From the NCBI RefSeq assembly GCF_029215995.1, contig NZ_JAEMVB010000001.1:124001-188000 (forward strand): a stretch of 64,000 bases of DNA, written 5' to 3'. Origin of the DNA: Sulfurimonas sp. SAG-AH-194-L11 (GTDB lineage: Bacteria; Campylobacterota; Campylobacteria; Campylobacterales; Sulfurimonadaceae). The first letter of the stretch is position 1; each line of letters begins with the position of its first letter. A program made the position numbers and the translations under genes. The notes beneath the pieces were generated by a model. The model worked only from the letters and a program-made list of their open reading frames with translations. It ran no database searches and was not told where the DNA came from. Positions 1-64,000 of the stretch are shown here, piece by piece.

Positions 1-381
1 ATAAAGTTCAAAATTTAACTCATCAAAATTAAATGGCTTTACAATATACCCATCTATATGCGATTTCATTGCACCTAGTAAATAGTCTGATTCACTATGT
101 GCAGTTGTTATAAGTACACACTGCTCTTCATTAATCTCTTTAATCCTATTAATCATATCTATACCATTCATTTTTGGCATAGAAAGATCTGTAATCACAA
201 GGTCAAAAGAGTTGTTTTCTTTATAGAAGGAGAGTCCTTCTTGCCCATTATTTGCAATATCTACACTCTTAAAAAACTTACTAAGATATAACTGCATACT
301 TTTTTGAATAGCATCATCATCTTCCACATACAAAACACTCATGGTACTACTCATAGACTTTAATTTTTTAATATCAATCAT
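1..381 (-). CDS. Response regulator receiver protein, C-terminal part cut by window edge
   Basis: Only the first 127 codons are visible. They form one receiver (REC) domain: acidic pocket VEDDDA near residues 19-24, phospho-acceptor Asp near 65 (VITDLSMP), Thr near 92-93 (LITTAHSE) and Lys near 115 (IVKPF). The ATG overlaps the TGA of the upstream histidine kinase by four bases (ATGA), so the two are translationally coupled and very likely cognate partners. The domain resembles the receiver of the REC-PAS-PAS-GGDEF protein at 45412-47031, so a downstream PAS or GGDEF output is possible, but it lies outside the window. The receiver call is firm; the output is unknown. Confidence 0.88.
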   Translation of the reverse strand, partial: MIDIKKLKSMSSTMSVLYVEDDDAIQKSMQLYLSKFFKSVDIANNGQEGLSFYKENNSFDLVITDLSMPKMNGIDMINRIKEINEEQCVLITTAHSESDYLLGAMKSHIDGYIVKPFNFDELNFELY

Positions 382-2168
382 TCTACATCACTCCTCATAA
401 CTTTTTCAAGATTCACCGGAAGCTTAATCTCAAAACAGGCACCTCCGTTCTCATTATAAGCTCTTATCCCACCTCCCAGGTGTTTTTCAATAATAGTTTT
501 ACTCATATAAAGTCCTAAACCAGTGCCGTTCTTCTGACCCTTTGTTGTAAAATATGGATCAAATATTTTAGCCAATATATTTTTATCAATACCGCCAGCA
601 CTATCTTTAAATGTTATAAAATAGATCTCTTTTTCTTCTGAAACATTTATAAAAATTTGTTTTGTTTCTATATCATGCTCCAAATAAGCCTCTTTAGCAT
701 TTTTCACAATATTTATAAATACCTGCATCACTTCTCTTGAAAAGGTCTTTATTTTTCTTCTCTTATTATTATCAAAAATCACTTCAATATTATTATTTTC
801 CAAAGACTTGCCTACTACATTCAACATAGTATGAACGATATCTTCAATAGTTGTATCCTCTATTTCTTTATCTGGCTTAAAGTAGTCCTTAAAATCATCA
901 ATAGTTTTAGAAAGCTCTTGTGTTTGATTTATAATATCAGTAGAAATATCACGTAAACTCTCTATATTCATACTCTCTAACTCTACATCCACTAAAATAT
1001 TATTTGCATCCATAGCAATGGCACTGATAGGTTGTCGCCACTGATGTGCTATCATGCTTATCATCTCACCCATTGCTGCATGACGAGACTGAGCCATCAT
1101 GATTTCATCCTTATCCTGCAACTGTTTTTCTAACTTTTTTTGTTCTGTTATATCCGTATGAAAGCCAACCATACGTATAGGCTTACCATCTTCATTAAAA
1201 ATCGTTTTTCCCCTATTGAGTATCCAGACCCAACTTCCATCTTTATGTCTTAGCCTATGTGTATTTCTATACTCAAAATCAGGATCTGTATGTGCTTTTT
1301 CTATTGTCATCATTGTCTTTTGCAAATCATCGGGATGGATTCTCTCTTTCCATACACTAAACTCATTTTTCAGTTCATTATCTTTATATCCAAGCATCTC
1401 TTTCCAGCGTGGAGAAAAATAGACACTGTTATCTTCTATATTCCAGTCCCATAAACCATCATTTGTGCCTGTGATTGCTACATCAATCCTTTCATATAAA
1501 AATCTAAGTTCTTTTTCGTGCTTAGAAATTTCTTGCATAAACTTCAGCATTCTATGTCTAATATATGTAAAAATAAAAATAAAAATTATAAATATTATAA
1601 TAGAAAATATAATATTTAAATACTGAAATTTCTTAAATGATTGATGTACATTTTTTTTCAATGAATTTGCCTCGTCTATGGCATAATAATTTAATCCGAT
1701 AGAAGCCTTTTCTAGCTTTTGTACATACTTTTCAATAATCTCTATGGCAGCTACAAAATTACCATCATTCATATTTTGTATCACTTCATTACGAATACTA
1801 TGCCATTTTTTAAAAAGTGTGTGGAGTTGTTTCCCTTTATCTTTTAAAACATCAGTTTCAATAATTTTCAAATTGTTATATACACTCTTCTCTTCACTGT
1901 CAACTTTTTCAATTAATCTCTTAAGTTCCTCCTTAGAAGTTGTTTTAACAACATCTTTTATAGTATTATTTATAGTTAGAACCCCCTTCTGAACATTAAG
2001 TGCAGCATTTGAAACACTCAAGGGATAATCATACATATCTAATACAAGTTTGTGTGTTTTATACATATTATAAGTGTTAAAAATATTCATAAGTATCACA
2101 ATAATTATAAAAACAATTGAAACAACACCAACAACTTTTAATTCATTTAAGATTTTAGTCTCTTGCAT
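378..2168 (-). CDS. PAS-containing sensor histidine kinase
   Basis: Membrane sensor kinase of 596 residues. Two hydrophobic helices (about 11-31 and 183-203) flank a roughly 150-residue, probably periplasmic, helical segment resembling the four-helix-bundle sensor of chemoreceptors. A PAS/PAC domain follows (about 222-345, with DGLWDW and GFHTDITEQ). The phospho-acceptor is in the HQWRQP H-box (His near 375), typical of Campylobacterota kinases. The ATPase domain has an N-box (IVKNAKEAY), G1 (DSAGGID), F-box (FDPYFTTK) and G2 (GTGLGLYMSK). It lies 9 bp downstream of the metallo-beta-lactamase-fold gene with a good AAAGGA site, and overlaps the next receiver gene. The ligand is unknown; its neighbours suggest oxygen- or redox-linked input. 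Confidence 0.92.
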   Translation of the reverse strand: MQETKILNELKVVGVVSIVFIIIVILMNIFNTYNMYKTHKLVLDMYDYPLSVSNAALNVQKGVLTINNTIKDVVKTTSKEELKRLIEKVDSEEKSVYNNLKIIETDVLKDKGKQLHTLFKKWHSIRNEVIQNMNDGNFVAAIEIIEKYVQKLEKASIGLNYYAIDEANSLKKNVHQSFKKFQYLNIIFSIIIFIIFIFIFTYIRHRMLKFMQEISKHEKELRFLYERIDVAITGTNDGLWDWNIEDNSVYFSPRWKEMLGYKDNELKNEFSVWKERIHPDDLQKTMMTIEKAHTDPDFEYRNTHRLRHKDGSWVWILNRGKTIFNEDGKPIRMVGFHTDITEQKKLEKQLQDKDEIMMAQSRHAAMGEMISMIAHQWRQPISAIAMDANNILVDVELESMNIESLRDISTDIINQTQELSKTIDDFKDYFKPDKEIEDTTIEDIVHTMLNVVGKSLENNNIEVIFDNNKRRKIKTFSREVMQVFINIVKNAKEAYLEHDIETKQIFINVSEEKEIYFITFKDSAGGIDKNILAKIFDPYFTTKGQKNGTGLGLYMSKTIIEKHLGGGIRAYNENGGACFEIKLPVNLEKVMRSDVE

Positions 2169-2177
2169 ATTTTTCCT

Positions 2178-2936
2178 TTAATAGAGTTCGTCTATAAAAT
2201 CACTACCACACTCTAAATCATTTAACCATTCTAAAAAGAGATGTACATTTTCATTTTCAAATACAAAACCATGTTGTGGGGCGATAATTGAAACATCTAT
2301 TTTTTTCACTCTGCTTACCCATGCTTGACAAAGCTTGTTTGAACCCATATAACGTTTATGAAAGGCTAAAAGATACTCTTTATGCTTATCAAAATTTCCA
2401 ACTTTTTTATATGGTTCAGGAGAACTTACAATAGCAGCACCAATATCACCTGAGAAAAGAATCTTTGACTTCTCATCATAAAGTGAGAAATTACCTGGAG
2501 AATGTAAAAAATGTGCAGGAATAAACTCTATAAAATCATCCCCAAACTCTAATTTTTTGCCTTTATCTTCAAGAATTATCACACGGTTCATCTCACTAAA
2601 ACCATAGTGACTCATAAAACGAACCCATAAACTACTCATGATGATTTTAGCTTTTGTACTCACAGACCACTGAGCAATAGAGCCTGAAACATCAGGATCT
2701 TGGTGAGAGAAAAATATATACTCAATATTTTGTATCTCTACATGTTCACTCACTGCATCATAGAGCTCATTAAAAATTGCTTCGCTTCCCGGGTCTATTA
2801 AAAGACCAGCACCATTCTTTACTATAAGATACTGATTTACTGAGAGAAAAGAGTCTTCATGACTCTCATCATCAAAACTAAACATAATGCACTTTTGTTC
2901 TGCATCTTCATATAAAATTTTATAATTATTATCCAT
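2178..2936 (-). CDS. ODP-like diiron metallo-beta-lactamase-fold protein
   Basis: A 252-residue MBL-fold protein related to the diiron half of flavodiiron proteins, without a flavodoxin domain. Metal-ligand positions are seen in SHQDPDVSG (H-x-D-x-D, where flavodiiron enzymes have H-x-E-x-D-H), HFLHSPGNF, FSGDIG and APQHG. Stand-alone proteins of this type (ODP, oxygen-binding diiron protein) have been described as oxygen sensors linked to chemotaxis. No signal peptide, so cytoplasmic. Its ATG lies inside the last codons of the REC-PilZ gene (8-bp overlap) and a kinase follows 9 bp later. I infer a sensory or NO/O2-handling role in that signalling operon; a hydrolase of the general MBL family is the alternative. 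Confidence 0.78.
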   Translation of the reverse strand: MDNNYKILYEDAEQKCIMFSFDDESHEDSFLSVNQYLIVKNGAGLLIDPGSEAIFNELYDAVSEHVEIQNIEYIFFSHQDPDVSGSIAQWSVSTKAKIIMSSLWVRFMSHYGFSEMNRVIILEDKGKKLEFGDDFIEFIPAHFLHSPGNFSLYDEKSKILFSGDIGAAIVSSPEPYKKVGNFDKHKEYLLAFHKRYMGSNKLCQAWVSRVKKIDVSIIAPQHGFVFENENVHLFLEWLNDLECGSDFIDELY

Positions 2937-4428
2937 TTTGCATTCCTTTTATCTCTCTAATTAATTCCATCTGACGCTTTGTTATATATTTCACTAACAT
3001 GCTCTTTTTCAAATCTTTAAACATAAAGACTACATGAAAGCTATACCGAGACTCAACTTGACGAAAAAGCTCTACTTTTGTATTTATAATAAAAGGTTTT
3101 CTATCCATCTCAAGTACTATATCCAATGTTATATCTTTCTCTTTATCTAGTCCAGCAGGAAGTGCTCTCATTTTTAACTTTACTGCATCCAAAGAGATAT
3201 CTTCGATCTCAATATCCCCATAAAATTTATTTGCTCCTAAAAAAAGTGAGACTGTCTGTTTATCTGTTGGAACAACTCTAATTGTCTTTCTAGTGATAGG
3301 TGAACTACTTATAAAATGTAAATCACTCATAATAACTTCTTGTTTGTCAAAACTAATCTGTTTAATGACTCTGCACTCTACAGCATGAGGTAAAGCACCT
3401 GAGACTATAAGTGTTTTCTTTTCAAACTGAATTGCTTTTTCTTGTATATAACTCGTTTTAATTTTTAGTTTATTATCTTCTATACTAATGATAGTAGCAT
3501 CATTTGTTATACTTAATCCCTTATAATAATTATGCAGTTCTATCTTTACACCGTTTCTTTGTATAACTCCAAGTAGTTCAAACATTGCTTTTTCATCATT
3601 GAGTGCTTCCTCATTTTTTAACTCTTTTTTATTAAAAAATTTCAGAAGATTTAACTCTGTTATATCATCAAAAGAGAGAATTCCATAGCCTTTTCTTTCT
3701 GGAATAGTTTGATACTTCAGTATAAAATGTTTTATCTCAGCCTGAGTATTTTTTAACTTTACATGAAAAATCTTTTGGCTATTAAGCCTTAAACTTTCAA
3801 AAATATCAATATCATCATGTTTATAAAAAAAGCCTTCATGCGGTAAAAAGCACTCTTCTAAATTTCTAATAGTTTTTTTATGAGTATCAAGATTTTCATA
3901 GGAAAAAAACTCTAAAAATATTTTATTTGCTAAAATTATATTTTGATTATTAAGCATAACAAGCATAGAACTTTGATAATTAAAAATATCATTTAAATTT
4001 GAATAAAATTCTTGAGTATACTTTTCCTCTCTAATTTGTGTAACTGCATCTTCAAGTGCACTAAAGAGTTTATTTACATTTGTTGTTGTTTTTAAAAATC
4101 GAAATATTTCTAGCTCTATAAATTTAAGTAGTAACTCTTTTTTATCAAGTGAAGAGATAATAATAATTTTTGTTTCTGGAGAAATTTTTTTGATATGTTT
4201 ACTAAGAGCCATTCCATCCATATTTGGCATTTTTATATCGATAATAACAATAGGATGATGTTTTTTTTTGAATAATTCTAATCCACTTAGAGCATCCAAA
4301 GCGATATCAACATCCACAAATAATTTACGTAATAATTTTGATGTATTTGTTTGTAAAGCTTCATTGTCTTCTACATACAGAAGTGAAAAGTCTTTTGCAA
4401 GTACTTGTAACTCTTTTAAATTAAGCAT
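2929..4428 (-). CDS. Response regulator with C-terminal PilZ domain
   Basis: A 499-residue cytoplasmic protein. REC domain at about 12-130 (YVEDNEA; phospho-Asp near 64 in VIIDIKMP; ISSLD; FLKTTT, where the Lys position is less standard). A PAS-like central region spans about 140-265. The C-terminal third resembles YcgR: an N-terminal beta domain from about 290, then PilZ from about 378 with the RxxxR motif RKTIR (380-384) and EDISLDA, where the usual closing Gly is Ala. PilZ domains bind cyclic di-GMP, so phosphorylation and the second messenger may be integrated here. It is the first gene of the minus-strand operon running to the window edge. A nine-base A tract lies at 4261-4269. Confidence 0.83.
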   Translation of the reverse strand: MLNLKELQVLAKDFSLLYVEDNEALQTNTSKLLRKLFVDVDIALDALSGLELFKKKHHPIVIIDIKMPNMDGMALSKHIKKISPETKIIIISSLDKKELLLKFIELEIFRFLKTTTNVNKLFSALEDAVTQIREEKYTQEFYSNLNDIFNYQSSMLVMLNNQNIILANKIFLEFFSYENLDTHKKTIRNLEECFLPHEGFFYKHDDIDIFESLRLNSQKIFHVKLKNTQAEIKHFILKYQTIPERKGYGILSFDDITELNLLKFFNKKELKNEEALNDEKAMFELLGVIQRNGVKIELHNYYKGLSITNDATIISIEDNKLKIKTSYIQEKAIQFEKKTLIVSGALPHAVECRVIKQISFDKQEVIMSDLHFISSSPITRKTIRVVPTDKQTVSLFLGANKFYGDIEIEDISLDAVKLKMRALPAGLDKEKDITLDIVLEMDRKPFIINTKVELFRQVESRYSFHVVFMFKDLKKSMLVKYITKRQMELIREIKGMQNG

Positions 4429-4492
4429 AAAGGAAATACCTTAAGTTTATTTTTAGAATTATTATAGCGAATTAATTATAAAGGAGAGTTAT

Positions 4493-4528
4493 ATATAAAA
4501 AGAAAGTTCCACAGAAAAATCTGTGGAA
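4493..4528 (-). terminator. Rho-independent terminator of typA
   Basis: A perfect 9-bp stem (TTCCACAGA at 4507-4515 with TCTGTGGAA at 4520-4528) and a 4-base loop lies 24 bp past the typA stop. Read on the minus strand it is followed by CTTTCTTTTT. The hairpin separates typA from the REC-PilZ operon downstream. Confidence 0.85.
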
Positions 4529-4552
4529 AAAGAAAAGATTCGAAGGGTAAGT

Positions 4553-6361
4553 TTATTTACCTTTACGAGAGTGACGCTTACGTTCAGCTTCTGTTAAGAA
4601 TTTCTTACGAATACGAATAGACTTAGGAGTGATCTCAAGAATTTCATCATCTTCGATCCACTCTAGAGCACGCTCTAAAGACATATCACGCGGTGGAATA
4701 AGCTTAATAGCTTCATCAGCACCAGATGAACGAACATTTGACTGTGCCTTACCTTTAATAGGATTAACAACAAGGTCATTATCACGTGAATGCTCACCAA
4801 CAATCATACCCTCATATACTTCAGTCTGAACACCGATGTAAAGAGTACCACGATTTTGAATAGAGAAAAGTGAAAATGCTAAAGTTGAACCAGCAACCAT
4901 AGATACAAGAGCACCATATGAACGAGACTCAACACCACCTGAGTAAGGACGGAACTCGATGAAAGAGTGATTCATTACACCCTCACCTTTTGTGTCTGTT
5001 AAAAACTGACCACGGAAACCGATTAAAGCACGAGCTGGAATTTCAAACTCGATTCTTTGGAAACCTTGACCCATTGGAAGCATAGATTTCATCTCTGCTT
5101 TTCTCTTACCAAGGCGCTCGATAACACCACCTGAAAGATCTTCAGGAACATCGATAACTAGGTGCTCAAATGGCTCACACTTAACACCTTCAATCTCTTT
5201 AACAATAACTTCTGGACGAGAGATAGAAAACTCAAAGTCTTCACGACGCATGTTTTCTGCAAGAACAGTAATTTGAAGCTCACCACGACCTGAAACTTTA
5301 AACTTACCTTCGCCAACAACTTCAAGTTTCATAGCAACATTAGTATTCATCTCAAACTCTAAACGCTCACGAAGCTTGTTAGATGTTACATGCTTACCTT
5401 CTTTACCAGCAAGAGGAGAATCATTAACAGCAAATACAACTGTAAGAGTTGGCTCTTCAACATGCATAGGATCAAGTGCTACAGGGTTAACAGGGTCAGC
5501 AACAGTATCACCAACATCAACAGTCTCCATTCCAGCAAACGCAACAATGTCACCAGCCTCAGCTTCATCAATTTCCATACGGTTTAGACCAAGAAAACCG
5601 ATAAGTTTAGATATCTTACCCTTAACCATTTCGCCATCAGCTTTTGCAAGCATAATGTTATCACCTTTTTTAACCGTACCATTAAAAATACGGCTAATAC
5701 CGATTTTACCAACATAGTTATCATAGTCAAGTGTAAAAACTTGTGCTTGTAGTGGGTTAGCAGCATCACCTTGAGGTTCAGGAACATCATTAATAATTGC
5801 ATCAAAAATACAAGTAAAATCTGCATCAGGATCAGACATATCCATTTTAGCAATACCATCACGAGCAGCAGCATAGATAACTGGAAAATCTTGTTGCTCA
5901 TCTGTTGCACCCATATCTGCGAAAAGGTCAAACATCTCATCAACAACACGATCTGGCTCAGCAGAAGGTTTATCAATCTTGTTAATTACAACAATAGGCT
6001 TTATTCCTAGTGCAAGCATCTTTTTAACAACAAACTTAGTTTGTGGCATAACACCCTCATAAGCATCAACAAGAACTAAAACACCATCAACCATTTTAAG
6101 AACACGTTCAACTTCACCACCGAAGTCAGCGTGACCCGGAGTATCGATAATGTTAATCTTATAACCATTATAACGAATAGCAGTGTTTTTAGAAAGAATC
6201 GTGATTCCACGCTCTTTTTCAATATCGTTAGAGTCCATAGCGCGCTCGTCATGTTGTTCATGCTCGCCAAATGTACCTGATTGTTCTAGTAAACCATCAA
6301 CTAGTGTAGTTTTACCGTGGTCAACGTGAGCGATAACGCCAATGTTTCTTATTTTTTGCAT
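4553..6361 (-). CDS. typA: Translational GTPase TypA/BipA
   Basis: Ribosome-associated GTPase of the EF-G family, involved in ribosome assembly and stress adaptation. Its 602 residues match the family's normal length. G motifs are complete: G1 [10 protein letters not shown] near residues 10-20, G2 region RGITI, G3 [10 protein letters not shown] near 75, G4 NKID near 128. The EF-Tu-like domain 2, the EF-G-like domains III and V and the TypA-specific C-terminus follow, with a basic tail. A good AAGGATACCC-type site precedes the ATG. It is monocistronic, with a hairpin terminator downstream and a divergent cca gene upstream. Confidence 0.97.
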
Positions 6362-6564
6362 AAGGGTATCCTTTTTGGAATATTTTGCGAATTATACCCA
6401 AATAATTATAATGTTTATGTAAAATAAGTGTTATACTTATAGAGGGAAGCTTCCCTATAGCAAATAGAATAGATTTATAAAGTAAATTATCCTATTTTTC
6501 AAAGAAAATAGTTTAAATAATTTTTAGTTATTTCAACTATTTATAAAAAATAAAAAAGAGTCTT
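6362..6564. promoter_or_regulatory. Divergent promoter region typA/cca with 12-bp palindrome
   Basis: A 203-bp AT-rich intergenic region between divergent genes. It holds a perfect GGGAAGCTTCCC palindrome at 6444-6455, flanked by TATAG on each side, close to TATACT/TATAGA sequences that could be -10 elements. Operator or chance palindrome cannot be decided. No further gene is seen here. Confidence 0.35.
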
Positions 6565-7794
6565 ATGTTTGATTATCCAAATAAATTAAATATTATATTT
6601 GATAAACTGTATACGTTCGGGATAAAACCTATTATTGTAGGTGGTTATGTTCGTGATTATATTCTACATTTAGACTCAAAAGATATAGATATTGAACTTT
6701 ATGGTTTAGACTCCTTAGAAGTTCTTGAAAATATTCTAACAGAATTTGGCAATGTGAATAGTGTTGGTAAAAGTTTTGGTGTATGTAAACTTCACTTTGA
6801 TGATTTAGAGCTAGACTTTTCACTTCCAAGAGAGGATTCTAAAATCTCAGCTGGACATAAGGGCTTTAGTGTTGTAACAGATAAAAATCTAGACTTTAAA
6901 ACTGCAGCAAGTAGACGCGACTTTACTATAAATGCAATGGGCTATGATGTAAAAGAAAAAAAACTACTAGACCCTTTTAATGGACTCCAAGATATAGATA
7001 AAAAAATACTCCGTGCTGTAGATATAAATAAGTTTGCAGAGGATCCCTTAAGAGTACTCAGAGCTATACAGTTTAGTTCGCGTTTTAATTTTAAACTTGA
7101 TGAGAAACTCTTATCACTTTTAAAAAGACTTATAGAAACTAATATACTTACACAACTTCCAAAAGAGAGAATTTTCCAAGAACTTCAAAAAATGTTTTTA
7201 AAATCTTCCACTCCATCTATAGGTCTACATTTATTAAAAAAGCTCAAACTTCTAGAGTATTTTTCTTTTTGTGAATCTTATAAACAAGTAGATTACTTCG
7301 CACAACATAAAGTATCTGATAACAATATAAACACTCTTATCTTCTTAGCTTTAGTTTATACAAAAGAGCATCTCTCATCACTCCAACAACTAACAAATAA
7401 ACAAAAACTCCATACAAACTTAATCCTTTTTTTAGATGAAAAAGAGCATTTTGATATTGATGATGATTCAAACTATGCTTTATATAGCTTAGCAAGTAGA
7501 GTGGATATAGAATCTTTTCTTCTATATATGGATGCATATTATGCTGGTAGTAAAAAAGATACGATAGCTAAACTAAAAAAGAAAGCTAAAGCATTACATA
7601 TATTACATAAAAAGTTACCTGCTTTACTTCAGGGAAAAGATCTTATTGATTTTGGTTTATCACCATCTAAAGAGTTTAGCCATATACTTTTAGCCGGATA
7701 TGAAGCACAAATGAGAGGGGTCTTTAGTACAATTGAAGAGGCGAGGGAGTGGTTACAAACTTATAATTCACTTTCATTTATTGGCAATAATTGA
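6565..7794 (+). CDS. cca: CCA tRNA nucleotidyltransferase / poly(A) polymerase family
   Basis: Nucleotidyltransferase of the class II CCA-adding/poly(A) polymerase family, which adds or repairs the 3' CCA of tRNAs. Near the N-terminus are the GGYVRD motif (about residues 26-31) and the DIDIELYG metal-binding DxD (about 40-47), followed by RRDFTINAMGYD and the DPLRVLRAIQFSSRF motif that contacts ATP/CTP. The C-terminal helical part is less conserved. 409 residues is normal. The last 34 bp overlap the end of the convergent GGDEF-EAL gene, so each gene's coding tail lies antisense to the other. Exact activity (whole CCA or part of it) cannot be told from sequence. Confidence 0.9.
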   Translation: MFDYPNKLNIIFDKLYTFGIKPIIVGGYVRDYILHLDSKDIDIELYGLDSLEVLENILTEFGNVNSVGKSFGVCKLHFDDLELDFSLPREDSKISAGHKGFSVVTDKNLDFKTAASRRDFTINAMGYDVKEKKLLDPFNGLQDIDKKILRAVDINKFAEDPLRVLRAIQFSSRFNFKLDEKLLSLLKRLIETNILTQLPKERIFQELQKMFLKSSTPSIGLHLLKKLKLLEYFSFCESYKQVDYFAQHKVSDNNINTLIFLALVYTKEHLSSLQQLTNKQKLHTNLILFLDEKEHFDIDDDSNYALYSLASRVDIESFLLYMDAYYAGSKKDTIAKLKKKAKALHILHKKLPALLQGKDLIDFGLSPSKEFSHILLAGYEAQMRGVFSTIEEAREWLQTYNSLSFIGNN

Positions 7795-9164
7795 CTTAAA
7801 TACTTTCCTTGTAAATACTCTACCTTAAACTCATTTGCTAAGTTATAAGCTTCTTGTGTTTGGATATTTTTTATCCAACACTTTATCTTTTTCTCTTTGG
7901 CCATAAGTCTAAAACCATTAACTATAGCACTATATTTGTGCATTTTTTCATAAGAAGAGTACTGAGTATCAAATCGAACAAGATCTATATCCAACTCTTT
8001 TAAGTACAAAAAGCTTGTATGATAAGAACCTAACTTATCTATAGCTATCCTAATTCCTATATCTTTAAGAGTCTTAATGATTGAGTTATATTTTTTAGTA
8101 TGACTAAAATATTCATGCTCACAGAGAATAAACATGATTTTTTTATTTGAGTTTTTTAATAGCTCTTTTGTAGCTGAGAGAAACTTATTGTTTCTCAAAG
8201 ATGTTGGCGAAATTCCTAAAGCATACATAACTTCTGGCTCATCTGAAACCTGTAATATAATCTCTTGGAGAACCATCAAGTCATACTCAATTGTAAGCCC
8301 TAACTTATTTATAACTTTTGTATAATTTTTAGGATAAAGTAGCTTTCCATTAGCAGATTTTAATTTAACAAAACACTCTTTAAATACTACACTATCGTCT
8401 TGAAAAATATCTTGAGTCATGATATTAAGAGAGCGTTTATTTATCGCATCAATTACAAAAAACTCTAACTCATTTGGCTTCATCGTATTTGGCTGTATCT
8501 CTTTTTTTAACTCTTTTCTGTGCTCTTGTAGTTCAAAAAGATTCTCAACTATGTAATCTAGTTCTCGTGAATAGTTTGTATCACTGATTGCTCCTGAGAG
8601 TTTTACTTCTATGTCATCTACTCTAAACTCATTAGACTTTAAACACATTAATTCTAGGAGTGTCGAGTATTCATTTTTAAGTCCCTCAAGACCTATAATA
8701 AAATCTCCACCCTTTATATGTCCAAGTGGAAAGTTATCTATTTTTTGAGTTGAGAGATACTCAGCTACCCAGTTTGCTGTCTCTGCTAAAACTTTATCCC
8801 CATTTTTCATTCCATACAGAGAGTTAATGTCATCAAGGTTATCAATACTAATAAGAATAAGCGTGTACTCTTTCTCTTTTTTAAGTTTTCCCTTAATATA
8901 GTTAAAAAGATATTCACGTGTAAATGTTTTACTTACATCATCAATAATTTTTACATCAAAACCATTATAAATAAGATATAAAATAAAGTAGATACTAAAA
9001 ACTAAAAGAAGCACTGCTTCAATATAAAAAGAGGCTTGAAGAGTTTTATAATTGTCTAAAAGTGTGTGAAAAAGGAGGGCTAAAATAAGACCAAAAATAG
9101 GAAGTCCCATTCTAAGTGCTAACTTAAAACGGTACTCTCTCTCTTTGGTTTGTGGAAGCAACAT
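7761..9164 (-). CDS. Degenerate GGDEF-EAL domain membrane protein
   Basis: A 467-residue protein with two hydrophobic N-terminal helices (about 18-36 and 43-65), then a GGDEF-fold domain (about 75-215) and an EAL-fold domain (about 225-460). Both look catalytically dead: the GGDEF signature reads KGGDFI, the EAL motif position reads ECF, and the DDFG-type motif reads IDKLGSYHTSF with the second Asp lost. Such proteins usually act as binding or scaffold receptors rather than enzymes. It ends inside the tail of cca on the other strand and starts 9 bp after the gyrB stop, so it may be read through from gyrB. Confidence 0.82.
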   Translation of the reverse strand: MLLPQTKEREYRFKLALRMGLPIFGLILALLFHTLLDNYKTLQASFYIEAVLLLVFSIYFILYLIYNGFDVKIIDDVSKTFTREYLFNYIKGKLKKEKEYTLILISIDNLDDINSLYGMKNGDKVLAETANWVAEYLSTQKIDNFPLGHIKGGDFIIGLEGLKNEYSTLLELMCLKSNEFRVDDIEVKLSGAISDTNYSRELDYIVENLFELQEHRKELKKEIQPNTMKPNELEFFVIDAINKRSLNIMTQDIFQDDSVVFKECFVKLKSANGKLLYPKNYTKVINKLGLTIEYDLMVLQEIILQVSDEPEVMYALGISPTSLRNNKFLSATKELLKNSNKKIMFILCEHEYFSHTKKYNSIIKTLKDIGIRIAIDKLGSYHTSFLYLKELDIDLVRFDTQYSSYEKMHKYSAIVNGFRLMAKEKKIKCWIKNIQTQEAYNLANEFKVEYLQGKYLSQLLPINESEL

Positions 9165-9173
9165 GTAAAATAC

Positions 9174-11489
<2,316 letters not shown>

Positions 11490-11658
11490 TTATAACTCCG
11501 TTTGCATAATTAGAAGTATTTTATCGAAGTTTTACTAAAAATAATATTTATGGAAAATAAATAAGTTAAAATTAACTATTTCTAGACTTAATTGAACTAA
11601 GCCTAAACTCATAAAAAAGAATATATAATCATTCATATCACTTATAAGAAGCAATACA
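11490..11658. promoter_or_regulatory. Divergent promoter region gyrB / GGDEF-EAL gene
   Basis: A 169-bp AT-rich spacer between divergent starts. On plus, TATAAT at 11624-11629 is a good -10 about 30 bp before the downstream ATG. I see no clear operator and no small gene. Confidence 0.45.
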
Positions 11659-13929
11659 ATGCATAAAATATTTCTATCTCTGTTCTTCATTTTTTATACT
11701 TCATTATCTCTATTTTCTCAAGAGTTTGATGATTTTTCAGATACTCAAAAGCTATATTTGAAAAATACTAAAGAGATAAAAATTTGTGTAGATCCTGTAT
11801 GGAAACCATTTGAATGGATAGATGAAAAGGGAAACTATCGGGGAATGGGTTCTGAGTATTTAAAACTCTTTACTCAAAGGCTAAATGTAAAAATAAAGCT
11901 ACATAAAACAAAAAACTGGTCACAAACCATAGCAGCCATCAAAGAAAAAAAATGCGACTTACTTCCCATGGTTGGTATCACACAAGAGAGAAAAAAGTTT
12001 TTAAACTTCACAACAGAGTACTATACTGCTCCTTATGTTATTGCCACAACTCTTAACAAATCCTTTATCGAAGATATTTCACAAAAACTAAACAAAAAAT
12101 ATGCAGTTGTAAAAAGTTCTGCCATCATAGATGACTTAAGACGACAATATAAAAATATAAAAATTGTTGAAGTAAAAGATATTTTAGAGGGTTTATCTCT
12201 AGTAAATGAAGGAAAAGTTTATGGGTTTATCAATATCACCACGGCCATATCCTATCTCATTCAAAAAGAGGGTTTTGAAAACATAAAAATAGCTGGTAAG
12301 TTACCATTTGGATTTAAAATAGCTATTGGAACAAATAAAGATAAAGTAATCTTACGCGATATTTTTCAAAAACTCATCAACAATACTGATAAAAATGCAA
12401 TAGAAACAATTAATGCCAAAGGAGTCTCTTTACTTATAGAAGAGGTACAAGACTATACTCTTGCTTATCAGATACTTCTATTTTTTGCTCTTTTGACTTT
12501 AGCCTTTGTCTATAGACAATATTTATTAAAAAAACTCAATACATCTTTAGTAGAAAAAATACAAACAAAAACAGCAGAGCTTCAAGAACTCAATAAAGTA
12601 CTAGAAAAAAAAGTACAAGATCGAACACAAGAGTTAACACATCAGGCACATTATGACTCTTTAACACAACTTCCTAACCGTGTTTTATTTCATCAAAAAT
12701 TACTTGAAGCTATAAATGAAGTAAAAGATACTCAAAAGTTTGTTGCTCTTTTTTTTATAGATTTAGATAGATTTAAAGAGATAAATGACTCTTTTGGACA
12801 CCATATAGGCGATGAAATTTTATGTTATGTTGCAAATAAACTAAGCGCTGTAATCAGTAAAGAAGATACATTAGCAAGACTTGGAGGAGATGAATTTACT
12901 GTTATTTTAAGAAATTTAAATTCTGTCGAAGAAGCAAACCCAGTGGCACAAGCACTTTTAGATATTTTAAAAGAACCAATTAAACATAATTCTCATCTTT
13001 TATATCTCTCTGCGAGTATTGGTATTAGTATATATCCAACTGATGATACAGATATTAACAATTTAATAAAAAATGCAGATGCTGCTATGTACAAGGCCAA
13101 AGAGGATGGAAGAAATAATTTTCGTTTTTACTCTCATAAACTCACTCAAAAAGCTTTTTCTAAAGTTATACTTCAAGGTGAACTCAAAGAAGCTATTATA
13201 AACAAAGAGTTTATTGTATATTATCAACCTCAAATAGATGCTAGAACTGATATGCTCATTGGATTTGAAGCACTTGTACGATGGAATCATCCATCTAAAG
13301 GTATCTTATCTCCTTTTCATTTTATTAAGAGTGCTGAGGAAACAGGTCTTATTATAGAGATTGATCAAGAGGTAATGACACAAGCAATGAAAGATTTTTC
13401 TTCTTGGATACAAAAAGGTTTAAAGCCTGGTCATTTATCGCTCAACCTTGAGACACAACATTTAGCTCATGCTCAATATATAGAGACTTTAAAAAGAAAT
13501 ATAAAGCAACATAATTTTAATCCAGAGTGGCTAGAACTAGAAGTTTTAGAGAGTGATGTGATGAAAAATGCAGATGAAGCAATTTCTAAACTCAATCTAA
13601 TACATGACTTAGGTATAAAAATTTCTATTGATGATTTTGGAACAGGCTACTCTTCTCTCTCTTACTTGAAAAAATTACCTATTGATAAACTAAAGATAGA
13701 TAAATCTTTTATAGATGATGTACCTCAAGATGAAGAAGATACTTCTATAGTAAAAGCAATTATTGCACTTGGAAATAGCTTAAACTTAGAAATCATAGCT
13801 GAAGGGGTTGAAACCTTAAAACAAAAGGAGTTTTTACTAGAGCATGATTGTTATAATATGCAAGGATATTTGTATGCTAAACCTATGTCAAAAGATGATG
13901 TAGAAATCTATTTAAAAGATAAACTATGA
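11659..13929 (+). CDS. Periplasmic-binding-domain sensor GGDEF-EAL protein
   Basis: Cyclic di-GMP enzyme of 756 residues. A signal peptide (1-20) is followed by a periplasmic amino-acid-binding-type domain (SBP_bac_3, about 35-255), one transmembrane helix (about 267-288), a coiled coil (about 295-328), a GGDEF domain with intact RLGGDEF (about 409-413) and an EAL domain with intact GFEALVRW, LELEVLES, DDFGTGYSSL and DKLKIDKSF motifs. It can in principle both make and degrade cyclic di-GMP under control of a periplasmic small-molecule ligand. Its last four bases overlap the start of the following lipoprotein gene (ATGA), so it is joined to the lipoprotein operon. Confidence 0.93.
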   Translation: MHKIFLSLFFIFYTSLSLFSQEFDDFSDTQKLYLKNTKEIKICVDPVWKPFEWIDEKGNYRGMGSEYLKLFTQRLNVKIKLHKTKNWSQTIAAIKEKKCDLLPMVGITQERKKFLNFTTEYYTAPYVIATTLNKSFIEDISQKLNKKYAVVKSSAIIDDLRRQYKNIKIVEVKDILEGLSLVNEGKVYGFINITTAISYLIQKEGFENIKIAGKLPFGFKIAIGTNKDKVILRDIFQKLINNTDKNAIETINAKGVSLLIEEVQDYTLAYQILLFFALLTLAFVYRQYLLKKLNTSLVEKIQTKTAELQELNKVLEKKVQDRTQELTHQAHYDSLTQLPNRVLFHQKLLEAINEVKDTQKFVALFFIDLDRFKEINDSFGHHIGDEILCYVANKLSAVISKEDTLARLGGDEFTVILRNLNSVEEANPVAQALLDILKEPIKHNSHLLYLSASIGISIYPTDDTDINNLIKNADAAMYKAKEDGRNNFRFYSHKLTQKAFSKVILQGELKEAIINKEFIVYYQPQIDARTDMLIGFEALVRWNHPSKGILSPFHFIKSAEETGLIIEIDQEVMTQAMKDFSSWIQKGLKPGHLSLNLETQHLAHAQYIETLKRNIKQHNFNPEWLELEVLESDVMKNADEAISKLNLIHDLGIKISIDDFGTGYSSLSYLKKLPIDKLKIDKSFIDDVPQDEEDTSIVKAIIALGNSLNLEIIAEGVETLKQKEFLLEHDCYNMQGYLYAKPMSKDDVEIYLKDKL

Positions 13930-15308
13930 AGTTTACACTGCTCTCTATAAACTTTTTTATATTACTTTTCTTTAATGCCTGTGCTCCAAAACAAGCAATG
14001 ATAAAAGTAGATATGCTCGTTGGAGATGGTTCCTATAAGAGTGCTGCTCAATTTAGCGATTCAAAAATTGACACAAATAATCTTTATGCAAAAAATAATC
14101 TTTTATGGTCTCTTCAAAGTGGTGGCGCTTACTTTTATGCAGATGAGAATAACTCAAGTATCAAATATTTTGATGATAGTGAACTGATAATGAAATACTA
14201 TCGTGAGCAGATACTTAGCAAAGATATAAGCCAAACAATTATATCAACTCTCTTAAATGACACTACAAGACCCTACATAGGCACACAATATGATGGAGTT
14301 ATGGCTAACACATATAAGGCATTATCTTATATGGCACTTCAAGATAAAAATGCTGCTAGGGTAGAATTTAACCGTGCTATAGATCGTCAACGCCGTGCTA
14401 AAATATTTTTCTCTGAGATGATAAATAAAGAACGTTTATCCATAGAAAAAAAAGAGCAGGAGAGTAAATCAGAAGGAAAAAATCTTCAAGTAGATAAATC
14501 TTTAAGAGATAGTTTGATTTCACAAAAATATCCTTTACTGCACAATTATAAGCCTTATCCTGATTTTATAAATCCTATGACCACTTATCTAGCCGGACTT
14601 TTTGCTAAAACTGATGGAGCAAAATCTAAGGCAGATTCACTTTTACAAGAAGCATATGGAATGATGCCAGAGAATGAAAATGTAAAAAAAGAGTTAGAAG
14701 AGGATATAAGAGAGGATACTGTTTGGTTAATCTTTGAGAATGGTCAAGCACCAGTTTTAAAAGAGTGGCGTATTGATTTTCCTATTTGGATTTTTACAAG
14801 CAGGCTGAGTTATATATCTGTAGCACTCCCAAAATTAGTTTTAAGAAACAAGGCTTATGACTATTTACTTATAACAGATGATACAAATACCACAACACAA
14901 ACAAAATTTCTCTCAAGTATGGATAGAGTTATACAGACAGAGTTTGAAAAAAATTACGATGCAACTCTTAGAAGAGCAATACTCTCAACAGCTACTAAAG
15001 CCGCTATAAACTATACTATTCAAAAGCAGGCAAACAATAATAGTTCTGGAATTGCTGCGTTTGTTAGTATTGCTTCTACAATTTATCAGATTGCCTCTAC
15101 ACAAGCAGATACAAGATCTTGGACAACACTGCCTAAAGAGTTTCAGCTTGCACGTTTTAAACGCCCAAAAAATGGAAATATAAAGATAAGGGCATCTAAT
15201 AATTTACTCATAAAAAATATAAAAATACCCGATACACAACATACGCTTATTTATGTTAAAATAGCTAGACCTAATGCTCAAGCATCGGTTAAAGTTATAC
15301 CATTTTAA
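13926..15308 (+). CDS. COG3014-type outer-membrane lipoprotein
   Basis: A 460-residue lipoprotein with hydrophobic leader and lipobox FFNAC ending at Cys19. The first half has helical, TPR-like character (MANTYKALSYMALQDKNAAR); the second is beta-rich (an ISVALPKLVLR stretch). I recognise the COG3014 family, whose genes are often found next to ycfL and lpoB, as here. The function is not established; a role in envelope or peptidoglycan assembly is inferred from the neighbours. ATGA coupling to the GGDEF-EAL gene upstream and a 10-bp gap to the next lipoprotein mark one operon. Confidence 0.75.
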   Translation: MKFTLLSINFFILLFFNACAPKQAMIKVDMLVGDGSYKSAAQFSDSKIDTNNLYAKNNLLWSLQSGGAYFYADENNSSIKYFDDSELIMKYYREQILSKDISQTIISTLLNDTTRPYIGTQYDGVMANTYKALSYMALQDKNAARVEFNRAIDRQRRAKIFFSEMINKERLSIEKKEQESKSEGKNLQVDKSLRDSLISQKYPLLHNYKPYPDFINPMTTYLAGLFAKTDGAKSKADSLLQEAYGMMPENENVKKELEEDIREDTVWLIFENGQAPVLKEWRIDFPIWIFTSRLSYISVALPKLVLRNKAYDYLLITDDTNTTTQTKFLSSMDRVIQTEFEKNYDATLRRAILSTATKAAINYTIQKQANNNSSGIAAFVSIASTIYQIASTQADTRSWTTLPKEFQLARFKRPKNGNIKIRASNNLLIKNIKIPDTQHTLIYVKIARPNAQASVKVIPF

Positions 15309-15318
15309 AGGAGATTAG

Positions 15319-15675
15319 ATGAAACTCATAACAAGTGCTATTTTTATTTCTATAGTGTTGTTCACTGGCTGTGCAGATAAATCATTTGTAAAAACGGTAG
15401 ATAATAAAGTAGCTAAATATGTAGATATACAAGAAGTAAAAGAACGTGTCCGTGATGATGGTCTCTTAGAGATACAGATAAATGCACAAAATGATACAGA
15501 TGAGTATAAACTCTTCAAATACCGTGTAGATTGGCAAGATAAAGATGGTTTTTTAATCCCTTCATTATCTTCAAAGTGGGCAGATTTTCCAGCTCATAAA
15601 AACTCTAGTTTTAAAATAAATGTTGTGGCACCATCTCCAAAAGCAACAACATACCAAGTTTATCTAAGCGAATAA
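15319..15675 (+). CDS. ycfL: YcfL-family lipoprotein
   Basis: Small lipoprotein of 118 residues with lipobox FTGC (Cys at about 18). The rest is one beta-sandwich-like domain with the YRVDWQDKDGF motif and a NVVAPSPKA motif near the end, as in the YcfL (DUF1425) family. It stands directly before the lpoB gene, the usual arrangement in gammaproteobacteria. Preceded by an AAAGGAGAT ribosome site. Function of the family is unknown; a link to LpoB is inferred from gene order. Confidence 0.78.
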   Translation: MKLITSAIFISIVLFTGCADKSFVKTVDNKVAKYVDIQEVKERVRDDGLLEIQINAQNDTDEYKLFKYRVDWQDKDGFLIPSLSSKWADFPAHKNSSFKINVVAPSPKATTYQVYLSE

Positions 15676-15684
15676 GGAGAAAAA

Positions 15685-16287
15685 ATGAAAATGAAAATAT
15701 TAACAGCATCTGCTCTGTGTTTAGCATTACTAAGTGGATGTGCTGACAAAGTAAGTAAAATTGATTTAAATAATGACAAAGGTGAACAAGTTTTTGGTTT
15801 AGACTATAGAGACTTTCAGCAAGCTGCAAGTGATGCGACTCAGTCTATGTTACACTCTGCTGCACTCTCTAAACCAGGTGGAGGTAGATATATACTTGCT
15901 ATATCAGATATAAGAAATGACACAATGCAGCATATTGATACTGATCAACTTATTAAAAAAATTCGTATCGAACTTTTAAATAGTGGAAAAGTCTATCTGA
16001 CTACTGCTGTTGGTAGTGAAGAAGATAGGATGAATAAAAAAGTAAGAGAACTTAGAAAAGATGATGAATTTAGAAATTCTAGTATCTCGAAAAAAGGAAC
16101 TCTTGTAGCTCCTGATATGTCACTCTCTGGAAAAATTTTACAAAGAAATATAAATATGAGTAATGGAAAACAACAAGTAGAATATTACTTTATGTTAACA
16201 TTAACTGATTTGACTAATGGTTTTGCAACTTGGGAAGGTGAAACAATTATTGGTAAAAGAGGAAGTGGAAAATCTGTAGCTTGGTAA
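15685..16287 (+). CDS. lpoB: Penicillin-binding protein activator LpoB
   Basis: A 200-residue outer-membrane lipoprotein (lipobox LLSGC, Cys at about 19) of the LpoB family, which in Escherichia coli reaches through the peptidoglycan to activate the synthase PBP1B. The C-terminal domain shows the LpoB pattern (ILAISDIRNDTMQHIDTD, PDMSLSGKI, YYFMLTLTDL, WEGETIIGK). No PBP gene is in the window. It is last of four plus-strand genes starting at 11659; a 10-bp hairpin covers its final codons. The family call is strong; activation of a PBP in this organism is inference. Confidence 0.87.
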   Translation: MKMKILTASALCLALLSGCADKVSKIDLNNDKGEQVFGLDYRDFQQAASDATQSMLHSAALSKPGGGRYILAISDIRNDTMQHIDTDQLIKKIRIELLNSGKVYLTTAVGSEEDRMNKKVRELRKDDEFRNSSISKKGTLVAPDMSLSGKILQRNINMSNGKQQVEYYFMLTLTDLTNGFATWEGETIIGKRGSGKSVAW

Positions 16288-16302
16288 ATTCTAGCTACAG
16301 AT
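16272..16302 (-). terminator. Terminator hairpin between dnaN and lpoB
   Basis: A perfect 10-bp stem (ATCTGTAGCT at 16272-16281 with AGCTACAGAT at 16293-16302) spans the lpoB stop codon. On the minus strand it is followed by TTTTCC, so it most likely ends dnaN transcripts inside the lpoB tail. On plus the run after the stem is A-rich, so it is poorer for lpoB. Confidence 0.65.
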
Positions 16303-16308
16303 AAAAAA

Positions 16309-17376
16309 TTAAATAACTATAGGCATAACTACTGTTTTAAAGTTTTCATCACTTAAAATAAAAGGTAAATTACCCTCGTTAAGTCCTATCATAAACTCTG
16401 AGTTATTTATACTTCCTAAAAAGTCTAATAAATAACGTGAATTAATCGCTAATGAAAATGGCTCAGAAAACCCTGTAGCAAAACCTATCTCAGTTTTTGC
16501 TTCGATATTATCATCACTCAAACTCTCAAATGTAATAACATCTCCTAAAAATGTAATCTTTAAATCAGAAGAAATTGTAGTTATCTGTTTAATAGAATCA
16601 ATCATCACAGCTTTTGGAAGTAAAAGAGAAGTTTTTATCTCTTTTGGGATAATTCGAGAATATTCAGGAAACTTACCATTTATAAGTTTTGTAAAAAAAG
16701 TATATTGAGCAGAGTGAATAATCAAGTTTGTATCATCATAATAAAGCTCAATATTGTCAAAGAAAAGTTTTTGAATTTCTATAATAGCTTTTTTAGGAAT
16801 AATAATACTAAGTTCACTTTGACTAGCATTTACAATATTTACAACAGCTAAACGGCGTGTATCTGTTGAAGCAAAGTTAATACTATCGAGTTTGATGTCT
16901 ATAAGAGCTCCATTTAGCTCAAATTTAGGATTATTAGTATCTATAGCAGGGGTAATCTTCTTTAGTGACTCAATGAGAGTATGTGACTCTATAGAGATAC
17001 GTGCTTTTCCTTCATAAGATGGGAACTCTGGAAAGTCATTAAAAGAGAATGTTGGTAGTTTAAAGTTTGAATGACCTTGAGTGATATGAAGAGTATCATT
17101 TTTTACTTCTAGGTTTATATTTCCATCTTTTAGTATACGAACTATATCTAAGAACTTCTTACCATTAGCAGTAATACTTCCCTCTTTTTCAATTGTTACA
17201 TTATCTGTAGTGACTAAAAAACCTATTTCATAGTCAGTAGCTTTTATAGTAAGTGTGTTGTTTAAAGCATTTAAGTAAACATGAGAAGTTATTTGTGAAG
17301 TATCTTTTTTTTCTAGAAAAGGTGCACAATGAATGAGTATATTTTCTAATACTGATTTACCAATAGTTATGATCAT
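16309..17376 (-). CDS. dnaN: DNA polymerase III subunit beta (sliding clamp)
   Basis: Processivity clamp of the replicative polymerase; 355 residues, close to Campylobacterota homologues. Three clamp-fold domains can be followed (about 1-120, 125-240, 245-355), with the conserved TDTRRLAVV segment in the middle and the hydrophobic C-terminal end VVMPIVI. It lies 157 bp downstream of dnaA with DnaA-box-like sites between them. Confidence 0.96.
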   Translation of the reverse strand: MIITIGKSVLENILIHCAPFLEKKDTSQITSHVYLNALNNTLTIKATDYEIGFLVTTDNVTIEKEGSITANGKKFLDIVRILKDGNINLEVKNDTLHITQGHSNFKLPTFSFNDFPEFPSYEGKARISIESHTLIESLKKITPAIDTNNPKFELNGALIDIKLDSINFASTDTRRLAVVNIVNASQSELSIIIPKKAIIEIQKLFFDNIELYYDDTNLIIHSAQYTFFTKLINGKFPEYSRIIPKEIKTSLLLPKAVMIDSIKQITTISSDLKITFLGDVITFESLSDDNIEAKTEIGFATGFSEPFSLAINSRYLLDFLGSINNSEFMIGLNEGNLPFILSDENFKTVVMPIVI

Positions 17377-17533
17377 CTAAATTCCCTATATATTTATATA
17401 ATTTTAGTAGGTAGTAGTAGGGGCACGTGAATAAGTGAAGAACCTATTTACGCCCCTAAAACTGTACTTGTTTAGACGTGATGACTCATAAGGAGTCTAC
17501 TCACGTCTATTCACTTTAGTAATTATATCTTTT
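17377..17533. other. dnaA-dnaN intergenic region with DnaA boxes (candidate oriC part)
   Basis: A 157-bp gap holding CGTGAATAA (17426-17434, reverse of TTATTCACG) and CTATTCACT (17507-17515, one mismatch), both of the DnaA-box form known from Helicobacter and relatives. Two dyads are present: AGGGGC...GCCCCT around 17419-17457, and a near-perfect long dyad beginning with AGACGTGA (about 17474) and ending with TCACGTCT (about 17508). Helicobacter pylori has a two-part origin flanking dnaA; this could be one part. No gene is seen. Confidence 0.6.
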
Positions 17534-18841
17534 TTATTCTATATTTGTAAGTTTATTACTTAACTCATCTATTTTTACTTTAAAATCTTCATCATCTTGA
17601 ATTAATTGATTGATTTTTTTAATAGTGTGAGAGATAGCTGTATGGTCTTTCATACCAAAGTATTGAGCGAGTTGAGGCATAGTATTTTGTGTGAGTTCTC
17701 GACATATATATATAGAAATCCTTCTAGCATATACTATGTTTTTACTACGACCTTTAGATTTAATTTCACTTGGCTTGATATTTAAGTCTTTAGCTACAAC
17801 TTGAGTAATACTATCCATAGTTAAATTTTCACGTTTTTCTGCTATTTGATCTTTGAGTACATTTTTTGTAAACTCAAGGTCTATATCTACATGCATAAGT
17901 TGTGAGTAAGCATGTAATTTAGAAAGGATTCCCTCTATTTCACGAACATTAGAGTCTATAACAGTTGCAATATAGTTTACAATGTCTTTTGATAGAATAA
18001 CCTTGTTTATCTCACATTTTTTCTCAATGATGGCAATTTTAGTCTCAAGTTCAGGAGGCTGTATATCTGCAACTAAACCCCACTCAAAACGACTCTGTAG
18101 TCTTGCTTCAAGTCCACCGATTTTTTTAGGATGCTTATCGGCTGTAAATATTATCTGTTTTCCATCGCCTTTTAATGCTTCAAATGTATGAAAAAGTTCT
18201 TCTTGAATACCCTCTTTGTTAGATAAAAATTGAATATCATCTATAAGAAGAACATCGCAGGTACGATACTTCTCACGAAAACGTTCCATTGTGTTGTTAC
18301 GAATACTACGGGTAAAGTCATTTAAAAATTGCTCAACAGTTGTATATATAACAATTTTTCCCTCATTTTGAAAAACATTACCGGCTGACTGCATAAGGTG
18401 AGTTTTTCCAAGTCCAACGCCACCATATAAAAAAAGTGGATTATAGACCCTTCCGGCATTTTCACTTACACTTTTTACAGCAGCATAAGCAAACTGGTTA
18501 GATCCGCCAACCATAAAGTTTGAAAAAGAGTGAGAGGGGTTTAAAAGTGAACTTCCCTGTTTAACTTCAACAGTTTTAGTCTTTGTTCTTTTGTTTATAG
18601 TGTTTTTAAGTGTAATTTGAACAGTTACTTTGTTGTGTTGCTTGACCTCGAAGAGATGTGCTATCTTATCTGTGTATTTATTTTTAATCCAGTTAAGAAC
18701 TAAGGCATTTGGAGCATAAAAAATAGCTAGTTCTGGTGTAGACTTTTTCACGTCATATTGAAGTTGTTTAATATAGCGGTTAAACTCGCTCTCAGTTACT
18801 TCTTCTTTAAGTAATTCTAATATTTCTTGGCCAATATTCAC
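17534..18841 (-). CDS. dnaA: Chromosomal replication initiator protein DnaA
   Basis: Initiator ATPase of 435 residues. Domain I is N-terminal, followed by a short linker, the AAA+ domain with Walker A GGVGLGKTHL and Walker B LLIDDIQFL, and the C-terminal DnaA-box-binding helix-turn-helix with KDHTAISHTIKKI. The start codon is GTG, unlike most neighbours. DnaA boxes flank the gene on both sides. It and dnaN read away from the boxes at 18.87-18.93 kb. Confidence 0.97.
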   Translation of the reverse strand: MNIGQEILELLKEEVTESEFNRYIKQLQYDVKKSTPELAIFYAPNALVLNWIKNKYTDKIAHLFEVKQHNKVTVQITLKNTINKRTKTKTVEVKQGSSLLNPSHSFSNFMVGGSNQFAYAAVKSVSENAGRVYNPLFLYGGVGLGKTHLMQSAGNVFQNEGKIVIYTTVEQFLNDFTRSIRNNTMERFREKYRTCDVLLIDDIQFLSNKEGIQEELFHTFEALKGDGKQIIFTADKHPKKIGGLEARLQSRFEWGLVADIQPPELETKIAIIEKKCEINKVILSKDIVNYIATVIDSNVREIEGILSKLHAYSQLMHVDIDLEFTKNVLKDQIAEKRENLTMDSITQVVAKDLNIKPSEIKSKGRSKNIVYARRISIYICRELTQNTMPQLAQYFGMKDHTAISHTIKKINQLIQDDEDFKVKIDELSNKLTNIE

Positions 18842-18947
18842 GTTAAACCCTATTTTTTAAGATATAGGTGAATAATACCTTTTATTACCATAAAATAGGG
18901 TTAAAAGAGTACGTGAATAAGAAGTTATTCACATTTTTTTAAAATGA

Positions 18948-19073
18948 AGTAGAAACAAAATTTATATAGAGCCAAATATAGAAACAATGAGAGAAATAGC
19001 AGAGTGTTTTACTAAACTTGTCAAAGAGTATGATGAGGGTGTTATTTATCAGTTTGATAATACAAAAAATTAA
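18948..19073 (+). pseudogene. Possible gene remnant, no start codon at its head
   Basis: An open frame follows the TGA at 18945-18947 and reads to TAA at 19071, with protein-like composition (NKIYIEPNIETMREIAECF, then a charged tail). The only ATG (18987) would give 28 residues and has no ribosome site. It could be the 3' end of a lost gene, or chance. No family is recognised. Confidence 0.2.
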
Positions 19074-19096
19074 TATATTTTAATGCATAATTAGGC

Positions 19097-19130
19097 ATTT
19101 AACTAAATAGTTAAATATTTTTGATATAAT
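19097..19130 (+). promoter_or_regulatory. Promoter with overlapping 20-bp palindrome before the YeeE/YedE gene
   Basis: An extended -10 element (TGATATAAT, hexamer 19125-19130) lies about 30 bp before the ATG. A perfect dyad, ATTTAACTA (19097-19105) with TAGTTAAAT (19108-19116), covers the expected -35 position, a typical repressor site layout. Inferred operator; the regulator is not in the window. Confidence 0.6.
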
Positions 19131-19159
19131 TCTAAAGTTTAAATACTAAGGGAGAAATC

Positions 19160-20314
19160 ATGGAATATACTATTGTAATTCGTTTTTTGATTGGACTTGC
19201 ATTTGGATTTGCTCTTGTAAGGGCTGGCATAGGTTTTGCAGGAAGTGTTAACAAACTCTACCGCGTTAAAAGTTCTAAAGTGGCACAAACCATTCTTTAT
19301 ATTTTTATACTTACAGCTATATTTACTGCATTTATTATCTCTGGCCAAGAGAGTACATACAAGTTGAGTATCTATCCTATAAACCTCGGTCTCATTTTGG
19401 GAGGATTGATGTTTGGTTTTGGAATGGCATTAAGTTCATGTTGTGCAACTGGTTCTTTAACAGACTTAGCAAGTGGTTTTTCTCGTGCTTTTGTTACAAT
19501 CATTTTTTTTAGTATGGGAGTTTTTTTAGGTTTTTCTACTCAAAAAGAGTCCCCATTTGTTAGAGAGTCATATTTTACTTCTCCAACAGCAGAACAGTAT
19601 CAGGGTGGAGTTTTTTTGCCTGATTTATTTAAGTACGATGGATTTAATGGTTACTTAGGAGCGATTATAGTAACTATACTGTTTTCATTTATCTTACTTT
19701 ACATGGCAAAAAAATATGAAGCAAAATTTCATATAAATGAGACGCAATCTGATATAAACCCCCATAAAAACACTCTTTATGAGAGAGTATTTGTAAAAAA
19801 CTGGACAATGTCTCTAAGTGTTCTCGCTATATCTGTAGTATTTTCTTTTTTGCTGACTTATTCTTATAAGGGTTGGGGTGCTAGCTCTGCTCTTGGAATT
19901 TGGTTTGGAAAACTTATGATGCTCTTTGGCACAGATGTACAGAGTCTCTCTGCATTTACTACAAAAAAAGCCACTCTTTTTAGTGAACCTCTGCTAAACC
20001 ATGCAGGAAGTATGCAAAATATTGGTATAATTTGGGGAGCTATTGTAGCACTTATTTTGGCTGGTATCTTTAAAAAAAGCTTCATCGCAGGACTTAAAAT
20101 ATCACCAAAAGGAGTAGCAACTTTTGCTTTTGGTGGTTTTATCATGGGTTTTGGAACACGACTTTCAAATGGCTGTAATGTAGGGGCACTCTATACCCCT
20201 ATAGCTGAGTTTAGTCTCTCGGGTTGGATTTATCTGGTTTTTATTGTGGCTGGTGGATTTTTAGGAAATATGTTTGTGAGAAGATTTATCTCGCCTACAT
20301 GTAGTGTAGTATAG
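19160..20314 (+). CDS. YeeE/YedE family sulfur-compound transporter
   Basis: Polytopic membrane protein of 384 residues with about ten hydrophobic helices and the two sulfur-transport repeats fused in one chain. Each repeat carries a conserved Cys motif: ALSSCCATGSLTDL (about 95-105) and TRLSNGCNVGALYTP (about 330-345). The family includes the thiosulfate importer TsuA (E. coli YeeE). For a sulfur-oxidising bacterium, uptake of thiosulfate or another sulfane-sulfur compound is plausible. It has its own promoter with a palindrome and heads a long plus-strand gene run; ruvC starts on the base after its stop. Confidence 0.9.
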   Translation: MEYTIVIRFLIGLAFGFALVRAGIGFAGSVNKLYRVKSSKVAQTILYIFILTAIFTAFIISGQESTYKLSIYPINLGLILGGLMFGFGMALSSCCATGSLTDLASGFSRAFVTIIFFSMGVFLGFSTQKESPFVRESYFTSPTAEQYQGGVFLPDLFKYDGFNGYLGAIIVTILFSFILLYMAKKYEAKFHINETQSDINPHKNTLYERVFVKNWTMSLSVLAISVVFSFLLTYSYKGWGASSALGIWFGKLMMLFGTDVQSLSAFTTKKATLFSEPLLNHAGSMQNIGIIWGAIVALILAGIFKKSFIAGLKISPKGVATFAFGGFIMGFGTRLSNGCNVGALYTPIAEFSLSGWIYLVFIVAGGFLGNMFVRRFISPTCSVV

Positions 20315-20800
20315 TTGATTATATTAGGAATAGATCCGGGTACAAGAAATATGGGCTATGCTCTCATAAAACTTGAAAACTCTAAAATCTCTTTGGTGGC
20401 AGCAGGGCTTATCAAGATGAAAGCAGAAAATTTACAGTTTCAGATACCGCAGATGGTAGAGGGAATGGGAAGACTTTTCTCTGAGTACACTATAGATGAA
20501 GTGGCAATGGAAGATATATTTTACGCACATAATCCGGCTACAACTATAAAACTCGCACAATTTCGTGGAGCCATTATGCTCAAAATCCTCCAAGAGTTTG
20601 GTCAGTTTAGCGAGTACACAGCCTTACAAGTAAAAAAAGCACTTACAGGTAAAGGCAAAGCAAGTAAAGAACAGGTAAACTTTATGGTAAAACGACTACT
20701 CAACATAAAGCAAGAGATAAAACCTCTAGACATTAGTGATGCAATGGCAGTTGCCATTACACATTCTCAGCGTGTTCGATTAGATAAAGGAAAAAAATAG
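20315..20800 (+). CDS. ruvC: Crossover junction endodeoxyribonuclease RuvC
   Basis: Holliday-junction resolvase of 161 residues. Acidic catalytic residues are in [11 protein letters not shown] (Asp near 6), [14 protein letters not shown] (Glu near 66) and [12 protein letters not shown] (Asp near 139-142). The frame opens with TTG immediately after the upstream stop and lacks a clear Shine-Dalgarno, so expression probably depends on translational coupling. Its TAG shares one base with the GTG of the next gene. Confidence 0.95.
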
Positions 20801-22077
20801 TGAGAACAATTGGGCTTCTTGGTGCAATATCTATCGGTGTAGGTGGTATGGTTGGCGGTGGTATTTTTGCTGTTTTAGGAGAGGCTGTCTCTTTGGCACA
20901 CTCTGCAACTACCTTGGCATTTTTGTTCGCAGGAATCGTGGCACTCCTTACATCATACTCTTATGCAAAACTCTCCGTAGCATACCAAAGCGAGGGAGGA
21001 ACAGTTACTTTTATAGACAAAGGTTTTGGACACAATCTGTTTTCTGGTTCAGTAAATCTTATGTTATGGCTGAGTTATTTAGTTACTATTTCTCTTTATG
21101 CAGTAGCATTTGCCTCGTATGGAGAAACTTTTTTTACGCAGAAGAGTCTATTACTCCATCATGCTCTTATTTCTATAGCAATAGTGTTGCCAGCACTGAT
21201 AAACTTAGTAAGTGCTTCTTTTGTAAGCAAATCAGAGACTTTTATAGTTGTTATAAAAGTTGTTTTGTTAGTTGTTATCATAGTGAGTGGTGCTTCGTAT
21301 GTAGATACAGATAGGTTGGCATTAGGAGAAAATTTTGCTCCTTTATCTGTTGTGGTAGCAGGTATGATTATTTTTGTAGCTTACGAAGGATTTGAACTTA
21401 TTGCAAATGCAGCAGAGGAGATTAAAAATCCTGCAAAAAATCTTCCTCGAGCATTTTATGCTTCTGTTTCGTTTGTTATACTTCTTTATATACTCATAGC
21501 AATTATTAGTGTTGGTACAGTTCCTGAAGCAGAGCTGCTTGAGGCAAAAGATTATGCTCTTGCTATTGCTGCTAAACCTGCCCTTGGAACTATAGGTTTT
21601 ACTATAGTAGCTGTTGCAGCACTTCTTGCAACTTTTTCGGCGATAAATGCAACTATCTACGGAAATGCTCGTTTGGGTTATATCATTGCAACAGAGGGAG
21701 AACTCCCAGGGTTGTTATCAAGAGAGAAGAGAGAAATCCCTTTTATGGGAGTGATTATTACCCTAGCCTTGAGTCTTTTACTTGCAAACAGTATAGATTT
21801 AAACGCCATCGCTATTATTGGAAGTGCTAGTTTTTTACTTATATTTTTTATAGTGAATCTGAGTGCATATAGACTAAGGAAGGAGATAGGTGCTAGAGTT
21901 AGTATTCTTACATTTTCAATAACTGCTACTTTTTGTGCACTTGTAATCTTACTCTATCACACATATAGTTCAAATCCAAATGCTATTATAATTTTCTTTT
22001 TATTTATAGTTATCTCATTTTGTTTTGAATACTTTTATGGTCGATTGATACGAAAAAAAATATTTTTGGAGCAGTAA
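20800..22077 (+). CDS. APC-family amino acid permease
   Basis: A 425-residue membrane protein with about twelve helices. The first helix carries the APC signature GAISIGVGGMVGGGIFAVLGE (about 9-29), where the backbone of the substrate is held; GFELIANAAEEIKNP in the middle is also typical. Substrate unknown, most likely an amino acid or related compound. GTG start overlaps the ruvC stop by one base; the TolC-like gene starts one base after its stop, so it is expressed with both. Confidence 0.88.
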   Translation: MRTIGLLGAISIGVGGMVGGGIFAVLGEAVSLAHSATTLAFLFAGIVALLTSYSYAKLSVAYQSEGGTVTFIDKGFGHNLFSGSVNLMLWLSYLVTISLYAVAFASYGETFFTQKSLLLHHALISIAIVLPALINLVSASFVSKSETFIVVIKVVLLVVIIVSGASYVDTDRLALGENFAPLSVVVAGMIIFVAYEGFELIANAAEEIKNPAKNLPRAFYASVSFVILLYILIAIISVGTVPEAELLEAKDYALAIAAKPALGTIGFTIVAVAALLATFSAINATIYGNARLGYIIATEGELPGLLSREKREIPFMGVIITLALSLLLANSIDLNAIAIIGSASFLLIFFIVNLSAYRLRKEIGARVSILTFSITATFCALVILLYHTYSSNPNAIIIFFLFIVISFCFEYFYGRLIRKKIFLEQ

Positions 22078-22078
22078 A

Positions 22079-23416
22079 TTGAAGTTACTTTTATTACCCT
22101 TTATTCTATTTTTAGGTCTATATGCGGATATTAGCATTGAAGATGCATGGAAAAATGTAGAGTTTAAAAATGATGGCTTAAAAGGTGAGGAGATTGATGT
22201 AAAGCGTGCAGAACTTAAACGAAGTTCCGCAAAGTCTATGTACCTACCATCTATGAGTATTACAGGTTCATATACACATCTATCAGAACCTATAAAAATA
22301 GAAGGTGAGATTGATTTGTCTGCACTTCAAATACCTGGTGTGGGAAGTATTCCTTACTCTTCAGATCTTTCAAAGAAAGATATATTTTTAGCTGACTTAC
22401 ATATTTTATGGCCTCTTTACACAGGCGGACGTATAGATGCTGCTCAAGATATTTTTGTAGCTCAGGTACATGAAGCTAAAGCAAAGCAGGAGATGAAAAA
22501 AGATCTAGAGTTTTTAAAACTTATAAAGTACTACTACGGTGTTGTTGTGAGTGAGTCCCTTTTAAAAACGAGAGAACTAGCAGAGTCAGCACTTGCACTA
22601 CATTATGAGAATGCAAAAAAATTAAAAATTTCAGGACAGATTGCTAATATAGAACTACTAAATGCAGAGGTAAAACTTGACGGGGCTCGTATAGAGACAA
22701 GTAAAGCAAAGCATAAGTATGAGATAGCCTTATCAGCACTCGCAACTGTAATAAAATGCAAAGATAAACCAAACTCTCGGCTCTTTGTAAATGAAATAAT
22801 GCAAGATGAAGAGTACTATAAAACAGAGACAGCAAAGAAGTATGTAGGTTTAGCTATCCTAGATGCAAAAGAGTCTCAAAGTAAGTCTCTTGTGGCTTTA
22901 AAAGAAGCAGCTTGGTATCCAGAAGTAGCAGCATATGGTAATTATAATCTTTACAAGGATGATAGTCCACTTATGCAAACACTTCCAACATGGTTCGCAG
23001 GTGTAATGGTAAAAATCAATCTACTTCAAAGAAAAGATAGAAGCCAAGATGTGCAAGCAGCAGAACTGTTGAGTGCAAAAGTAAAGTATCTTAAAATCCA
23101 AGCAGTAGAAGATTTAAAATTATTAGTTGAGAAAACATATAAAGAGATGTTGAGTGATTATGAAGAGTTTAATGCTTTAAACTCTTCACTTAAACTCTCT
23201 CGTGAAAATTATCGACTTAGAAATATCGCCTTTAAAGAGGGGCTTTCAACTTCGGTAGAACTCGTAGATGCACAGATGTTTTTACTAGGTGCAAAAACCA
23301 AGAGGTTAAATGCAGCATATAACTTTGTACAGAAAGTTTCACAACTTTGTGTTTTAAGTGGAAATAGAGAGATGTTTTTTGATGTGGCACAAAGAAGTGA
23401 GGAGATAAGTCATTAG
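22079..23416 (+). CDS. TolC-family outer membrane efflux protein
   Basis: A 445-residue protein with signal peptide (about 1-16, ending LGLYA) and two long helical repeats of the outer-membrane efflux protein family; LHILWPLYTGGRIDAAQ and GVMVKINLLQRKDRSQDV mark the two strand-to-helix turns. TTG start one base after the permease stop. It probably forms the outer-membrane channel for the HlyD-like protein and the two ABC-2 proteins downstream. Its stop codon lies in the 5' arm of a hairpin that reaches the next ribosome site. Confidence 0.9.
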   Translation: MKLLLLPFILFLGLYADISIEDAWKNVEFKNDGLKGEEIDVKRAELKRSSAKSMYLPSMSITGSYTHLSEPIKIEGEIDLSALQIPGVGSIPYSSDLSKKDIFLADLHILWPLYTGGRIDAAQDIFVAQVHEAKAKQEMKKDLEFLKLIKYYYGVVVSESLLKTRELAESALALHYENAKKLKISGQIANIELLNAEVKLDGARIETSKAKHKYEIALSALATVIKCKDKPNSRLFVNEIMQDEEYYKTETAKKYVGLAILDAKESQSKSLVALKEAAWYPEVAAYGNYNLYKDDSPLMQTLPTWFAGVMVKINLLQRKDRSQDVQAAELLSAKVKYLKIQAVEDLKLLVEKTYKEMLSDYEEFNALNSSLKLSRENYRLRNIAFKEGLSTSVELVDAQMFLLGAKTKRLNAAYNFVQKVSQLCVLSGNREMFFDVAQRSEEISH

Positions 23417-23456
23417 TCAGGTAGAACTCCAAATTGGGCTTCTTTCTGACTAAGGA
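23413..23456 (+). promoter_or_regulatory. Hairpin overlapping the hlyD-like ribosome site
   Basis: TTAGTCAG (23413-23420) pairs with CTGACTAA (23446-23453), with an inner AGAAxTCC/GGGxTTCT stem and AAATT loop. The 5' arm contains the TAG stop of the TolC-like gene; the 3' arm covers the first bases of the AAGGA ribosome site (23452-23456) of the ATG at 23463. A ribosome stopping at the TAG would melt it, suggesting coupled translation. Confidence 0.55.
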
Positions 23457-23462
23457 CTTAAG

Positions 23463-24440
23463 ATGAAAGATAAATTAATATATATTGTAATGGCGTTTGT
23501 GTTAGCGTTAGTTGTTTGGGTGAGTTATACATTTTATGAAGCATATGAGCCAAAACAGATAGTACTTCAAGGTGAGATAGATGCAGAGTCTTATAGTATA
23601 TCTTCAAAACTTCCTGGTCGCATAAGTGAAATATTTGTCAAAAAAGGTGACTATGTTGAAGTAGGTGATACGATATTTAGTATAAGTTCACCAGAGGTAC
23701 AAGCAAAACTAGCACAAGCAAAAGCAGCATTAGATGCAGCAGGTGCTCAAAAAATTCAGGCAAATAATGGAGCAAGAAAAGAACAAATACAAGCAGCACA
23801 TGATCAGTGGCAAAAGGCAAAAGCTGCCGAGGAGTTAATGTATACAACTTACCAGCGAATACAAACACTCTATGATGAGGGTGTAGTATCAGAGCAAAAA
23901 CGTGATGAAGTTTTTACAAAGTACAAGGCAGCAAAATATACATCTAATGCAGCTTTGCAGATGGCTGTGATGGCTAAAGAGGGAGCACGCTACGAGGTGA
24001 TAGATGCAGCAGATGCACAAGAGAGAGTCTATGCTGCAAAAGTTGATGAAGTGAATGCCTATATAGATGAGATAATAGCTCATTCATTTCATGAGGGCGA
24101 GGTGAGTCAGGTACTCATTCACTCAGGAGAATTAGCACCTACGGGTTTCCCTGTTGTTAGTATCATAGATATAAAGGATGCATGGGCAAAGTTTGCAGTA
24201 CGTGAAGATTACTTAAAAGAGTTTGTAAAGGGTAAAGTCTTTAAGGCAAAGATTCCTGCTCTTGGGAGTGGCATTTATGAGTTTAAAGTAAGCAATATTG
24301 CTGTCATGGGTTCATTCGCAACTTGGAGAGCAACCGAGAGTGGAAAAGCTTATGATATGAAAAGTTTTGAAGTTGAACTTCGTCCTCTTAAAGTTATACA
24401 TGATTTAAGAGTTGGTATGAGTGTTTTATTAGAGTTGTAG
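23463..24440 (+). CDS. HlyD-family membrane fusion (adaptor) protein
   Basis: A 325-residue adaptor with one N-terminal membrane helix (about 5-24), a biotinyl/lipoyl-like half motif (SSKLPGRISEIFVKKGDYVEVG, split over 48-70), a long Ala/Gln/Lys-rich coiled-coil hairpin (about 78-190), the second half lipoyl motif (SFHEGEVSQVLIHSGE) and a beta-barrel domain. It should link the inner-membrane ABC-2 proteins to the TolC-like channel. Closest in layout to YbhG/YhiI-type adaptors. Confidence 0.9.
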   Translation: MKDKLIYIVMAFVLALVVWVSYTFYEAYEPKQIVLQGEIDAESYSISSKLPGRISEIFVKKGDYVEVGDTIFSISSPEVQAKLAQAKAALDAAGAQKIQANNGARKEQIQAAHDQWQKAKAAEELMYTTYQRIQTLYDEGVVSEQKRDEVFTKYKAAKYTSNAALQMAVMAKEGARYEVIDAADAQERVYAAKVDEVNAYIDEIIAHSFHEGEVSQVLIHSGELAPTGFPVVSIIDIKDAWAKFAVREDYLKEFVKGKVFKAKIPALGSGIYEFKVSNIAVMGSFATWRATESGKAYDMKSFEVELRPLKVIHDLRVGMSVLLEL

Positions 24441-24444
24441 GCTT

Positions 24445-25557
24445 ATGATTAAAATCTTAAATCGTGCATTTCTTGGGGAGTTACAAGAGATAAAAAATTC
24501 TTGGTATAAACTTTCTCTACTTATATTTTTTCCTATCTTAAGTTTTGCATTGCTTGTGAGTATTTTTTATTCTGGTGTAGCTACTAAACTTCCTATAGTG
24601 GTAGTAGATAATGACAGGAGCGATTTTTCTTCACAGCTTCTTTTTAATATAAATGCTTCACCTACTCTTGATATCAAATATAAAATGCTTGATACCCGCT
24701 CGGGAGTAAATAGGATAAAGTCTAATGATGCTTATGCACTTTTAGTGATTCCTAAAGATTTTGAAAAAGATACACTTTTAGGTCTACGACCTCAGGTGAC
24801 ATTGATGCTAAACACACAGTTTGTACTGATTGCAAAGATGATTAAAGCCTCTGTATTTGAAACAGTAGCTAGCTCTTCTGCCGAAGTTGAGTATGTAAAA
24901 AGTCTCAAAAAGAAAGAACCTATTTTACTTCAAGTTACACCTTTTTACAACACTTATAAAAACTATTTTTTATTTCTTATCTCTGCATTGCTGCCTGCTA
25001 TTTGGCAGATATTTATAGTGATAGCAACTATAGTGAGTTTTGGTACACTTTTTAAGGAAAAAAAGGAGAAAAAGTTTTTCTCACAAGAACATCTTTTTAT
25101 GAGTATAGTAGGAAAACTTCTACCATACACTGTAGTCTACACATTTATGGGAATATTTATTTTGTTATATATTTACGGGACACAAGGCTGGGTGTTTCAA
25201 GGTTCTTACTCTCTTATGTTTTTAGCAGTTTTTCTTACTGTTATAGCATATCAAGCTGTAGCCTTACTCCTGTTTGTTATAGGTTTTGATTATGCAAGAA
25301 GCTTGAGCCTTGGTGCTCTCTACACAGCTCCCGCATTTGCTTTTTTAGGTGTTACCTTTCCTGTGAGTGATATGAACTCTTTTGCTCTTTTTTGGAGGGA
25401 TTTATTACCGATAGCACACTATATTGAAATTCAAATCTCTCAGTCAAACTATGGAGCAAATCTATTTATTGAGAGAGAGGAACTGTTTTATCTCTTTGCA
25501 TTCAGTTTTCTTTTTATTCCTGTATATTTTCGCTTTAAGAGCAGGTTGTCTCTATGA
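24445..25557 (+). CDS. ABC-2 type transporter permease, first copy
   Basis: A 370-residue membrane protein: one N-terminal helix (about 20-45), a large external domain (about 50-170, with VVDNDRSDFSSQL), then five helices to the end, the ABC-2 (YbhS/YbhR-like) topology. The last four bases overlap the next permease (ATGA). No ATP-binding subunit is encoded anywhere in this operon, so energy must come from an ATPase elsewhere or the pair works differently. Confidence 0.87.
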   Translation: MIKILNRAFLGELQEIKNSWYKLSLLIFFPILSFALLVSIFYSGVATKLPIVVVDNDRSDFSSQLLFNINASPTLDIKYKMLDTRSGVNRIKSNDAYALLVIPKDFEKDTLLGLRPQVTLMLNTQFVLIAKMIKASVFETVASSSAEVEYVKSLKKKEPILLQVTPFYNTYKNYFLFLISALLPAIWQIFIVIATIVSFGTLFKEKKEKKFFSQEHLFMSIVGKLLPYTVVYTFMGIFILLYIYGTQGWVFQGSYSLMFLAVFLTVIAYQAVALLLFVIGFDYARSLSLGALYTAPAFAFLGVTFPVSDMNSFALFWRDLLPIAHYIEIQISQSNYGANLFIEREELFYLFAFSFLFIPVYFRFKSRLSL

Positions 25558-26720
25558 GTTTTTTTAATGTACTTAGAGGAGAAGCTAAACTTATCTTTAG
25601 TGATATTGCTATAGTTTTAACAATTATAGGAGGTGTAGTTTTGTACTCCTTCTTATATCCGCAACCTTATGGCAAACAGAGTGTGAGTAGTTTGCATGTT
25701 AGTGTAGTTGACTTAGATAGAAGTGATGTCTCTCGTCAAATAATTTATGAGTTAAATGCGACACCACAAGTTGATGTAGTGAGAGTTGATGTCAGTAAGA
25801 GAGATGCACTAGAGGCTTTAGAAAAAAAAGAGCTTAAGGCGGTTGTTATTATTCCTGCACACTTTAAACGCGACCTAGCACTTTTAAAAAGCCCTACTAT
25901 AGCTTTAGGAGTAGATAGTTCTTACTTTCTCATATACGGAGCTGTTTTAGAGGGGGCTATGAAGTCTGTAATGACATACTCAACGAAGATAAAAGTAGTA
26001 AATCTTTTAAAATCACAAGTACCAATAAGTAAGGCCAAAACTTCCTCTTCTGCTTACTCTCTTAAGACTATTAACCTTTTTAATAAAGAGAATAGTTATA
26101 CTCAGTATGTAGTTCCCGCTGTGTTTATTCTTATCTTGCAGCAGACATTGCTTATAGGTTTGGGGATACTTGGTGGTGGAGTAAATGAAGGCTTACGAGA
26201 TAAAAAGTATCTACATTATGGGAGTGCTAAAACTTGGTATGTCATCCTATCTCGTTATCTTATTTTTGGTCTTATCTTTTTTGTACATATGCTTTTTTAT
26301 TTTGGTTTTTCTTATAAGGTTTTTGAGATTACTCATTTAGCATTGAGAAGTGAACTACTTGCTTTTGGTGTTATATTTTTGTTAGCTGTTATGGCCTTGG
26401 GTACTTTTTTAGGTTCTTTATTTCGTTCAAGAGAGATAGCAACACCTATTGTTCTTTTCTCATCTCTACCACTCGTTTTTAGTGTTGGATTTATTTGGCC
26501 ACTTGAGGCAATACCTAGTTTTATACATTATCTTTCTTATATTTCACCATCTACACCGGCGATAATGGGCTTTTTAAAGTTAAACCAGATGGGTGCTAGT
26601 TTGAGTATGGTTGTAGATGAAATATTCATTTTATTGATTCAAGCTATATTTTATACTATTTTTGGGTATTATATAATAAATACAAATAAACAAAAGTTTG
26701 TAAAAAACCAACAGCAATAA
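25554..26720 (+). CDS. ABC-2 type transporter permease, second copy
   Basis: A 388-residue paralogue of the preceding permease, with the same topology (N-terminal helix, external domain with VVDLDRSDVSRQI, five C-terminal helices) and the same ABC-2 family. Together they probably form the membrane heterodimer of a tripartite exporter. The C-terminal coding end (FYTIFGYY, DNA 26650-26672) has a near-copy at 28134-28156, beyond the next gene, pointing to a past rearrangement. Confidence 0.87.
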   Translation: MSFFNVLRGEAKLIFSDIAIVLTIIGGVVLYSFLYPQPYGKQSVSSLHVSVVDLDRSDVSRQIIYELNATPQVDVVRVDVSKRDALEALEKKELKAVVIIPAHFKRDLALLKSPTIALGVDSSYFLIYGAVLEGAMKSVMTYSTKIKVVNLLKSQVPISKAKTSSSAYSLKTINLFNKENSYTQYVVPAVFILILQQTLLIGLGILGGGVNEGLRDKKYLHYGSAKTWYVILSRYLIFGLIFFVHMLFYFGFSYKVFEITHLALRSELLAFGVIFLLAVMALGTFLGSLFRSREIATPIVLFSSLPLVFSVGFIWPLEAIPSFIHYLSYISPSTPAIMGFLKLNQMGASLSMVVDEIFILLIQAIFYTIFGYYIINTNKQKFVKNQQQ

Positions 26721-26731
26721 AGGAATTGATT

Positions 26732-28120
26732 GTGGCAAAGCTATTAATTATTGAAGATTCAAAGATGTTGTGTAGAGTTTTTGATGACCTTTTAACAAAA
26801 TATACAGACTTTGATTTTGATATTGTCGAAACTTATAAAGATACTCAAAAGGCTCTTTCTACAAGAAGATATGAGTTTGCAGTAGCCGATATGAATCTTC
26901 CTGATGCTAGAAATGGTGAAGTAATAGCACTGTTAAACAGACATAATATTGCACCTATTGTTTTTACTGGTATATTTAGTGAAGAGTTTAGAGAAGGTTT
27001 TGAGACAGCAAATATTGTAGATTATGTTCTTAAAGAACGATATGAAAATATTACTTATGTCATTGAAAAGTTAAAACAGTTAGTGGCTAACAAACTTAAA
27101 ACTATTTTAGTTGTTGATGATTCCGTCCTATACAGTAACTACTTAAAACAAAACCTCCTTATCCATAACTTTAAAGTAATTATGGCTTCTAATGGACAAC
27201 AAGCACTTGAGCGTTTAGAAGCACACCCTGAAATTGAACTCCTTATAACTGACTACCATATGCCTATAATGGATGGTTTAGAGTTGGTGAGAAAAATTAG
27301 AAAAAAAAGAACTAAAAAAGAGTTGAGTGTACTTATTTTAACATCAGATACAAACTCTTACACAACGAGTAAATTTTTAAAAGAGGGTGCAAATGACTAT
27401 ATAACAAAACCTTTTTCACGTGATGAATTTTATGCAAGAATTTATCAAAATATTGATACAGTAGAACTTTTTTCTGCAATGCAATCTAATTTTGATGGAG
27501 ATATCATTAATCTGCTCTCTGAAGTAACTGAGTTTAAAAGTGCTGAAACATCTTCTCATATAAGACGGATACGTGAATATACTTATATCTTATCTAAACT
27601 TTCAGGTATGTTTGAAGAGGAAGCTAAGATGGTAGCTAAAATGTCAACAATGCACGATATAGGTAAAATTACTACTCCTGATATAATTCTTTGTAAGGCA
27701 GGAAAATTGACAGAAGATGAGTTTGAAATAATGAAAGAACATGCTGCTAATGGACAAAAAATACTCTCTAAAGGTTTTTATCATAATCCATCTGTAAGTA
27801 AGGTAGCAGAGGAGATAGCACTCTCTCATCATGAAAAATGGGATGGAACAGGATACCCGCATGGACTCAAAGCACAAGAGATACCTATATCAGCAAGGAT
27901 TGTAGGCTTGGTAGATGTTTTTGATGCTTTAGTAAACAAGAGAGTTTATAAGGCAGCATGGAATGTAGAAAAAGTATTTGAATTTATTCAAGAGCATTCA
28001 GGTACACATTTCGATCCTAAACTAGTAAAGCTTTTTTTAGAAAATAGAGAATGTTTTATGAATATTGTTAAAAAATATAAGGATAATGTAGAAGATGGAT
28101 ACTGTAAGATAAGTTCTTAA
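26732..28120 (+). CDS. Dual-receiver response regulator with HD-GYP phosphodiesterase domain
   Basis: A 462-residue protein. REC1 (about 1-118) has LLIIEDS, VADMNLP, VFTGIF and VLKE; REC2 (about 128-245) has LVVDDS, LITDYHMP, ILTSD and ITKPF, so both receivers keep their key residues. The HD-GYP domain (about 270-440) has HDIGKI, HHEKWDGTGYP and DVFDALVNKR, an intact cyclic di-GMP phosphodiesterase signature. I chose the GTG at 26732 because AGGA at 26721-26724 is spaced 7 bp from it; the TTG at 26726 is too close. No kinase is adjacent. Flanking permease-end copies suggest it entered this place secondarily. Confidence 0.88.
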   Translation: MAKLLIIEDSKMLCRVFDDLLTKYTDFDFDIVETYKDTQKALSTRRYEFAVADMNLPDARNGEVIALLNRHNIAPIVFTGIFSEEFREGFETANIVDYVLKERYENITYVIEKLKQLVANKLKTILVVDDSVLYSNYLKQNLLIHNFKVIMASNGQQALERLEAHPEIELLITDYHMPIMDGLELVRKIRKKRTKKELSVLILTSDTNSYTTSKFLKEGANDYITKPFSRDEFYARIYQNIDTVELFSAMQSNFDGDIINLLSEVTEFKSAETSSHIRRIREYTYILSKLSGMFEEEAKMVAKMSTMHDIGKITTPDIILCKAGKLTEDEFEIMKEHAANGQKILSKGFYHNPSVSKVAEEIALSHHEKWDGTGYPHGLKAQEIPISARIVGLVDVFDALVNKRVYKAAWNVEKVFEFIQEHSGTHFDPKLVKLFLENRECFMNIVKKYKDNVEDGYCKISS

Positions 28121-28182
28121 AATAAGAGTACTATTTATACTATTTTAGGGTATTATTTCACAAACAAAAAGAGGAAAAAGAT
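28121..28182 (+). pseudogene. Remnant of ABC-2 permease 3' end
   Basis: Bases 28134-28156 match 26650-26672 in the permease at 22 of 23 positions. Read in frame after the HD-GYP stop, the segment gives [18 protein letters not shown], like the permease tail AIFYTIFGYYIINTNKQK. It looks like the displaced or duplicated end of that gene, now the leader of ppnP. Confidence 0.5.
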
Positions 28183-28497
28183 ATGTCAAAATTTGAAAAT
28201 GTAACAGCTGTAAAAAAAGCAAATATTTATTATGATGGAAAAGTAACTTCAAGAACTTTAGAGTTTGCAGATGGAACGATTAAGTCTTTAGGAATTATGC
28301 TTCCAGGTGAGTACACTTTTGGTACAAATGAAGCAGAGATTATGGAGATAATGAGTGGTGAACTTGATATTAAACTTCCAGGAGAAGAGTGGAAAACATT
28401 AAAGACTCCAGAGACTTTTAATGTCCCTGCAAATGCATCATTTGATCTTAAAATTAAAACACCAACAGACTACTGCTGCTCTTATATTAAGGGCTAA
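28183..28497 (+). CDS. ppnP: Pyrimidine/purine nucleoside phosphorylase PpnP
   Basis: A 104-residue single-domain cupin-like protein of the PpnP (formerly DUF1255) family, which phosphorolyses several nucleosides to base and ribose-1-phosphate. Family landmarks: [38 protein letters not shown] and [12 protein letters not shown]. Full length for the family. AGAGGAAAAAG site before the ATG. The TAA stop lies in the loop of the first of five hairpins that separate it from trxC. Confidence 0.93.
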
Positions 28498-28591
28498 AGC
28501 CCAGCTTAGAAAAGAACTAAATTCTTTTCTGTCAAGACTAAAGTCTTACTTACAAAACAAATAAATTGTTTTGTGCAAGGGCTAAAGCTCT
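28491..28591. terminator. Array of five tandem hairpins with TAAA loops between ppnP and trxC
   Basis: Five consecutive perfect or near-perfect hairpins: GGGC/GCCC (28491-28502), AGAAAAGAA/TTCTTTTCT (28508-28530), AAGAC/GTCTT (28534-28547), ACAAAACAA/TTGTTTTGT (28552-28574), AGGGC/GCTCT (28578-28591). Stems differ, but every loop contains TAAA, four of five preceded by C. They fill the space between two convergent genes and take in both stop codons. Probably a two-way terminator or RNA-stabilising element. Confidence 0.8.
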
Positions 28592-29012
28592 AATCAAACT
28601 GCTGAACTAACTGTTTTAGACTTCTCTCATCGAGTGCTCCACTTACACGCTTTACCTCTTTACCATTTTGAAAGACAACAAGTGTAGGAATACTACGAAT
28701 ACTCATTCTCGCACCTAAATTTTGCTGATCTTCTGTGTTTACCTTACAAAAGAGTGCTTTGAGAGGAAAATCTTTTGCGGTTTTAAGAAATGTAGGGCCA
28801 AACATCTTACATGGACCACACCAAGGTGCCCAGAAGTCAACAATGACAACAGGCTCACTATTGATTACTACTTCATCAAAATTTGTCTCTGTGAGTTCTA
28901 TAGGGTTGGTATCCAAAAGAGATTTTTTACATTTTCCACAATTTGCTTTTTTATAAGTTTCTTTTTTAGGTACATTATTTACTGCGAGGCAGTGTGGACA
29001 GACTACTCTCAT
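28590..29012 (-). CDS. trxC: Thioredoxin 2 (TrxC type)
   Basis: A 140-residue thioredoxin with N-terminal zinc ribbon: CPHC (about 5-8) and CGKC (about 25-28), then a thioredoxin fold with active site WAPWCGPCKM (about 60-69) and the cis-Pro segment RSIPTLVVF. Reduces protein disulfides in the cytoplasm; TrxC-type proteins can feed ribonucleotide reductase. It is the last gene of the run nrdA - unknown - fliW - trxC, its start overlapping the fliW stop by four bases. Confidence 0.93.
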   Translation of the reverse strand: MRVVCPHCLAVNNVPKKETYKKANCGKCKKSLLDTNPIELTETNFDEVVINSEPVVIVDFWAPWCGPCKMFGPTFLKTAKDFPLKALFCKVNTEDQQNLGARMSIRSIPTLVVFQNGKEVKRVSGALDERSLKQLVQQFD

Positions 29013-29398
29013 GATTGCTCCTTAAATGAGTGTATAGTTTCAGTCATTCCAAAATCAGGATATTTTCTTGGTTCAAGAACAACTTGCGCAAGTTTCTTAT
29101 TATCATTATTGATAACAATAGGTGCTAAAAAGTTTATATATGAATTTTCAATAGGCTTTTGCAAGATTAAAATATTATATACACTAAGGCTAGATTTCTC
29201 GGTGATGTTTAAAAGTATCTTTATATCGACAGGAATTTCAAAAGAGTATTCTCTTAGTGCATAAGGATTTACAATCGTAAAAGTTATATTATCATTTTGG
29301 GTATCTTGTAGTCTTGAAAATAGAGAATCTATTTCAGTGATAGTAACTGTATGTGTGTCAGGAAATCCTAACAGTTCACCACGAACATCATAACTCAT
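29009..29398 (-). CDS. fliW: Flagellar assembly factor FliW
   Basis: A 129-residue protein of the FliW family, which binds flagellin and the translational repressor CsrA and so ties flagellin synthesis to export. Recognisable parts: GELLGFPDTHTVTI, FTIVNPYALREYSFEIP, and ENSYINFLAPIVIN near the C-terminus. csrA is not in the window; flagellin is at 58661. Coupled by ATGA to trxC and 9 bp behind the unknown gene. Its presence in an nrdA-trxC operon is unusual. Confidence 0.9.
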   Translation of the reverse strand: MSYDVRGELLGFPDTHTVTITEIDSLFSRLQDTQNDNITFTIVNPYALREYSFEIPVDIKILLNITEKSSLSVYNILILQKPIENSYINFLAPIVINNDNKKLAQVVLEPRKYPDFGMTETIHSFKEQS

Positions 29399-29407
29399 TG
29401 TAGTCCT

Positions 29408-29773
29408 TTAAAATAAGCCCTCTTCATATTTAAGAGTGTTAGCAACTATGTAACATGAAGCGCTCTTTATAGTTGATATATTATAGCACTCTCCTATACC
29501 AAAAGCAAATAAATTTTCATCTTTAAGGAGATTTGCACCATCACTCATATCTATTAGGTGAAGATGAGAGTTCTCTAAAAATTTTGCATCATTTACACCA
29601 TTAAACTCTAATGTAATAGTTATCCAGTCATATGCTCTTGCACTATCTTGAACAGCGAAAGTAGCTTGAATTTGAAGGGGAGAGATAATGTTTAAAGAAC
29701 GAAACTCAGCATCTTTAAATGATGAGAAACGTTTATTAAATGCAGGGAGTTCATCTAATCTTAGAGGTTTCAA
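29408..29773 (-). CDS. Unknown protein between nrdA and fliW
   Basis: A soluble protein of about 121 residues with no family I recognise: no membrane segment or signal peptide, mixed alpha/beta composition, FGIGECYNISTIKSASCYIV near the end. The frame stays open to 29833, inside nrdA, but the TTG at 29771-29773 begins 10 bp after the nrdA stop with an AGG about 9 bp upstream; I prefer it. The longer version would add 20 residues (MLEMLKIEVW start) read in another frame from nrdA. Position suggests co-expression with nrdA, fliW and trxC. Confidence 0.65.
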   Translation of the reverse strand: MKPLRLDELPAFNKRFSSFKDAEFRSLNIISPLQIQATFAVQDSARAYDWITITLEFNGVNDAKFLENSHLHLIDMSDGANLLKDENLFAFGIGECYNISTIKSASCYIVANTLKYEEGLF

Positions 29774-29783
29774 TTTAAAGTGC

Positions 29784-32150
29784 CTACTGACAACCAACAC
29801 ACTCCATACTTCTATCTTCAACATCTCCAGCAACTTCAGGCGATTGTGAACGTAGATAATATGTAGATTTTAAGCCTAATTTCCATGCGAGCATATAGAT
29901 TTCGTTTAAGTACTTACCACTTGCCTTATCAAGAGTGATAAAGATGTTAAGTGACTGTCCTTGATCTATCCACTTTTGACGAATGGCAGCTGCTTTTATA
30001 AGTAGCGTTTGGTTGAGATCATAAGCAGGTGTATAGTAAGCCCATGTATCGGGAGAGAGCTTTGGAACAACCACTGGAATAAGACCAGATAAGTTCTCTT
30101 CAAACCATTTACGTTTAAACACTGGTTCTATAGCTTGTGTTGTTCCTGTAAGGATTGAGATAGAGCTTGTAGGAGCAACAGCCATAAGATAACCATTTCT
30201 CATACCTTGTGCTTTTACTTTTGAACGCAGGGCATCCCACTCATAGGTCGATGCAAAAAGTCCACCACGATCAACAAGGTTGATTACTTCTGCATTAGCA
30301 TGGTCTTGAGGAAAAATACCACGACTCCATTTGGAACCATTAAACTCAGGGTATGCACCCTTTTCTTTTGCTAAATCTGATGAGGCATTAATAGTGTTAT
30401 AACAAACAGACTCCATAATTTCATCAATTTTATCGAAGTGTTCTTGAGTACCCCAAGGGATAGCTTGTTCTGCTAACATTTGAGCCTCACCCATAACACC
30501 TAAACCGATAGAACGAGATTTCATGTTAGTGCGTTTTACTTTTTCAACAGGATAGAAGTTTAGGTCTATTACGTTATCCAAACATCTAACAGCAGTTGGT
30601 ACGATTCTCTCTATCTCTGCTTTTGTATTGATACGTGAGAGATTAATAGAAGCTAAGTTACAAACAGCAGTTGAACCATTTACTTTTTCTTTCTCTACTA
30701 CGAAGATTGGAAGTCCACCGAGTGAGTCTAAAGCAGTTACTTTTTTGGCATATTTTTCTATGCCGCTATCTACAGTTACAAGTTCATCTTCTTCATAGCT
30801 AACACTATCGCCATTTTCAAAAACAAACTTTATTTTGTAGTGATTTGGTTCTGTGTTTTGAAAGATTTCAGTACAGAGGTTAGAACTTCTGATGATACCA
30901 AAGTGATCATTTGGGTTAGCACGGTTAGCATTATCTTTAAAACAGAGGAATGGACTTCCTGTTTCAAAGTAAGAAGTAAGAATTTTTTTCCATAAATCTT
31001 TTGCTTTAATTTTTTCTTTTATGAGAGACTCATCTTGTTCAAGTTCAAGATAACGTTTGTTAAACTCTTCTCCATGAATATTTGTTAGTTCACGAACATC
31101 ATAAGGATCAAAAAGTGTCCAAATAGCATCTTCTTGTACACGACGCATAAACATATCATTTAACCAGAGTGATGGAAAAAGATCATGTGCTCGACGACGC
31201 TCTTCACCAGAGTTTTTCTTCAGGTCAAGAAAGTCATTTATATCTATATGCCAAGGTTCAAGATAAACAGCGATAGCACCTTTTCTTGTTCCGAGTTGAT
31301 CAACTGCAATAGCGATGTCATTTGTAATTTTAAGAAATGGAACTGTTCCACCTGCGGCATTTTTATGTCCATCAATAAATGAACCCATAGAACGGACCTG
31401 TGTCCAATCCCAACCAATTCCTCCACCAAATTTAGAGAGCATAGCCATCTCTTGGTAAGCATCAAAAATACCCTCAATGTTATCAGGAGTTGAACCGATG
31501 TAACAGGAGCTCAGTTGATGGCGTGGTGTTCTTGCATTTGAGAGTGTTGGTGTAGCAAGCATAACTTCAAATGTACTTATCATGTTATAAAACTTTACAG
31601 CCCACTCTTGACGATTTTCTTCGCGTTGTGCTAAGAACATTGCGATAGCCATAAACATATGCTGAGGAAGTTCTATAGGGTTAGAGTCTCTATCTTTTAT
31701 AAGGTATCTATCGTAAAGAGTTTTTACTCCAAGATAGTTAAACTGAAAATCACGCTCAGGTACGAGATGCTTTTCGAGCTCATCTAAATCGTACATCTCT
31801 TTTAGTCCAAGAAGTATACGACCCTCTTTTTCACCTTTTTCAAAGTATTTAGATAGTTTACAGTAACCTGTAAAACCGTTCACTTGATGGTAGAGGTTAA
31901 AGATGAAAAGACGTGATGCGACAAATGTCCAGTTTGGTGCATCGATGTCTATTTTATCAACAGCAGTTTTTATAAGAGTCTCTTGAATCTCTTTAGAAGT
32001 GATACCATCACGAAAGTGAATCTGTGCATCAACTTCTAGTTCACTCTGACTTACATTCTGTAAACCTTTAACAGCTGCAGCTGTATATTTTTGTATCTTA
32101 GAGATATCTAAAGGTTCTGTTCTACCATTTCTTTTTATTACTGTTATCAT
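29784..32150 (-). CDS. nrdA: Ribonucleoside-diphosphate reductase, alpha subunit (class I)
   Basis: Large subunit of aerobic ribonucleotide reductase, 788 residues. ATP-cone at about 1-90, then the catalytic barrel with SSCYIGS (redox Cys), the NLCTEIF active-site loop (Asn, Cys, Glu) and the tail ECVGCQ with the CxxC that passes electrons from thioredoxin. The radical-generating beta subunit (nrdB) is not in the window. A TATAAT -10 (minus, 32165-32170) and AGGAAATG site precede the ATG. trxC three genes downstream may be the electron donor. Confidence 0.95.
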   Translation of the reverse strand: MITVIKRNGRTEPLDISKIQKYTAAAVKGLQNVSQSELEVDAQIHFRDGITSKEIQETLIKTAVDKIDIDAPNWTFVASRLFIFNLYHQVNGFTGYCKLSKYFEKGEKEGRILLGLKEMYDLDELEKHLVPERDFQFNYLGVKTLYDRYLIKDRDSNPIELPQHMFMAIAMFLAQREENRQEWAVKFYNMISTFEVMLATPTLSNARTPRHQLSSCYIGSTPDNIEGIFDAYQEMAMLSKFGGGIGWDWTQVRSMGSFIDGHKNAAGGTVPFLKITNDIAIAVDQLGTRKGAIAVYLEPWHIDINDFLDLKKNSGEERRRAHDLFPSLWLNDMFMRRVQEDAIWTLFDPYDVRELTNIHGEEFNKRYLELEQDESLIKEKIKAKDLWKKILTSYFETGSPFLCFKDNANRANPNDHFGIIRSSNLCTEIFQNTEPNHYKIKFVFENGDSVSYEEDELVTVDSGIEKYAKKVTALDSLGGLPIFVVEKEKVNGSTAVCNLASINLSRINTKAEIERIVPTAVRCLDNVIDLNFYPVEKVKRTNMKSRSIGLGVMGEAQMLAEQAIPWGTQEHFDKIDEIMESVCYNTINASSDLAKEKGAYPEFNGSKWSRGIFPQDHANAEVINLVDRGGLFASTYEWDALRSKVKAQGMRNGYLMAVAPTSSISILTGTTQAIEPVFKRKWFEENLSGLIPVVVPKLSPDTWAYYTPAYDLNQTLLIKAAAIRQKWIDQGQSLNIFITLDKASGKYLNEIYMLAWKLGLKSTYYLRSQSPEVAGDVEDRSMECVGCQ

Positions 32151-32154
32151 TTAC

Positions 32155-32370
32155 ATTTCCTAGCATTATAAATCTTCAGATCTTTTACTTAATATAGTTA
32201 AATAAGAAAGATTCTATTCCCTTTCTTATAGCTAAATTATTTTATCCTAATTCGCTTAAAATCTATTGAATTTAAGAGATTTTTTTTGAGATTAAGTTGG
32301 TATTGAATATGTATTATTTAGGCTAATACTAAGCATAACCAAAGTGGTTATGCTAGAGGGATTTTTATGG
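32155..32370 (-). promoter_or_regulatory. nrdA promoter region with inverted repeat and purB-side hairpin
   Basis: A 220-bp gap between purB and nrdA. On minus: TATAAT at 32165-32170 for nrdA. A 9-bp inverted repeat, ATAAGAAAG (32202-32210) with CTTTCTTAT (32221-32229), lies just upstream and could be an operator. A separate hairpin, AGCATAACC (32332-32340) with GGTTATGCT (32346-32354), stands 17 bp past the purB stop and is probably its terminator, though no long U-run follows. No classic NrdR box was recognised. Confidence 0.5.
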
Positions 32371-33699
32371 TTATTTAAAAACACGTTTAAAAATATTATC
32401 TACATTTTTAGTGTAATAGTCGTAGTTAAAACACTCACGAATTTCTTTTTCACTTAATGATTTACGTAACTCTTCATCTGCTAAGAGATGGTTGAGATAG
32501 AGTGACTCACCATTTTCATTTGTAGTAGCACGACCAGCTTGAATCTCTTCCCAAACTTTCATCGCATTTCTTTGAACTATTCTATAAGCATCTTCACGAG
32601 AAACACCTTGAAGTGGAAGTTCAAGTAAAACACGTTGAGAGAAAACAAGCCCACCCGTTAGGTTTAAGTTTTTCATCATATTTTCAGGAAATACTGTAAG
32701 GTTTGCTATAACGTTATTCATACGGTGAAGCATAAAGTCCATAGTAATAAAAGCATCAGGTAACCAAAAACGTTCAGTTGAAGAGTGGCTGATGTCACGC
32801 TCATGCCATAGTGCTACATTTTCCATTGCAGGTGCAGCATATGCACGAATCATACGTGCTAAACCAGTAATGTTCTCAGTAAGAATTGGATTACGTTTGT
32901 GAGGCATTGCGGAAGAACCTTTTTGCCCTTTTGCAAAGAACTCTTCAGCCTCATATACTTCTGTACGCTGAAGATGTCTTACTTGAACAGCAAACTTTTC
33001 TACCGAAGAAGCTAGTAGTGCTAGAGTAGTTGCAAGTCTTGCATAACGGTCACGATGAACAACTTGGTTTGAACAAGGTTCAGATTTAAGTCCTAACTCC
33101 TCCATAGCATACTCTTCAAGTTCTAGTGGTGCATGTGCAAAGTTACCCATAGCTCCAGAGATTTGTCCTACTGCTATAACATCCATAGTCTGCTCAAGAT
33201 TTAAAAGGTGACGAGCTACTTCATCATACCAAACTGCAAGTGTTAGACCAAAAGTTATAGGTTCACCATGGATACCATGAGAACGACCAACCATTAAAGT
33301 CATTTTATGTTCAAGAGCTCTCTTCTTGATAGATTCCATTAATGTTTTTACATCATCAATGATAATGTTTAGAGAGTCTCTCATCTGAATCGCAACTCCA
33401 GTGTCCACTGCATCAGAAGAAGTCATACCATAGTGGAACCATCTTGACTCTTCACCAAGGCTTTCAGATACACTTGTGTTAAATGCGATAAGATCATGTT
33501 TTGTAACTGCTTCTATCTCTTCTATACGTTCAACTGAAAATGTAGCATTTTTAACAATCTTATCTGCATCTTCTTGAGGAATTTTTCCTAACTTTGCCCA
33601 AGCTTTTACAGCTGCTTTTTCTACTTCAAGCCATGCTGCATATCTTGCATGCTGTGTCCATTTCGCTGCCATCTCTGGACGTGAATATCTTTCTACCAT
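32371..33699 (-). CDS. purB: Adenylosuccinate lyase
   Basis: Purine biosynthesis enzyme that releases fumarate from SAICAR and adenylosuccinate; 442 residues, normal length. Signature SSAMPHKRNP (about 268-277), the TSSDAVDTG segment near residue 95 and GRSHGIHGEPITFG near 140 contain the expected catalytic residues. Stands alone on minus, divergent from the pseudouridine synthase gene. Confidence 0.97.
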   Translation of the reverse strand: MVERYSRPEMAAKWTQHARYAAWLEVEKAAVKAWAKLGKIPQEDADKIVKNATFSVERIEEIEAVTKHDLIAFNTSVSESLGEESRWFHYGMTSSDAVDTGVAIQMRDSLNIIIDDVKTLMESIKKRALEHKMTLMVGRSHGIHGEPITFGLTLAVWYDEVARHLLNLEQTMDVIAVGQISGAMGNFAHAPLELEEYAMEELGLKSEPCSNQVVHRDRYARLATTLALLASSVEKFAVQVRHLQRTEVYEAEEFFAKGQKGSSAMPHKRNPILTENITGLARMIRAYAAPAMENVALWHERDISHSSTERFWLPDAFITMDFMLHRMNNVIANLTVFPENMMKNLNLTGGLVFSQRVLLELPLQGVSREDAYRIVQRNAMKVWEEIQAGRATTNENGESLYLNHLLADEELRKSLSEKEIRECFNYDYYTKNVDNIFKRVFK

Positions 33700-33810
33700 T
33701 TCAATACCTTTTTATTGCGCTAAAATTCGCTTTATATATGAATAGTATTTTACTTGAATTTTCATAATAAACTAATTAAGTGCAGAGACTTAAATACCAA
33801 AGGACTTTAT

Positions 33811-34743
33811 GTGCCATTTGTAAAGAATAAATATTTTGTAGAGAAAAAACAGAGAGCAGTTTTTTATATAGTAAATGAACTTGGCTACACTCAAAGAGAG
33901 GCACAGCGTTTTATATCTAAAGGTAGAGTGCTTGTAGATGGTGAGAAGATGCTTAAAACTGCTGGAGAGATAGAGGGAGAGATAGAGTTTATTTATTTTG
34001 AGCCTATTACGAAAGGTCTCAAGAATACTTATGAGTCAGAAGAGTTTGTAGTGTTTGATAAACCAAGTGGAGTTCTTGTTCATCCTCAAACAAAACGAAC
34101 ACCCTACTCTCTTATAGATGAGTTAAAATTTCAGTATGGGCGGGATGCAAATATTGCTCATCGTATCGACCAGGAGACAAGTGGATTAGTTTTATGTGCT
34201 AAAAATAAAATAAGTGAACGTAAAATAAAGATGATGTTTCAAGAGAGAGATATGAAAAAAAAATATCTTGCTATGGTACATGGGGAGATGAAAGAGTCTC
34301 TTGTTGTTGAAGCTCCACTCCTGCGTTCACAAGACCAATCAAGTGCAATGGTGAGAATGGTTGTAAAGGTACACGAAGATGGCAAAGCATCTAAGACAAG
34401 TTTTAAACCCTTAGAGTATTTTGCAGATAAAGATATGACACTTGTAGAATGTTCTCCTTATACTGGAAGACAGCACCAGATACGTGTGCATCTGTTTCAC
34501 GTGAAACATACGATTGTGGGTGAACCAATTTATGGACAGAGTGAAGAGATGCTTGTAAAGTTTTTAGATAAAGAACTTTCACCATTAGATAGGATAAGTA
34601 ATGGCGGAGCATCAAGATTACTCTTACATGCTTGTGAACTTGAGTTTGAGTTAGATTCAATTGTTTATCATATTAAAAGTAAGACTGACTTCTTAAAGGT
34701 CTGTATTGATAGTATGAATGTGAATAACTTTTTAACAGAATAG
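33811..34743 (+). CDS. RluA-family pseudouridine synthase
   Basis: RNA pseudouridine synthase of about 310 residues with an N-terminal S4-like RNA-binding segment (YTQREAQRFISKGRVLVDG) and the catalytic HRIDQETSGLVLCAKN motif (Asp nucleophile in RID). TGRQHQIRVHLF is the usual second motif. I use GTG at 33811, with AAAGGA six bases upstream; an in-frame TTG at 33754 has no ribosome site. Target is rRNA or tRNA uridine, not deducible. Its coding sequence carries a perfect parS site at 34493-34508. Confidence 0.9.
   Translation: MPFVKNKYFVEKKQRAVFYIVNELGYTQREAQRFISKGRVLVDGEKMLKTAGEIEGEIEFIYFEPITKGLKNTYESEEFVVFDKPSGVLVHPQTKRTPYSLIDELKFQYGRDANIAHRIDQETSGLVLCAKNKISERKIKMMFQERDMKKKYLAMVHGEMKESLVVEAPLLRSQDQSSAMVRMVVKVHEDGKASKTSFKPLEYFADKDMTLVECSPYTGRQHQIRVHLFHVKHTIVGEPIYGQSEEMLVKFLDKELSPLDRISNGGASRLLLHACELEFELDSIVYHIKSKTDFLKVCIDSMNVNNFLTE
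34493..34508. other. parS centromere-like site (ParB binding)
   Basis: The 16-bp palindrome TGTTTCACGTGAAACA is identical to the canonical bacterial parS. It lies within codons for LFHVKH of the pseudouridine synthase gene, about 16 kb from dnaA, as expected for an origin-proximal ParB loading site. parA/parB are not in the window. Confidence 0.88.
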
Positions 34744-34774
34744 TCTTAGATTATAACTATTATTATTTTTATTT

Positions 34775-34798
34775 TAAAGCCCTATATTTAGGCCTTTA
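34775..34798 (+). terminator. Hairpin downstream of pseudouridine synthase gene
   Basis: TAAAGCCCTA (34775-34784) and TAGGCCTTTA (34789-34798) form a stem of nine pairs with one C-C mismatch and a 4-base loop, 31 bp past the stop. Likely transcription terminator or RNA end-stabiliser; no strong T-run follows. Confidence 0.5.
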
Positions 34799-34890
34799 AA
34801 GGAAGAATAAATCTCTTTTAAGGGTAGATTAATATAAATTTTTTCTTAAATATAAAAAGAATTTTACAATTTACCATGTAGATATGGGTC

Positions 34891-34925
34891 TATTATTCAC
34901 AAGTTAGAACACTGTGTGAATAATA
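34891..34925. other. Inverted pair of DnaA boxes in a 380-bp gene-free region
   Basis: TATTATTCACA (34891-34901) and TGTGAATAATA (34915-34925) are a perfect 11-bp inverted repeat with a 13-bp spacer; each arm contains a full TTATTCACA DnaA box. About 120 bp of very AT-rich DNA follows. The whole gap 34744-35123 has no gene. It may be a second origin element or a DnaA-titrating site, 16 kb from dnaA. Confidence 0.55.
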
Positions 34926-35041
34926 CACACTCTTATATAGATTTTATAATTTTGGAAGAATAGAAATATTTTTTAAGAGATTTTTTGAGAAAAGTCAGTT
35001 TTTTTAGCAAGATTTATTTTGTTATTTGTTTATAAGAAAAG

Positions 35042-35100
35042 TATGATATTATTACACTCAGAGACGGCCTCCCTGGTGTGTTGGTCGTTTTGCTTCACGA
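35042..35100 (+). ncRNA. Possible small RNA: GC-rich island after a -10-like element
   Basis: TATGAT at about 35042-35047 is followed by a GC-rich stretch (about 35061-35090) standing out from the AT-rich gap. ACGGCC pairs with GGTCGT (one G-U) around a CTCCCTGGTGTGTT loop, then TTTT follows. The CCTGGTGTGTT string recalls the 5' end of 6S RNAs, but no matching 3' arm is found. Weak call. Confidence 0.2.
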
Positions 35101-35123
35101 AGAGAATAAATCCCTTCATTCTT

Positions 35124-35360
35124 TTAAACTCCGTTATATCTTTTAATAATTTTTTTAACACGTGCTCTAAGGTTTCGTAGTGCATCTGAACTCGTTTTAC
35201 CATCTGCAGTTAAGTTCTCAAAGTCATCACCAAGTTGTGCTTTAGCAATCCAACCTATTTTGTTATGGTACTTAATACCAACAAAACGTATATCACCAAA
35301 GTGACCCTTACAAAGTTTGTATATCTCTTTTATTCTATCTGAATCCATTTTTTCTGCCAT
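35124..35360 (-). CDS. Small conserved-looking protein, function unknown
   Basis: A 78-residue soluble basic protein (MAEKMDSDRIKEIYKLC start, C-terminal RNLRARVKKIIKRYNGV). No signal, no membrane helix, no motif I recognise; the Arg/Lys-rich C-terminal helix could bind nucleic acid, which is only a guess. AAGGAATTAAT precedes the ATG. It stands alone on minus, 64 bp past the end of the 36-residue gene. Confidence 0.6.
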   Translation of the reverse strand: MAEKMDSDRIKEIYKLCKGHFGDIRFVGIKYHNKIGWIAKAQLGDDFENLTADGKTSSDALRNLRARVKKIIKRYNGV

Positions 35361-35424
35361 AATTAATTCCTTGAATTTATTTTGATATATTTTAGCATAT
35401 TTAGAGTGTAACTTTGGTTATGTC

Positions 35425-35535
35425 CTATTTATCCTCATCTTTGAGTGCATAGTACATAAAACCACCTACCCCTATTAAAAAAACGATTACTATTAAAATC
35501 ATTTCCGCTATATCTACACTACTAATTGAATTCAT
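35425..35535 (-). CDS. 36-residue single-pass membrane protein
   Basis: A short gene whose ATG shares one base with the rlmN stop (TAATG) and has a GGAGAAATATA ribosome site inside the rlmN tail. The product has an acidic/polar head (MNSISSVDIAEM), one membrane helix (about 13-30, MILIVIVFLIGVGGFMYY) and a charged tail ALKDEDK. In size and layout it resembles small helper proteins such as CcoS/CcoQ of cbb3 oxidase, but I make no such call. Good start signal and coupling make it likely real. Confidence 0.6.
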   Translation of the reverse strand: MNSISSVDIAEMILIVIVFLIGVGGFMYYALKDEDK

Positions 35536-36611
35536 TATATTTCTCCTTCGACTTTTTCTTTTAGTTGACCACATGCAGCACTGATATCTATGCCCTTAGA
35601 ATCACGAATAGTACATAATAAACCATGTTTTACTAAATACTCCTGAAAAGACAACATAGAAGCTTTTGAAGGTCTCTCATAAGGAGTGTCTGGATAAGGA
35701 TTAAAGTAGATAAGGTTTACCTTAGCTTTAATATCGGCTAGGAGCTTAACAAGCTTCTTTGCACTTCCTATATCATCGTTTTTCCCTTTTATAACAAGGT
35801 ACTCAAACATAACGCGCTTACGTGTGTCAATTGGAAAGCGTTTTACAGCATCCATAATCGACTGTATATTATGTGCCTTGTTCATAGGTATAAGCTCACT
35901 TCTCAGTTTATCATCGACTGCATGAAGTGATATAGCGATATGAACACCTAAATCCATCTCTCCGAGTTTATCTATCTTTGAACTAAGTCCACTTGTACTA
36001 ACAGTTTGGCGTTTAGCACCTATACTTAGACCCTCATCTTCTTTAAAAATTTCAATTGCTTTGGCTAAGTTTGTTAGGTTGTCAAGTGGTTCACCCATTC
36101 CCATATAAACAATGTTTATTTTACGAGAGTGTTTGTGTTTGTTATCGCGTTTGAGTGTTACTACTTGAGCAACAATTTCACCAGCACTAAGATCTCTAGT
36201 AAATCCACCCTTAGCTGTTAGACAAAACGTACAGCCTACTTTACAGCCTACTTGTGTAGAAACACAGATAGTATATTTTGCTTCTTGACATACATTTCCT
36301 GATTCATCAAGCTGTTCATCTTTCATCTTCAACCAAACAGCCTCCATAGTTTTTCCATCTTGAAGCTCTAAGAGATACTTTATTGTTCCATCAGTAGATT
36401 CTTCTTTGTTTTTGATTCTAAGAGGATTGACAAGGTACTTTTGGCTTAACTTTTCTTTCATAAGCTTAGGAACATTTTTCATCTCTTCATAGTTTGAGGA
36501 GTAGTGATGATAGAGCCAGCCGTATATCTGCTTGACTCTAAACTTTGGTGATATTAGTGACTCCAGCTCTTTAAGAGTGTAGTCCATTAGAGATGGTTTT
36601 AACTCACTCAT
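35535..36611 (-). CDS. rlmN: 23S rRNA/tRNA adenine C2-methyltransferase RlmN
   Basis: Radical-SAM methyltransferase acting on A2503 of 23S rRNA and A37 of some tRNAs. 358 residues. The iron-sulfur cluster motif is CKVGCTFC (about 122-129), followed by GGFTRDLSAGEI, the MGMGEPLDN motif and C-terminal ISAACGQL with the catalytic Cys. The ATG overlaps the stop of the upstream phosphorylase-like gene (ATGA), and its stop overlaps the small membrane-protein start. Confidence 0.97.
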   Translation of the reverse strand: MSELKPSLMDYTLKELESLISPKFRVKQIYGWLYHHYSSNYEEMKNVPKLMKEKLSQKYLVNPLRIKNKEESTDGTIKYLLELQDGKTMEAVWLKMKDEQLDESGNVCQEAKYTICVSTQVGCKVGCTFCLTAKGGFTRDLSAGEIVAQVVTLKRDNKHKHSRKINIVYMGMGEPLDNLTNLAKAIEIFKEDEGLSIGAKRQTVSTSGLSSKIDKLGEMDLGVHIAISLHAVDDKLRSELIPMNKAHNIQSIMDAVKRFPIDTRKRVMFEYLVIKGKNDDIGSAKKLVKLLADIKAKVNLIYFNPYPDTPYERPSKASMLSFQEYLVKHGLLCTIRDSKGIDISAACGQLKEKVEGEI

Positions 36612-37150
36612 TTTTTTGTTAGCTCATTTATACGTTTTTTAACATGCTCTGCAAGTAGTTTTTTTGCTTCTTCATGGTTTGCTAAGAAATCCTTATGAGC
36701 GTTAGTGTTAGTAAAGTTGGTAATACAAAAGACTCCACCTGCAGGTATATTAAACTCTTGTGCAATTTTTAAAACAGCAAAAAATTCCATATTTTCTATA
36801 CCTACACCAAACTTTAAAAAGTTTTTTGTTAGTTCCGCATTTGTGCTTATATAGTTAGAAGAGTTTACTACTATATCTTTTACGTTAGTTAGGTTAGTTG
36901 TAACAACATTATCTAAAGGTGTGTATGCATCGTTAGATAAAAATGCAAGCTCAATGTTTGATGCTGTTTTACTCTCAATAATGTCAAATATTTTAGCATC
37001 TCCATACGATCCAGCACTTCCAACAAAGAGTATAAACTCTGGTTTGTCAAATAGACATAGTCTTGTTAGGTTCATGGCTATTTCTACTAGTCCAACACCC
37101 ATTGGTTGTGCAAAGTTAAAAGTCTCATTATTTCCGGCACAAATTATCAT
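36608..37150 (-). CDS. Nucleoside phosphorylase-superfamily protein
   Basis: A 180-residue protein of the PNP/UDP phosphorylase (MTAN-like) fold: LFVGSAGSYGD matches the phosphate-binding region and GVGIENMEFFAVLKIA holds the Met-Glu motif that binds ribose. It is shorter than typical MTAN/PNP (about 230 residues) and lacks some N-terminal strands. Hydrolysis or phosphorolysis of a purine nucleoside, or a futalosine/MTA-related step, is likely, but the substrate is unknown. Lies between hisF and rlmN in one minus-strand operon. Confidence 0.72.
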   Translation of the reverse strand: MIICAGNNETFNFAQPMGVGLVEIAMNLTRLCLFDKPEFILFVGSAGSYGDAKIFDIIESKTASNIELAFLSNDAYTPLDNVVTTNLTNVKDIVVNSSNYISTNAELTKNFLKFGVGIENMEFFAVLKIAQEFNIPAGGVFCITNFTNTNAHKDFLANHEEAKKLLAEHVKKRINELTKK

Positions 37151-37167
37151 TAATTTTCCTTAGTTTT

Positions 37168-37929
37168 TTATAGTCGTACTGGTATATTCTGATCATGTAA
37201 ATAATGTTTTAAATCCATGATATCTATCTCTTTATAGTGAAAGATTGAAGCAGCAAGTGCAGCATCAGCACCGTGATCAAAAGCATCTTTTATATGCTCC
37301 ATAGTCCCTGCTCCACCACTTGCTATAACTGGTACATTTACAGCCTTACTTATCTGCTGGGTAATGTTAAGCTCAAATCCTGCTTTTGTACCATCGGCAT
37401 CCATAGATGTTAGAAGTATTTCACCACTTCCACGTGCAACTACTTCTTTAGCCCACTCTACAGCATTAAGACCTGTATCAACACGACCACCATTTAAAAA
37501 GACATGGTATTTTCCACTCTCTGTACGCTTTACATCTATTGCAGTAACTATACACTGAGAACCAAAACGCTTTGAGCTTTCATTTATAAGTTCTGGGCGT
37601 TTGATAGCAGCTGAGTTTAGACTTACTTTATCACAACCTACATTGAGGAGTTTATAGATATCATCTAGTTTGCGAATTCCACCACCAACGGTTAGTGGTA
37701 TGAAAATTTCTCGTGCAACCTCGGCAACTATATCTACTATAGTATCGCGGTTATCACTTGAAGCAGTTATATCTAAAAAGGTCAACTCATCTGCACCCTC
37801 TTCATTATAGCGACGTGCTACTTCTACAGGATCACCTGCATCTTTAAGACCAACAAAGTTAACACCTTTAACTACTCGTCCATCTTTTACATCTAAACAA
37901 GGAATAATTCTTTTTGCAAAATAATTCAT
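37168..37929 (-). CDS. hisF: Imidazole glycerol phosphate synthase, cyclase subunit HisF
   Basis: TIM-barrel subunit of IGP synthase in histidine synthesis, 253 residues. [12 protein letters not shown] holds the first catalytic Asp (about 11) and [11 protein letters not shown] the second (about 130); phosphate-binding VGGGIR and ASGGAG are present. The partner hisH is not in the window. First gene of a hisF - phosphorylase-like - rlmN - small membrane protein run. Confidence 0.97.
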
Positions 37930-38003
37930 ACTTTAGGTACCTTATATTATATATTTTGAATTATACAATTTTAGACTTATAATTTAGTAACAAAAATCAG
38001 TTA

Positions 38004-38040
38004 AAGGCTCAAGGCCTTATGTGATAAAAATTTATCACAT
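38004..38040. promoter_or_regulatory. Two adjacent dyads between hisF and the CZB gene
   Basis: AAGGC/GCCTT (38004-38018) directly abuts a perfect 22-bp palindrome, ATGTGATAAA with TTTATCACAT (38019-38040). The half-site TGTGA/TCACA recalls CRP/FNR sites, but the 10-base spacing does not fit that family. Possible operator for either divergent gene. Confidence 0.5.
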
Positions 38041-38047
38041 TCTTATA

Positions 38048-38063
38048 TGTTTCACATGAAACA
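38048..38063. other. parS-like site, one base from consensus
   Basis: TGTTTCACATGAAACA differs from the perfect site at 34493 only at one central base. It is intergenic, 3.5 kb from the first, and follows the 22-bp palindrome by 7 bp. ParB of other bacteria tolerates this variant, so binding is plausible. Confidence 0.65.
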
Positions 38064-38128
38064 TTACTGTAATATTCAAAATAAAACAATTGCTCTAATA
38101 CTTAATGATTGTTTAATATATATAGATA

Positions 38129-38134
38129 TATAAT
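38129..38134 (+). promoter_or_regulatory. -10 element of the CZB gene
   Basis: TATAAT in a TATATATAGA context, 22 bp before the ATG at 38157, followed by an AGAAGGG ribosome site. Confidence 0.5.
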
Positions 38135-38156
38135 CATCCGTAAGAAGGGAAAATAA

Positions 38157-38627
38157 ATGAAAAAAGAAGATGTACTTGGGCACTTAAGAGCGGCTAAAAC
38201 CGCCCACATTAGATGGGTTCAAAAAGCAAAATTATTGATAAATGGTATAGATGTGGAAGAGAGCTCTATTCCAATTGATTCAACTGAATGTAAGTTTGGA
38301 AAATGGTTTTATAGCGATGGTCAGATGTTAAATGCACTCTCAAATAATCCACTTGAATGTATGAAAAGTATAGAAGACTTACATTTTGCACTACATGATA
38401 AATATCTTAGTATTTTTAATGTCTATTTCGCACAAAGTAAGAAGGCTGGCTTTTTTGCTAAAATGTTTGGATTTAATAAAAAAACGATTAGTGATGCTGA
38501 ACATACACTTGCACAAAGCTATTATGAAGAGATGGAAAAAATATCGCATGAACTTTTAGATGAAATAAATCGATTAGAACGCCGATTAATTGCAATTTCT
38601 GATGAGAAAATAGAAGGATTAGTTTAA
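38157..38627 (+). CDS. CZB (chemoreceptor zinc-binding) domain protein
   Basis: A 156-residue soluble protein made of a CZB domain (about 14-110): HIRWVQKAK near 17, STECKFGKWFY near 44-54 and DLHFALHDKY near 75-84 give the 3-His/1-Cys zinc set. The C-terminal helix (about 115-156) is coiled. CZB domains usually sit on chemoreceptors or diguanylate cyclases, where zinc or Cys oxidation (for example by HOCl) controls output. Here the domain stands alone, so it may act on a partner. Own promoter; monocistronic. Confidence 0.85.
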   Translation: MKKEDVLGHLRAAKTAHIRWVQKAKLLINGIDVEESSIPIDSTECKFGKWFYSDGQMLNALSNNPLECMKSIEDLHFALHDKYLSIFNVYFAQSKKAGFFAKMFGFNKKTISDAEHTLAQSYYEEMEKISHELLDEINRLERRLIAISDEKIEGLV

Positions 38628-38711
38628 ATATAGTGTGTAAAAAGTAGTAAATATATAAATTCTTTATGCTTATTACCTTTTTATAAGGATAATTAGTATA
38701 GTATAACTGTT

Positions 38712-39485
38712 ATGAATATGCAAAACGTAGTAGCAAAGAAGAAATTCGGACAAAATTTTTTAAAAGATCAGTCCGTTTTAAGAAAGATCGTCGAAGCGAT
38801 GCCCAAAAATGAGAATAAACTTGTTGAAATTGGACCTGGCTTAGGTGATTTAACTAAATTTTTAGTTGATGTCAGAAGTGTAGAAGCTTTTGAGGTAGAT
38901 ACCGATTTGTGTAAATTATTACAAAGTACATTTAAAGAAGAGATCGACACCAAGCGACTCCACATAAATTGTGGGGATGTTTTGCAAACTTGGCAGAGTT
39001 CTTTAGTAGATGAAGCGTATGACTTAGTGGCGAATCTGCCCTATTATATAGCTACGAACATTATACTAAAAGCACTCGCAGATCCAATGTGTAAAAATAT
39101 ACTAGTAATGGTTCAGTTAGAAGTTGCAGAGAAGTTTTGTGCGACTGCTGGTGAAAAAGTATTTGGAAGTTTGGGAATTATTACTCAAACTGTGGGAACC
39201 GCGACTATAGTCACGAAAGTTCCTCCTACTGCGTTTGATCCACAGCCAAAAGTAGACTCCGCTGTTTTTCTCATACAAAAAAATGCCGATAGATCTGATA
39301 AAGAGTTCGAAGATATGCTTAGAGTTGCATTTACGCAACCTCGAAAAACTCTTATGAAAAATCTTTCGCAAAAGTATGATAAACCAACTCTAATTGAAGC
39401 TTTTGAGAAACTGAATCTAATACATACGATTCGTCCTCATCAAGTTAACACTCAGGACTATCACCAACTCTATAAAATAATATAA
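38712..39485 (+). CDS. rsmA: 16S rRNA dimethyladenosine transferase RsmA/KsgA
   Basis: SAM-dependent enzyme that dimethylates two adjacent adenosines near the 3' end of 16S rRNA. 257 residues. KKFGQNFL near the N-terminus, VEIGPGLGDLT (SAM-binding, about 38-48) and the NLPYYIAT motif (about 102-109) are diagnostic. Followed 18 bp later by the RNase J gene with an AAGGAG site, so the two are co-transcribed. Confidence 0.96.
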   Translation: MNMQNVVAKKKFGQNFLKDQSVLRKIVEAMPKNENKLVEIGPGLGDLTKFLVDVRSVEAFEVDTDLCKLLQSTFKEEIDTKRLHINCGDVLQTWQSSLVDEAYDLVANLPYYIATNIILKALADPMCKNILVMVQLEVAEKFCATAGEKVFGSLGIITQTVGTATIVTKVPPTAFDPQPKVDSAVFLIQKNADRSDKEFEDMLRVAFTQPRKTLMKNLSQKYDKPTLIEAFEKLNLIHTIRPHQVNTQDYHQLYKII

Positions 39486-39503
39486 ATATACAAAGGAGTT
39501 TGG

Positions 39504-41567
39504 ATGGAAGAAGAAAATAGAGGAGCAGTAGAAAATACTACGGCACCTAAAACAGAAACTAAACCAAATATGCAAGCAAATATGCAAGCAAAAACACAAT
39601 CTACACCAAGAGAGTCAAAACCAGAAGTGAAAACACAAGAAGGTTCAGAAGCTAAGCCCACGCAAAATAGAAATAATAATAACAGAAGATCAAATAATAA
39701 TAACCGTAAGCCTAATCCTAACCAAAATAGAAATGGAAATAGTGAAAGAGCAGCGGGAAATAAGCCAAGTAATAACAACCGCAATAAAAACAAAAATCGT
39801 CATCGTAGAGCACCTACTCCAGTTGATGAAAATTTAAAAGCATTTGTTGTTAAAAATCAAGAAGCACATAAGCAACGACTTAACCCTCACTATAAACTTG
39901 ACCTTAACTCTAAGGCAAAGATTCGTATCACTCCATTAGGTGGACTTGGTGAAATTGGTGGAAACATCATGGTTATGGAGACTGATGACGAAGCGATTCT
40001 TATTGATATCGGTATGAGTTTTCCAGATGAGACTATGCATGGTGTTGATATCTTAATCCCTGATTTCGCCTATCTTAGAGAGATTAAGCATAAGATAGTT
40101 GCTGTTATCATTACTCATGCTCACGAAGACCATATCGGTGCGATGCCTTACCTTTATAAAGAGATGCAATTTCCTATATATGGTACACCACTTCCTTTAG
40201 CTATGATTGGTAACAAGTTCGATGAGCATCATATTAAAGAGCATAGAAAGTACTTTAACCCTATCGTTAAACGCCAAGTGTATGAGATAGGAAATGACTT
40301 TAAGATTGAATGGATGCACATGACTCACTCTATCATTGACTCTTCAACTATCGCAGTTACTACTGATGCTGGAACACTTATTCACACTGGTGACTTTAAG
40401 ATAGATTATACTCCTGTTGATGGATATACTGCTGACTTACATCGTTTAGCTTATTATGGAGATAAAGGTGTTCTTTGTCTTCTTTCAGACTCAACTAATT
40501 CACACAACCCTACTGCAACAGGTTCAGAGTTAAGTGTTGCTCCTGCGCTAGACAGAATCTTTAGCAAGGCAGAAGGTCGTATACTTCTTTCTACTTTTAG
40601 CTCAAACATTCATCGTGTACAACAAGCTATTCAGTATGGTGTTAAGTATGGTCGTAAGATTTGTGTTATCGGTCGCTCAATGGAGAGAAATATTGAACTT
40701 GCAATGCAGTATGATTATGTACGTTTTGCAAAAAATATCTTTGTTGACCCTGATGAAGTGGCGAATCTTGAAGATAAAGAAGTTCTTATCGTTACAACAG
40801 GTTCTCAAGGTGAGGCAAATTCAGCTCTCTTTAGAATGAGTATCGGTGAGCATAGACATATTAAAATCAAGCCAAGTGACTTAATTGTTCTCTCTTCTCG
40901 TGCTATTCCTGGTAATGAGGGTTCAATCTCTGGTATGATTAACCACTTACAACGTGGAGGTGCAAGTATTGCTATGAGTAAAGACATCCATGTTTCAGGT
41001 CATGCTTCTATGGAAGAGCAAAAACTTATGTTACGTCTTGTTAATCCTAAGTTCTTCTTACCTATCCACGGTGAGTATAACCATGTTATGCGTCACCGTG
41101 AAACTGGTATGATGTGTGGAGTTCCTGAGAGAAATATCCTTCTTATGACAGATGGTGAGCAGATAGAAATTGCACCTAAGTACATGAGAAAAGTTAAAAC
41201 AGTGAAAACTGGTAAGACTTACATTGATAACCAAAACAATCATAAGATTGATGACGACATCATCCTCGACCGTCAAAAACTTGCATCTGATGGTGTAGTT
41301 ATGATAGTTGCTGAGATTAGTGAACAAAACTCTAAAATGCTTAGTAAGCCACTGGTTACTACATTTGGTATTGTTCCTGATAGACTTGATAAAGCATTTG
41401 CTAAAGAGATAGAAGATGTATTAGAAATCTTCTTAACAAACATCAAGCCAGGACTTATTGATAACTCCCGTGCATTAGAGAATGATGTTCGTCAAGTTGT
41501 TCGTAAGCATATCTTTAGAAAAATGAAAAAGTATCCTCTTATTGTTCCTCATATGATGGTTCACTAG
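39504..41567 (+). CDS. rnj: Ribonuclease J
   Basis: MBL/beta-CASP ribonuclease of 687 residues with 5'-exo and endo activity, the main mRNA decay enzyme of Campylobacterota. About 120 residues at the N-terminus are low-complexity (Asn, Lys, Gln, Arg and Pro), an extension known in Helicobacter pylori RNase J. The metallo-beta-lactamase motif HAHEDHIGA lies near 205, HTGDFKID near 297, and the beta-CASP and C-terminal domains follow with VSGHAS and PIHGEY. Terminated by the 13-bp hairpin downstream. Confidence 0.95.
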   Translation: MEEENRGAVENTTAPKTETKPNMQANMQAKTQSTPRESKPEVKTQEGSEAKPTQNRNNNNRRSNNNNRKPNPNQNRNGNSERAAGNKPSNNNRNKNKNRHRRAPTPVDENLKAFVVKNQEAHKQRLNPHYKLDLNSKAKIRITPLGGLGEIGGNIMVMETDDEAILIDIGMSFPDETMHGVDILIPDFAYLREIKHKIVAVIITHAHEDHIGAMPYLYKEMQFPIYGTPLPLAMIGNKFDEHHIKEHRKYFNPIVKRQVYEIGNDFKIEWMHMTHSIIDSSTIAVTTDAGTLIHTGDFKIDYTPVDGYTADLHRLAYYGDKGVLCLLSDSTNSHNPTATGSELSVAPALDRIFSKAEGRILLSTFSSNIHRVQQAIQYGVKYGRKICVIGRSMERNIELAMQYDYVRFAKNIFVDPDEVANLEDKEVLIVTTGSQGEANSALFRMSIGEHRHIKIKPSDLIVLSSRAIPGNEGSISGMINHLQRGGASIAMSKDIHVSGHASMEEQKLMLRLVNPKFFLPIHGEYNHVMRHRETGMMCGVPERNILLMTDGEQIEIAPKYMRKVKTVKTGKTYIDNQNNHKIDDDIILDRQKLASDGVVMIVAEISEQNSKMLSKPLVTTFGIVPDRLDKAFAKEIEDVLEIFLTNIKPGLIDNSRALENDVRQVVRKHIFRKMKKYPLIVPHMMVH

Positions 41568-41582
41568 AAAACGACTATATTT

Positions 41583-41613
41583 TTAACTGTATATAATCTC
41601 TATATGCAGTTAA
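41583..41613 (+). terminator. Hairpin terminator after rnj
   Basis: A 13-bp stem with one G-U pair: TTAACTGTATATA (41583-41595) and TATATGCAGTTAA (41601-41613), 5-base loop, 15 bp past the rnj stop. A pyrimidine-rich stretch follows. Confidence 0.7.
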
Positions 41614-41686
41614 GCTCTTACCTCTCTTTTACTTTCCTTTAATTATATCTGTAAGATAATGTAAGTATATTATTAAGGAGATTGTC

Positions 41687-43483
41687 GTGAGATATCTATT
41701 TTTACTACTATTTTTACTATTTACAACTAATTTATTTGCATCTTATAAGACACCTTCTGATGTATATGCAGAATCTATAGTACTAAAAAATATTCTTATT
41801 GAGTTGAGAAAAGAGAATAAGATAGTAGATAAACTCAGAGTAGTGCCCGAGCAAAAAGATAAACTTCCTCGCCATGTGCTTCAAAAAACATTAGAGATTC
41901 TCAATAAGATAAATAAATATAGAGAGATAAATAACTTTGGTAAAATAACAGTTCCTCCAGTACCCTCAAGAGATATAACACCTCAAGATGTTTACAACAA
42001 TGTAGAAAGATTAAAAACAGAACTCTTGTATCTAGTAAGGAATAAAGTAGCCTTAAAAAAGTCACTCCAGCATTTAATAATATACACAAATAAGACACTT
42101 AATGATGTTTATAGAGAATTGTGGAGTATATCTTTAGCCTTTGATGCACTTTTAGGACAAGGTTTTACTCCTACAGATGTTTATATGCAGAGTGAAAAGA
42201 TACTCAATCTTGTTAAATTTTTACGTGCTTCGCAATACAAACAAGATAGTGTTAAAAAACCAAAACTAAAAGCTAACCAACACCCAAACCATGCACTATA
42301 TAAGTCTGTAGAACTGATAGAAAAAATAAATAAAATGCAAAAGAAGTTATGGATTAAACCAGTTCCTATACCTAAGATAAAACAAAAAGTGATTTCTCCA
42401 ACAGAAGTATATGACTCTCTTCAAACTGTTATTGCAGAATTAAACAGAGTATCTAGACGCTTGGGAATAGAACGCTCTTTTGATATAAAAGATATTGAGG
42501 AGAAAAAAACTCCTGCAGATGTTGTACAGAATTTAGAGTATGCTATATTACTTTTACCTTCTGTAAATTTTTCTACAAAATTGAACCAATATCCAAAAAG
42601 TTCACTACAAAAAACACCCAATGATGTTTTTGCTTTGAGTGAATTTATCTTGAAAAAACTTGAGTATATTAAAGTGCAAAAGGGAATACTTGTTAAAACG
42701 AAGAAAACATCTTATATTTATAGACTAAAACCTATACATGTATATGTAAAAGGTATTGAAAGCTTAGAAAAAGTAGCGAAGCTCAAAAGATTAGAGGGTT
42801 TTGAAGCTTCACAGGTACCCTCTCCTCCTATCATAAAAATTACACCAAGTGAGGTTTATGAGTTAATACTAAGACTTGATGATGAACTAAATTTAATATA
42901 CAAAGATAAGGGTTATGATACTAATAGCGTTTATAAAATAAGGTCTTTTAGAGAGGTCCTTGGAAAAGCACACTATTTAGATAAAACCTCTTCAGATGTA
43001 TATGATAATCTTTGGAAGATTTCTTATACCTTAGACTCTATTTTAAATGAAGACTACTCCCCAAATGAAACATATGCTTTAGCAAAAAAAATTCAAAATG
43101 ATATACACAACATTGCAAATCATTTTGTAGATAAACCGATAAAGATAAAGTTAACACACAGTAGCTCTAAGAGACCTGAAGATGTTTATGTTGAGTCACT
43201 AAAGCTTTTAAGAGAGCTCGAGCTTATAAAGCAGAGAGGAAACTTTAAATCAGTGACTATTACTCTCCCTAAAGAGGATATTATCACTCCAACATCTGTT
43301 TATAATGCTTTGCGTATTATAAGTGCAACTATCTCAGAGATAAATGTTTTTTATGATATTGGTAAAGCTAAAACAAGTCAAGAAAATAGTGAAAATAAAA
43401 CTTCATCTGATGTTTATGATGTTGTGCTCAATACAACGAAGATAATATCTTTTATCTTAAAGGATAGTAGTTATGAAGATTAG
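41687..43483 (+). CDS. Secreted protein with repeated TPxDVY motifs
   Basis: A 598-residue protein with signal peptide (1-18, LLLFTTNLFA), no other membrane helix, and no family I recognise. About 14 motifs of the form (T/S)PxDVY start helical units, near residues 22, 98, 138, 161, 237, 275, 310, 348, 386, 434, 458, 496, 534 and 572; two further units begin PxHxLxK (61, 200). A longer order is visible: the units at 138 and 434 share an LWxISxxxDxxL pattern followed by a second motif after 24 residues. Predicted all-helical periplasmic solenoid. GTG start with AAGGAG six bases before. The next gene, a Cache histidine kinase, begins inside its last codons (11-bp overlap), so it is likely a periplasmic partner of that kinase. 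Confidence 0.8.
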   Translation: MRYLFLLLFLLFTTNLFASYKTPSDVYAESIVLKNILIELRKENKIVDKLRVVPEQKDKLPRHVLQKTLEILNKINKYREINNFGKITVPPVPSRDITPQDVYNNVERLKTELLYLVRNKVALKKSLQHLIIYTNKTLNDVYRELWSISLAFDALLGQGFTPTDVYMQSEKILNLVKFLRASQYKQDSVKKPKLKANQHPNHALYKSVELIEKINKMQKKLWIKPVPIPKIKQKVISPTEVYDSLQTVIAELNRVSRRLGIERSFDIKDIEEKKTPADVVQNLEYAILLLPSVNFSTKLNQYPKSSLQKTPNDVFALSEFILKKLEYIKVQKGILVKTKKTSYIYRLKPIHVYVKGIESLEKVAKLKRLEGFEASQVPSPPIIKITPSEVYELILRLDDELNLIYKDKGYDTNSVYKIRSFREVLGKAHYLDKTSSDVYDNLWKISYTLDSILNEDYSPNETYALAKKIQNDIHNIANHFVDKPIKIKLTHSSSKRPEDVYVESLKLLRELELIKQRGNFKSVTITLPKEDIITPTSVYNALRIISATISEINVFYDIGKAKTSQENSENKTSSDVYDVVLNTTKIISFILKDSSYED

Positions 43484-45422
43484 TTTATCTTTTAAAGTAG
43501 CACTTGGTACTTTTGTAACAGCAGGAATGGGAGTTGTTATCATATCTATACTCTCCTACTCTCAAATGAGTCAATATTTTATGCAAAATACTCTTAGTTC
43601 TTTTAAGTTTGAGGTGAAAGAATCTGCAAATATGATTAAAAATGACTTGCAAAATGTAAAGATAGATGTACAACTTCTGATAAACAATGAAAATATATTA
43701 GCAATCGCTAGAGCAATGAAGAATAAATATAATTATGATGCAGTAAGTAATACAACTTTAGATGACTTAAAATTAAAGCTTGGAAAAACTTTTAAAGCTA
43801 TACTTGAACATAATAATGCTTACTTTAATGTAAGACTTATAAAGGCAGATGGGCAAGAGCTAGTTGTAGCACTAAAAGAAGATGAAAATAACATAATTAT
43901 TACAAAAGAAGACAACTTACAAAACAAAGCTAATAGACATTATTTTAAAGAACTACTTAAGCTTGAAGAAGGGGAAATATATATATCAAAAATAGAGCTC
44001 AATAAAGAACACGGGCAGTTCTCTTTTCCATATATACCTACAATTCGTGTTGCCTTACCTCTTTTTATAGATAAGAAAGTCTTTGCAGTGCTTATTATTA
44101 ATGCTAATATTTATAAACTATTTTCTCCACTCAGAAATACTGTAGATGAGAATAAAGAGATTTATTTGACGAATGAAGATGGGTACTATCTGTATCATAA
44201 AGATAAAGATAAAACATTTGGCTTTGAGTTAAAACATGAGTCTAATATAAAAAATGATTTTGATTTAACTGAAGATGCATATTTTAAAGATGGTATAGTT
44301 TTTGCCCATACTAAAATACAAATCAGTAAGGATAGATATCTTGAAATTGGACTTAGTTCGACAGATAAGTTCTTAAAAGAGCAGTTTTCTGAATATAAAA
44401 AGACACTTGGATTCTCTATTTTTATAGTGACTCTCGTAATCGCTATAATCTCTCTAATGCTTGTGAAGTTTTTAATCACTCCTATGGTTAAACTTACAAA
44501 AAAAGCTCAAGAGATAACATCTGGTGATATGAATGAAGCGATAGAGTTTGAGATATTTACAAGTTCTGATGAAATTGGAGAGCTCTCAAGGTCTCTTAAG
44601 AGAATGATACGAAAAATAGAAAACTCTAAAAAAGAGGTTGAAAAAGAGGTTGAGGAGCGAACACATGAGCTTAAAGTACTTAATGAAAATTTAGAGAAAA
44701 TTGTACAAGAGAAGACTGCTGAAAATATAAAACAACTTGAAGCTATGCAGCAACAGAGTAAAATGGCCTCTATGGGAGAGATGATAGGGGCTATAGCCCA
44801 CCAATGGAGACAACCACTTAATGAGATAAGTATTAGTATACAAAATTTGAAGTATGATTATGAAGATGGTGTTATTGATGAAACTTTTATTAAAAATTTT
44901 ATAGAAAAAAATAAAGAAATCATACACTTTATGTCTACAACAATAGATGATTTTAGAAACTTTTATAGAGTAGATAAAACAAAAGAGATATTTGATGTAA
45001 AAGAAGCGATAGAGAAGACAATATCTCTACAAAAAGCACAGCTTTTAAATAATAATATTACTATCTCTATTAAGGGTGAAAGTTTTAAAGTGAATGGGTT
45101 TAAAAATGAATTTCAGCAGGTTGTTTTAAATCTGATCAACAATGCTAAAGATGCAGTTTTAGAAAAGGGTGTTGCAGATGCAACTATATCTATTGAGTTA
45201 AACAATAGATGTGTAATTGTACGAGATAATGGTGGAGGGGTTTCAAAAGAGATAATAACACGAGTTTTTGAACCATACTTTACGACTAAAGAACAGGGAA
45301 AGGGAACTGGAATGGGACTGTATATGTCTAAGATGATTATAGAAGAAAATATGGATGCAAAACTTAGTATTTCTAACACAAAGGATGGTGTTGAAATAAG
45401 GATGGATTTTAATGCAATATGA
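43473..45422 (+). CDS. Cache-domain sensor histidine kinase
   Basis: A 649-residue kinase. TM1 (about 10-28), periplasmic Cache-type sensor (about 35-305), TM2 (about 312-334), HAMP (about 335-388), coiled coil (388-430), H-box HQWRQPL with His near 443 and an ATPase domain with LINNAKDA, DNGGGVS, FEPYFTTKEQ and GTGMGLYMSK. Starts inside the repeat-protein gene and its TGA lies inside the next regulator's start region (11-bp overlap), so three proteins are made from coupled frames. Together they probably sense an extracytoplasmic signal, possibly via the repeat protein, and act on the diguanylate cyclase. Confidence 0.92.
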   Translation: MKISLSFKVALGTFVTAGMGVVIISILSYSQMSQYFMQNTLSSFKFEVKESANMIKNDLQNVKIDVQLLINNENILAIARAMKNKYNYDAVSNTTLDDLKLKLGKTFKAILEHNNAYFNVRLIKADGQELVVALKEDENNIIITKEDNLQNKANRHYFKELLKLEEGEIYISKIELNKEHGQFSFPYIPTIRVALPLFIDKKVFAVLIINANIYKLFSPLRNTVDENKEIYLTNEDGYYLYHKDKDKTFGFELKHESNIKNDFDLTEDAYFKDGIVFAHTKIQISKDRYLEIGLSSTDKFLKEQFSEYKKTLGFSIFIVTLVIAIISLMLVKFLITPMVKLTKKAQEITSGDMNEAIEFEIFTSSDEIGELSRSLKRMIRKIENSKKEVEKEVEERTHELKVLNENLEKIVQEKTAENIKQLEAMQQQSKMASMGEMIGAIAHQWRQPLNEISISIQNLKYDYEDGVIDETFIKNFIEKNKEIIHFMSTTIDDFRNFYRVDKTKEIFDVKEAIEKTISLQKAQLLNNNITISIKGESFKVNGFKNEFQQVVLNLINNAKDAVLEKGVADATISIELNNRCVIVRDNGGGVSKEIITRVFEPYFTTKEQGKGTGMGLYMSKMIIEENMDAKLSISNTKDGVEIRMDFNAI

Positions 45423-47031
45423 AAATATAACAATACTTTATGTAGAGGATGAAACAGCTACTAGAAAAATGCTTGGAGATTTTATATCTCGTTTTTGTGG
45501 GAAACTGTTGACAGCTAAAGATGGAGAAGAAGCTTTAGAGATATATGAACAAAATTCTATTGATATTATTATTTCAGACATTAAAATGCCTAAAATAAAT
45601 GGTATTGAGATGGTAGAAGCTATCAAAAAGTTAAACAAGGAGCAACTGGTTATCTATACAACTGCTCATATAGATAGTGAATATCTTTTTCGTGCTATTG
45701 AACTTCAGGTTGATGGGTATATCTCAAAGCCAGTAGACTTAGATAAGCTAAGGTTTAGAATAGAGAAGTGTATCAATGAAATTGAGTCAAAAAAGACCAT
45801 TTTACAACTCCAAGAGAGTGAAGAAAAATTTAGAAAAATTTCTCAAACTGCACAAATGGGTATATTTATATACCAGAAAACATTTGTTTATGTCAATGAA
45901 GCCTTTTGTAAAATGACTGAGTACTCAGAAGAAGAGCTGCTTAATATGCTACCCTGGGAGATGTTTGATAAAGATAGTGTAGATAAGATAAGGGAGGTTT
46001 CTTTACTTCGAGTTAAGGGTGAAGTCTTCCCTGAAATATATAATGATGCAAAACTCATTACAAAGAGTGGAAACGTTCTCATCTGTCGGGCGAGTACAAA
46101 TACTATAGAGTATGATGGTGGATATGCAGGAGTAGGCTCTATCGTAGACATAACAGATGTGATTGAGACTAAAGAGCAGTTAAAACTTCTTGGACAAGCT
46201 ATAGAACAGATGGATGAAATGGTTCGTATTACAGATAAGCAAGGAATTATCACCTATGTTAATAAGGCTTTATTAAAACACACGAAGTATAAAAAGAGTG
46301 AGTTGATTGGAAAATCAAACCATCTTTTCAAATCTGGAAAACATTCAGATTCTTTTTATAAGATTTTATGGGAGACAATTCTTACTAAAAAAACTTTTCA
46401 AGCTATTTTTATGAATGTAAAGAAAGATGGAGAGCTCTACTATGAAGACCAAACAATAACACCAATTTTAGACGATAACAATAAGATAAAATACTTTGTT
46501 TCAACAAGTAAAGATGTAACAGAGAAGATGAAGCTAGAAGAAAAATTGACCACTCTTGCAACTATTGATGCATTAACAGGAATCTATAATAGGTATAAAA
46601 TAAACTTACTTATAGAAGAAGAGATAAACAGGGTAAATCGTTATGGAGGGGCATTTGCACTTTTCATGTTTGACTTAGACTTTTTTAAGAATGTGAATGA
46701 TACATATGGACATGATGTCGGGGATTATGTTCTTCAAGAGTTTACTAGAATCATTAAAAATTCAGTACGAGATACAGATAAGTTTGGAAGATGGGGAGGA
46801 GAAGAGTTTATGTTACTCTCTTTGGATATAAATTCAGTAATATCATTTGCACAAAAATTATGCCTTCGTGTAGCAGAACATAAGTTTAAAGATATAGGTC
46901 ATATTACCGTGAGTATTGGAATAGCACTTTACGATAAGAGTAAAAGTAAAAAACAACTTTTAAAAGAGGTAGATAATGCTCTTTATGAAGCTAAAGAGGG
47001 GGGACGTAATATGGTTGTCCTCTCTAAATAG
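45412..47031 (+). CDS. Response regulator diguanylate cyclase (REC-PAS-PAS-GGDEF)
   Basis: A 539-residue protein. REC (about 1-130: YVEDE, IIISDIKMP, YTTAH, ISKPV), PAS1 (about 138-255: GIFIYQKTFVYVNEAFC, GSIVDITD), PAS2 (about 258-375: RITDKQGIITYVNKA, VSTSKDVTE) and GGDEF (about 380-537) with an intact GGEEF (RWGGEEFMLL), so it should make cyclic di-GMP. Last of the repeat protein - kinase - cyclase operon; phosphorylation by the coupled kinase is the obvious input. The receiver resembles that of the partial gene at 1-381. Confidence 0.92.
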   Translation: MQYENITILYVEDETATRKMLGDFISRFCGKLLTAKDGEEALEIYEQNSIDIIISDIKMPKINGIEMVEAIKKLNKEQLVIYTTAHIDSEYLFRAIELQVDGYISKPVDLDKLRFRIEKCINEIESKKTILQLQESEEKFRKISQTAQMGIFIYQKTFVYVNEAFCKMTEYSEEELLNMLPWEMFDKDSVDKIREVSLLRVKGEVFPEIYNDAKLITKSGNVLICRASTNTIEYDGGYAGVGSIVDITDVIETKEQLKLLGQAIEQMDEMVRITDKQGIITYVNKALLKHTKYKKSELIGKSNHLFKSGKHSDSFYKILWETILTKKTFQAIFMNVKKDGELYYEDQTITPILDDNNKIKYFVSTSKDVTEKMKLEEKLTTLATIDALTGIYNRYKINLLIEEEINRVNRYGGAFALFMFDLDFFKNVNDTYGHDVGDYVLQEFTRIIKNSVRDTDKFGRWGGEEFMLLSLDINSVISFAQKLCLRVAEHKFKDIGHITVSIGIALYDKSKSKKQLLKEVDNALYEAKEGGRNMVVLSK

Positions 47032-47095
47032 TCTAGAGAATAGTATTTTCTCAGTAAATAATTGATACCCTGTCGATATTAAAACTATAAAAGGT

Positions 47096-47686
47096 ATGGA
47101 TGTGTCACAAACAAAAGATTTAGAATTTGAAAATGCAGTAAAATCAATGATGCTTCATGTTGGAGAAGATCCTAAACGCGAAGGATTACTTGAGACTCCT
47201 GCTCGTGTTAGAAAAGCATATGAGTTCATTTATGGTGGTTATAAAGAGGATCCAAAGGAGATACTCTCTAAGGCACTTTTTACAAGCAGTAATGATGAGA
47301 TGGTACTTATAAAAGATATAGAGTTCTACTCTACTTGTGAGCATCATTTACTCCCTATTATCGGTCGTGTTCATGTGGCTTATATACCAGATGGGAAGGT
47401 TGTGGGACTTTCAAAAATTCCTCGTGTTGTTGATGTTTTTGCTCGTCGTATGCAGATTCAAGAGCAGTTAACAGAGCAGATAGCAGATGCTATTATGGAT
47501 GCGATATCTCCAAAAGGTGTTGCTGTTGTGGTTGCTGCTCGTCACATGTGTATGGAGATGCGAGGTGTTGAAAAGATAAACTCAACTACAACCTCTTCAG
47601 CACTTCGTGGACTCTTTAAAAAAGATGAAAAAACCCGTGCTGAGTTTTTCTCTCTTATAAATTCACCAACAGGTACTAGATACTAA
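47096..47686 (+). CDS. folE: GTP cyclohydrolase I
   Basis: First enzyme of tetrahydrofolate synthesis from GTP, 196 residues. [12 protein letters not shown] (about 80-91) carries the zinc Cys/His pair, [17 protein letters not shown] and [11 protein letters not shown] the rest of the active site. Fills the frame up to the base before fliI, an uncommon pairing. Confidence 0.97.
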
Positions 47687-49000
47687 ATGCTATTTGGCTC
47701 ACTAAAAGAAAAACTTGCTGGAATAAACTATGCAGTACCTTTTGGTGAAGTAGTAAAGATAAATGCCACTGTGATAACGGCCTGTGGACTTAATGTTAGT
47801 ATTAGTGATATGGTAAAGATTGTCGCTAATGAGACAAATCAAGAGCTTGTTGGTATGGTAACGGAGATAGATGGGGATACTTTTTTTATCACCCCTTTCT
47901 CATTTGTAGAGGGCTTTACTTCAAAAGATAAGGTCTTCCTTGATTCGACAGGTATGAATATCCCTGTTGGTAATTCTCTATTGGGTCGAGTAGTGGATCC
48001 ATTTATGCGACCCATAGATGGTAAGGGTAGTATTAAGGATTCAAAGCTAACTCCCATTATAAAAGCACCTATTGAAGCAATGAAACGTGGCATGATTGAT
48101 GAAGTGTTTAGTGTTGGCGTTAAAAGTATAGATGGACTGCTTACATGCGGAAAAGGTCAAAAACTTGGTATCTTCGCAGGAAGTGGTGTAGGGAAGTCTA
48201 CTCTTATGGGTATGATTGTTCGTGGTGCCGATACTCCCATAAAAGTTGTTGCACTTATTGGAGAGCGTGGTCGTGAGGTTCCTGAGTTTATAGAAAAAAA
48301 TCTCGGGGGTGATTTAACAAATACTGTTATAGTTGTTGCAACAAGTGATGACTCACCTTTGATGCGGAAGTATGGTGCCTTTGCTGCTATGAGTGTAGCA
48401 GAGTTTTTTAAAGATCAAGGACTTGATGTTCTTTTTATCATGGACTCTGTAACACGTTTTGCAATGGCACAGCGCGAAATTGGTCTAGCACTTGGCGAGC
48501 CTCCAACTTCAAAAGGGTATCCTCCTTCTTCTTTAACTCTTTTACCACAGCTGATGGAGAGAGCAGGTAAGGAAGAGGGAAAGGGGAGTATCACTGCATT
48601 TTTTACCGTTCTTATAGAGGGTGATGATATGAGTGATCCTATTGCCGATCAATCGCGTTCTATCTTAGATGGGCATATAGTACTCTCACGGGAGATGACA
48701 GATTTTGGTATTTATCCTCCTGTTCATATTCTCAACTCCGCTTCACGGGTTATGAATGATATTATAAGTGAAGAGCACTTTAGAGCTGTTGTAAAGTTTC
48801 GTAGACTCTATACTTTACTCAAAGAAAACGAGACTCTGATTAGAATTGGGGCTTATACAAAGGGAAGTGATGTCGAGCTTGATGAGGCCATAGATAAAAA
48901 ATCTGTTATGGAAAAGTTTATCTCTCAAGGTGCAACATATAAAGAAGATTTTGAGACAAGTAGTAGCACTTTGATTTCATTGATGGAGGTTAACTCCTAA
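47687..49000 (+). CDS. fliI: Flagellum-specific ATPase FliI
   Basis: F1-beta-like ATPase of the flagellar type III export apparatus, 437 residues. Walker A GSGVGKSTL (about 166-174), Walker B LFIMDSVTRFA, ERGREVPEFIE, and the GEPPTSKGYPPS loop are standard. ATG follows the folE stop without a gap. Its last 11 bases overlap the end of the convergent WD40 gene. Other export genes (fliH, flhA) are not in the window. Confidence 0.95.
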   Translation: MLFGSLKEKLAGINYAVPFGEVVKINATVITACGLNVSISDMVKIVANETNQELVGMVTEIDGDTFFITPFSFVEGFTSKDKVFLDSTGMNIPVGNSLLGRVVDPFMRPIDGKGSIKDSKLTPIIKAPIEAMKRGMIDEVFSVGVKSIDGLLTCGKGQKLGIFAGSGVGKSTLMGMIVRGADTPIKVVALIGERGREVPEFIEKNLGGDLTNTVIVVATSDDSPLMRKYGAFAAMSVAEFFKDQGLDVLFIMDSVTRFAMAQREIGLALGEPPTSKGYPPSSLTLLPQLMERAGKEEGKGSITAFFTVLIEGDDMSDPIADQSRSILDGHIVLSREMTDFGIYPPVHILNSASRVMNDIISEEHFRAVVKFRRLYTLLKENETLIRIGAYTKGSDVELDEAIDKKSVMEKFISQGATYKEDFETSSSTLISLMEVNS

Positions 49001-51119
49001 CTATAGGTGAGTTTAGCCAGCTATCTCTCTCTTTCCTTATATCTTGGTTGAGAGTAAGTGCTAAATCTTTACCAGAGACTCTTTCGTATGTTCTCATGAT
49101 AAGTAGCATCTCACTATCAGTACCAAAGATATCTATATATGAGTAGATGATATTCTCTGAATTTTTAAAGCTTTTTTTAGATAAAAGTGCTTTGATTTTG
49201 ATATGAAAACTCAAGCGCAGTAGGTCTCCAATCTTTTCAAGACGAGTCTGTATACCTATAAGTTCTCCAAACTTCTTTTTTATGCTAGAAAATTCTCCTC
49301 TAAAAGCATACTCCTCACATTCAGATACAAGTTTAATCCAGTGATCTTCTAAGAGTTTACTTAACTCTAGTGCATAAAGGTTATTAGATGAATCAATAAT
49401 CTCATAACAAGATTTAAAATCATTATTTTTATAACTCTCTTGGAGTTTTTGAACTAGTTTTGCATCTTTGTATAAGTCTTGTAATTCTTCTTTTATACTC
49501 GTTGTTTGAAGGTGCATTTTTATAGTCTCAATAGCACTTCTTACCTCACCCTTGTTTATATAGTTTTGTATAGTATCTAGGGTGACTTGTATTGATTTGT
49601 TGAGTGCTATATATGTTGGTATCTGAGAAAATATTTCATTTTTCTTGACAAGTTTTTCAATAGTAGTGAAATTTTTGTCATTGATAGCTTTTAAAAAATC
49701 TATGAACTCTTCATTCTGTTTAAGTATGAGATGGAGCATTGGTTTTTTGGAGAGTACGGTTGCATATACACCAAGTATCTCTTTTGCAACATCATGTCGA
49801 CCAAGTAAAATCTGTTTTTGAGCAAATGCATAAGCCTCTTTAAATACCTCTTCCATCTTTTTATACTGTTTTGTATATTTGAGAGCTGGATGTTTTTCAG
49901 CGAGTGCATAGGATAAGGCATACTTTTTTTCTAAGTAAAGGGTATTAAACCTAGGATAAAATTCAAAAGCCTTAAAGATAGAGTTAATATCATCTTTTTT
50001 ACTTTTTACATCCTTAAACTTACGCATAAGCATTCGAGCTTCTTTTGTGTTTGAATTTATAAGTGCCTCTATTGCTTGTGTATATAGTTTTGCATACATA
50101 ACTTCAACACGCTTATGCTCTCTTGTATCTTTGAGCATAGGATCCATATCGATGAGTGCATAGGCCTTATCTAAATCTCCACTCAGTATAAAACTTTTAA
50201 GATGTTCCACTTTAGGAAGTTCTACTTTAAAGAACTCTTTTGATTCTAACACCACAAGTAAATTATCTTTTTGAGTGAGCGTGATATTTAAAACATTATG
50301 TTTAAAAGTGAGATAGGATGGACTTACAAGCTTAGTGTTTTTTATATCAATAATACAAAGCTGTTCAGATGCACCACTTAGCATTACATACTGAGGATTT
50401 GGCATTATAAGTATTTTTTTTATGTTTGTAAAGGGAGTACTTATGCTTGTCTCTATTTGCTTATGTTTGAGTGAGTGTATATGTAAGAGACCATCAACGC
50501 CACCACTAAGTAGTTTCTCTTTATCAAAAAAGCATAAGGCATTAATGCGTAAACTACAAGGGGGTATTGTATATTTTGAAGCTAAAGAATGAATTTTAAG
50601 AATGGTAATACTTCCACCATAACCACTACAGGCTAAAAGATTATCATAAAAAGCAAAAGCACTTACATAGTTGTTCTTTATAGCTCGTGTATTTTTTTTT
50701 TCAAGTTGTCCAAAAGAGCATAAACGTGAAAGTCCTGCTCTACCATCATATCTATACTGCATTACACGACCATCTTTGGTCCCTGTTACAAAATATTTTG
50801 AATTTGGAACAAACTCTATAAGTTGTATAGTTCCTTCATATGTACGAATTTTCTGAACAAGGAGCTTGTTTTGAGTGTTTATAATATAAATGATATTATC
50901 ATTTGCAAAAGCTAAAAGATTGGAATCTTGACTAAAACTAACTGCTGTAGTTTTTTGCCCAAGAGACTCAATTGAGAGATTTTTTACAGCACTACATTTT
51001 TGATGTGAAAATATTTTGGCACCATGCACAGCAGTACTTAAAGCAATCGTATCATCATCACGGAGGGTAAATGCAGTGATAGTAGAGCGTGCTTTATAGC
51101 AGCTGTGTTTTATAAGCAT
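48990..51119 (-). CDS. WD40-repeat protein with helical C-terminal half
   Basis: A 709-residue cytoplasmic protein without signal peptide. The first about 310 residues are a WD40-like beta-propeller (ALSTAVHGAKIFSH, YFVTGTKDGRVMQYRYDG, KLLSGGVDGLLHIHSLKHK). The remainder (about 320-690) is all-helical, TPR-like, with many AYA/ALAEKHP patterns. No enzyme motif. It follows the sulfide:quinone oxidoreductase gene by 6 bp, so the two are co-transcribed, and may serve as a scaffold. A ten-base A tract sits at 50692-50701. Function unknown. Confidence 0.75.
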   Translation of the reverse strand: MLIKHSCYKARSTITAFTLRDDDTIALSTAVHGAKIFSHQKCSAVKNLSIESLGQKTTAVSFSQDSNLLAFANDNIIYIINTQNKLLVQKIRTYEGTIQLIEFVPNSKYFVTGTKDGRVMQYRYDGRAGLSRLCSFGQLEKKNTRAIKNNYVSAFAFYDNLLACSGYGGSITILKIHSLASKYTIPPCSLRINALCFFDKEKLLSGGVDGLLHIHSLKHKQIETSISTPFTNIKKILIMPNPQYVMLSGASEQLCIIDIKNTKLVSPSYLTFKHNVLNITLTQKDNLLVVLESKEFFKVELPKVEHLKSFILSGDLDKAYALIDMDPMLKDTREHKRVEVMYAKLYTQAIEALINSNTKEARMLMRKFKDVKSKKDDINSIFKAFEFYPRFNTLYLEKKYALSYALAEKHPALKYTKQYKKMEEVFKEAYAFAQKQILLGRHDVAKEILGVYATVLSKKPMLHLILKQNEEFIDFLKAINDKNFTTIEKLVKKNEIFSQIPTYIALNKSIQVTLDTIQNYINKGEVRSAIETIKMHLQTTSIKEELQDLYKDAKLVQKLQESYKNNDFKSCYEIIDSSNNLYALELSKLLEDHWIKLVSECEEYAFRGEFSSIKKKFGELIGIQTRLEKIGDLLRLSFHIKIKALLSKKSFKNSENIIYSYIDIFGTDSEMLLIMRTYERVSGKDLALTLNQDIRKERDSWLNSPIVRS

Positions 51120-51125
51120 CGAGTA

Positions 51126-52511
51126 TTAAAACCTACCTGTAAGCATAAGATGTTGATACATTGGTTTTAGCATATAAAGGTCAAAAGCCCACCAAATCCA
51201 TCTTGGTTTCTCAAAAGCTAATGGTAATGTTGGAGCAGGCCCTTTGTAGTTAAACTCTGCCATGATTATTTTTCCATATTCTGTTTTTACAGGGCAAACT
51301 GTGTATCCATCGAAAGAGGCTGATGGTTTTTTGTTTTGCATAAGGTCAATAATATTTTGTGTTATAACTGGACCATGATGACGAGCAGAACCACCAGTTT
51401 TTCCCATAGGAATCCCACACACATCACCAATACCAAAGACATTCTTATATTTTGTATGTTGGAGGGTATGTTTATCTACATCTAGCCAACCAGCTTTAGA
51501 TATAAGCTTAGACTCCATAAGTGCATCGACAGGGCTCATAGGGGGAACAACATGAATAAAGTCATAATCTAAAACTACCTTATCTGCATGAGAAACTATC
51601 TCTTTTGTTCCAAAGTCCTCATCTATGACCTCCTCATCCCAGGCATGAATAAAGGTAGCCTTTTTGGCTTTGACATCTATGGCTTTGAGATGATGTTGAA
51701 ACTTATTTGTAATGGTATCATACTGCGATTGTACCTTGTGAAGAGATTTATCTATAGCAGGGAGAGAGAAGAGTTTCTTTTGACTTGTTACAAAACTATA
51801 CTCAGCACTAAGACCCTCTTGTTTGAGGTAGTCTGCACTAAGATAAAGCATTTTTTGTGGGGCACCTCCACATTTAATAGGAGTATTTGGTTGTGTATAG
51901 ATGACTTTTGGTGTAGAGGTTTTAGCAGCCTCTTTGAGCTCATTAAACCACTCCCAAGTTGCAGTCGCACCCAATGCAGTTCCTTTTTCTAAGTCACTCA
52001 AATAAACACTTGTGATACCATTTTTACCTATATCCTCTTTTGTCAGGCCTTTTATCTTTTCATAATGATATTGGATTCCTACTGCTACAAGAAGAATATC
52101 ATATTTTACCTCTTCTCCTGAGCGAGTAAGCACACGATTATTATCAGCATCAAAAGTTTTTACTTCATCTTTTATCCAAGTAACTTTGTCTTGGTCTATG
52201 TAGTTGTTGTTATCCATAACTAAGTCATCAAACTGCATCTCGCCAGCACCAACAAAGACTTGACCTGGCTGATACAGATGCACTTCATTTGGAGCAATTA
52301 TAGTTATGTCAGGATGAGAGATAGCACGACTTAAACGTGAAAGTGCCATTATAGCACCGGCTCCACCACCGACGATTACTATCTTTCCTTGTACATCAGC
52401 ACTTGCCTCAGCGATAGAACTACCGCTAGTTGATGCAAGAACACCAGCAGCAATAGGTGAGATACCCATAAGTTTAATGGCATCACGACGTGATAAGTAA
52501 TTTTTATTCAT
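51126..52511 (-). CDS. Sulfide:quinone oxidoreductase-type flavoprotein, Tat-exported
   Basis: A 461-residue FAD disulfide oxidoreductase. A twin-arginine signal (SRRDAIKLMG, then a hydrophobic stretch to about 34) precedes the FAD-binding GGGAGAIMALSRLS. Cysteines in PIKCGGAPQKMLYL (about 214) and GDVCGIPMGKTGG (about 365) sit where type II SQR (human SQOR group) has its active disulfide pair. The C-terminal helices near IWWAFDLYMLKPMY may bind the membrane and quinone. It should oxidise sulfide to sulfane sulfur in the periplasm. A flavocytochrome c flavoprotein subunit is the alternative, but no cytochrome gene adjoins. Confidence 0.85.
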   Translation of the reverse strand: MNKNYLSRRDAIKLMGISPIAAGVLASTSGSSIAEASADVQGKIVIVGGGAGAIMALSRLSRAISHPDITIIAPNEVHLYQPGQVFVGAGEMQFDDLVMDNNNYIDQDKVTWIKDEVKTFDADNNRVLTRSGEEVKYDILLVAVGIQYHYEKIKGLTKEDIGKNGITSVYLSDLEKGTALGATATWEWFNELKEAAKTSTPKVIYTQPNTPIKCGGAPQKMLYLSADYLKQEGLSAEYSFVTSQKKLFSLPAIDKSLHKVQSQYDTITNKFQHHLKAIDVKAKKATFIHAWDEEVIDEDFGTKEIVSHADKVVLDYDFIHVVPPMSPVDALMESKLISKAGWLDVDKHTLQHTKYKNVFGIGDVCGIPMGKTGGSARHHGPVITQNIIDLMQNKKPSASFDGYTVCPVKTEYGKIIMAEFNYKGPAPTLPLAFEKPRWIWWAFDLYMLKPMYQHLMLTGRF

Positions 52512-52556
52512 AATAAACCTTTGATAATATATATGATTATTCTACTCTGCTTTAGC

Positions 52557-54140
52557 TTAATAAATCTTATTGCAAAGGAGTTGGACATTCACTTTTCCAT
52601 TAAACTCATTTTTAGCTACCTTATAGCTACAGGTAATCTTTTTATTCTCTGGCATCTCGTAAACAGTTCTAAATGCGATGATTTCAACTGTTTTTCTCTG
52701 ATGGGGGTATTGTCTGACTTCTATACGAGAGTGAGATTTATCAGCTCCCATGAGTTTTATGTTTACAACTTGGGCATCTTTGAGTAAAAATGAGGGGCGA
52801 AGGTTAGCCTCACCGTAAGGCTCAAAAGCTTCTAAAAGTCCGAGTAGTTCTAAGTCAATATCATCAGTATCAAGTATACCACTTATCATCTCTTTTGGCT
52901 CAAAGTCTTTAGGGTCTATTTTTTTAGCACTCTCATTGATAGCTTCTCTAAATGCAGCGATATTATCTGCTTGTAATCCCATCCCCGCAGCCATTTTGTG
53001 ACCACCAAACTTATCTAAGTAGGAGTCATTTTCTTTTATAAGTTCATAAATACTAACATCACCGATACTACGAGCACTTCCTTTGGCTATTGCATTGTCT
53101 ACATTTAAGACTATGGCAGGTTTGCCAAACTTATCGACTAAACGCGAAGCGATAATTCCGACAACACCCTCATGCCACCCCTCACCACTTACTACTATGA
53201 CTAAATCTTCTTCATTGACTTCTAGTATAGCTTTTTTTGTTGTCTCTGCTTCTGTCTCCTTTCGGAGTTCATTAAGTTGACCTAAAAGTTCAAACTGCTT
53301 GTATGCAGTGTTTGTATCTTTGGCAGTGTAAAATTCTAATGCGATACTAGCATCCTCGAGACGCCCGGCTGAGTTTATCCGTGGAGCGATACTAAAGGCT
53401 ATATCTTCACTTGTTATGACACTTTTGTTTAAAAAATCTCTAATGATGATAGATGAGGGTCTCTGTGAAGTACTTATAAGTTTTAAACCCTCTTTTACAA
53501 GTGTTCTGTTTATGTCTATAAGAGGCATAATATCAGCGATGATAGCGATAGCTAAGATGTCTAAAAACTGTCGCATATCTATTTGTAAATTAAGCTCTTT
53601 TTTTATAAGCCCCATAAGTAACCATGCAACTTGTGCACCACATATCTCTTTAAAAGGGTAAGTACATTGTGATAATTTTGGATCAACTATAAATGTTGCA
53701 TCTGGTAAGATGTCTCCAGGAGTATGGTGATCTGTGATAATCAAATCAATACCCCGCTCCTTACAGATTTGTGCTGCTCCAACAGCAGAGATACCATTGT
53801 CAACTGTTATGACTAAATCAGCATCAATTCTCTCTAAAACATTTGGGCTAACGCCATACCCATCACGAAACCTATTGGGAATAATCGCCTCGAGTGGATA
53901 GGGAATTTGCCTAAAGAAGTCGACAACTATAGCCGTAGAACTTACCCCATCTACATCATAGTCACCAACTAAGGTGATTTTTTTATTAGCTTTAATAGCT
54001 TGCGCTATTCTTTGTGCAGCTTCGGGAGCATTTGAGAGTAAGGCGGGATTAGGAATATCTGAGAGTTTTTTTTCTTCTTTAGAAAATCGTGCCGATAAAA
54101 GTTCATGGAGTGATTGTTTTGTTAAGTTTTCTAGGTTCAT
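52557..54140 (-). CDS. recJ: Single-stranded-DNA-specific exonuclease RecJ
   Basis: 5'-3' exonuclease for recombination and mismatch repair; 527 residues, normal for Campylobacterota. DHH-family motifs: VGDYDVDGVSS (about 58-68), TVDNGIS and ITDHHTPGD, then DHHA1 with KFGGHKMAAGMG near 395. The RecJ OB domain closes the protein. Separated by 45 bp from the SQR gene downstream. Confidence 0.95.
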   Translation of the reverse strand: MNLENLTKQSLHELLSARFSKEEKKLSDIPNPALLSNAPEAAQRIAQAIKANKKITLVGDYDVDGVSSTAIVVDFFRQIPYPLEAIIPNRFRDGYGVSPNVLERIDADLVITVDNGISAVGAAQICKERGIDLIITDHHTPGDILPDATFIVDPKLSQCTYPFKEICGAQVAWLLMGLIKKELNLQIDMRQFLDILAIAIIADIMPLIDINRTLVKEGLKLISTSQRPSSIIIRDFLNKSVITSEDIAFSIAPRINSAGRLEDASIALEFYTAKDTNTAYKQFELLGQLNELRKETEAETTKKAILEVNEEDLVIVVSGEGWHEGVVGIIASRLVDKFGKPAIVLNVDNAIAKGSARSIGDVSIYELIKENDSYLDKFGGHKMAAGMGLQADNIAAFREAINESAKKIDPKDFEPKEMISGILDTDDIDLELLGLLEAFEPYGEANLRPSFLLKDAQVVNIKLMGADKSHSRIEVRQYPHQRKTVEIIAFRTVYEMPENKKITCSYKVAKNEFNGKVNVQLLCNKIY

Positions 54141-54169
54141 AAAAGTATTATAGAGTAAAAATTTAGAAG

Positions 54170-54195
54170 AATAAAAAAAGATGACGAAATGTCAT
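54170..54195 (-). terminator. Terminator of pyrG
   Basis: ATGAC (54181-54185) pairs with GTCAT (54191-54195); on minus the stem is followed by a run of seven T (54173-54179), 24 bp past the pyrG stop. The short stem with strong U-run fits intrinsic termination. Confidence 0.7.
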
Positions 54196-54218
54196 ACTTT
54201 TTCTATATAAAAGAGTAG

Positions 54219-55838
54219 TTATTCTGCGTTTAAAGAGGCTTCAACAAAAGCTAAGATAGCAGCATTTGGAGTCTGTAAACGAGATGTAAACTCAGGGTGA
54301 AACTGAACACCTAAGAACCAAGGGTGACCTTTTATCTCAACTGTTTCAATAAGACCATTAGACTCACCTGTAACTATCATCCCCGCTTTTTCTAAAGCTT
54401 CACGATACTCAGGATTTGCTTCATAGCGGTGACGATGACGCTCAAATATAGTCTTTTCACCATCATAAGCTTTTCTCAGAATAGAACCTTTTTTTGTATC
54501 ACAAGGGTATTCACCTAAACGCATCGTTCCACCCATTGGAGATTCATGAGTACGAAGTTGCATTCCACCACTCTGGTCTAAAAAGTTGTCTATAAGATAT
54601 ATCATTGGATGTGGAGTGTTTTCATCAAACTCAATAGAGTTTGCACCCTCAAGACCAAGAACATTTCGTGCATACTCAACTAGTGTGAGTTGCATACCAA
54701 GGCAGATACCAAGGTAGGGAACTTTATTCACACGAGCATATTCGATTGCTTGAATTTTACCTTCAACGCCACGAGATCCAAAACCACCAGCAACAAGAAC
54801 ACTATCACAGTCAGCTAAAAGAACTTCAGCACCTTTCTCTTCTATCTCTTCACTATCAACCCATTGAATCTCTACACGTGTATCAAGATGCGCTCCACAG
54901 TGGATAAGAGATTCAGTAAGGGATTTATAAGCCTCTTTGAGTTCAAGGTACTTTCCAACAAATCCAACTACAGTTTTTGTTTGAGGTTGCACTATGCGTT
55001 TAACTAGAGTGTCCCATTTTTCCATATCAGGGTTAAGCTCATCAAAGCCTAACTCTTTTGCGATGGGTTTTAAAATTCCTTGACGTAAAAATGTAACAGG
55101 AATACTATAAATAGACTTAGCATCGAGTGCTTCAATGACACAATCAGGGTGAACATCACAACTCATTGCAAGCTTTTTTTTGAAAGTTTTTGGTAAAGAG
55201 TTTTCACTTCTAGCGATAATCATCTGAGGTGTGATACCAATACGACGAAGCTCTTGGACTGAATGTTGTGTCGGTTTAGACTTCAATTCACCGGCTGCTT
55301 TGATGTAAGGAATGAGTGTTACATGGATAAAAAAAGTACCCTCAACTTCATCATCATGTTTCATTTGACGAATAGCTTCCATGAAAGGAAGCCCTTCGAT
55401 GTCACCAACAGTTCCACCAAGCTCAACAACTAAGATATCATGACCTTCACCAGCTTTTTTGATACGGTTTACTATCTCACCAACAATATGAGGAATAACT
55501 TGAATAGTTTGACCTAAATAACCACCAGCACGTTCTCTCTCTATAACAGAAGAGTAGACTTGACCAGTTGTAAAGTTAGAAGATTTTAAAAATGAAGCAT
55601 CTAAAAAACGCTCATAGTTGCCGATGTCCAGATCAGTTTCAGCACCATCTTTGGTGACAAAAACCTCACCATGTTCGAGTGGACTCATAGTTCCAGGGTC
55701 TACATTGATATAAGGATCGATTTTGAGCATACCGACATCAAAACCAGAGTGTTTTAGAAGTGTCCCAACACTCGCTGCCGTTATTCCTTTTCCCAGAGAA
55801 GATAAAACGCCACCGGTAACAAAGATGTATTTAGTCAT
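54219..55838 (-). CDS. pyrG: CTP synthase
   Basis: Converts UTP to CTP with glutamine and ATP; 539 residues. Synthetase domain starts [16 protein letters not shown] and includes [16 protein letters not shown]; the C-terminal glutamine amidotransferase has GICLGMQ (nucleophile Cys near 380) and VQFHPEF (His/Glu). Monocistronic, with a hairpin terminator. Confidence 0.98.
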
Positions 55839-55900
55839 GTAAGTGCTCCATAAATATTTTAAATTATAAATGCAATTATATTGTAAACTTGTTTAATCTC

Positions 55901-56860
55901 TTATTTAAAATTACGACCAGAGGAGATTAAGAGATATAAAAGAGTAATTACCCCGAGTGTTAAAAATATGATAAGTGTTTGAGTCGCTATTCTCTTGATG
56001 ATTTTAGACTTATCTTGATTTAATTCTTCTTGTAATCTTTTCGCAGGCATGGCTAAAAGATGTATACCTGCGGTAAAGTTTTTTGTATCTTTGATGTCTT
56101 CATAAGTATAAAAATATTGTTCTGATATATAATAACCATCTTTATGAAGTGCTTGAAAATCTATTTTTTGAGAAGCAGATAAAAATTCTTTATCAAATAT
56201 CCTAGACGAGAGAACATAAGGACCAACTTTTGGAGCATTTTTGAGGTAAGTAGCTATATCAAGAAGTGAATTATCTATGAGTAAAAGATAACTATACTCT
56301 TTTCTTTTAAAAGTTCTTACGATTTTATCGAAGTTTTGTATAAATTCGAGCGAACCAATAAATCTTTTATCCTCAAGAATAGGTACAATTGAACGTAGTG
56401 TTAAACCCATCCTTCCAACTTCAAAACCAAAAAATGGTTCCTGTGTTATTCTCACTTCTACAATGGCTTTTCGAAAACCACTTAAATCATCTCCAAATTT
56501 ACCGAGTTTCCAACTTCTGACAAAAGCTCTTGTATCTTTTGTATGGATATGAACTTTCATATGTTTAACACTTGTTTTATCTGCAAAATCTTTTTCTATT
56601 TTTTGTAGAGTTTTTATGGCTAGGTCTCTATTGTTATCTAAAAGAGCACGCTTGATGTCTTTATTTTCAGCAATAGAGATAGCATTGATTATACCCATGT
56701 CTTTTGCAAATCTTTTTTCATTATTGAGCTCATTTTTAAGTTCATGAGAGAGTTTTACATAAGACTTTTTCTGTTCCTCTTTAAGTGCATAATTTGCATA
56801 AATAAAAGTAATAACTCCATATAGAAGAAGTGCAAGTGATATAAAAATAATTTTTTTCAA
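55901..56860 (-). CDS. Membrane Cache-type sensor domain without output domain
   Basis: A 319-residue protein: TM1 (about 5-23), a helical and alpha/beta periplasmic region (about 30-285) of the double-Cache type found in Campylobacterota chemoreceptors (GRMGLTLRSIVPILE, FIGSLEFIQNFDKIV, YFYTYEDIKDTKN), TM2 (about 290-312), then only about seven residues (SSGRNFK). The HAMP and signalling domain that would follow in a chemoreceptor or kinase are missing. Downstream, to the pyrG start, is only 62 bp, with no fragment of a signalling domain. It may be a truncated receptor or a stand-alone sensor working with a partner. Confidence 0.75.
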   Translation of the reverse strand: MKKIIFISLALLLYGVITFIYANYALKEEQKKSYVKLSHELKNELNNEKRFAKDMGIINAISIAENKDIKRALLDNNRDLAIKTLQKIEKDFADKTSVKHMKVHIHTKDTRAFVRSWKLGKFGDDLSGFRKAIVEVRITQEPFFGFEVGRMGLTLRSIVPILEDKRFIGSLEFIQNFDKIVRTFKRKEYSYLLLIDNSLLDIATYLKNAPKVGPYVLSSRIFDKEFLSASQKIDFQALHKDGYYISEQYFYTYEDIKDTKNFTAGIHLLAMPAKRLQEELNQDKSKIIKRIATQTLIIFLTLGVITLLYLLISSGRNFK

Positions 56861-56977
56861 AGTTCTATCCTATTGGCTAAAGTTTTATGATGTGAGAAAT
56901 ATAGCTAATAAATGTAAAAATAGTATAAAAAAAACTTATATAAATTAAAGATACTAGCAATATGATATAATACTTTT

Positions 56978-58591
56978 ATGGAAAACACCCTTCTTTATAT
57001 CATCGCAGCACTCGGCATCTCCCTTATTGTTAACATTTTTTTAAAAAAGTTAGGTATCTCTCAAATTATTGGTTATATTCTTACAGGTACTATTATAGTT
57101 TACGCTTTTGACTTAAGTCATTCACATGAGTTGGAGTTAATAGGTGAATTTGGTATTGTATTTCTTATGTTTACTATCGGTTTAGAGATATCTTTAGCCA
57201 AGATGGGGAGTATGAAAAAAGATATATTTGGTAATGGTCTTATGCAGGTAGGTGTTAGCACTTTTATCATATATATGCTTGCCTATCATCTCTTTAGTCT
57301 TGACACAACCTCTGCTATCATTATTGCACTTGCATTTTCCCTATCTTCAACAGCAGTAGTTTTAAGTTACCTTAAAAGTTCAAAAGAGATTTATACTCCT
57401 TATGGTCAAAGAGCAACTGGAATTTTGATTTTTCAAGATATAGCTGTTATCCCTATTTTAATCTTTATAGGCTTTTTAACAAGTGAGGCAAATGAGAGTC
57501 TCTATGTTATTTTAGGACATACTATTTTAAGTGCTATTTTTGTAGTTGGACTTCTTTTTGTAGTTGGAAAAAGAGTTGTGACTTATCTCTTGCACTTCTC
57601 TGCTTCCTCTGAGCTTGATGAACTTTTCATGGGTTCGGTACTCTTTATAGTGATAGGGGCTTCTCTTTTTGCAGCTTCTATGGGTTTTACATATTCACTA
57701 GGAGCATTTGTTGCAGGGATGATTATAGCAGAGACAAAGTACCATCATAAGGTTGAGTCGGAGATAGCACCCTTTAAAGACATCTTGCTTGGTACATTTT
57801 TTGTGACAGTTGGAATGAAAATTGATCTGGGAATGTTTCTTGATAATGTTGGAATGATAATTGGATTATTTATTTTAGTTTTTATATTAAAAGCAAGCAT
57901 AATGTATCTACTCTTGCGTTTATCAAACAACAGTGCAACATCACTTAAAAGTGCATTAGCCCTCTCTCAAGTTGGAGAATTTTCATTTGTAATTTTTGCA
58001 GTAGCATCTACGGGAAATATTTTAGAGGATTCTCTTGTAAGTTTACTAGTGTTGATAGTGATATTTTCGATGATGGTAACACCATTTTTTATCACTCGTA
58101 TTAATGATTTTGTACAAAGAGTTGTAAAGGTAACAGATATTGTAACAGATATGACATCTTTAGCATCAAGACAGGATCATGTTATAGTATGTGGATATAG
58201 TATTGTAGGTAAGTTTGTTACACAACAATTAGAAGAGTTAGATGCACCTTATATAGTCGTTGATAATTCAAATAAGCATGTTAAAGAGGCTTTAGATATA
58301 GGGATAGAAGCATATCTAGGGGATGCTTCAAAGAGCCAAATCTTACATGCACTTAATATTGATAAGGCAGCTGCAATCATAGTCACACTTGATAACTTAG
58401 ATAAAAAAAGACTTATCTGTGAAGCAGTTTTAAAACACTCAAAAGATGCAAATTTAATAGTAAAAGTGGTCTCTCTTGAAGAGAAAGAACAGCTTTCTGA
58501 TTTAGGGATTACAACAGTTGTTGATGGGAAGTTAGAAGTTGCAAGAGTACTCGTTGAGCGAATGATTACTTGCCAACTCAATTATAGATAA
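56978..58591 (+). CDS. CPA2 cation/proton antiporter with TrkA-N domain (KefB/YbaL-like)
   Basis: A 537-residue membrane protein with about twelve helices (1-380) of the Na+/H+ exchanger CPA2 family (FTIGLEISLAKM and FQDIAVIPILIFIG) and a cytosolic TrkA-N domain (about 395-520; VIVCGYSIVGKFVTQQL, NAD-binding). Likely K+ or Na+/H+ exchange. The TrkA-C domain is absent. Monocistronic, upstream of flagellin. Confidence 0.9.
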   Translation: MENTLLYIIAALGISLIVNIFLKKLGISQIIGYILTGTIIVYAFDLSHSHELELIGEFGIVFLMFTIGLEISLAKMGSMKKDIFGNGLMQVGVSTFIIYMLAYHLFSLDTTSAIIIALAFSLSSTAVVLSYLKSSKEIYTPYGQRATGILIFQDIAVIPILIFIGFLTSEANESLYVILGHTILSAIFVVGLLFVVGKRVVTYLLHFSASSELDELFMGSVLFIVIGASLFAASMGFTYSLGAFVAGMIIAETKYHHKVESEIAPFKDILLGTFFVTVGMKIDLGMFLDNVGMIIGLFILVFILKASIMYLLLRLSNNSATSLKSALALSQVGEFSFVIFAVASTGNILEDSLVSLLVLIVIFSMMVTPFFITRINDFVQRVVKVTDIVTDMTSLASRQDHVIVCGYSIVGKFVTQQLEELDAPYIVVDNSNKHVKEALDIGIEAYLGDASKSQILHALNIDKAAAIIVTLDNLDKKRLICEAVLKHSKDANLIVKVVSLEEKEQLSDLGITTVVDGKLEVARVLVERMITCQLNYR

Positions 58592-58660
58592 GTACTAGCA
58601 ATTAGACTATTATTTAAAAAAAGAGTATAATTTACTATAAAAAACTCTAAAGGATATCTT
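58592..58660 (+). promoter_or_regulatory. Flagellin promoter region
   Basis: TATAAT in AGAGTATAATTTAC (about 58625-58630) and an AAAGGATATC ribosome site precede the flagellin ATG. I see no clear sigma-28 (CGATAA-type) or sigma-54 (GG-N10-GC) element, so control of this copy may be unlike that of the usual fliC. Confidence 0.4.
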
Positions 58661-59485
58661 ATGAGCTTCTCTCTTAATTCAAATGTCACTTCTGGACAAT
58701 CAAATCTTTATGCCAATAAAAACAATGTAAATATAAACAAAACTCTTAATGCTCTCTCCTCTGGTGATAAACTCACACAAGCAACAAATGATGCAGCGAG
58801 TCTTGCAATTTCTGAGAAACTTCTAGCCTTAGTTGCTGGTTCATCTCAAGGAATACAAAACTCCAATGAGATGGTAGGATTATATCAGGTAGCAGATAGT
58901 GGTCTTATGGGAATTGAAGATAATACACAAAGAGTCCGTGTGCTTACTCTCCAAGCAGCTAATGGTACACTGAGTGCTAGTGATAGAGAAAATATTCAAA
59001 AAGAGATAAATGCTCTGTTTGAGTCCTCTTCGGACATAGCAAACTCTACAAGCTTTAATGGTACGAATCTTCTTGATGGTACAGGAGGCAGTCAAGGTAA
59101 TGGAACCTTTGTAACACAAACTGGAGCAGATAATGGAGATACTCAAAGTACTACGATATCTGACATAAGAACTTCAATTCCAGTGGTAGATGTAACAACT
59201 CAAGCAGGTCGCGATGCCGCTTTAGCCAATATTGACAATGGACTAAAGGCTATGGGTGATACAAGAGCAATTGTAGGTGCTGCTCAAAATAGTTTAATGT
59301 CTAGTATTAGAAATACAAGTGTTAGTCAGATAAACACAGCTTCATCCGCTTCGCAGTTAAGAGATGTTGATTTCGCACTTGAGAGTGCAAACTTTTCAAG
59401 ACAAAATATTTTAGCTCAAACAGGAGCATTCGCTCAAGCTCAAGCTAATAGTAGAAACTCTAATATAGCAACTCTTCTTGGATAA
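58661..59485 (+). CDS. fliC: Flagellin
   Basis: A short flagellin of 274 residues, made of the conserved D0/D1 segments only: N-terminal helices with LNALSSGDKLTQATNDAASLAIS and VGLYQVADSGLMGIEDNTQRV, a small middle part (about 140-185, Gly/Thr-rich), and C-terminal DVDFALESANFSRQNILAQTG with the final ANSRNSNIATLLG. The exposed D2/D3 domains are lacking, so the filament would be smooth. Its position between an antiporter and pyrE, away from other flagellar genes, is typical of scattered Campylobacterota flagellar loci. Confidence 0.9.
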   Translation: MSFSLNSNVTSGQSNLYANKNNVNINKTLNALSSGDKLTQATNDAASLAISEKLLALVAGSSQGIQNSNEMVGLYQVADSGLMGIEDNTQRVRVLTLQAANGTLSASDRENIQKEINALFESSSDIANSTSFNGTNLLDGTGGSQGNGTFVTQTGADNGDTQSTTISDIRTSIPVVDVTTQAGRDAALANIDNGLKAMGDTRAIVGAAQNSLMSSIRNTSVSQINTASSASQLRDVDFALESANFSRQNILAQTGAFAQAQANSRNSNIATLLG

Positions 59486-59498
59486 TCTTTAGGGGGTT

Positions 59499-59544
59499 GT
59501 AGGGACTTTTTGTCCCTGCCTTTAAAATGGGCTTTGCTCATTTT
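59499..59544. terminator. Two tandem hairpins between flagellin and pyrE
   Basis: GTAGGGAC/GTCCCTGC with a T5 loop (59499-59519), then AAAATGGGC/GCTCATTTT with a TTT loop and one G-T pair (59524-59544). They lie between convergent genes and probably end transcription both ways. Confidence 0.7.
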
Positions 59545-59559
59545 GAAGAATAAATAGTA

Positions 59560-60171
59560 TTAATTACCTCTTGATCCTGGTTTGATAGCTTCACTACCAT
59601 CTTTACAGAGTGGACATACATCAGGTGCATACATCTCAAATGTAAAATCAGCTAAAGCAAAAAATGGAATGTCAGTTGGCAGTTTACAGTTAGGCTTCGT
59701 TGTGATGTCTGAGTTCTCGCGTTTACAAAAACCACGGTTAGCAAGAGCTGCTGCTCCTACTATAGTTCCACCAAGTGCTTCGACAGCAAATGCTGCTTCC
59801 ATAGCAGAACCACCAGTTGTAATGATATCTTCACACATTAAAACTCTCTCACCCTTACTGACTTCAAAACCACGTCTAATGGTCATAACACCTTCAACAC
59901 GCTCAGCAAAGATAAAACGCACATCTAACGCAGTAGCAAGAGCAAATCCAGCTATAAGTCCACCGAGTGCAGGTGCACAAACTGTGTCTATTTCTAAACC
60001 ACTCTCTCTTATCTCAACAGCGAGTGCTTCAGCTAAAACTTTAGCAGTTTTAGGATCTTCTAAAACTTTTGCAGATTGGAGATAAAACTGAGAATGATTT
60101 CCAGAGCTTAATTTGAAGTGACCCTCTAAAAGAGCATCAGCATCCATATAGATTTTTTTAACATCCATCAT
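59560..60171 (-). CDS. pyrE: Orotate phosphoribosyltransferase
   Basis: Pyrimidine biosynthesis enzyme joining orotate to PRPP; 203 residues. PRPP motif [17 protein letters not shown] (about 108-124) and [14 protein letters not shown] near the N-terminus. The ATG shares one base with the frr stop (TAATG); a second ATG follows immediately. CxxC in DVCPLCKDG near the C-terminus is a feature of the longer Campylobacterota forms. Confidence 0.95.
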
Positions 60172-60728
60172 TAGACCTTTAAAATCTCTTGCTCTTTATC
60201 TTTAAGTGTAGACTCGATTAGAGCGATAAATTTATCAGTAGTCTTCTGAATTTTCTCTTGCCCAGCTTTAGATTCATCTTGAGTAATCTCTTTATCTTTT
60301 TCAAGTTTTTTTATTTTATCGTTAGCATCACGTCTATCATTTCTAATACTGACTTTAGCATTTTCGCCCATATTTTTCATCTGTTTTACAGACTCTTTAC
60401 GTTGATCTACTGTCATAGGTGGAAAAAATAGTTTGATTACATCACCATCATTATTAGGATTTACACCGATATTTGCAGCAAAGATAGCTGACTCTACATC
60501 AGGTAAAAGGTTTTTCTCCCAAGGGTTTACAACTATAGTCGTTGCATCAGTTGCAATTACAGAACCGATTTGATCAAGGGGTGTTGGTGTACCGTAGTAG
60601 TCGATTTTCACATTATCTAAAACAGATATAAGAACTTTTCCAGTTCTTAATGTTTTAAAGTCGCGGTGCATATGGTCAACACTACCTTGCATCTTAGCAT
60701 TACAATCATCAAAAATTTCGTTTAACAT
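60171..60728 (-). CDS. frr: Ribosome recycling factor
   Basis: Splits post-termination ribosomes together with EF-G. 185 residues, standard; triple-helix domain and the small alpha/beta domain ([30 protein letters not shown]) are clear. Coupled to pyrE downstream and 24 bp behind secG. Confidence 0.98.
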
Positions 60729-60752
60729 GTTCTTTCCTTGTATTTAAAAAGT

Positions 60753-61064
60753 TTATTTACTTGTATTTGTCTCAACTGCTGCAGGTGCTACAATATTTGT
60801 ATTTTCAACCATTGCATCAATGACTGAAGCATCCGCTGCTTGTGAGTACATGTAACCTAAAGTAATTGTATTTACAACAAATAAAAATCCGATAGTAAAA
60901 GTAGCCTTGGCTAAAAAACTACTTGGACCTTTTGCACCAAATACAGAGTCATTTGAGCCACTATATGCGCCAAGACCTATGCTTGAACTTTTTTGTAGAA
61001 GTACAGCGATAACGATTAGTATCACTAAAACGATTTGAACTATGAGTAAAAGACTAGTTGTCAT
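60753..61064 (-). CDS. secG: Protein translocase subunit SecG
   Basis: Small subunit of the SecYEG channel; about 103 residues. Two membrane helices (about 1-22 and 53-75), GLGAYSGS and the Phe-Gly-Ala loop between them, then an Ala/Thr-rich tail. I take the ATG at 61062-61064 (MTTSLLL), preceded by AGGAATC; the open frame extends further upstream to 61124 but would add an unlikely charged head. Confidence 0.92.
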   Translation of the reverse strand: MTTSLLLIVQIVLVILIVIAVLLQKSSSIGLGAYSGSNDSVFGAKGPSSFLAKATFTIGFLFVVNTITLGYMYSQAADASVIDAMVENTNIVAPAAVETNTSK

Positions 61065-61180
61065 TAATAGATTCCTATTATATTTAAAGTGGCGAATTAT
61101 ATCTAAATAAACTTCTATAATCAAACTTATGGTAAAAAGGGTATAATTACGAAAATATTAAAATTTATAAATGGTGTTAA
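61065..61180. promoter_or_regulatory. Divergent promoters of secG and znuA
   Basis: TATAAT on minus at 61096-61101 (for secG) and TATAAT on plus at 61142-61147 (for znuA), each about 30-35 bp from its start. No Zur-type palindrome was recognised. Confidence 0.55.
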
Positions 61181-62164
61181 ATGAAAATCTTTAAAATTGT
61201 AGCTATCCTTTTAGTCGTATTATCCCTCTTCTTAGAGCTTCTTATCTTTAGTGGTGATTCTAAAGAGCAGTCGAACAAACCACTAGTATCTGTGAGTACA
61301 TTCTCCCTGTATGATATAACGAAACATATAGCAGGAGAGAGTGTTCAAATCATAAACATCCTCCCTTTTGGAGTTGACCCACATAGTTTTGAACTTACAC
61401 CAAAAATAATGGCCAACATAGAAAAAAGTAGTTTAGTCTTTTACAGTGGTGCAGGGCTAGAACCTTGGATTGAGAAAATTTCTTTTAGTGTAGAACCTAT
61501 TAATATGAGTAAGTATGTGCATTTAAGAAAGTTAGCAGAGGGTGAGCACCATTCGCATGGACATGATGATGAAGATGAGCATCAAGATGAAGATGAGCAT
61601 GAACATGAACACCATGATGAAGATTGCTCTCATAGTGAACTAGACCCTCACTACTGGTTAGATTTTGAAAATATGCAAAAGATGGTATATGTTGTAAGCG
61701 ATGAACTCATCAAAATTTTACCTCAAAATAAGAGTATGTATGAAAAAAATAGAGATACATATATAAAAATGCTCATTGATTTAGATACTAAGTATAAAAG
61801 CCAACTGCACTCTTGTGAGATGAGAAGTGTCATTTTAAATCATAACTTTTTAGGTTATGTAGCTGATAAATATGATTTTCATGTAAATTCTCTTAATGGA
61901 CTCTCCCCTGAAGCAGAGCCAAGTGCTAGTGATATTAAACGAATTTTACAAGAGATAAAAGAGAGTGGTGTTCATACACTTTTTTATGAGAGTTTTATAA
62001 ATGCAAAAGTGATAGAAAGTATCTCAAGAGATACTCATGTAAAGATAGAAGTATTGCAACCCTTAGGAAACATAACAGCAGATGAAGCAAAAGCAAATGC
62101 TACCTATAACTCTTTGATGCTACAAAACTTAGAGAAACTAAAAAAGGCAATGATTTGTCACTAA
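61181..62164 (+). CDS. znuA: Metal ABC transporter substrate-binding protein (ZnuA-like)
   Basis: Periplasmic binding protein of cluster A-I, 327 residues; signal/anchor helix at about 5-22. Metal-binding His in GVDPHSFELT (about 64) and ELDPHYWLD (about 155), and NHNFLGYVADKY (about 222). A His/Asp/Glu-rich loop (about 121-150) between the first two is typical of zinc-specific ZnuA. First gene of znuACB. Confidence 0.92.
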   Translation: MKIFKIVAILLVVLSLFLELLIFSGDSKEQSNKPLVSVSTFSLYDITKHIAGESVQIINILPFGVDPHSFELTPKIMANIEKSSLVFYSGAGLEPWIEKISFSVEPINMSKYVHLRKLAEGEHHSHGHDDEDEHQDEDEHEHEHHDEDCSHSELDPHYWLDFENMQKMVYVVSDELIKILPQNKSMYEKNRDTYIKMLIDLDTKYKSQLHSCEMRSVILNHNFLGYVADKYDFHVNSLNGLSPEAEPSASDIKRILQEIKESGVHTLFYESFINAKVIESISRDTHVKIEVLQPLGNITADEAKANATYNSLMLQNLEKLKKAMICH

Positions 62165-62934
62165 CATTTAAAGTTCCTATCTTTGATGTAAAAAATTTAA
62201 GTTTTAGAGTTCGTGGTGTAGATATCCTCTCAAATATATCTTTAGAAATTTTTAATGGTGAATATATTGCTATTATTGGACCAAATGGTGGTGGGAAAAC
62301 GACACTTATCCGTATGCTTTTAGGTTTAGAAAAACCAAGTAGTGGAGAAGTAAGACTTTTTGGAAAAAAACTTAAAAGTTTTAAAGAGTGGTACAAGATA
62401 GGTTTTGTACCACAACGAGCATCCTTAGTAGATGAAAACTTTCCAGCAACTGTAGAAGATATAGTAAAAATGGGTAGAGTCGCTAATCGTGGAATTTTTG
62501 CAGGATTTTCTAGTGAAGATGCTAAAATTGTTGAAGATGCCATGCTTAAGATGGATATACTAGATCTTAAATCAAAGATGGTAGGAACACTCTCAGGAGG
62601 GCAACGCCAGCGTGTGATGATAGCACGAGCCTTGGCTTCTAAACCCGAGATACTCATTTTAGATGAGCCAAATACAGGTGTAGATATGGTCTCACAACAG
62701 CGTTTTTACAAACTTTTAGCAAAACTCAATAAAGAAGAGAAGATAACTATAGTTTTTATAACACATGACATAGGCGTGATAGCAGATGATATAGGAAGAC
62801 TTTTTACCATAAATCAAAAAGCAACTATCTGTAATGATCCAAAAGAGACACTCTCTTGTGAAGATATGTCTACTCTGTATGGAATTGATGCGCACCTTAT
62901 TCATAACCATAAGCATGAGGATCACATATGTTAG
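62155..62934 (+). CDS. znuC: Metal ABC transporter ATP-binding protein (ZnuC-like)
   Basis: ATPase of 259 residues with Walker A GPNGGGKTTL (about 42-51), signature LSGGQRQR (about 145) and Walker B ILILDEPN (about 168). TTG start, overlapping the znuA end by 10 bp, so translationally coupled; its last 7 bases overlap znuB. Powers the zinc (or manganese) importer. Confidence 0.93.
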   Translation: MSLTFKVPIFDVKNLSFRVRGVDILSNISLEIFNGEYIAIIGPNGGGKTTLIRMLLGLEKPSSGEVRLFGKKLKSFKEWYKIGFVPQRASLVDENFPATVEDIVKMGRVANRGIFAGFSSEDAKIVEDAMLKMDILDLKSKMVGTLSGGQRQRVMIARALASKPEILILDEPNTGVDMVSQQRFYKLLAKLNKEEKITIVFITHDIGVIADDIGRLFTINQKATICNDPKETLSCEDMSTLYGIDAHLIHNHKHEDHIC

Positions 62935-63725
62935 AAATATTTGAATATGAGTTTATGCAAAGAGCTTTTATAGCAGGTATTTTTATCGCAATACTAGCAT
63001 CTATTAGTGGAACTTTTATAGTCCTTAAGCGCTACTCTCTAATGAGTGAAACTTTGGCTCATTCTGCTTTAGTAGGTGTAGCAGTTGGTCTTGTAGCTGG
63101 TTATAACCCATTATGGGTTGCTGTAATAGTAGCAGTACTCTCTGCTTGGCTTATAGAGTACCTTAGAAGTCATTTTACTCTGTACTCAGATGCAATTCTC
63201 TCTATCATACTCTCAGGCTCTCTAGCATTAGCTGTTATCATAGTCTCTTTAGGTGGAGCATTTAACAACTCACTCTTCTCCTATCTTTTTGGGTCTATAC
63301 TCTCAGTAAGTTATGAAGATGTTATAACAATTGCTCTGTTTGGGACACCTGCCTTAGTTTTATTACTACTTTTTTCCAAAGAACTCTACTTTATTACATA
63401 TGATGAAGAGGTTGCAAAAACGAGTGGTATTAAGGTGAAGCTATTGAACTTCTTACTTGTGACAGTGGTAGCGATTATAATTGCACTCTCTATTCGTGTG
63501 GTAGGAAGTCTTCTTATTGGAGCCCTTATGGTTATCCCAACCTCCGCTGCACTACAGTATAGAGTCGGTTTTAGAAACACTATACTTATCTCTCTATTTT
63601 TTGCACTCTTTAGTGTAGTCTTTGGTATGAGTCTTTCATTTTACTTTTCTCTTCCATCTGGTGCTACAATTGTCTTAACTGTTATCTCCCTCTTTATACT
63701 CTCTCTCATTGTAAATAAAAAATGA
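62928..63725 (+). CDS. znuB: Metal ABC transporter permease (ZnuB-like)
   Basis: Integral permease of 265 residues with about eight helices, ABC-3 family: SGTFIVLKRYSLMSETLAHSA (near 25-45) and IALSIRVVGSLLIGALMVIP (about 188-207) are family hallmarks. Coupled by overlap to znuC and to the methyltransferase gene downstream (ATGA). Confidence 0.94.
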   Translation: MLEIFEYEFMQRAFIAGIFIAILASISGTFIVLKRYSLMSETLAHSALVGVAVGLVAGYNPLWVAVIVAVLSAWLIEYLRSHFTLYSDAILSIILSGSLALAVIIVSLGGAFNNSLFSYLFGSILSVSYEDVITIALFGTPALVLLLLFSKELYFITYDEEVAKTSGIKVKLLNFLLVTVVAIIIALSIRVVGSLLIGALMVIPTSAALQYRVGFRNTILISLFFALFSVVFGMSLSFYFSLPSGATIVLTVISLFILSLIVNKK

Positions 63726-64000
63726 AAATAAGCGAAGAGTTCTCTAAGCATGCTCTTGAGTATGCCTCTCATAATAGTATTCAAAAAAAAGTAATTAACA
63801 AACTTTTAGAAGATATGAAGACACAACCTAAAACTATACTTGATTTGGGTTGTGGTAATGGAAGCTTATGTAAAAGCATTACATGGCCTTATGAACAGTT
63901 TGTAGGGATAGATTTCGCTCCTGCTATGTTAGAGCTACATCCAAAAGCAAAAAATATAGAAGTACTCTATGGTGACTTTAATGATAAAAGATTATTTGAA
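63722..64000 (+). CDS. SAM-dependent methyltransferase, N-terminal part (BioC-like)
   Basis: The first 93 codons are visible. ILDLGCGNGSLC (about 39-50) is SAM motif I and FVGIDFAPAMLE (about 63-74) motif II. The head SKHALEYASHNSIQKKVINKLL resembles BioC, the malonyl-ACP methyltransferase of biotin synthesis, but other small methyltransferases begin similarly. The start overlaps the znuB stop by ATGA. The remainder lies past the window edge. Confidence 0.78.
   Translation, partial: MKISEEFSKHALEYASHNSIQKKVINKLLEDMKTQPKTILDLGCGNGSLCKSITWPYEQFVGIDFAPAMLELHPKAKNIEVLYGDFNDKRLFE

Follow-up and report, generated by a model that had tools for sequence, protein, structure and literature searches.

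The gene for a predicted exported helical-repeat protein (REP) in Sulfurimonas sp. SAG-AH-194-L11 forms a real and well-supported genetic module with the genes for a membrane histidine kinase and a diguanylate cyclase that follow it. REP belongs to an undescribed family, for which the role proposed here is of a known kind, i.e. that of the accessory proteins of sensor kinases: we think it rather probable that REP acts as a soluble periplasmic accessory (co-sensor) of the neighbouring dCache receptor. Positions below refer to the whole stretch of 64,000 nucleotides that was analysed (the window).

Gene order and the three encoded proteins

The three open reading frames are arranged head to tail, all on the + strand, and both junctions (REP/kinase and kinase/cyclase) are 11-bp overlaps (Table 1), exactly as the preliminary description had given them. 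REP has a GTG start codon 6 nt 3' of an AAGGAG sequence, and a hydrophobic, signal-peptide-like N-terminus can be read from the sequences of the window REP and nearly all of its homologues. Because of this N-terminus, and because the mature window protein contains zero cysteines, REP most likely leaves the cytoplasm through the general export pathway and is not a lipoprotein, in keeping with the earlier proposal, also made by sequence, that it is exported; its pI is 9.4. The kinase comprises a PF21623 sensor, HAMP, HisKA and HATPase domains (Pfam), with the sensor match (83.9 bits) above the curated cut-off of 27, and the solved structures nearest to this sensor are 3lid and 2p7j (E=5.5e-11). 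The GGDEF domain encoded by the third gene (PF00990, E=2.2e-41) has its GGEEF motif intact in the sequence.

Table 1. Features of the REP/kinase/cyclase locus (window positions) and the basis of each assignment.
Feature	Position	Strand	Basis
AAGGAG ribosome-binding site of REP	41675..41680	+	sequence
REP, 598-aa helical-repeat protein, predicted to be exported, GTG start	41687..43483	+	no Pfam, NCBIfam or PDB match
REP residues 1-18, predicted signal peptide (MRYLFLLLFLLFTTNLFA/SY), lacking a lipobox cysteine	41687..41740	+	sequence reading
REP module M1, helices open at 22, 60, 98, 137	41741..42157	+	helix prediction, profile comparison
REP module M2, helices open at 161, 199, 237, 275	42158..42604	+	helix prediction, profile comparison
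REP module M3, helices open at 310, 348, 386, 434	42605..43048	+	helix prediction, profile comparison
REP module M4, helices open at 458, 496, 534, 572	43049..43480	+	helix prediction; modelled alone
Membrane histidine kinase, overlaps REP by 11 bp	43473..45422	+	ORF, Pfam
Kinase extracytoplasmic dCache sensor domain, PF21623	43560..44408	+	E=1.3e-23
REC-PAS-PAS-GGDEF response regulator (diguanylate cyclase), overlaps kinase by 11 bp	45412..47031	+	ORF, Pfam

Repeat anatomy, predicted fold and distribution of REP

The preliminary description had counted about 14 (T/S)PxDVY motifs in REP, together with a higher-order repeat. The motif does recur, but the count requires revision: the strict pattern [TS]PxDVY is present in 3 copies only, a relaxed form ([TS][PSL]x[DE]V[YFV]) in 10, against 0.03 expected and a maximum of 2 in 20,000 shuffles, and there are 16 positions once divergent copies (PRHVLQ, PNHALY, KPIHVY and TPNETY-like) are included. 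Helix prediction and profile comparison indicate that each motif, as a TPxDVY-like N-cap, opens a helix of ~21 residues, at the approximate residue numbers listed in Table 1. Since the motif positions group as four modules of four, the higher-order repeat is real and takes a 4x4 form, i.e. sixteen helices divided among four modules (M1-M4) that are homologous and each about 140 residues long. In profile comparisons the modules are pairwise homologous with E of 1e-12 to 1e-30, the closest pairs being M1 with M3, and M4 with the second module of a shorter form of REP, and M2 having no clear closest relative. Whole-genome searches recovered these two forms, long (~600 aa, four modules) and short (~300 aa, two modules); as the short form aligns to either half of the long one, the preferred reading is that long REP arose when a two-module unit was duplicated in tandem.

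Structure predictions were performed with the window REP and sequences from two further loci (L026 and L027), both labelled Sulfurimonas. Helix positions alone were taken from the AlphaFold model of whole REP (three sequences, pLDDT 43). For M4, modelled from an input of this module and eleven others from three proteins, the prediction (pLDDT 84.8, pTM 0.82) contains four helices (residues 5-26, 43-63, 81-101 and 119-139) separated by loops of 16-18 residues, which could cross over between parallel helices. Foldseek comparison of this model with PDB and viral structures returned zero matches at E<=0.001; long-chain cytokines headed the PDB list, with E of 0.2 or worse and rmsd of about 17. Aspartase, the best VIA match of M4 (Z 5.0), was rejected as not meaningful given the helical model. 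This absence of a convincing fold match does not amount to proof of a new fold.

REP has no matches in Pfam (whole protein, E<=1), NCBIfam or PDB, which bears out the earlier remark that the repeat protein has no known family. A REP sequence profile gave chance-level matches only against PDB (best E 0.035), comparison with PHROGs gave weak, scattered matches only, and no relatives were found in plasmids and viral contigs. The WY-domain effector family (PexRD54_WY, PF22748) was considered and rejected: 10 of 38 REP half-proteins match it weakly (best E=1.6e-4) and whole REP does not at E<=1, so that these matches likely reflect shared helix-cap chemistry. A search of the literature returned no publication about REP and only a few on c-di-GMP in Sulfurimonas. 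Profile searches, which covered genomes within this phylum, identified REP-like sequence in 29 of 135 genomes of the genus, in 22 of 399 genomes sampled from the order (12 of 87 genera), and in 11 of 397 genomes of a phylum sample, all 11 from the same order.

Association of REP with PF21623 receptors

Within the genus, REP lies no more than 4 kb from a PF21623 receptor gene at 27 of 30 places, where 0.14 would be expected by chance; of the three unlinked places, one is a fragment at the edge of a contig and two are remnants. Outside the genus, 15 of 20 REP genes adjoin a PF21623-type sensor (14 in kinases, one in a SpoIIE-type phosphatase); three, all from G093, adjoin other membrane receptors (an MCP and two of PAS-GGDEF type), and two (G100:C67 and G526) have no adjoining receptor. 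All receptor sensors scanned singly with Pfam were PF21623, the others being assigned by a PF21623 genome search, by a profile built from linked sensors or by their resemblance to the kinase of the window. A survey of the kinase neighbours of REP homologues, as proposed in the preliminary description, is on these figures strongly positive. REP is almost always the gene immediately 5' of the receptor, with the 11-bp overlap found in the window and several relatives, and the REP/kinase/cyclase trio travels as one cassette and occupies different chromosomal sites: it is flanked by an RNase J-like gene on one side and by folE/fliI-like genes on the other (names that are our own reading of the sequences) in the window and several relatives, and in others it is found elsewhere.

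The outputs encoded beside REP differ, and include kinases, hybrid kinases and a SpoIIE phosphatase, with an MCP or PAS-GGDEF proteins beside divergent copies. The kinase/GGDEF pair, which the preliminary description had proposed to look for beside the homologues, is not constant as such; because the outputs vary, it is the PF21623 dCache sensor module that constitutes the constant partner of REP, and because a SpoIIE phosphatase (G429) possesses both the same sensor type and a REP, the conserved pair is that of REP and sensor. The PF21623 family is itself wider than this partnership, since only 27 of its 84 genes in the genus have REP within 4 kb (57 do not); in many of the REP-less genes examined, the encoded receptor itself contains GGDEF.

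A tree of 53 sensor domains groups the receptors that adjoin long REP in one clade (100/99) and those that adjoin short REP in a second (100/97); the sampled PF21623 proteins with a different architecture, which have no REP and mostly carry GGDEF, fall outside both. Five receptors within these clades have no visible REP, three of them at contig edges and two (G056 and G023) representing real absences at the locus. REP is thus not strictly needed, since both of these kinases belong to the clades, lie off the contig edge and are without REP. In G056 (L120:3790-3930) the kinase-cyclase pair is retained and REP is cleanly missing, with ~80 bp from the kinase to the upstream gene. Its sensor, but not its kinase core, has diverged faster than that of its sister (to the same relative, 60 vs 70% for the sensor and 85 vs 86% for the kinase core); as a single case, a tie between this change and the absence of REP is only suggestive.

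Several unusual REP loci were also observed. A short REP heads a conserved cassette at L042:9326-18531 (G061), and similarly at L039, L045, L048 and L100-L104, followed by genes for a hybrid kinase (Cache-HAMP-GAF-HisKA-REC), a CheB-CheR fusion, a REC-GGDEF cyclase and, often, a REC-PAS-HD-GYP-type protein; by this domain content, for which the Pfam check was made on L042 only, the cassette appears to cover both making and breaking of c-di-GMP. At L107:5880-10083 (G429), REP is located between genes for a DUF6272 protein and a Cache-GAF-SpoIIE phosphatase, an arrangement that we take to resemble Sia-type partner switching. G093 (L033, L049 and L109) has four REP genes: a long copy with a hybrid kinase as its neighbour, and three divergent short copies adjoining PAS-GGDEF-type receptors and an MCP, the sensors of which gave no match to the dCache profile built here. 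At L037:8575-10284 (G100:C67), a divergent long REP stands alone beside a gyrA-like gene; because a signal-peptide-like segment precedes its first usual start codon, translation may start from a rare codon or the gene may be in decay. Finally, short REP remnants without an adjoining receptor at L110:6617-6814 (G065) and in L093 (G022:C52:17713-17922) suggest loss of the module in some genomes.

Proposed role of REP and its alternatives

Because REP and the sensor remain constant while the cytoplasmic output changes, a role for REP at the periplasmic sensor is most likely and, being nearly always beside one type of membrane sensor, REP is therefore probably the periplasmic partner of that sensor. 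In the putative mechanism, REP would dock onto the Cache domain of the kinase in the periplasm, its modules would bind a ligand or envelope component, and docking would bias the kinase between on and off states; the kinase would then phosphorylate REC of the adjacent PAS-PAS-GGDEF protein, such that a periplasmic signal would set c-di-GMP synthesis. We infer this chain, from REP through Cache domain, kinase and REC to GGDEF, from gene order and domain content. Contact with peptidoglycan, which the preliminary description had suggested as an alternative to ligand binding, is not supported. Across 21 long REPs, conservation peaks in helices 2 and 4 of M1 and helices 3 and 4 of both M2 and M3, and is lowest in M4 with the exception of its third helix, making M1-M3 the first place to search for a binding surface. 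Electrostatic docking of basic REP onto an acidic sensor was discarded, as the linked sensors are not acidic (median pI 8.6 vs 9.4 for REP).

Helical accessory proteins have precedents in CpxP-CpxA (PMC4160245) and QseG-QseE (PMC12691602), and the known systems nearest to REP share some of its features and differ in others. LuxP, an alpha/beta periplasmic binding protein, is encoded directly upstream of LuxQ, a kinase with a double PAS-like periplasmic domain. The REP-kinase pair is similar in gene order and sensor type, but REP is all-helical and repetitive, and a two-lobed alpha/beta fold of the LuxP type was rejected on a prediction that is all-helical with zero strands. QseG, helical and encoded with its kinase as REP is, is an accessory that binds the periplasmic sensor of QseE (PMC12691602). 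However, QseG is an outer-membrane lipoprotein and the QseE sensor a four-helix bundle (PMC12691602), whereas REP lacks a lipobox cysteine and its putative partner is a dCache sensor; identity as a QseG-type lipoprotein was dismissed for the cysteine-free mature window REP. CpxP is, as proposed for REP, a helical, soluble periplasmic accessory of a sensor kinase, in this case CpxA, whose sensor is PAS-like (PMC4160245; PMC11078701); both salt and a misfolded pilus subunit displace it from the kinase (PMC4160245). REP, all-helical, predicted to be soluble and periplasmic, and encoded beside a sensor kinase, might accordingly be a negative regulator of the CpxP kind, displaceable as CpxP is from CpxA (PMC4160245), that holds the kinase off until displaced or degraded upon envelope damage, without a small-molecule ligand. 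We regard this as decidedly unlikely: the Spy/CpxP (LTXXQ) profile gave no match to whole REP (Pfam, E<=1) or among the 25 of 28 families listed for 38 half-proteins, REP is considerably longer and built from modules, with 8 or 16 helices in all, and the output of its system is a diguanylate cyclase, not an envelope-stress regulon. As to a Spy/CpxP fold, the module model of REP shows four 21-residue helices and long loops, and the fold search was without convincing match.

Gene adjacency is also compatible with REP being an exported product of the system. In place of a sensor partner, REP might be a structural or surface protein that is expressed together with the system, e.g. a matrix, envelope or adhesion protein accompanying c-di-GMP signalling, which would be consistent with the multi-module, basic (pI 9.4) and helical nature of REP, with its sharing an operon with a diguanylate cyclase, and with the existence of some receptors without REP. 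Nevertheless, we consider this unlikely in view of the position of REP, which is nearly always directly 5' of the receptor and follows sensor type and not output, and of its occurrence also beside a SpoIIE phosphatase and an MCP. It is very improbable that REP and receptor are functionally unlinked and owe their co-inheritance only to hitch-hiking in an operon that was transferred a few times; patchy spread (29/135 genomes in the genus, 22/399 in the order) and the differing chromosomal sites of the cassettes are compatible with such a history, but the link persists across about a dozen genera, in long and short forms and with varied outputs and neighbours.

The preferred assignment of REP as a periplasmic accessory of the dCache receptor could be extended, tentatively and with more doubt than confidence, to a founding role among modular 'quad-helix' periplasmic adapters, possibly of an unsolved fold, that would connect one kind of input to several receptor classes (kinase, phosphatase, chemoreceptor and cyclase), with module number (2 or 4) matching receptor type. 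To our knowledge, only a minority of Cache receptors and cyclic di-GMP pathways have a known signal. A periplasmic partner that is dedicated to its receptor and inherited with it would provide a direct handle on what receptors of this class sense in Sulfurimonas-like bacteria, and REP would extend the short list of known sensor-kinase accessory proteins by an unrelated family.
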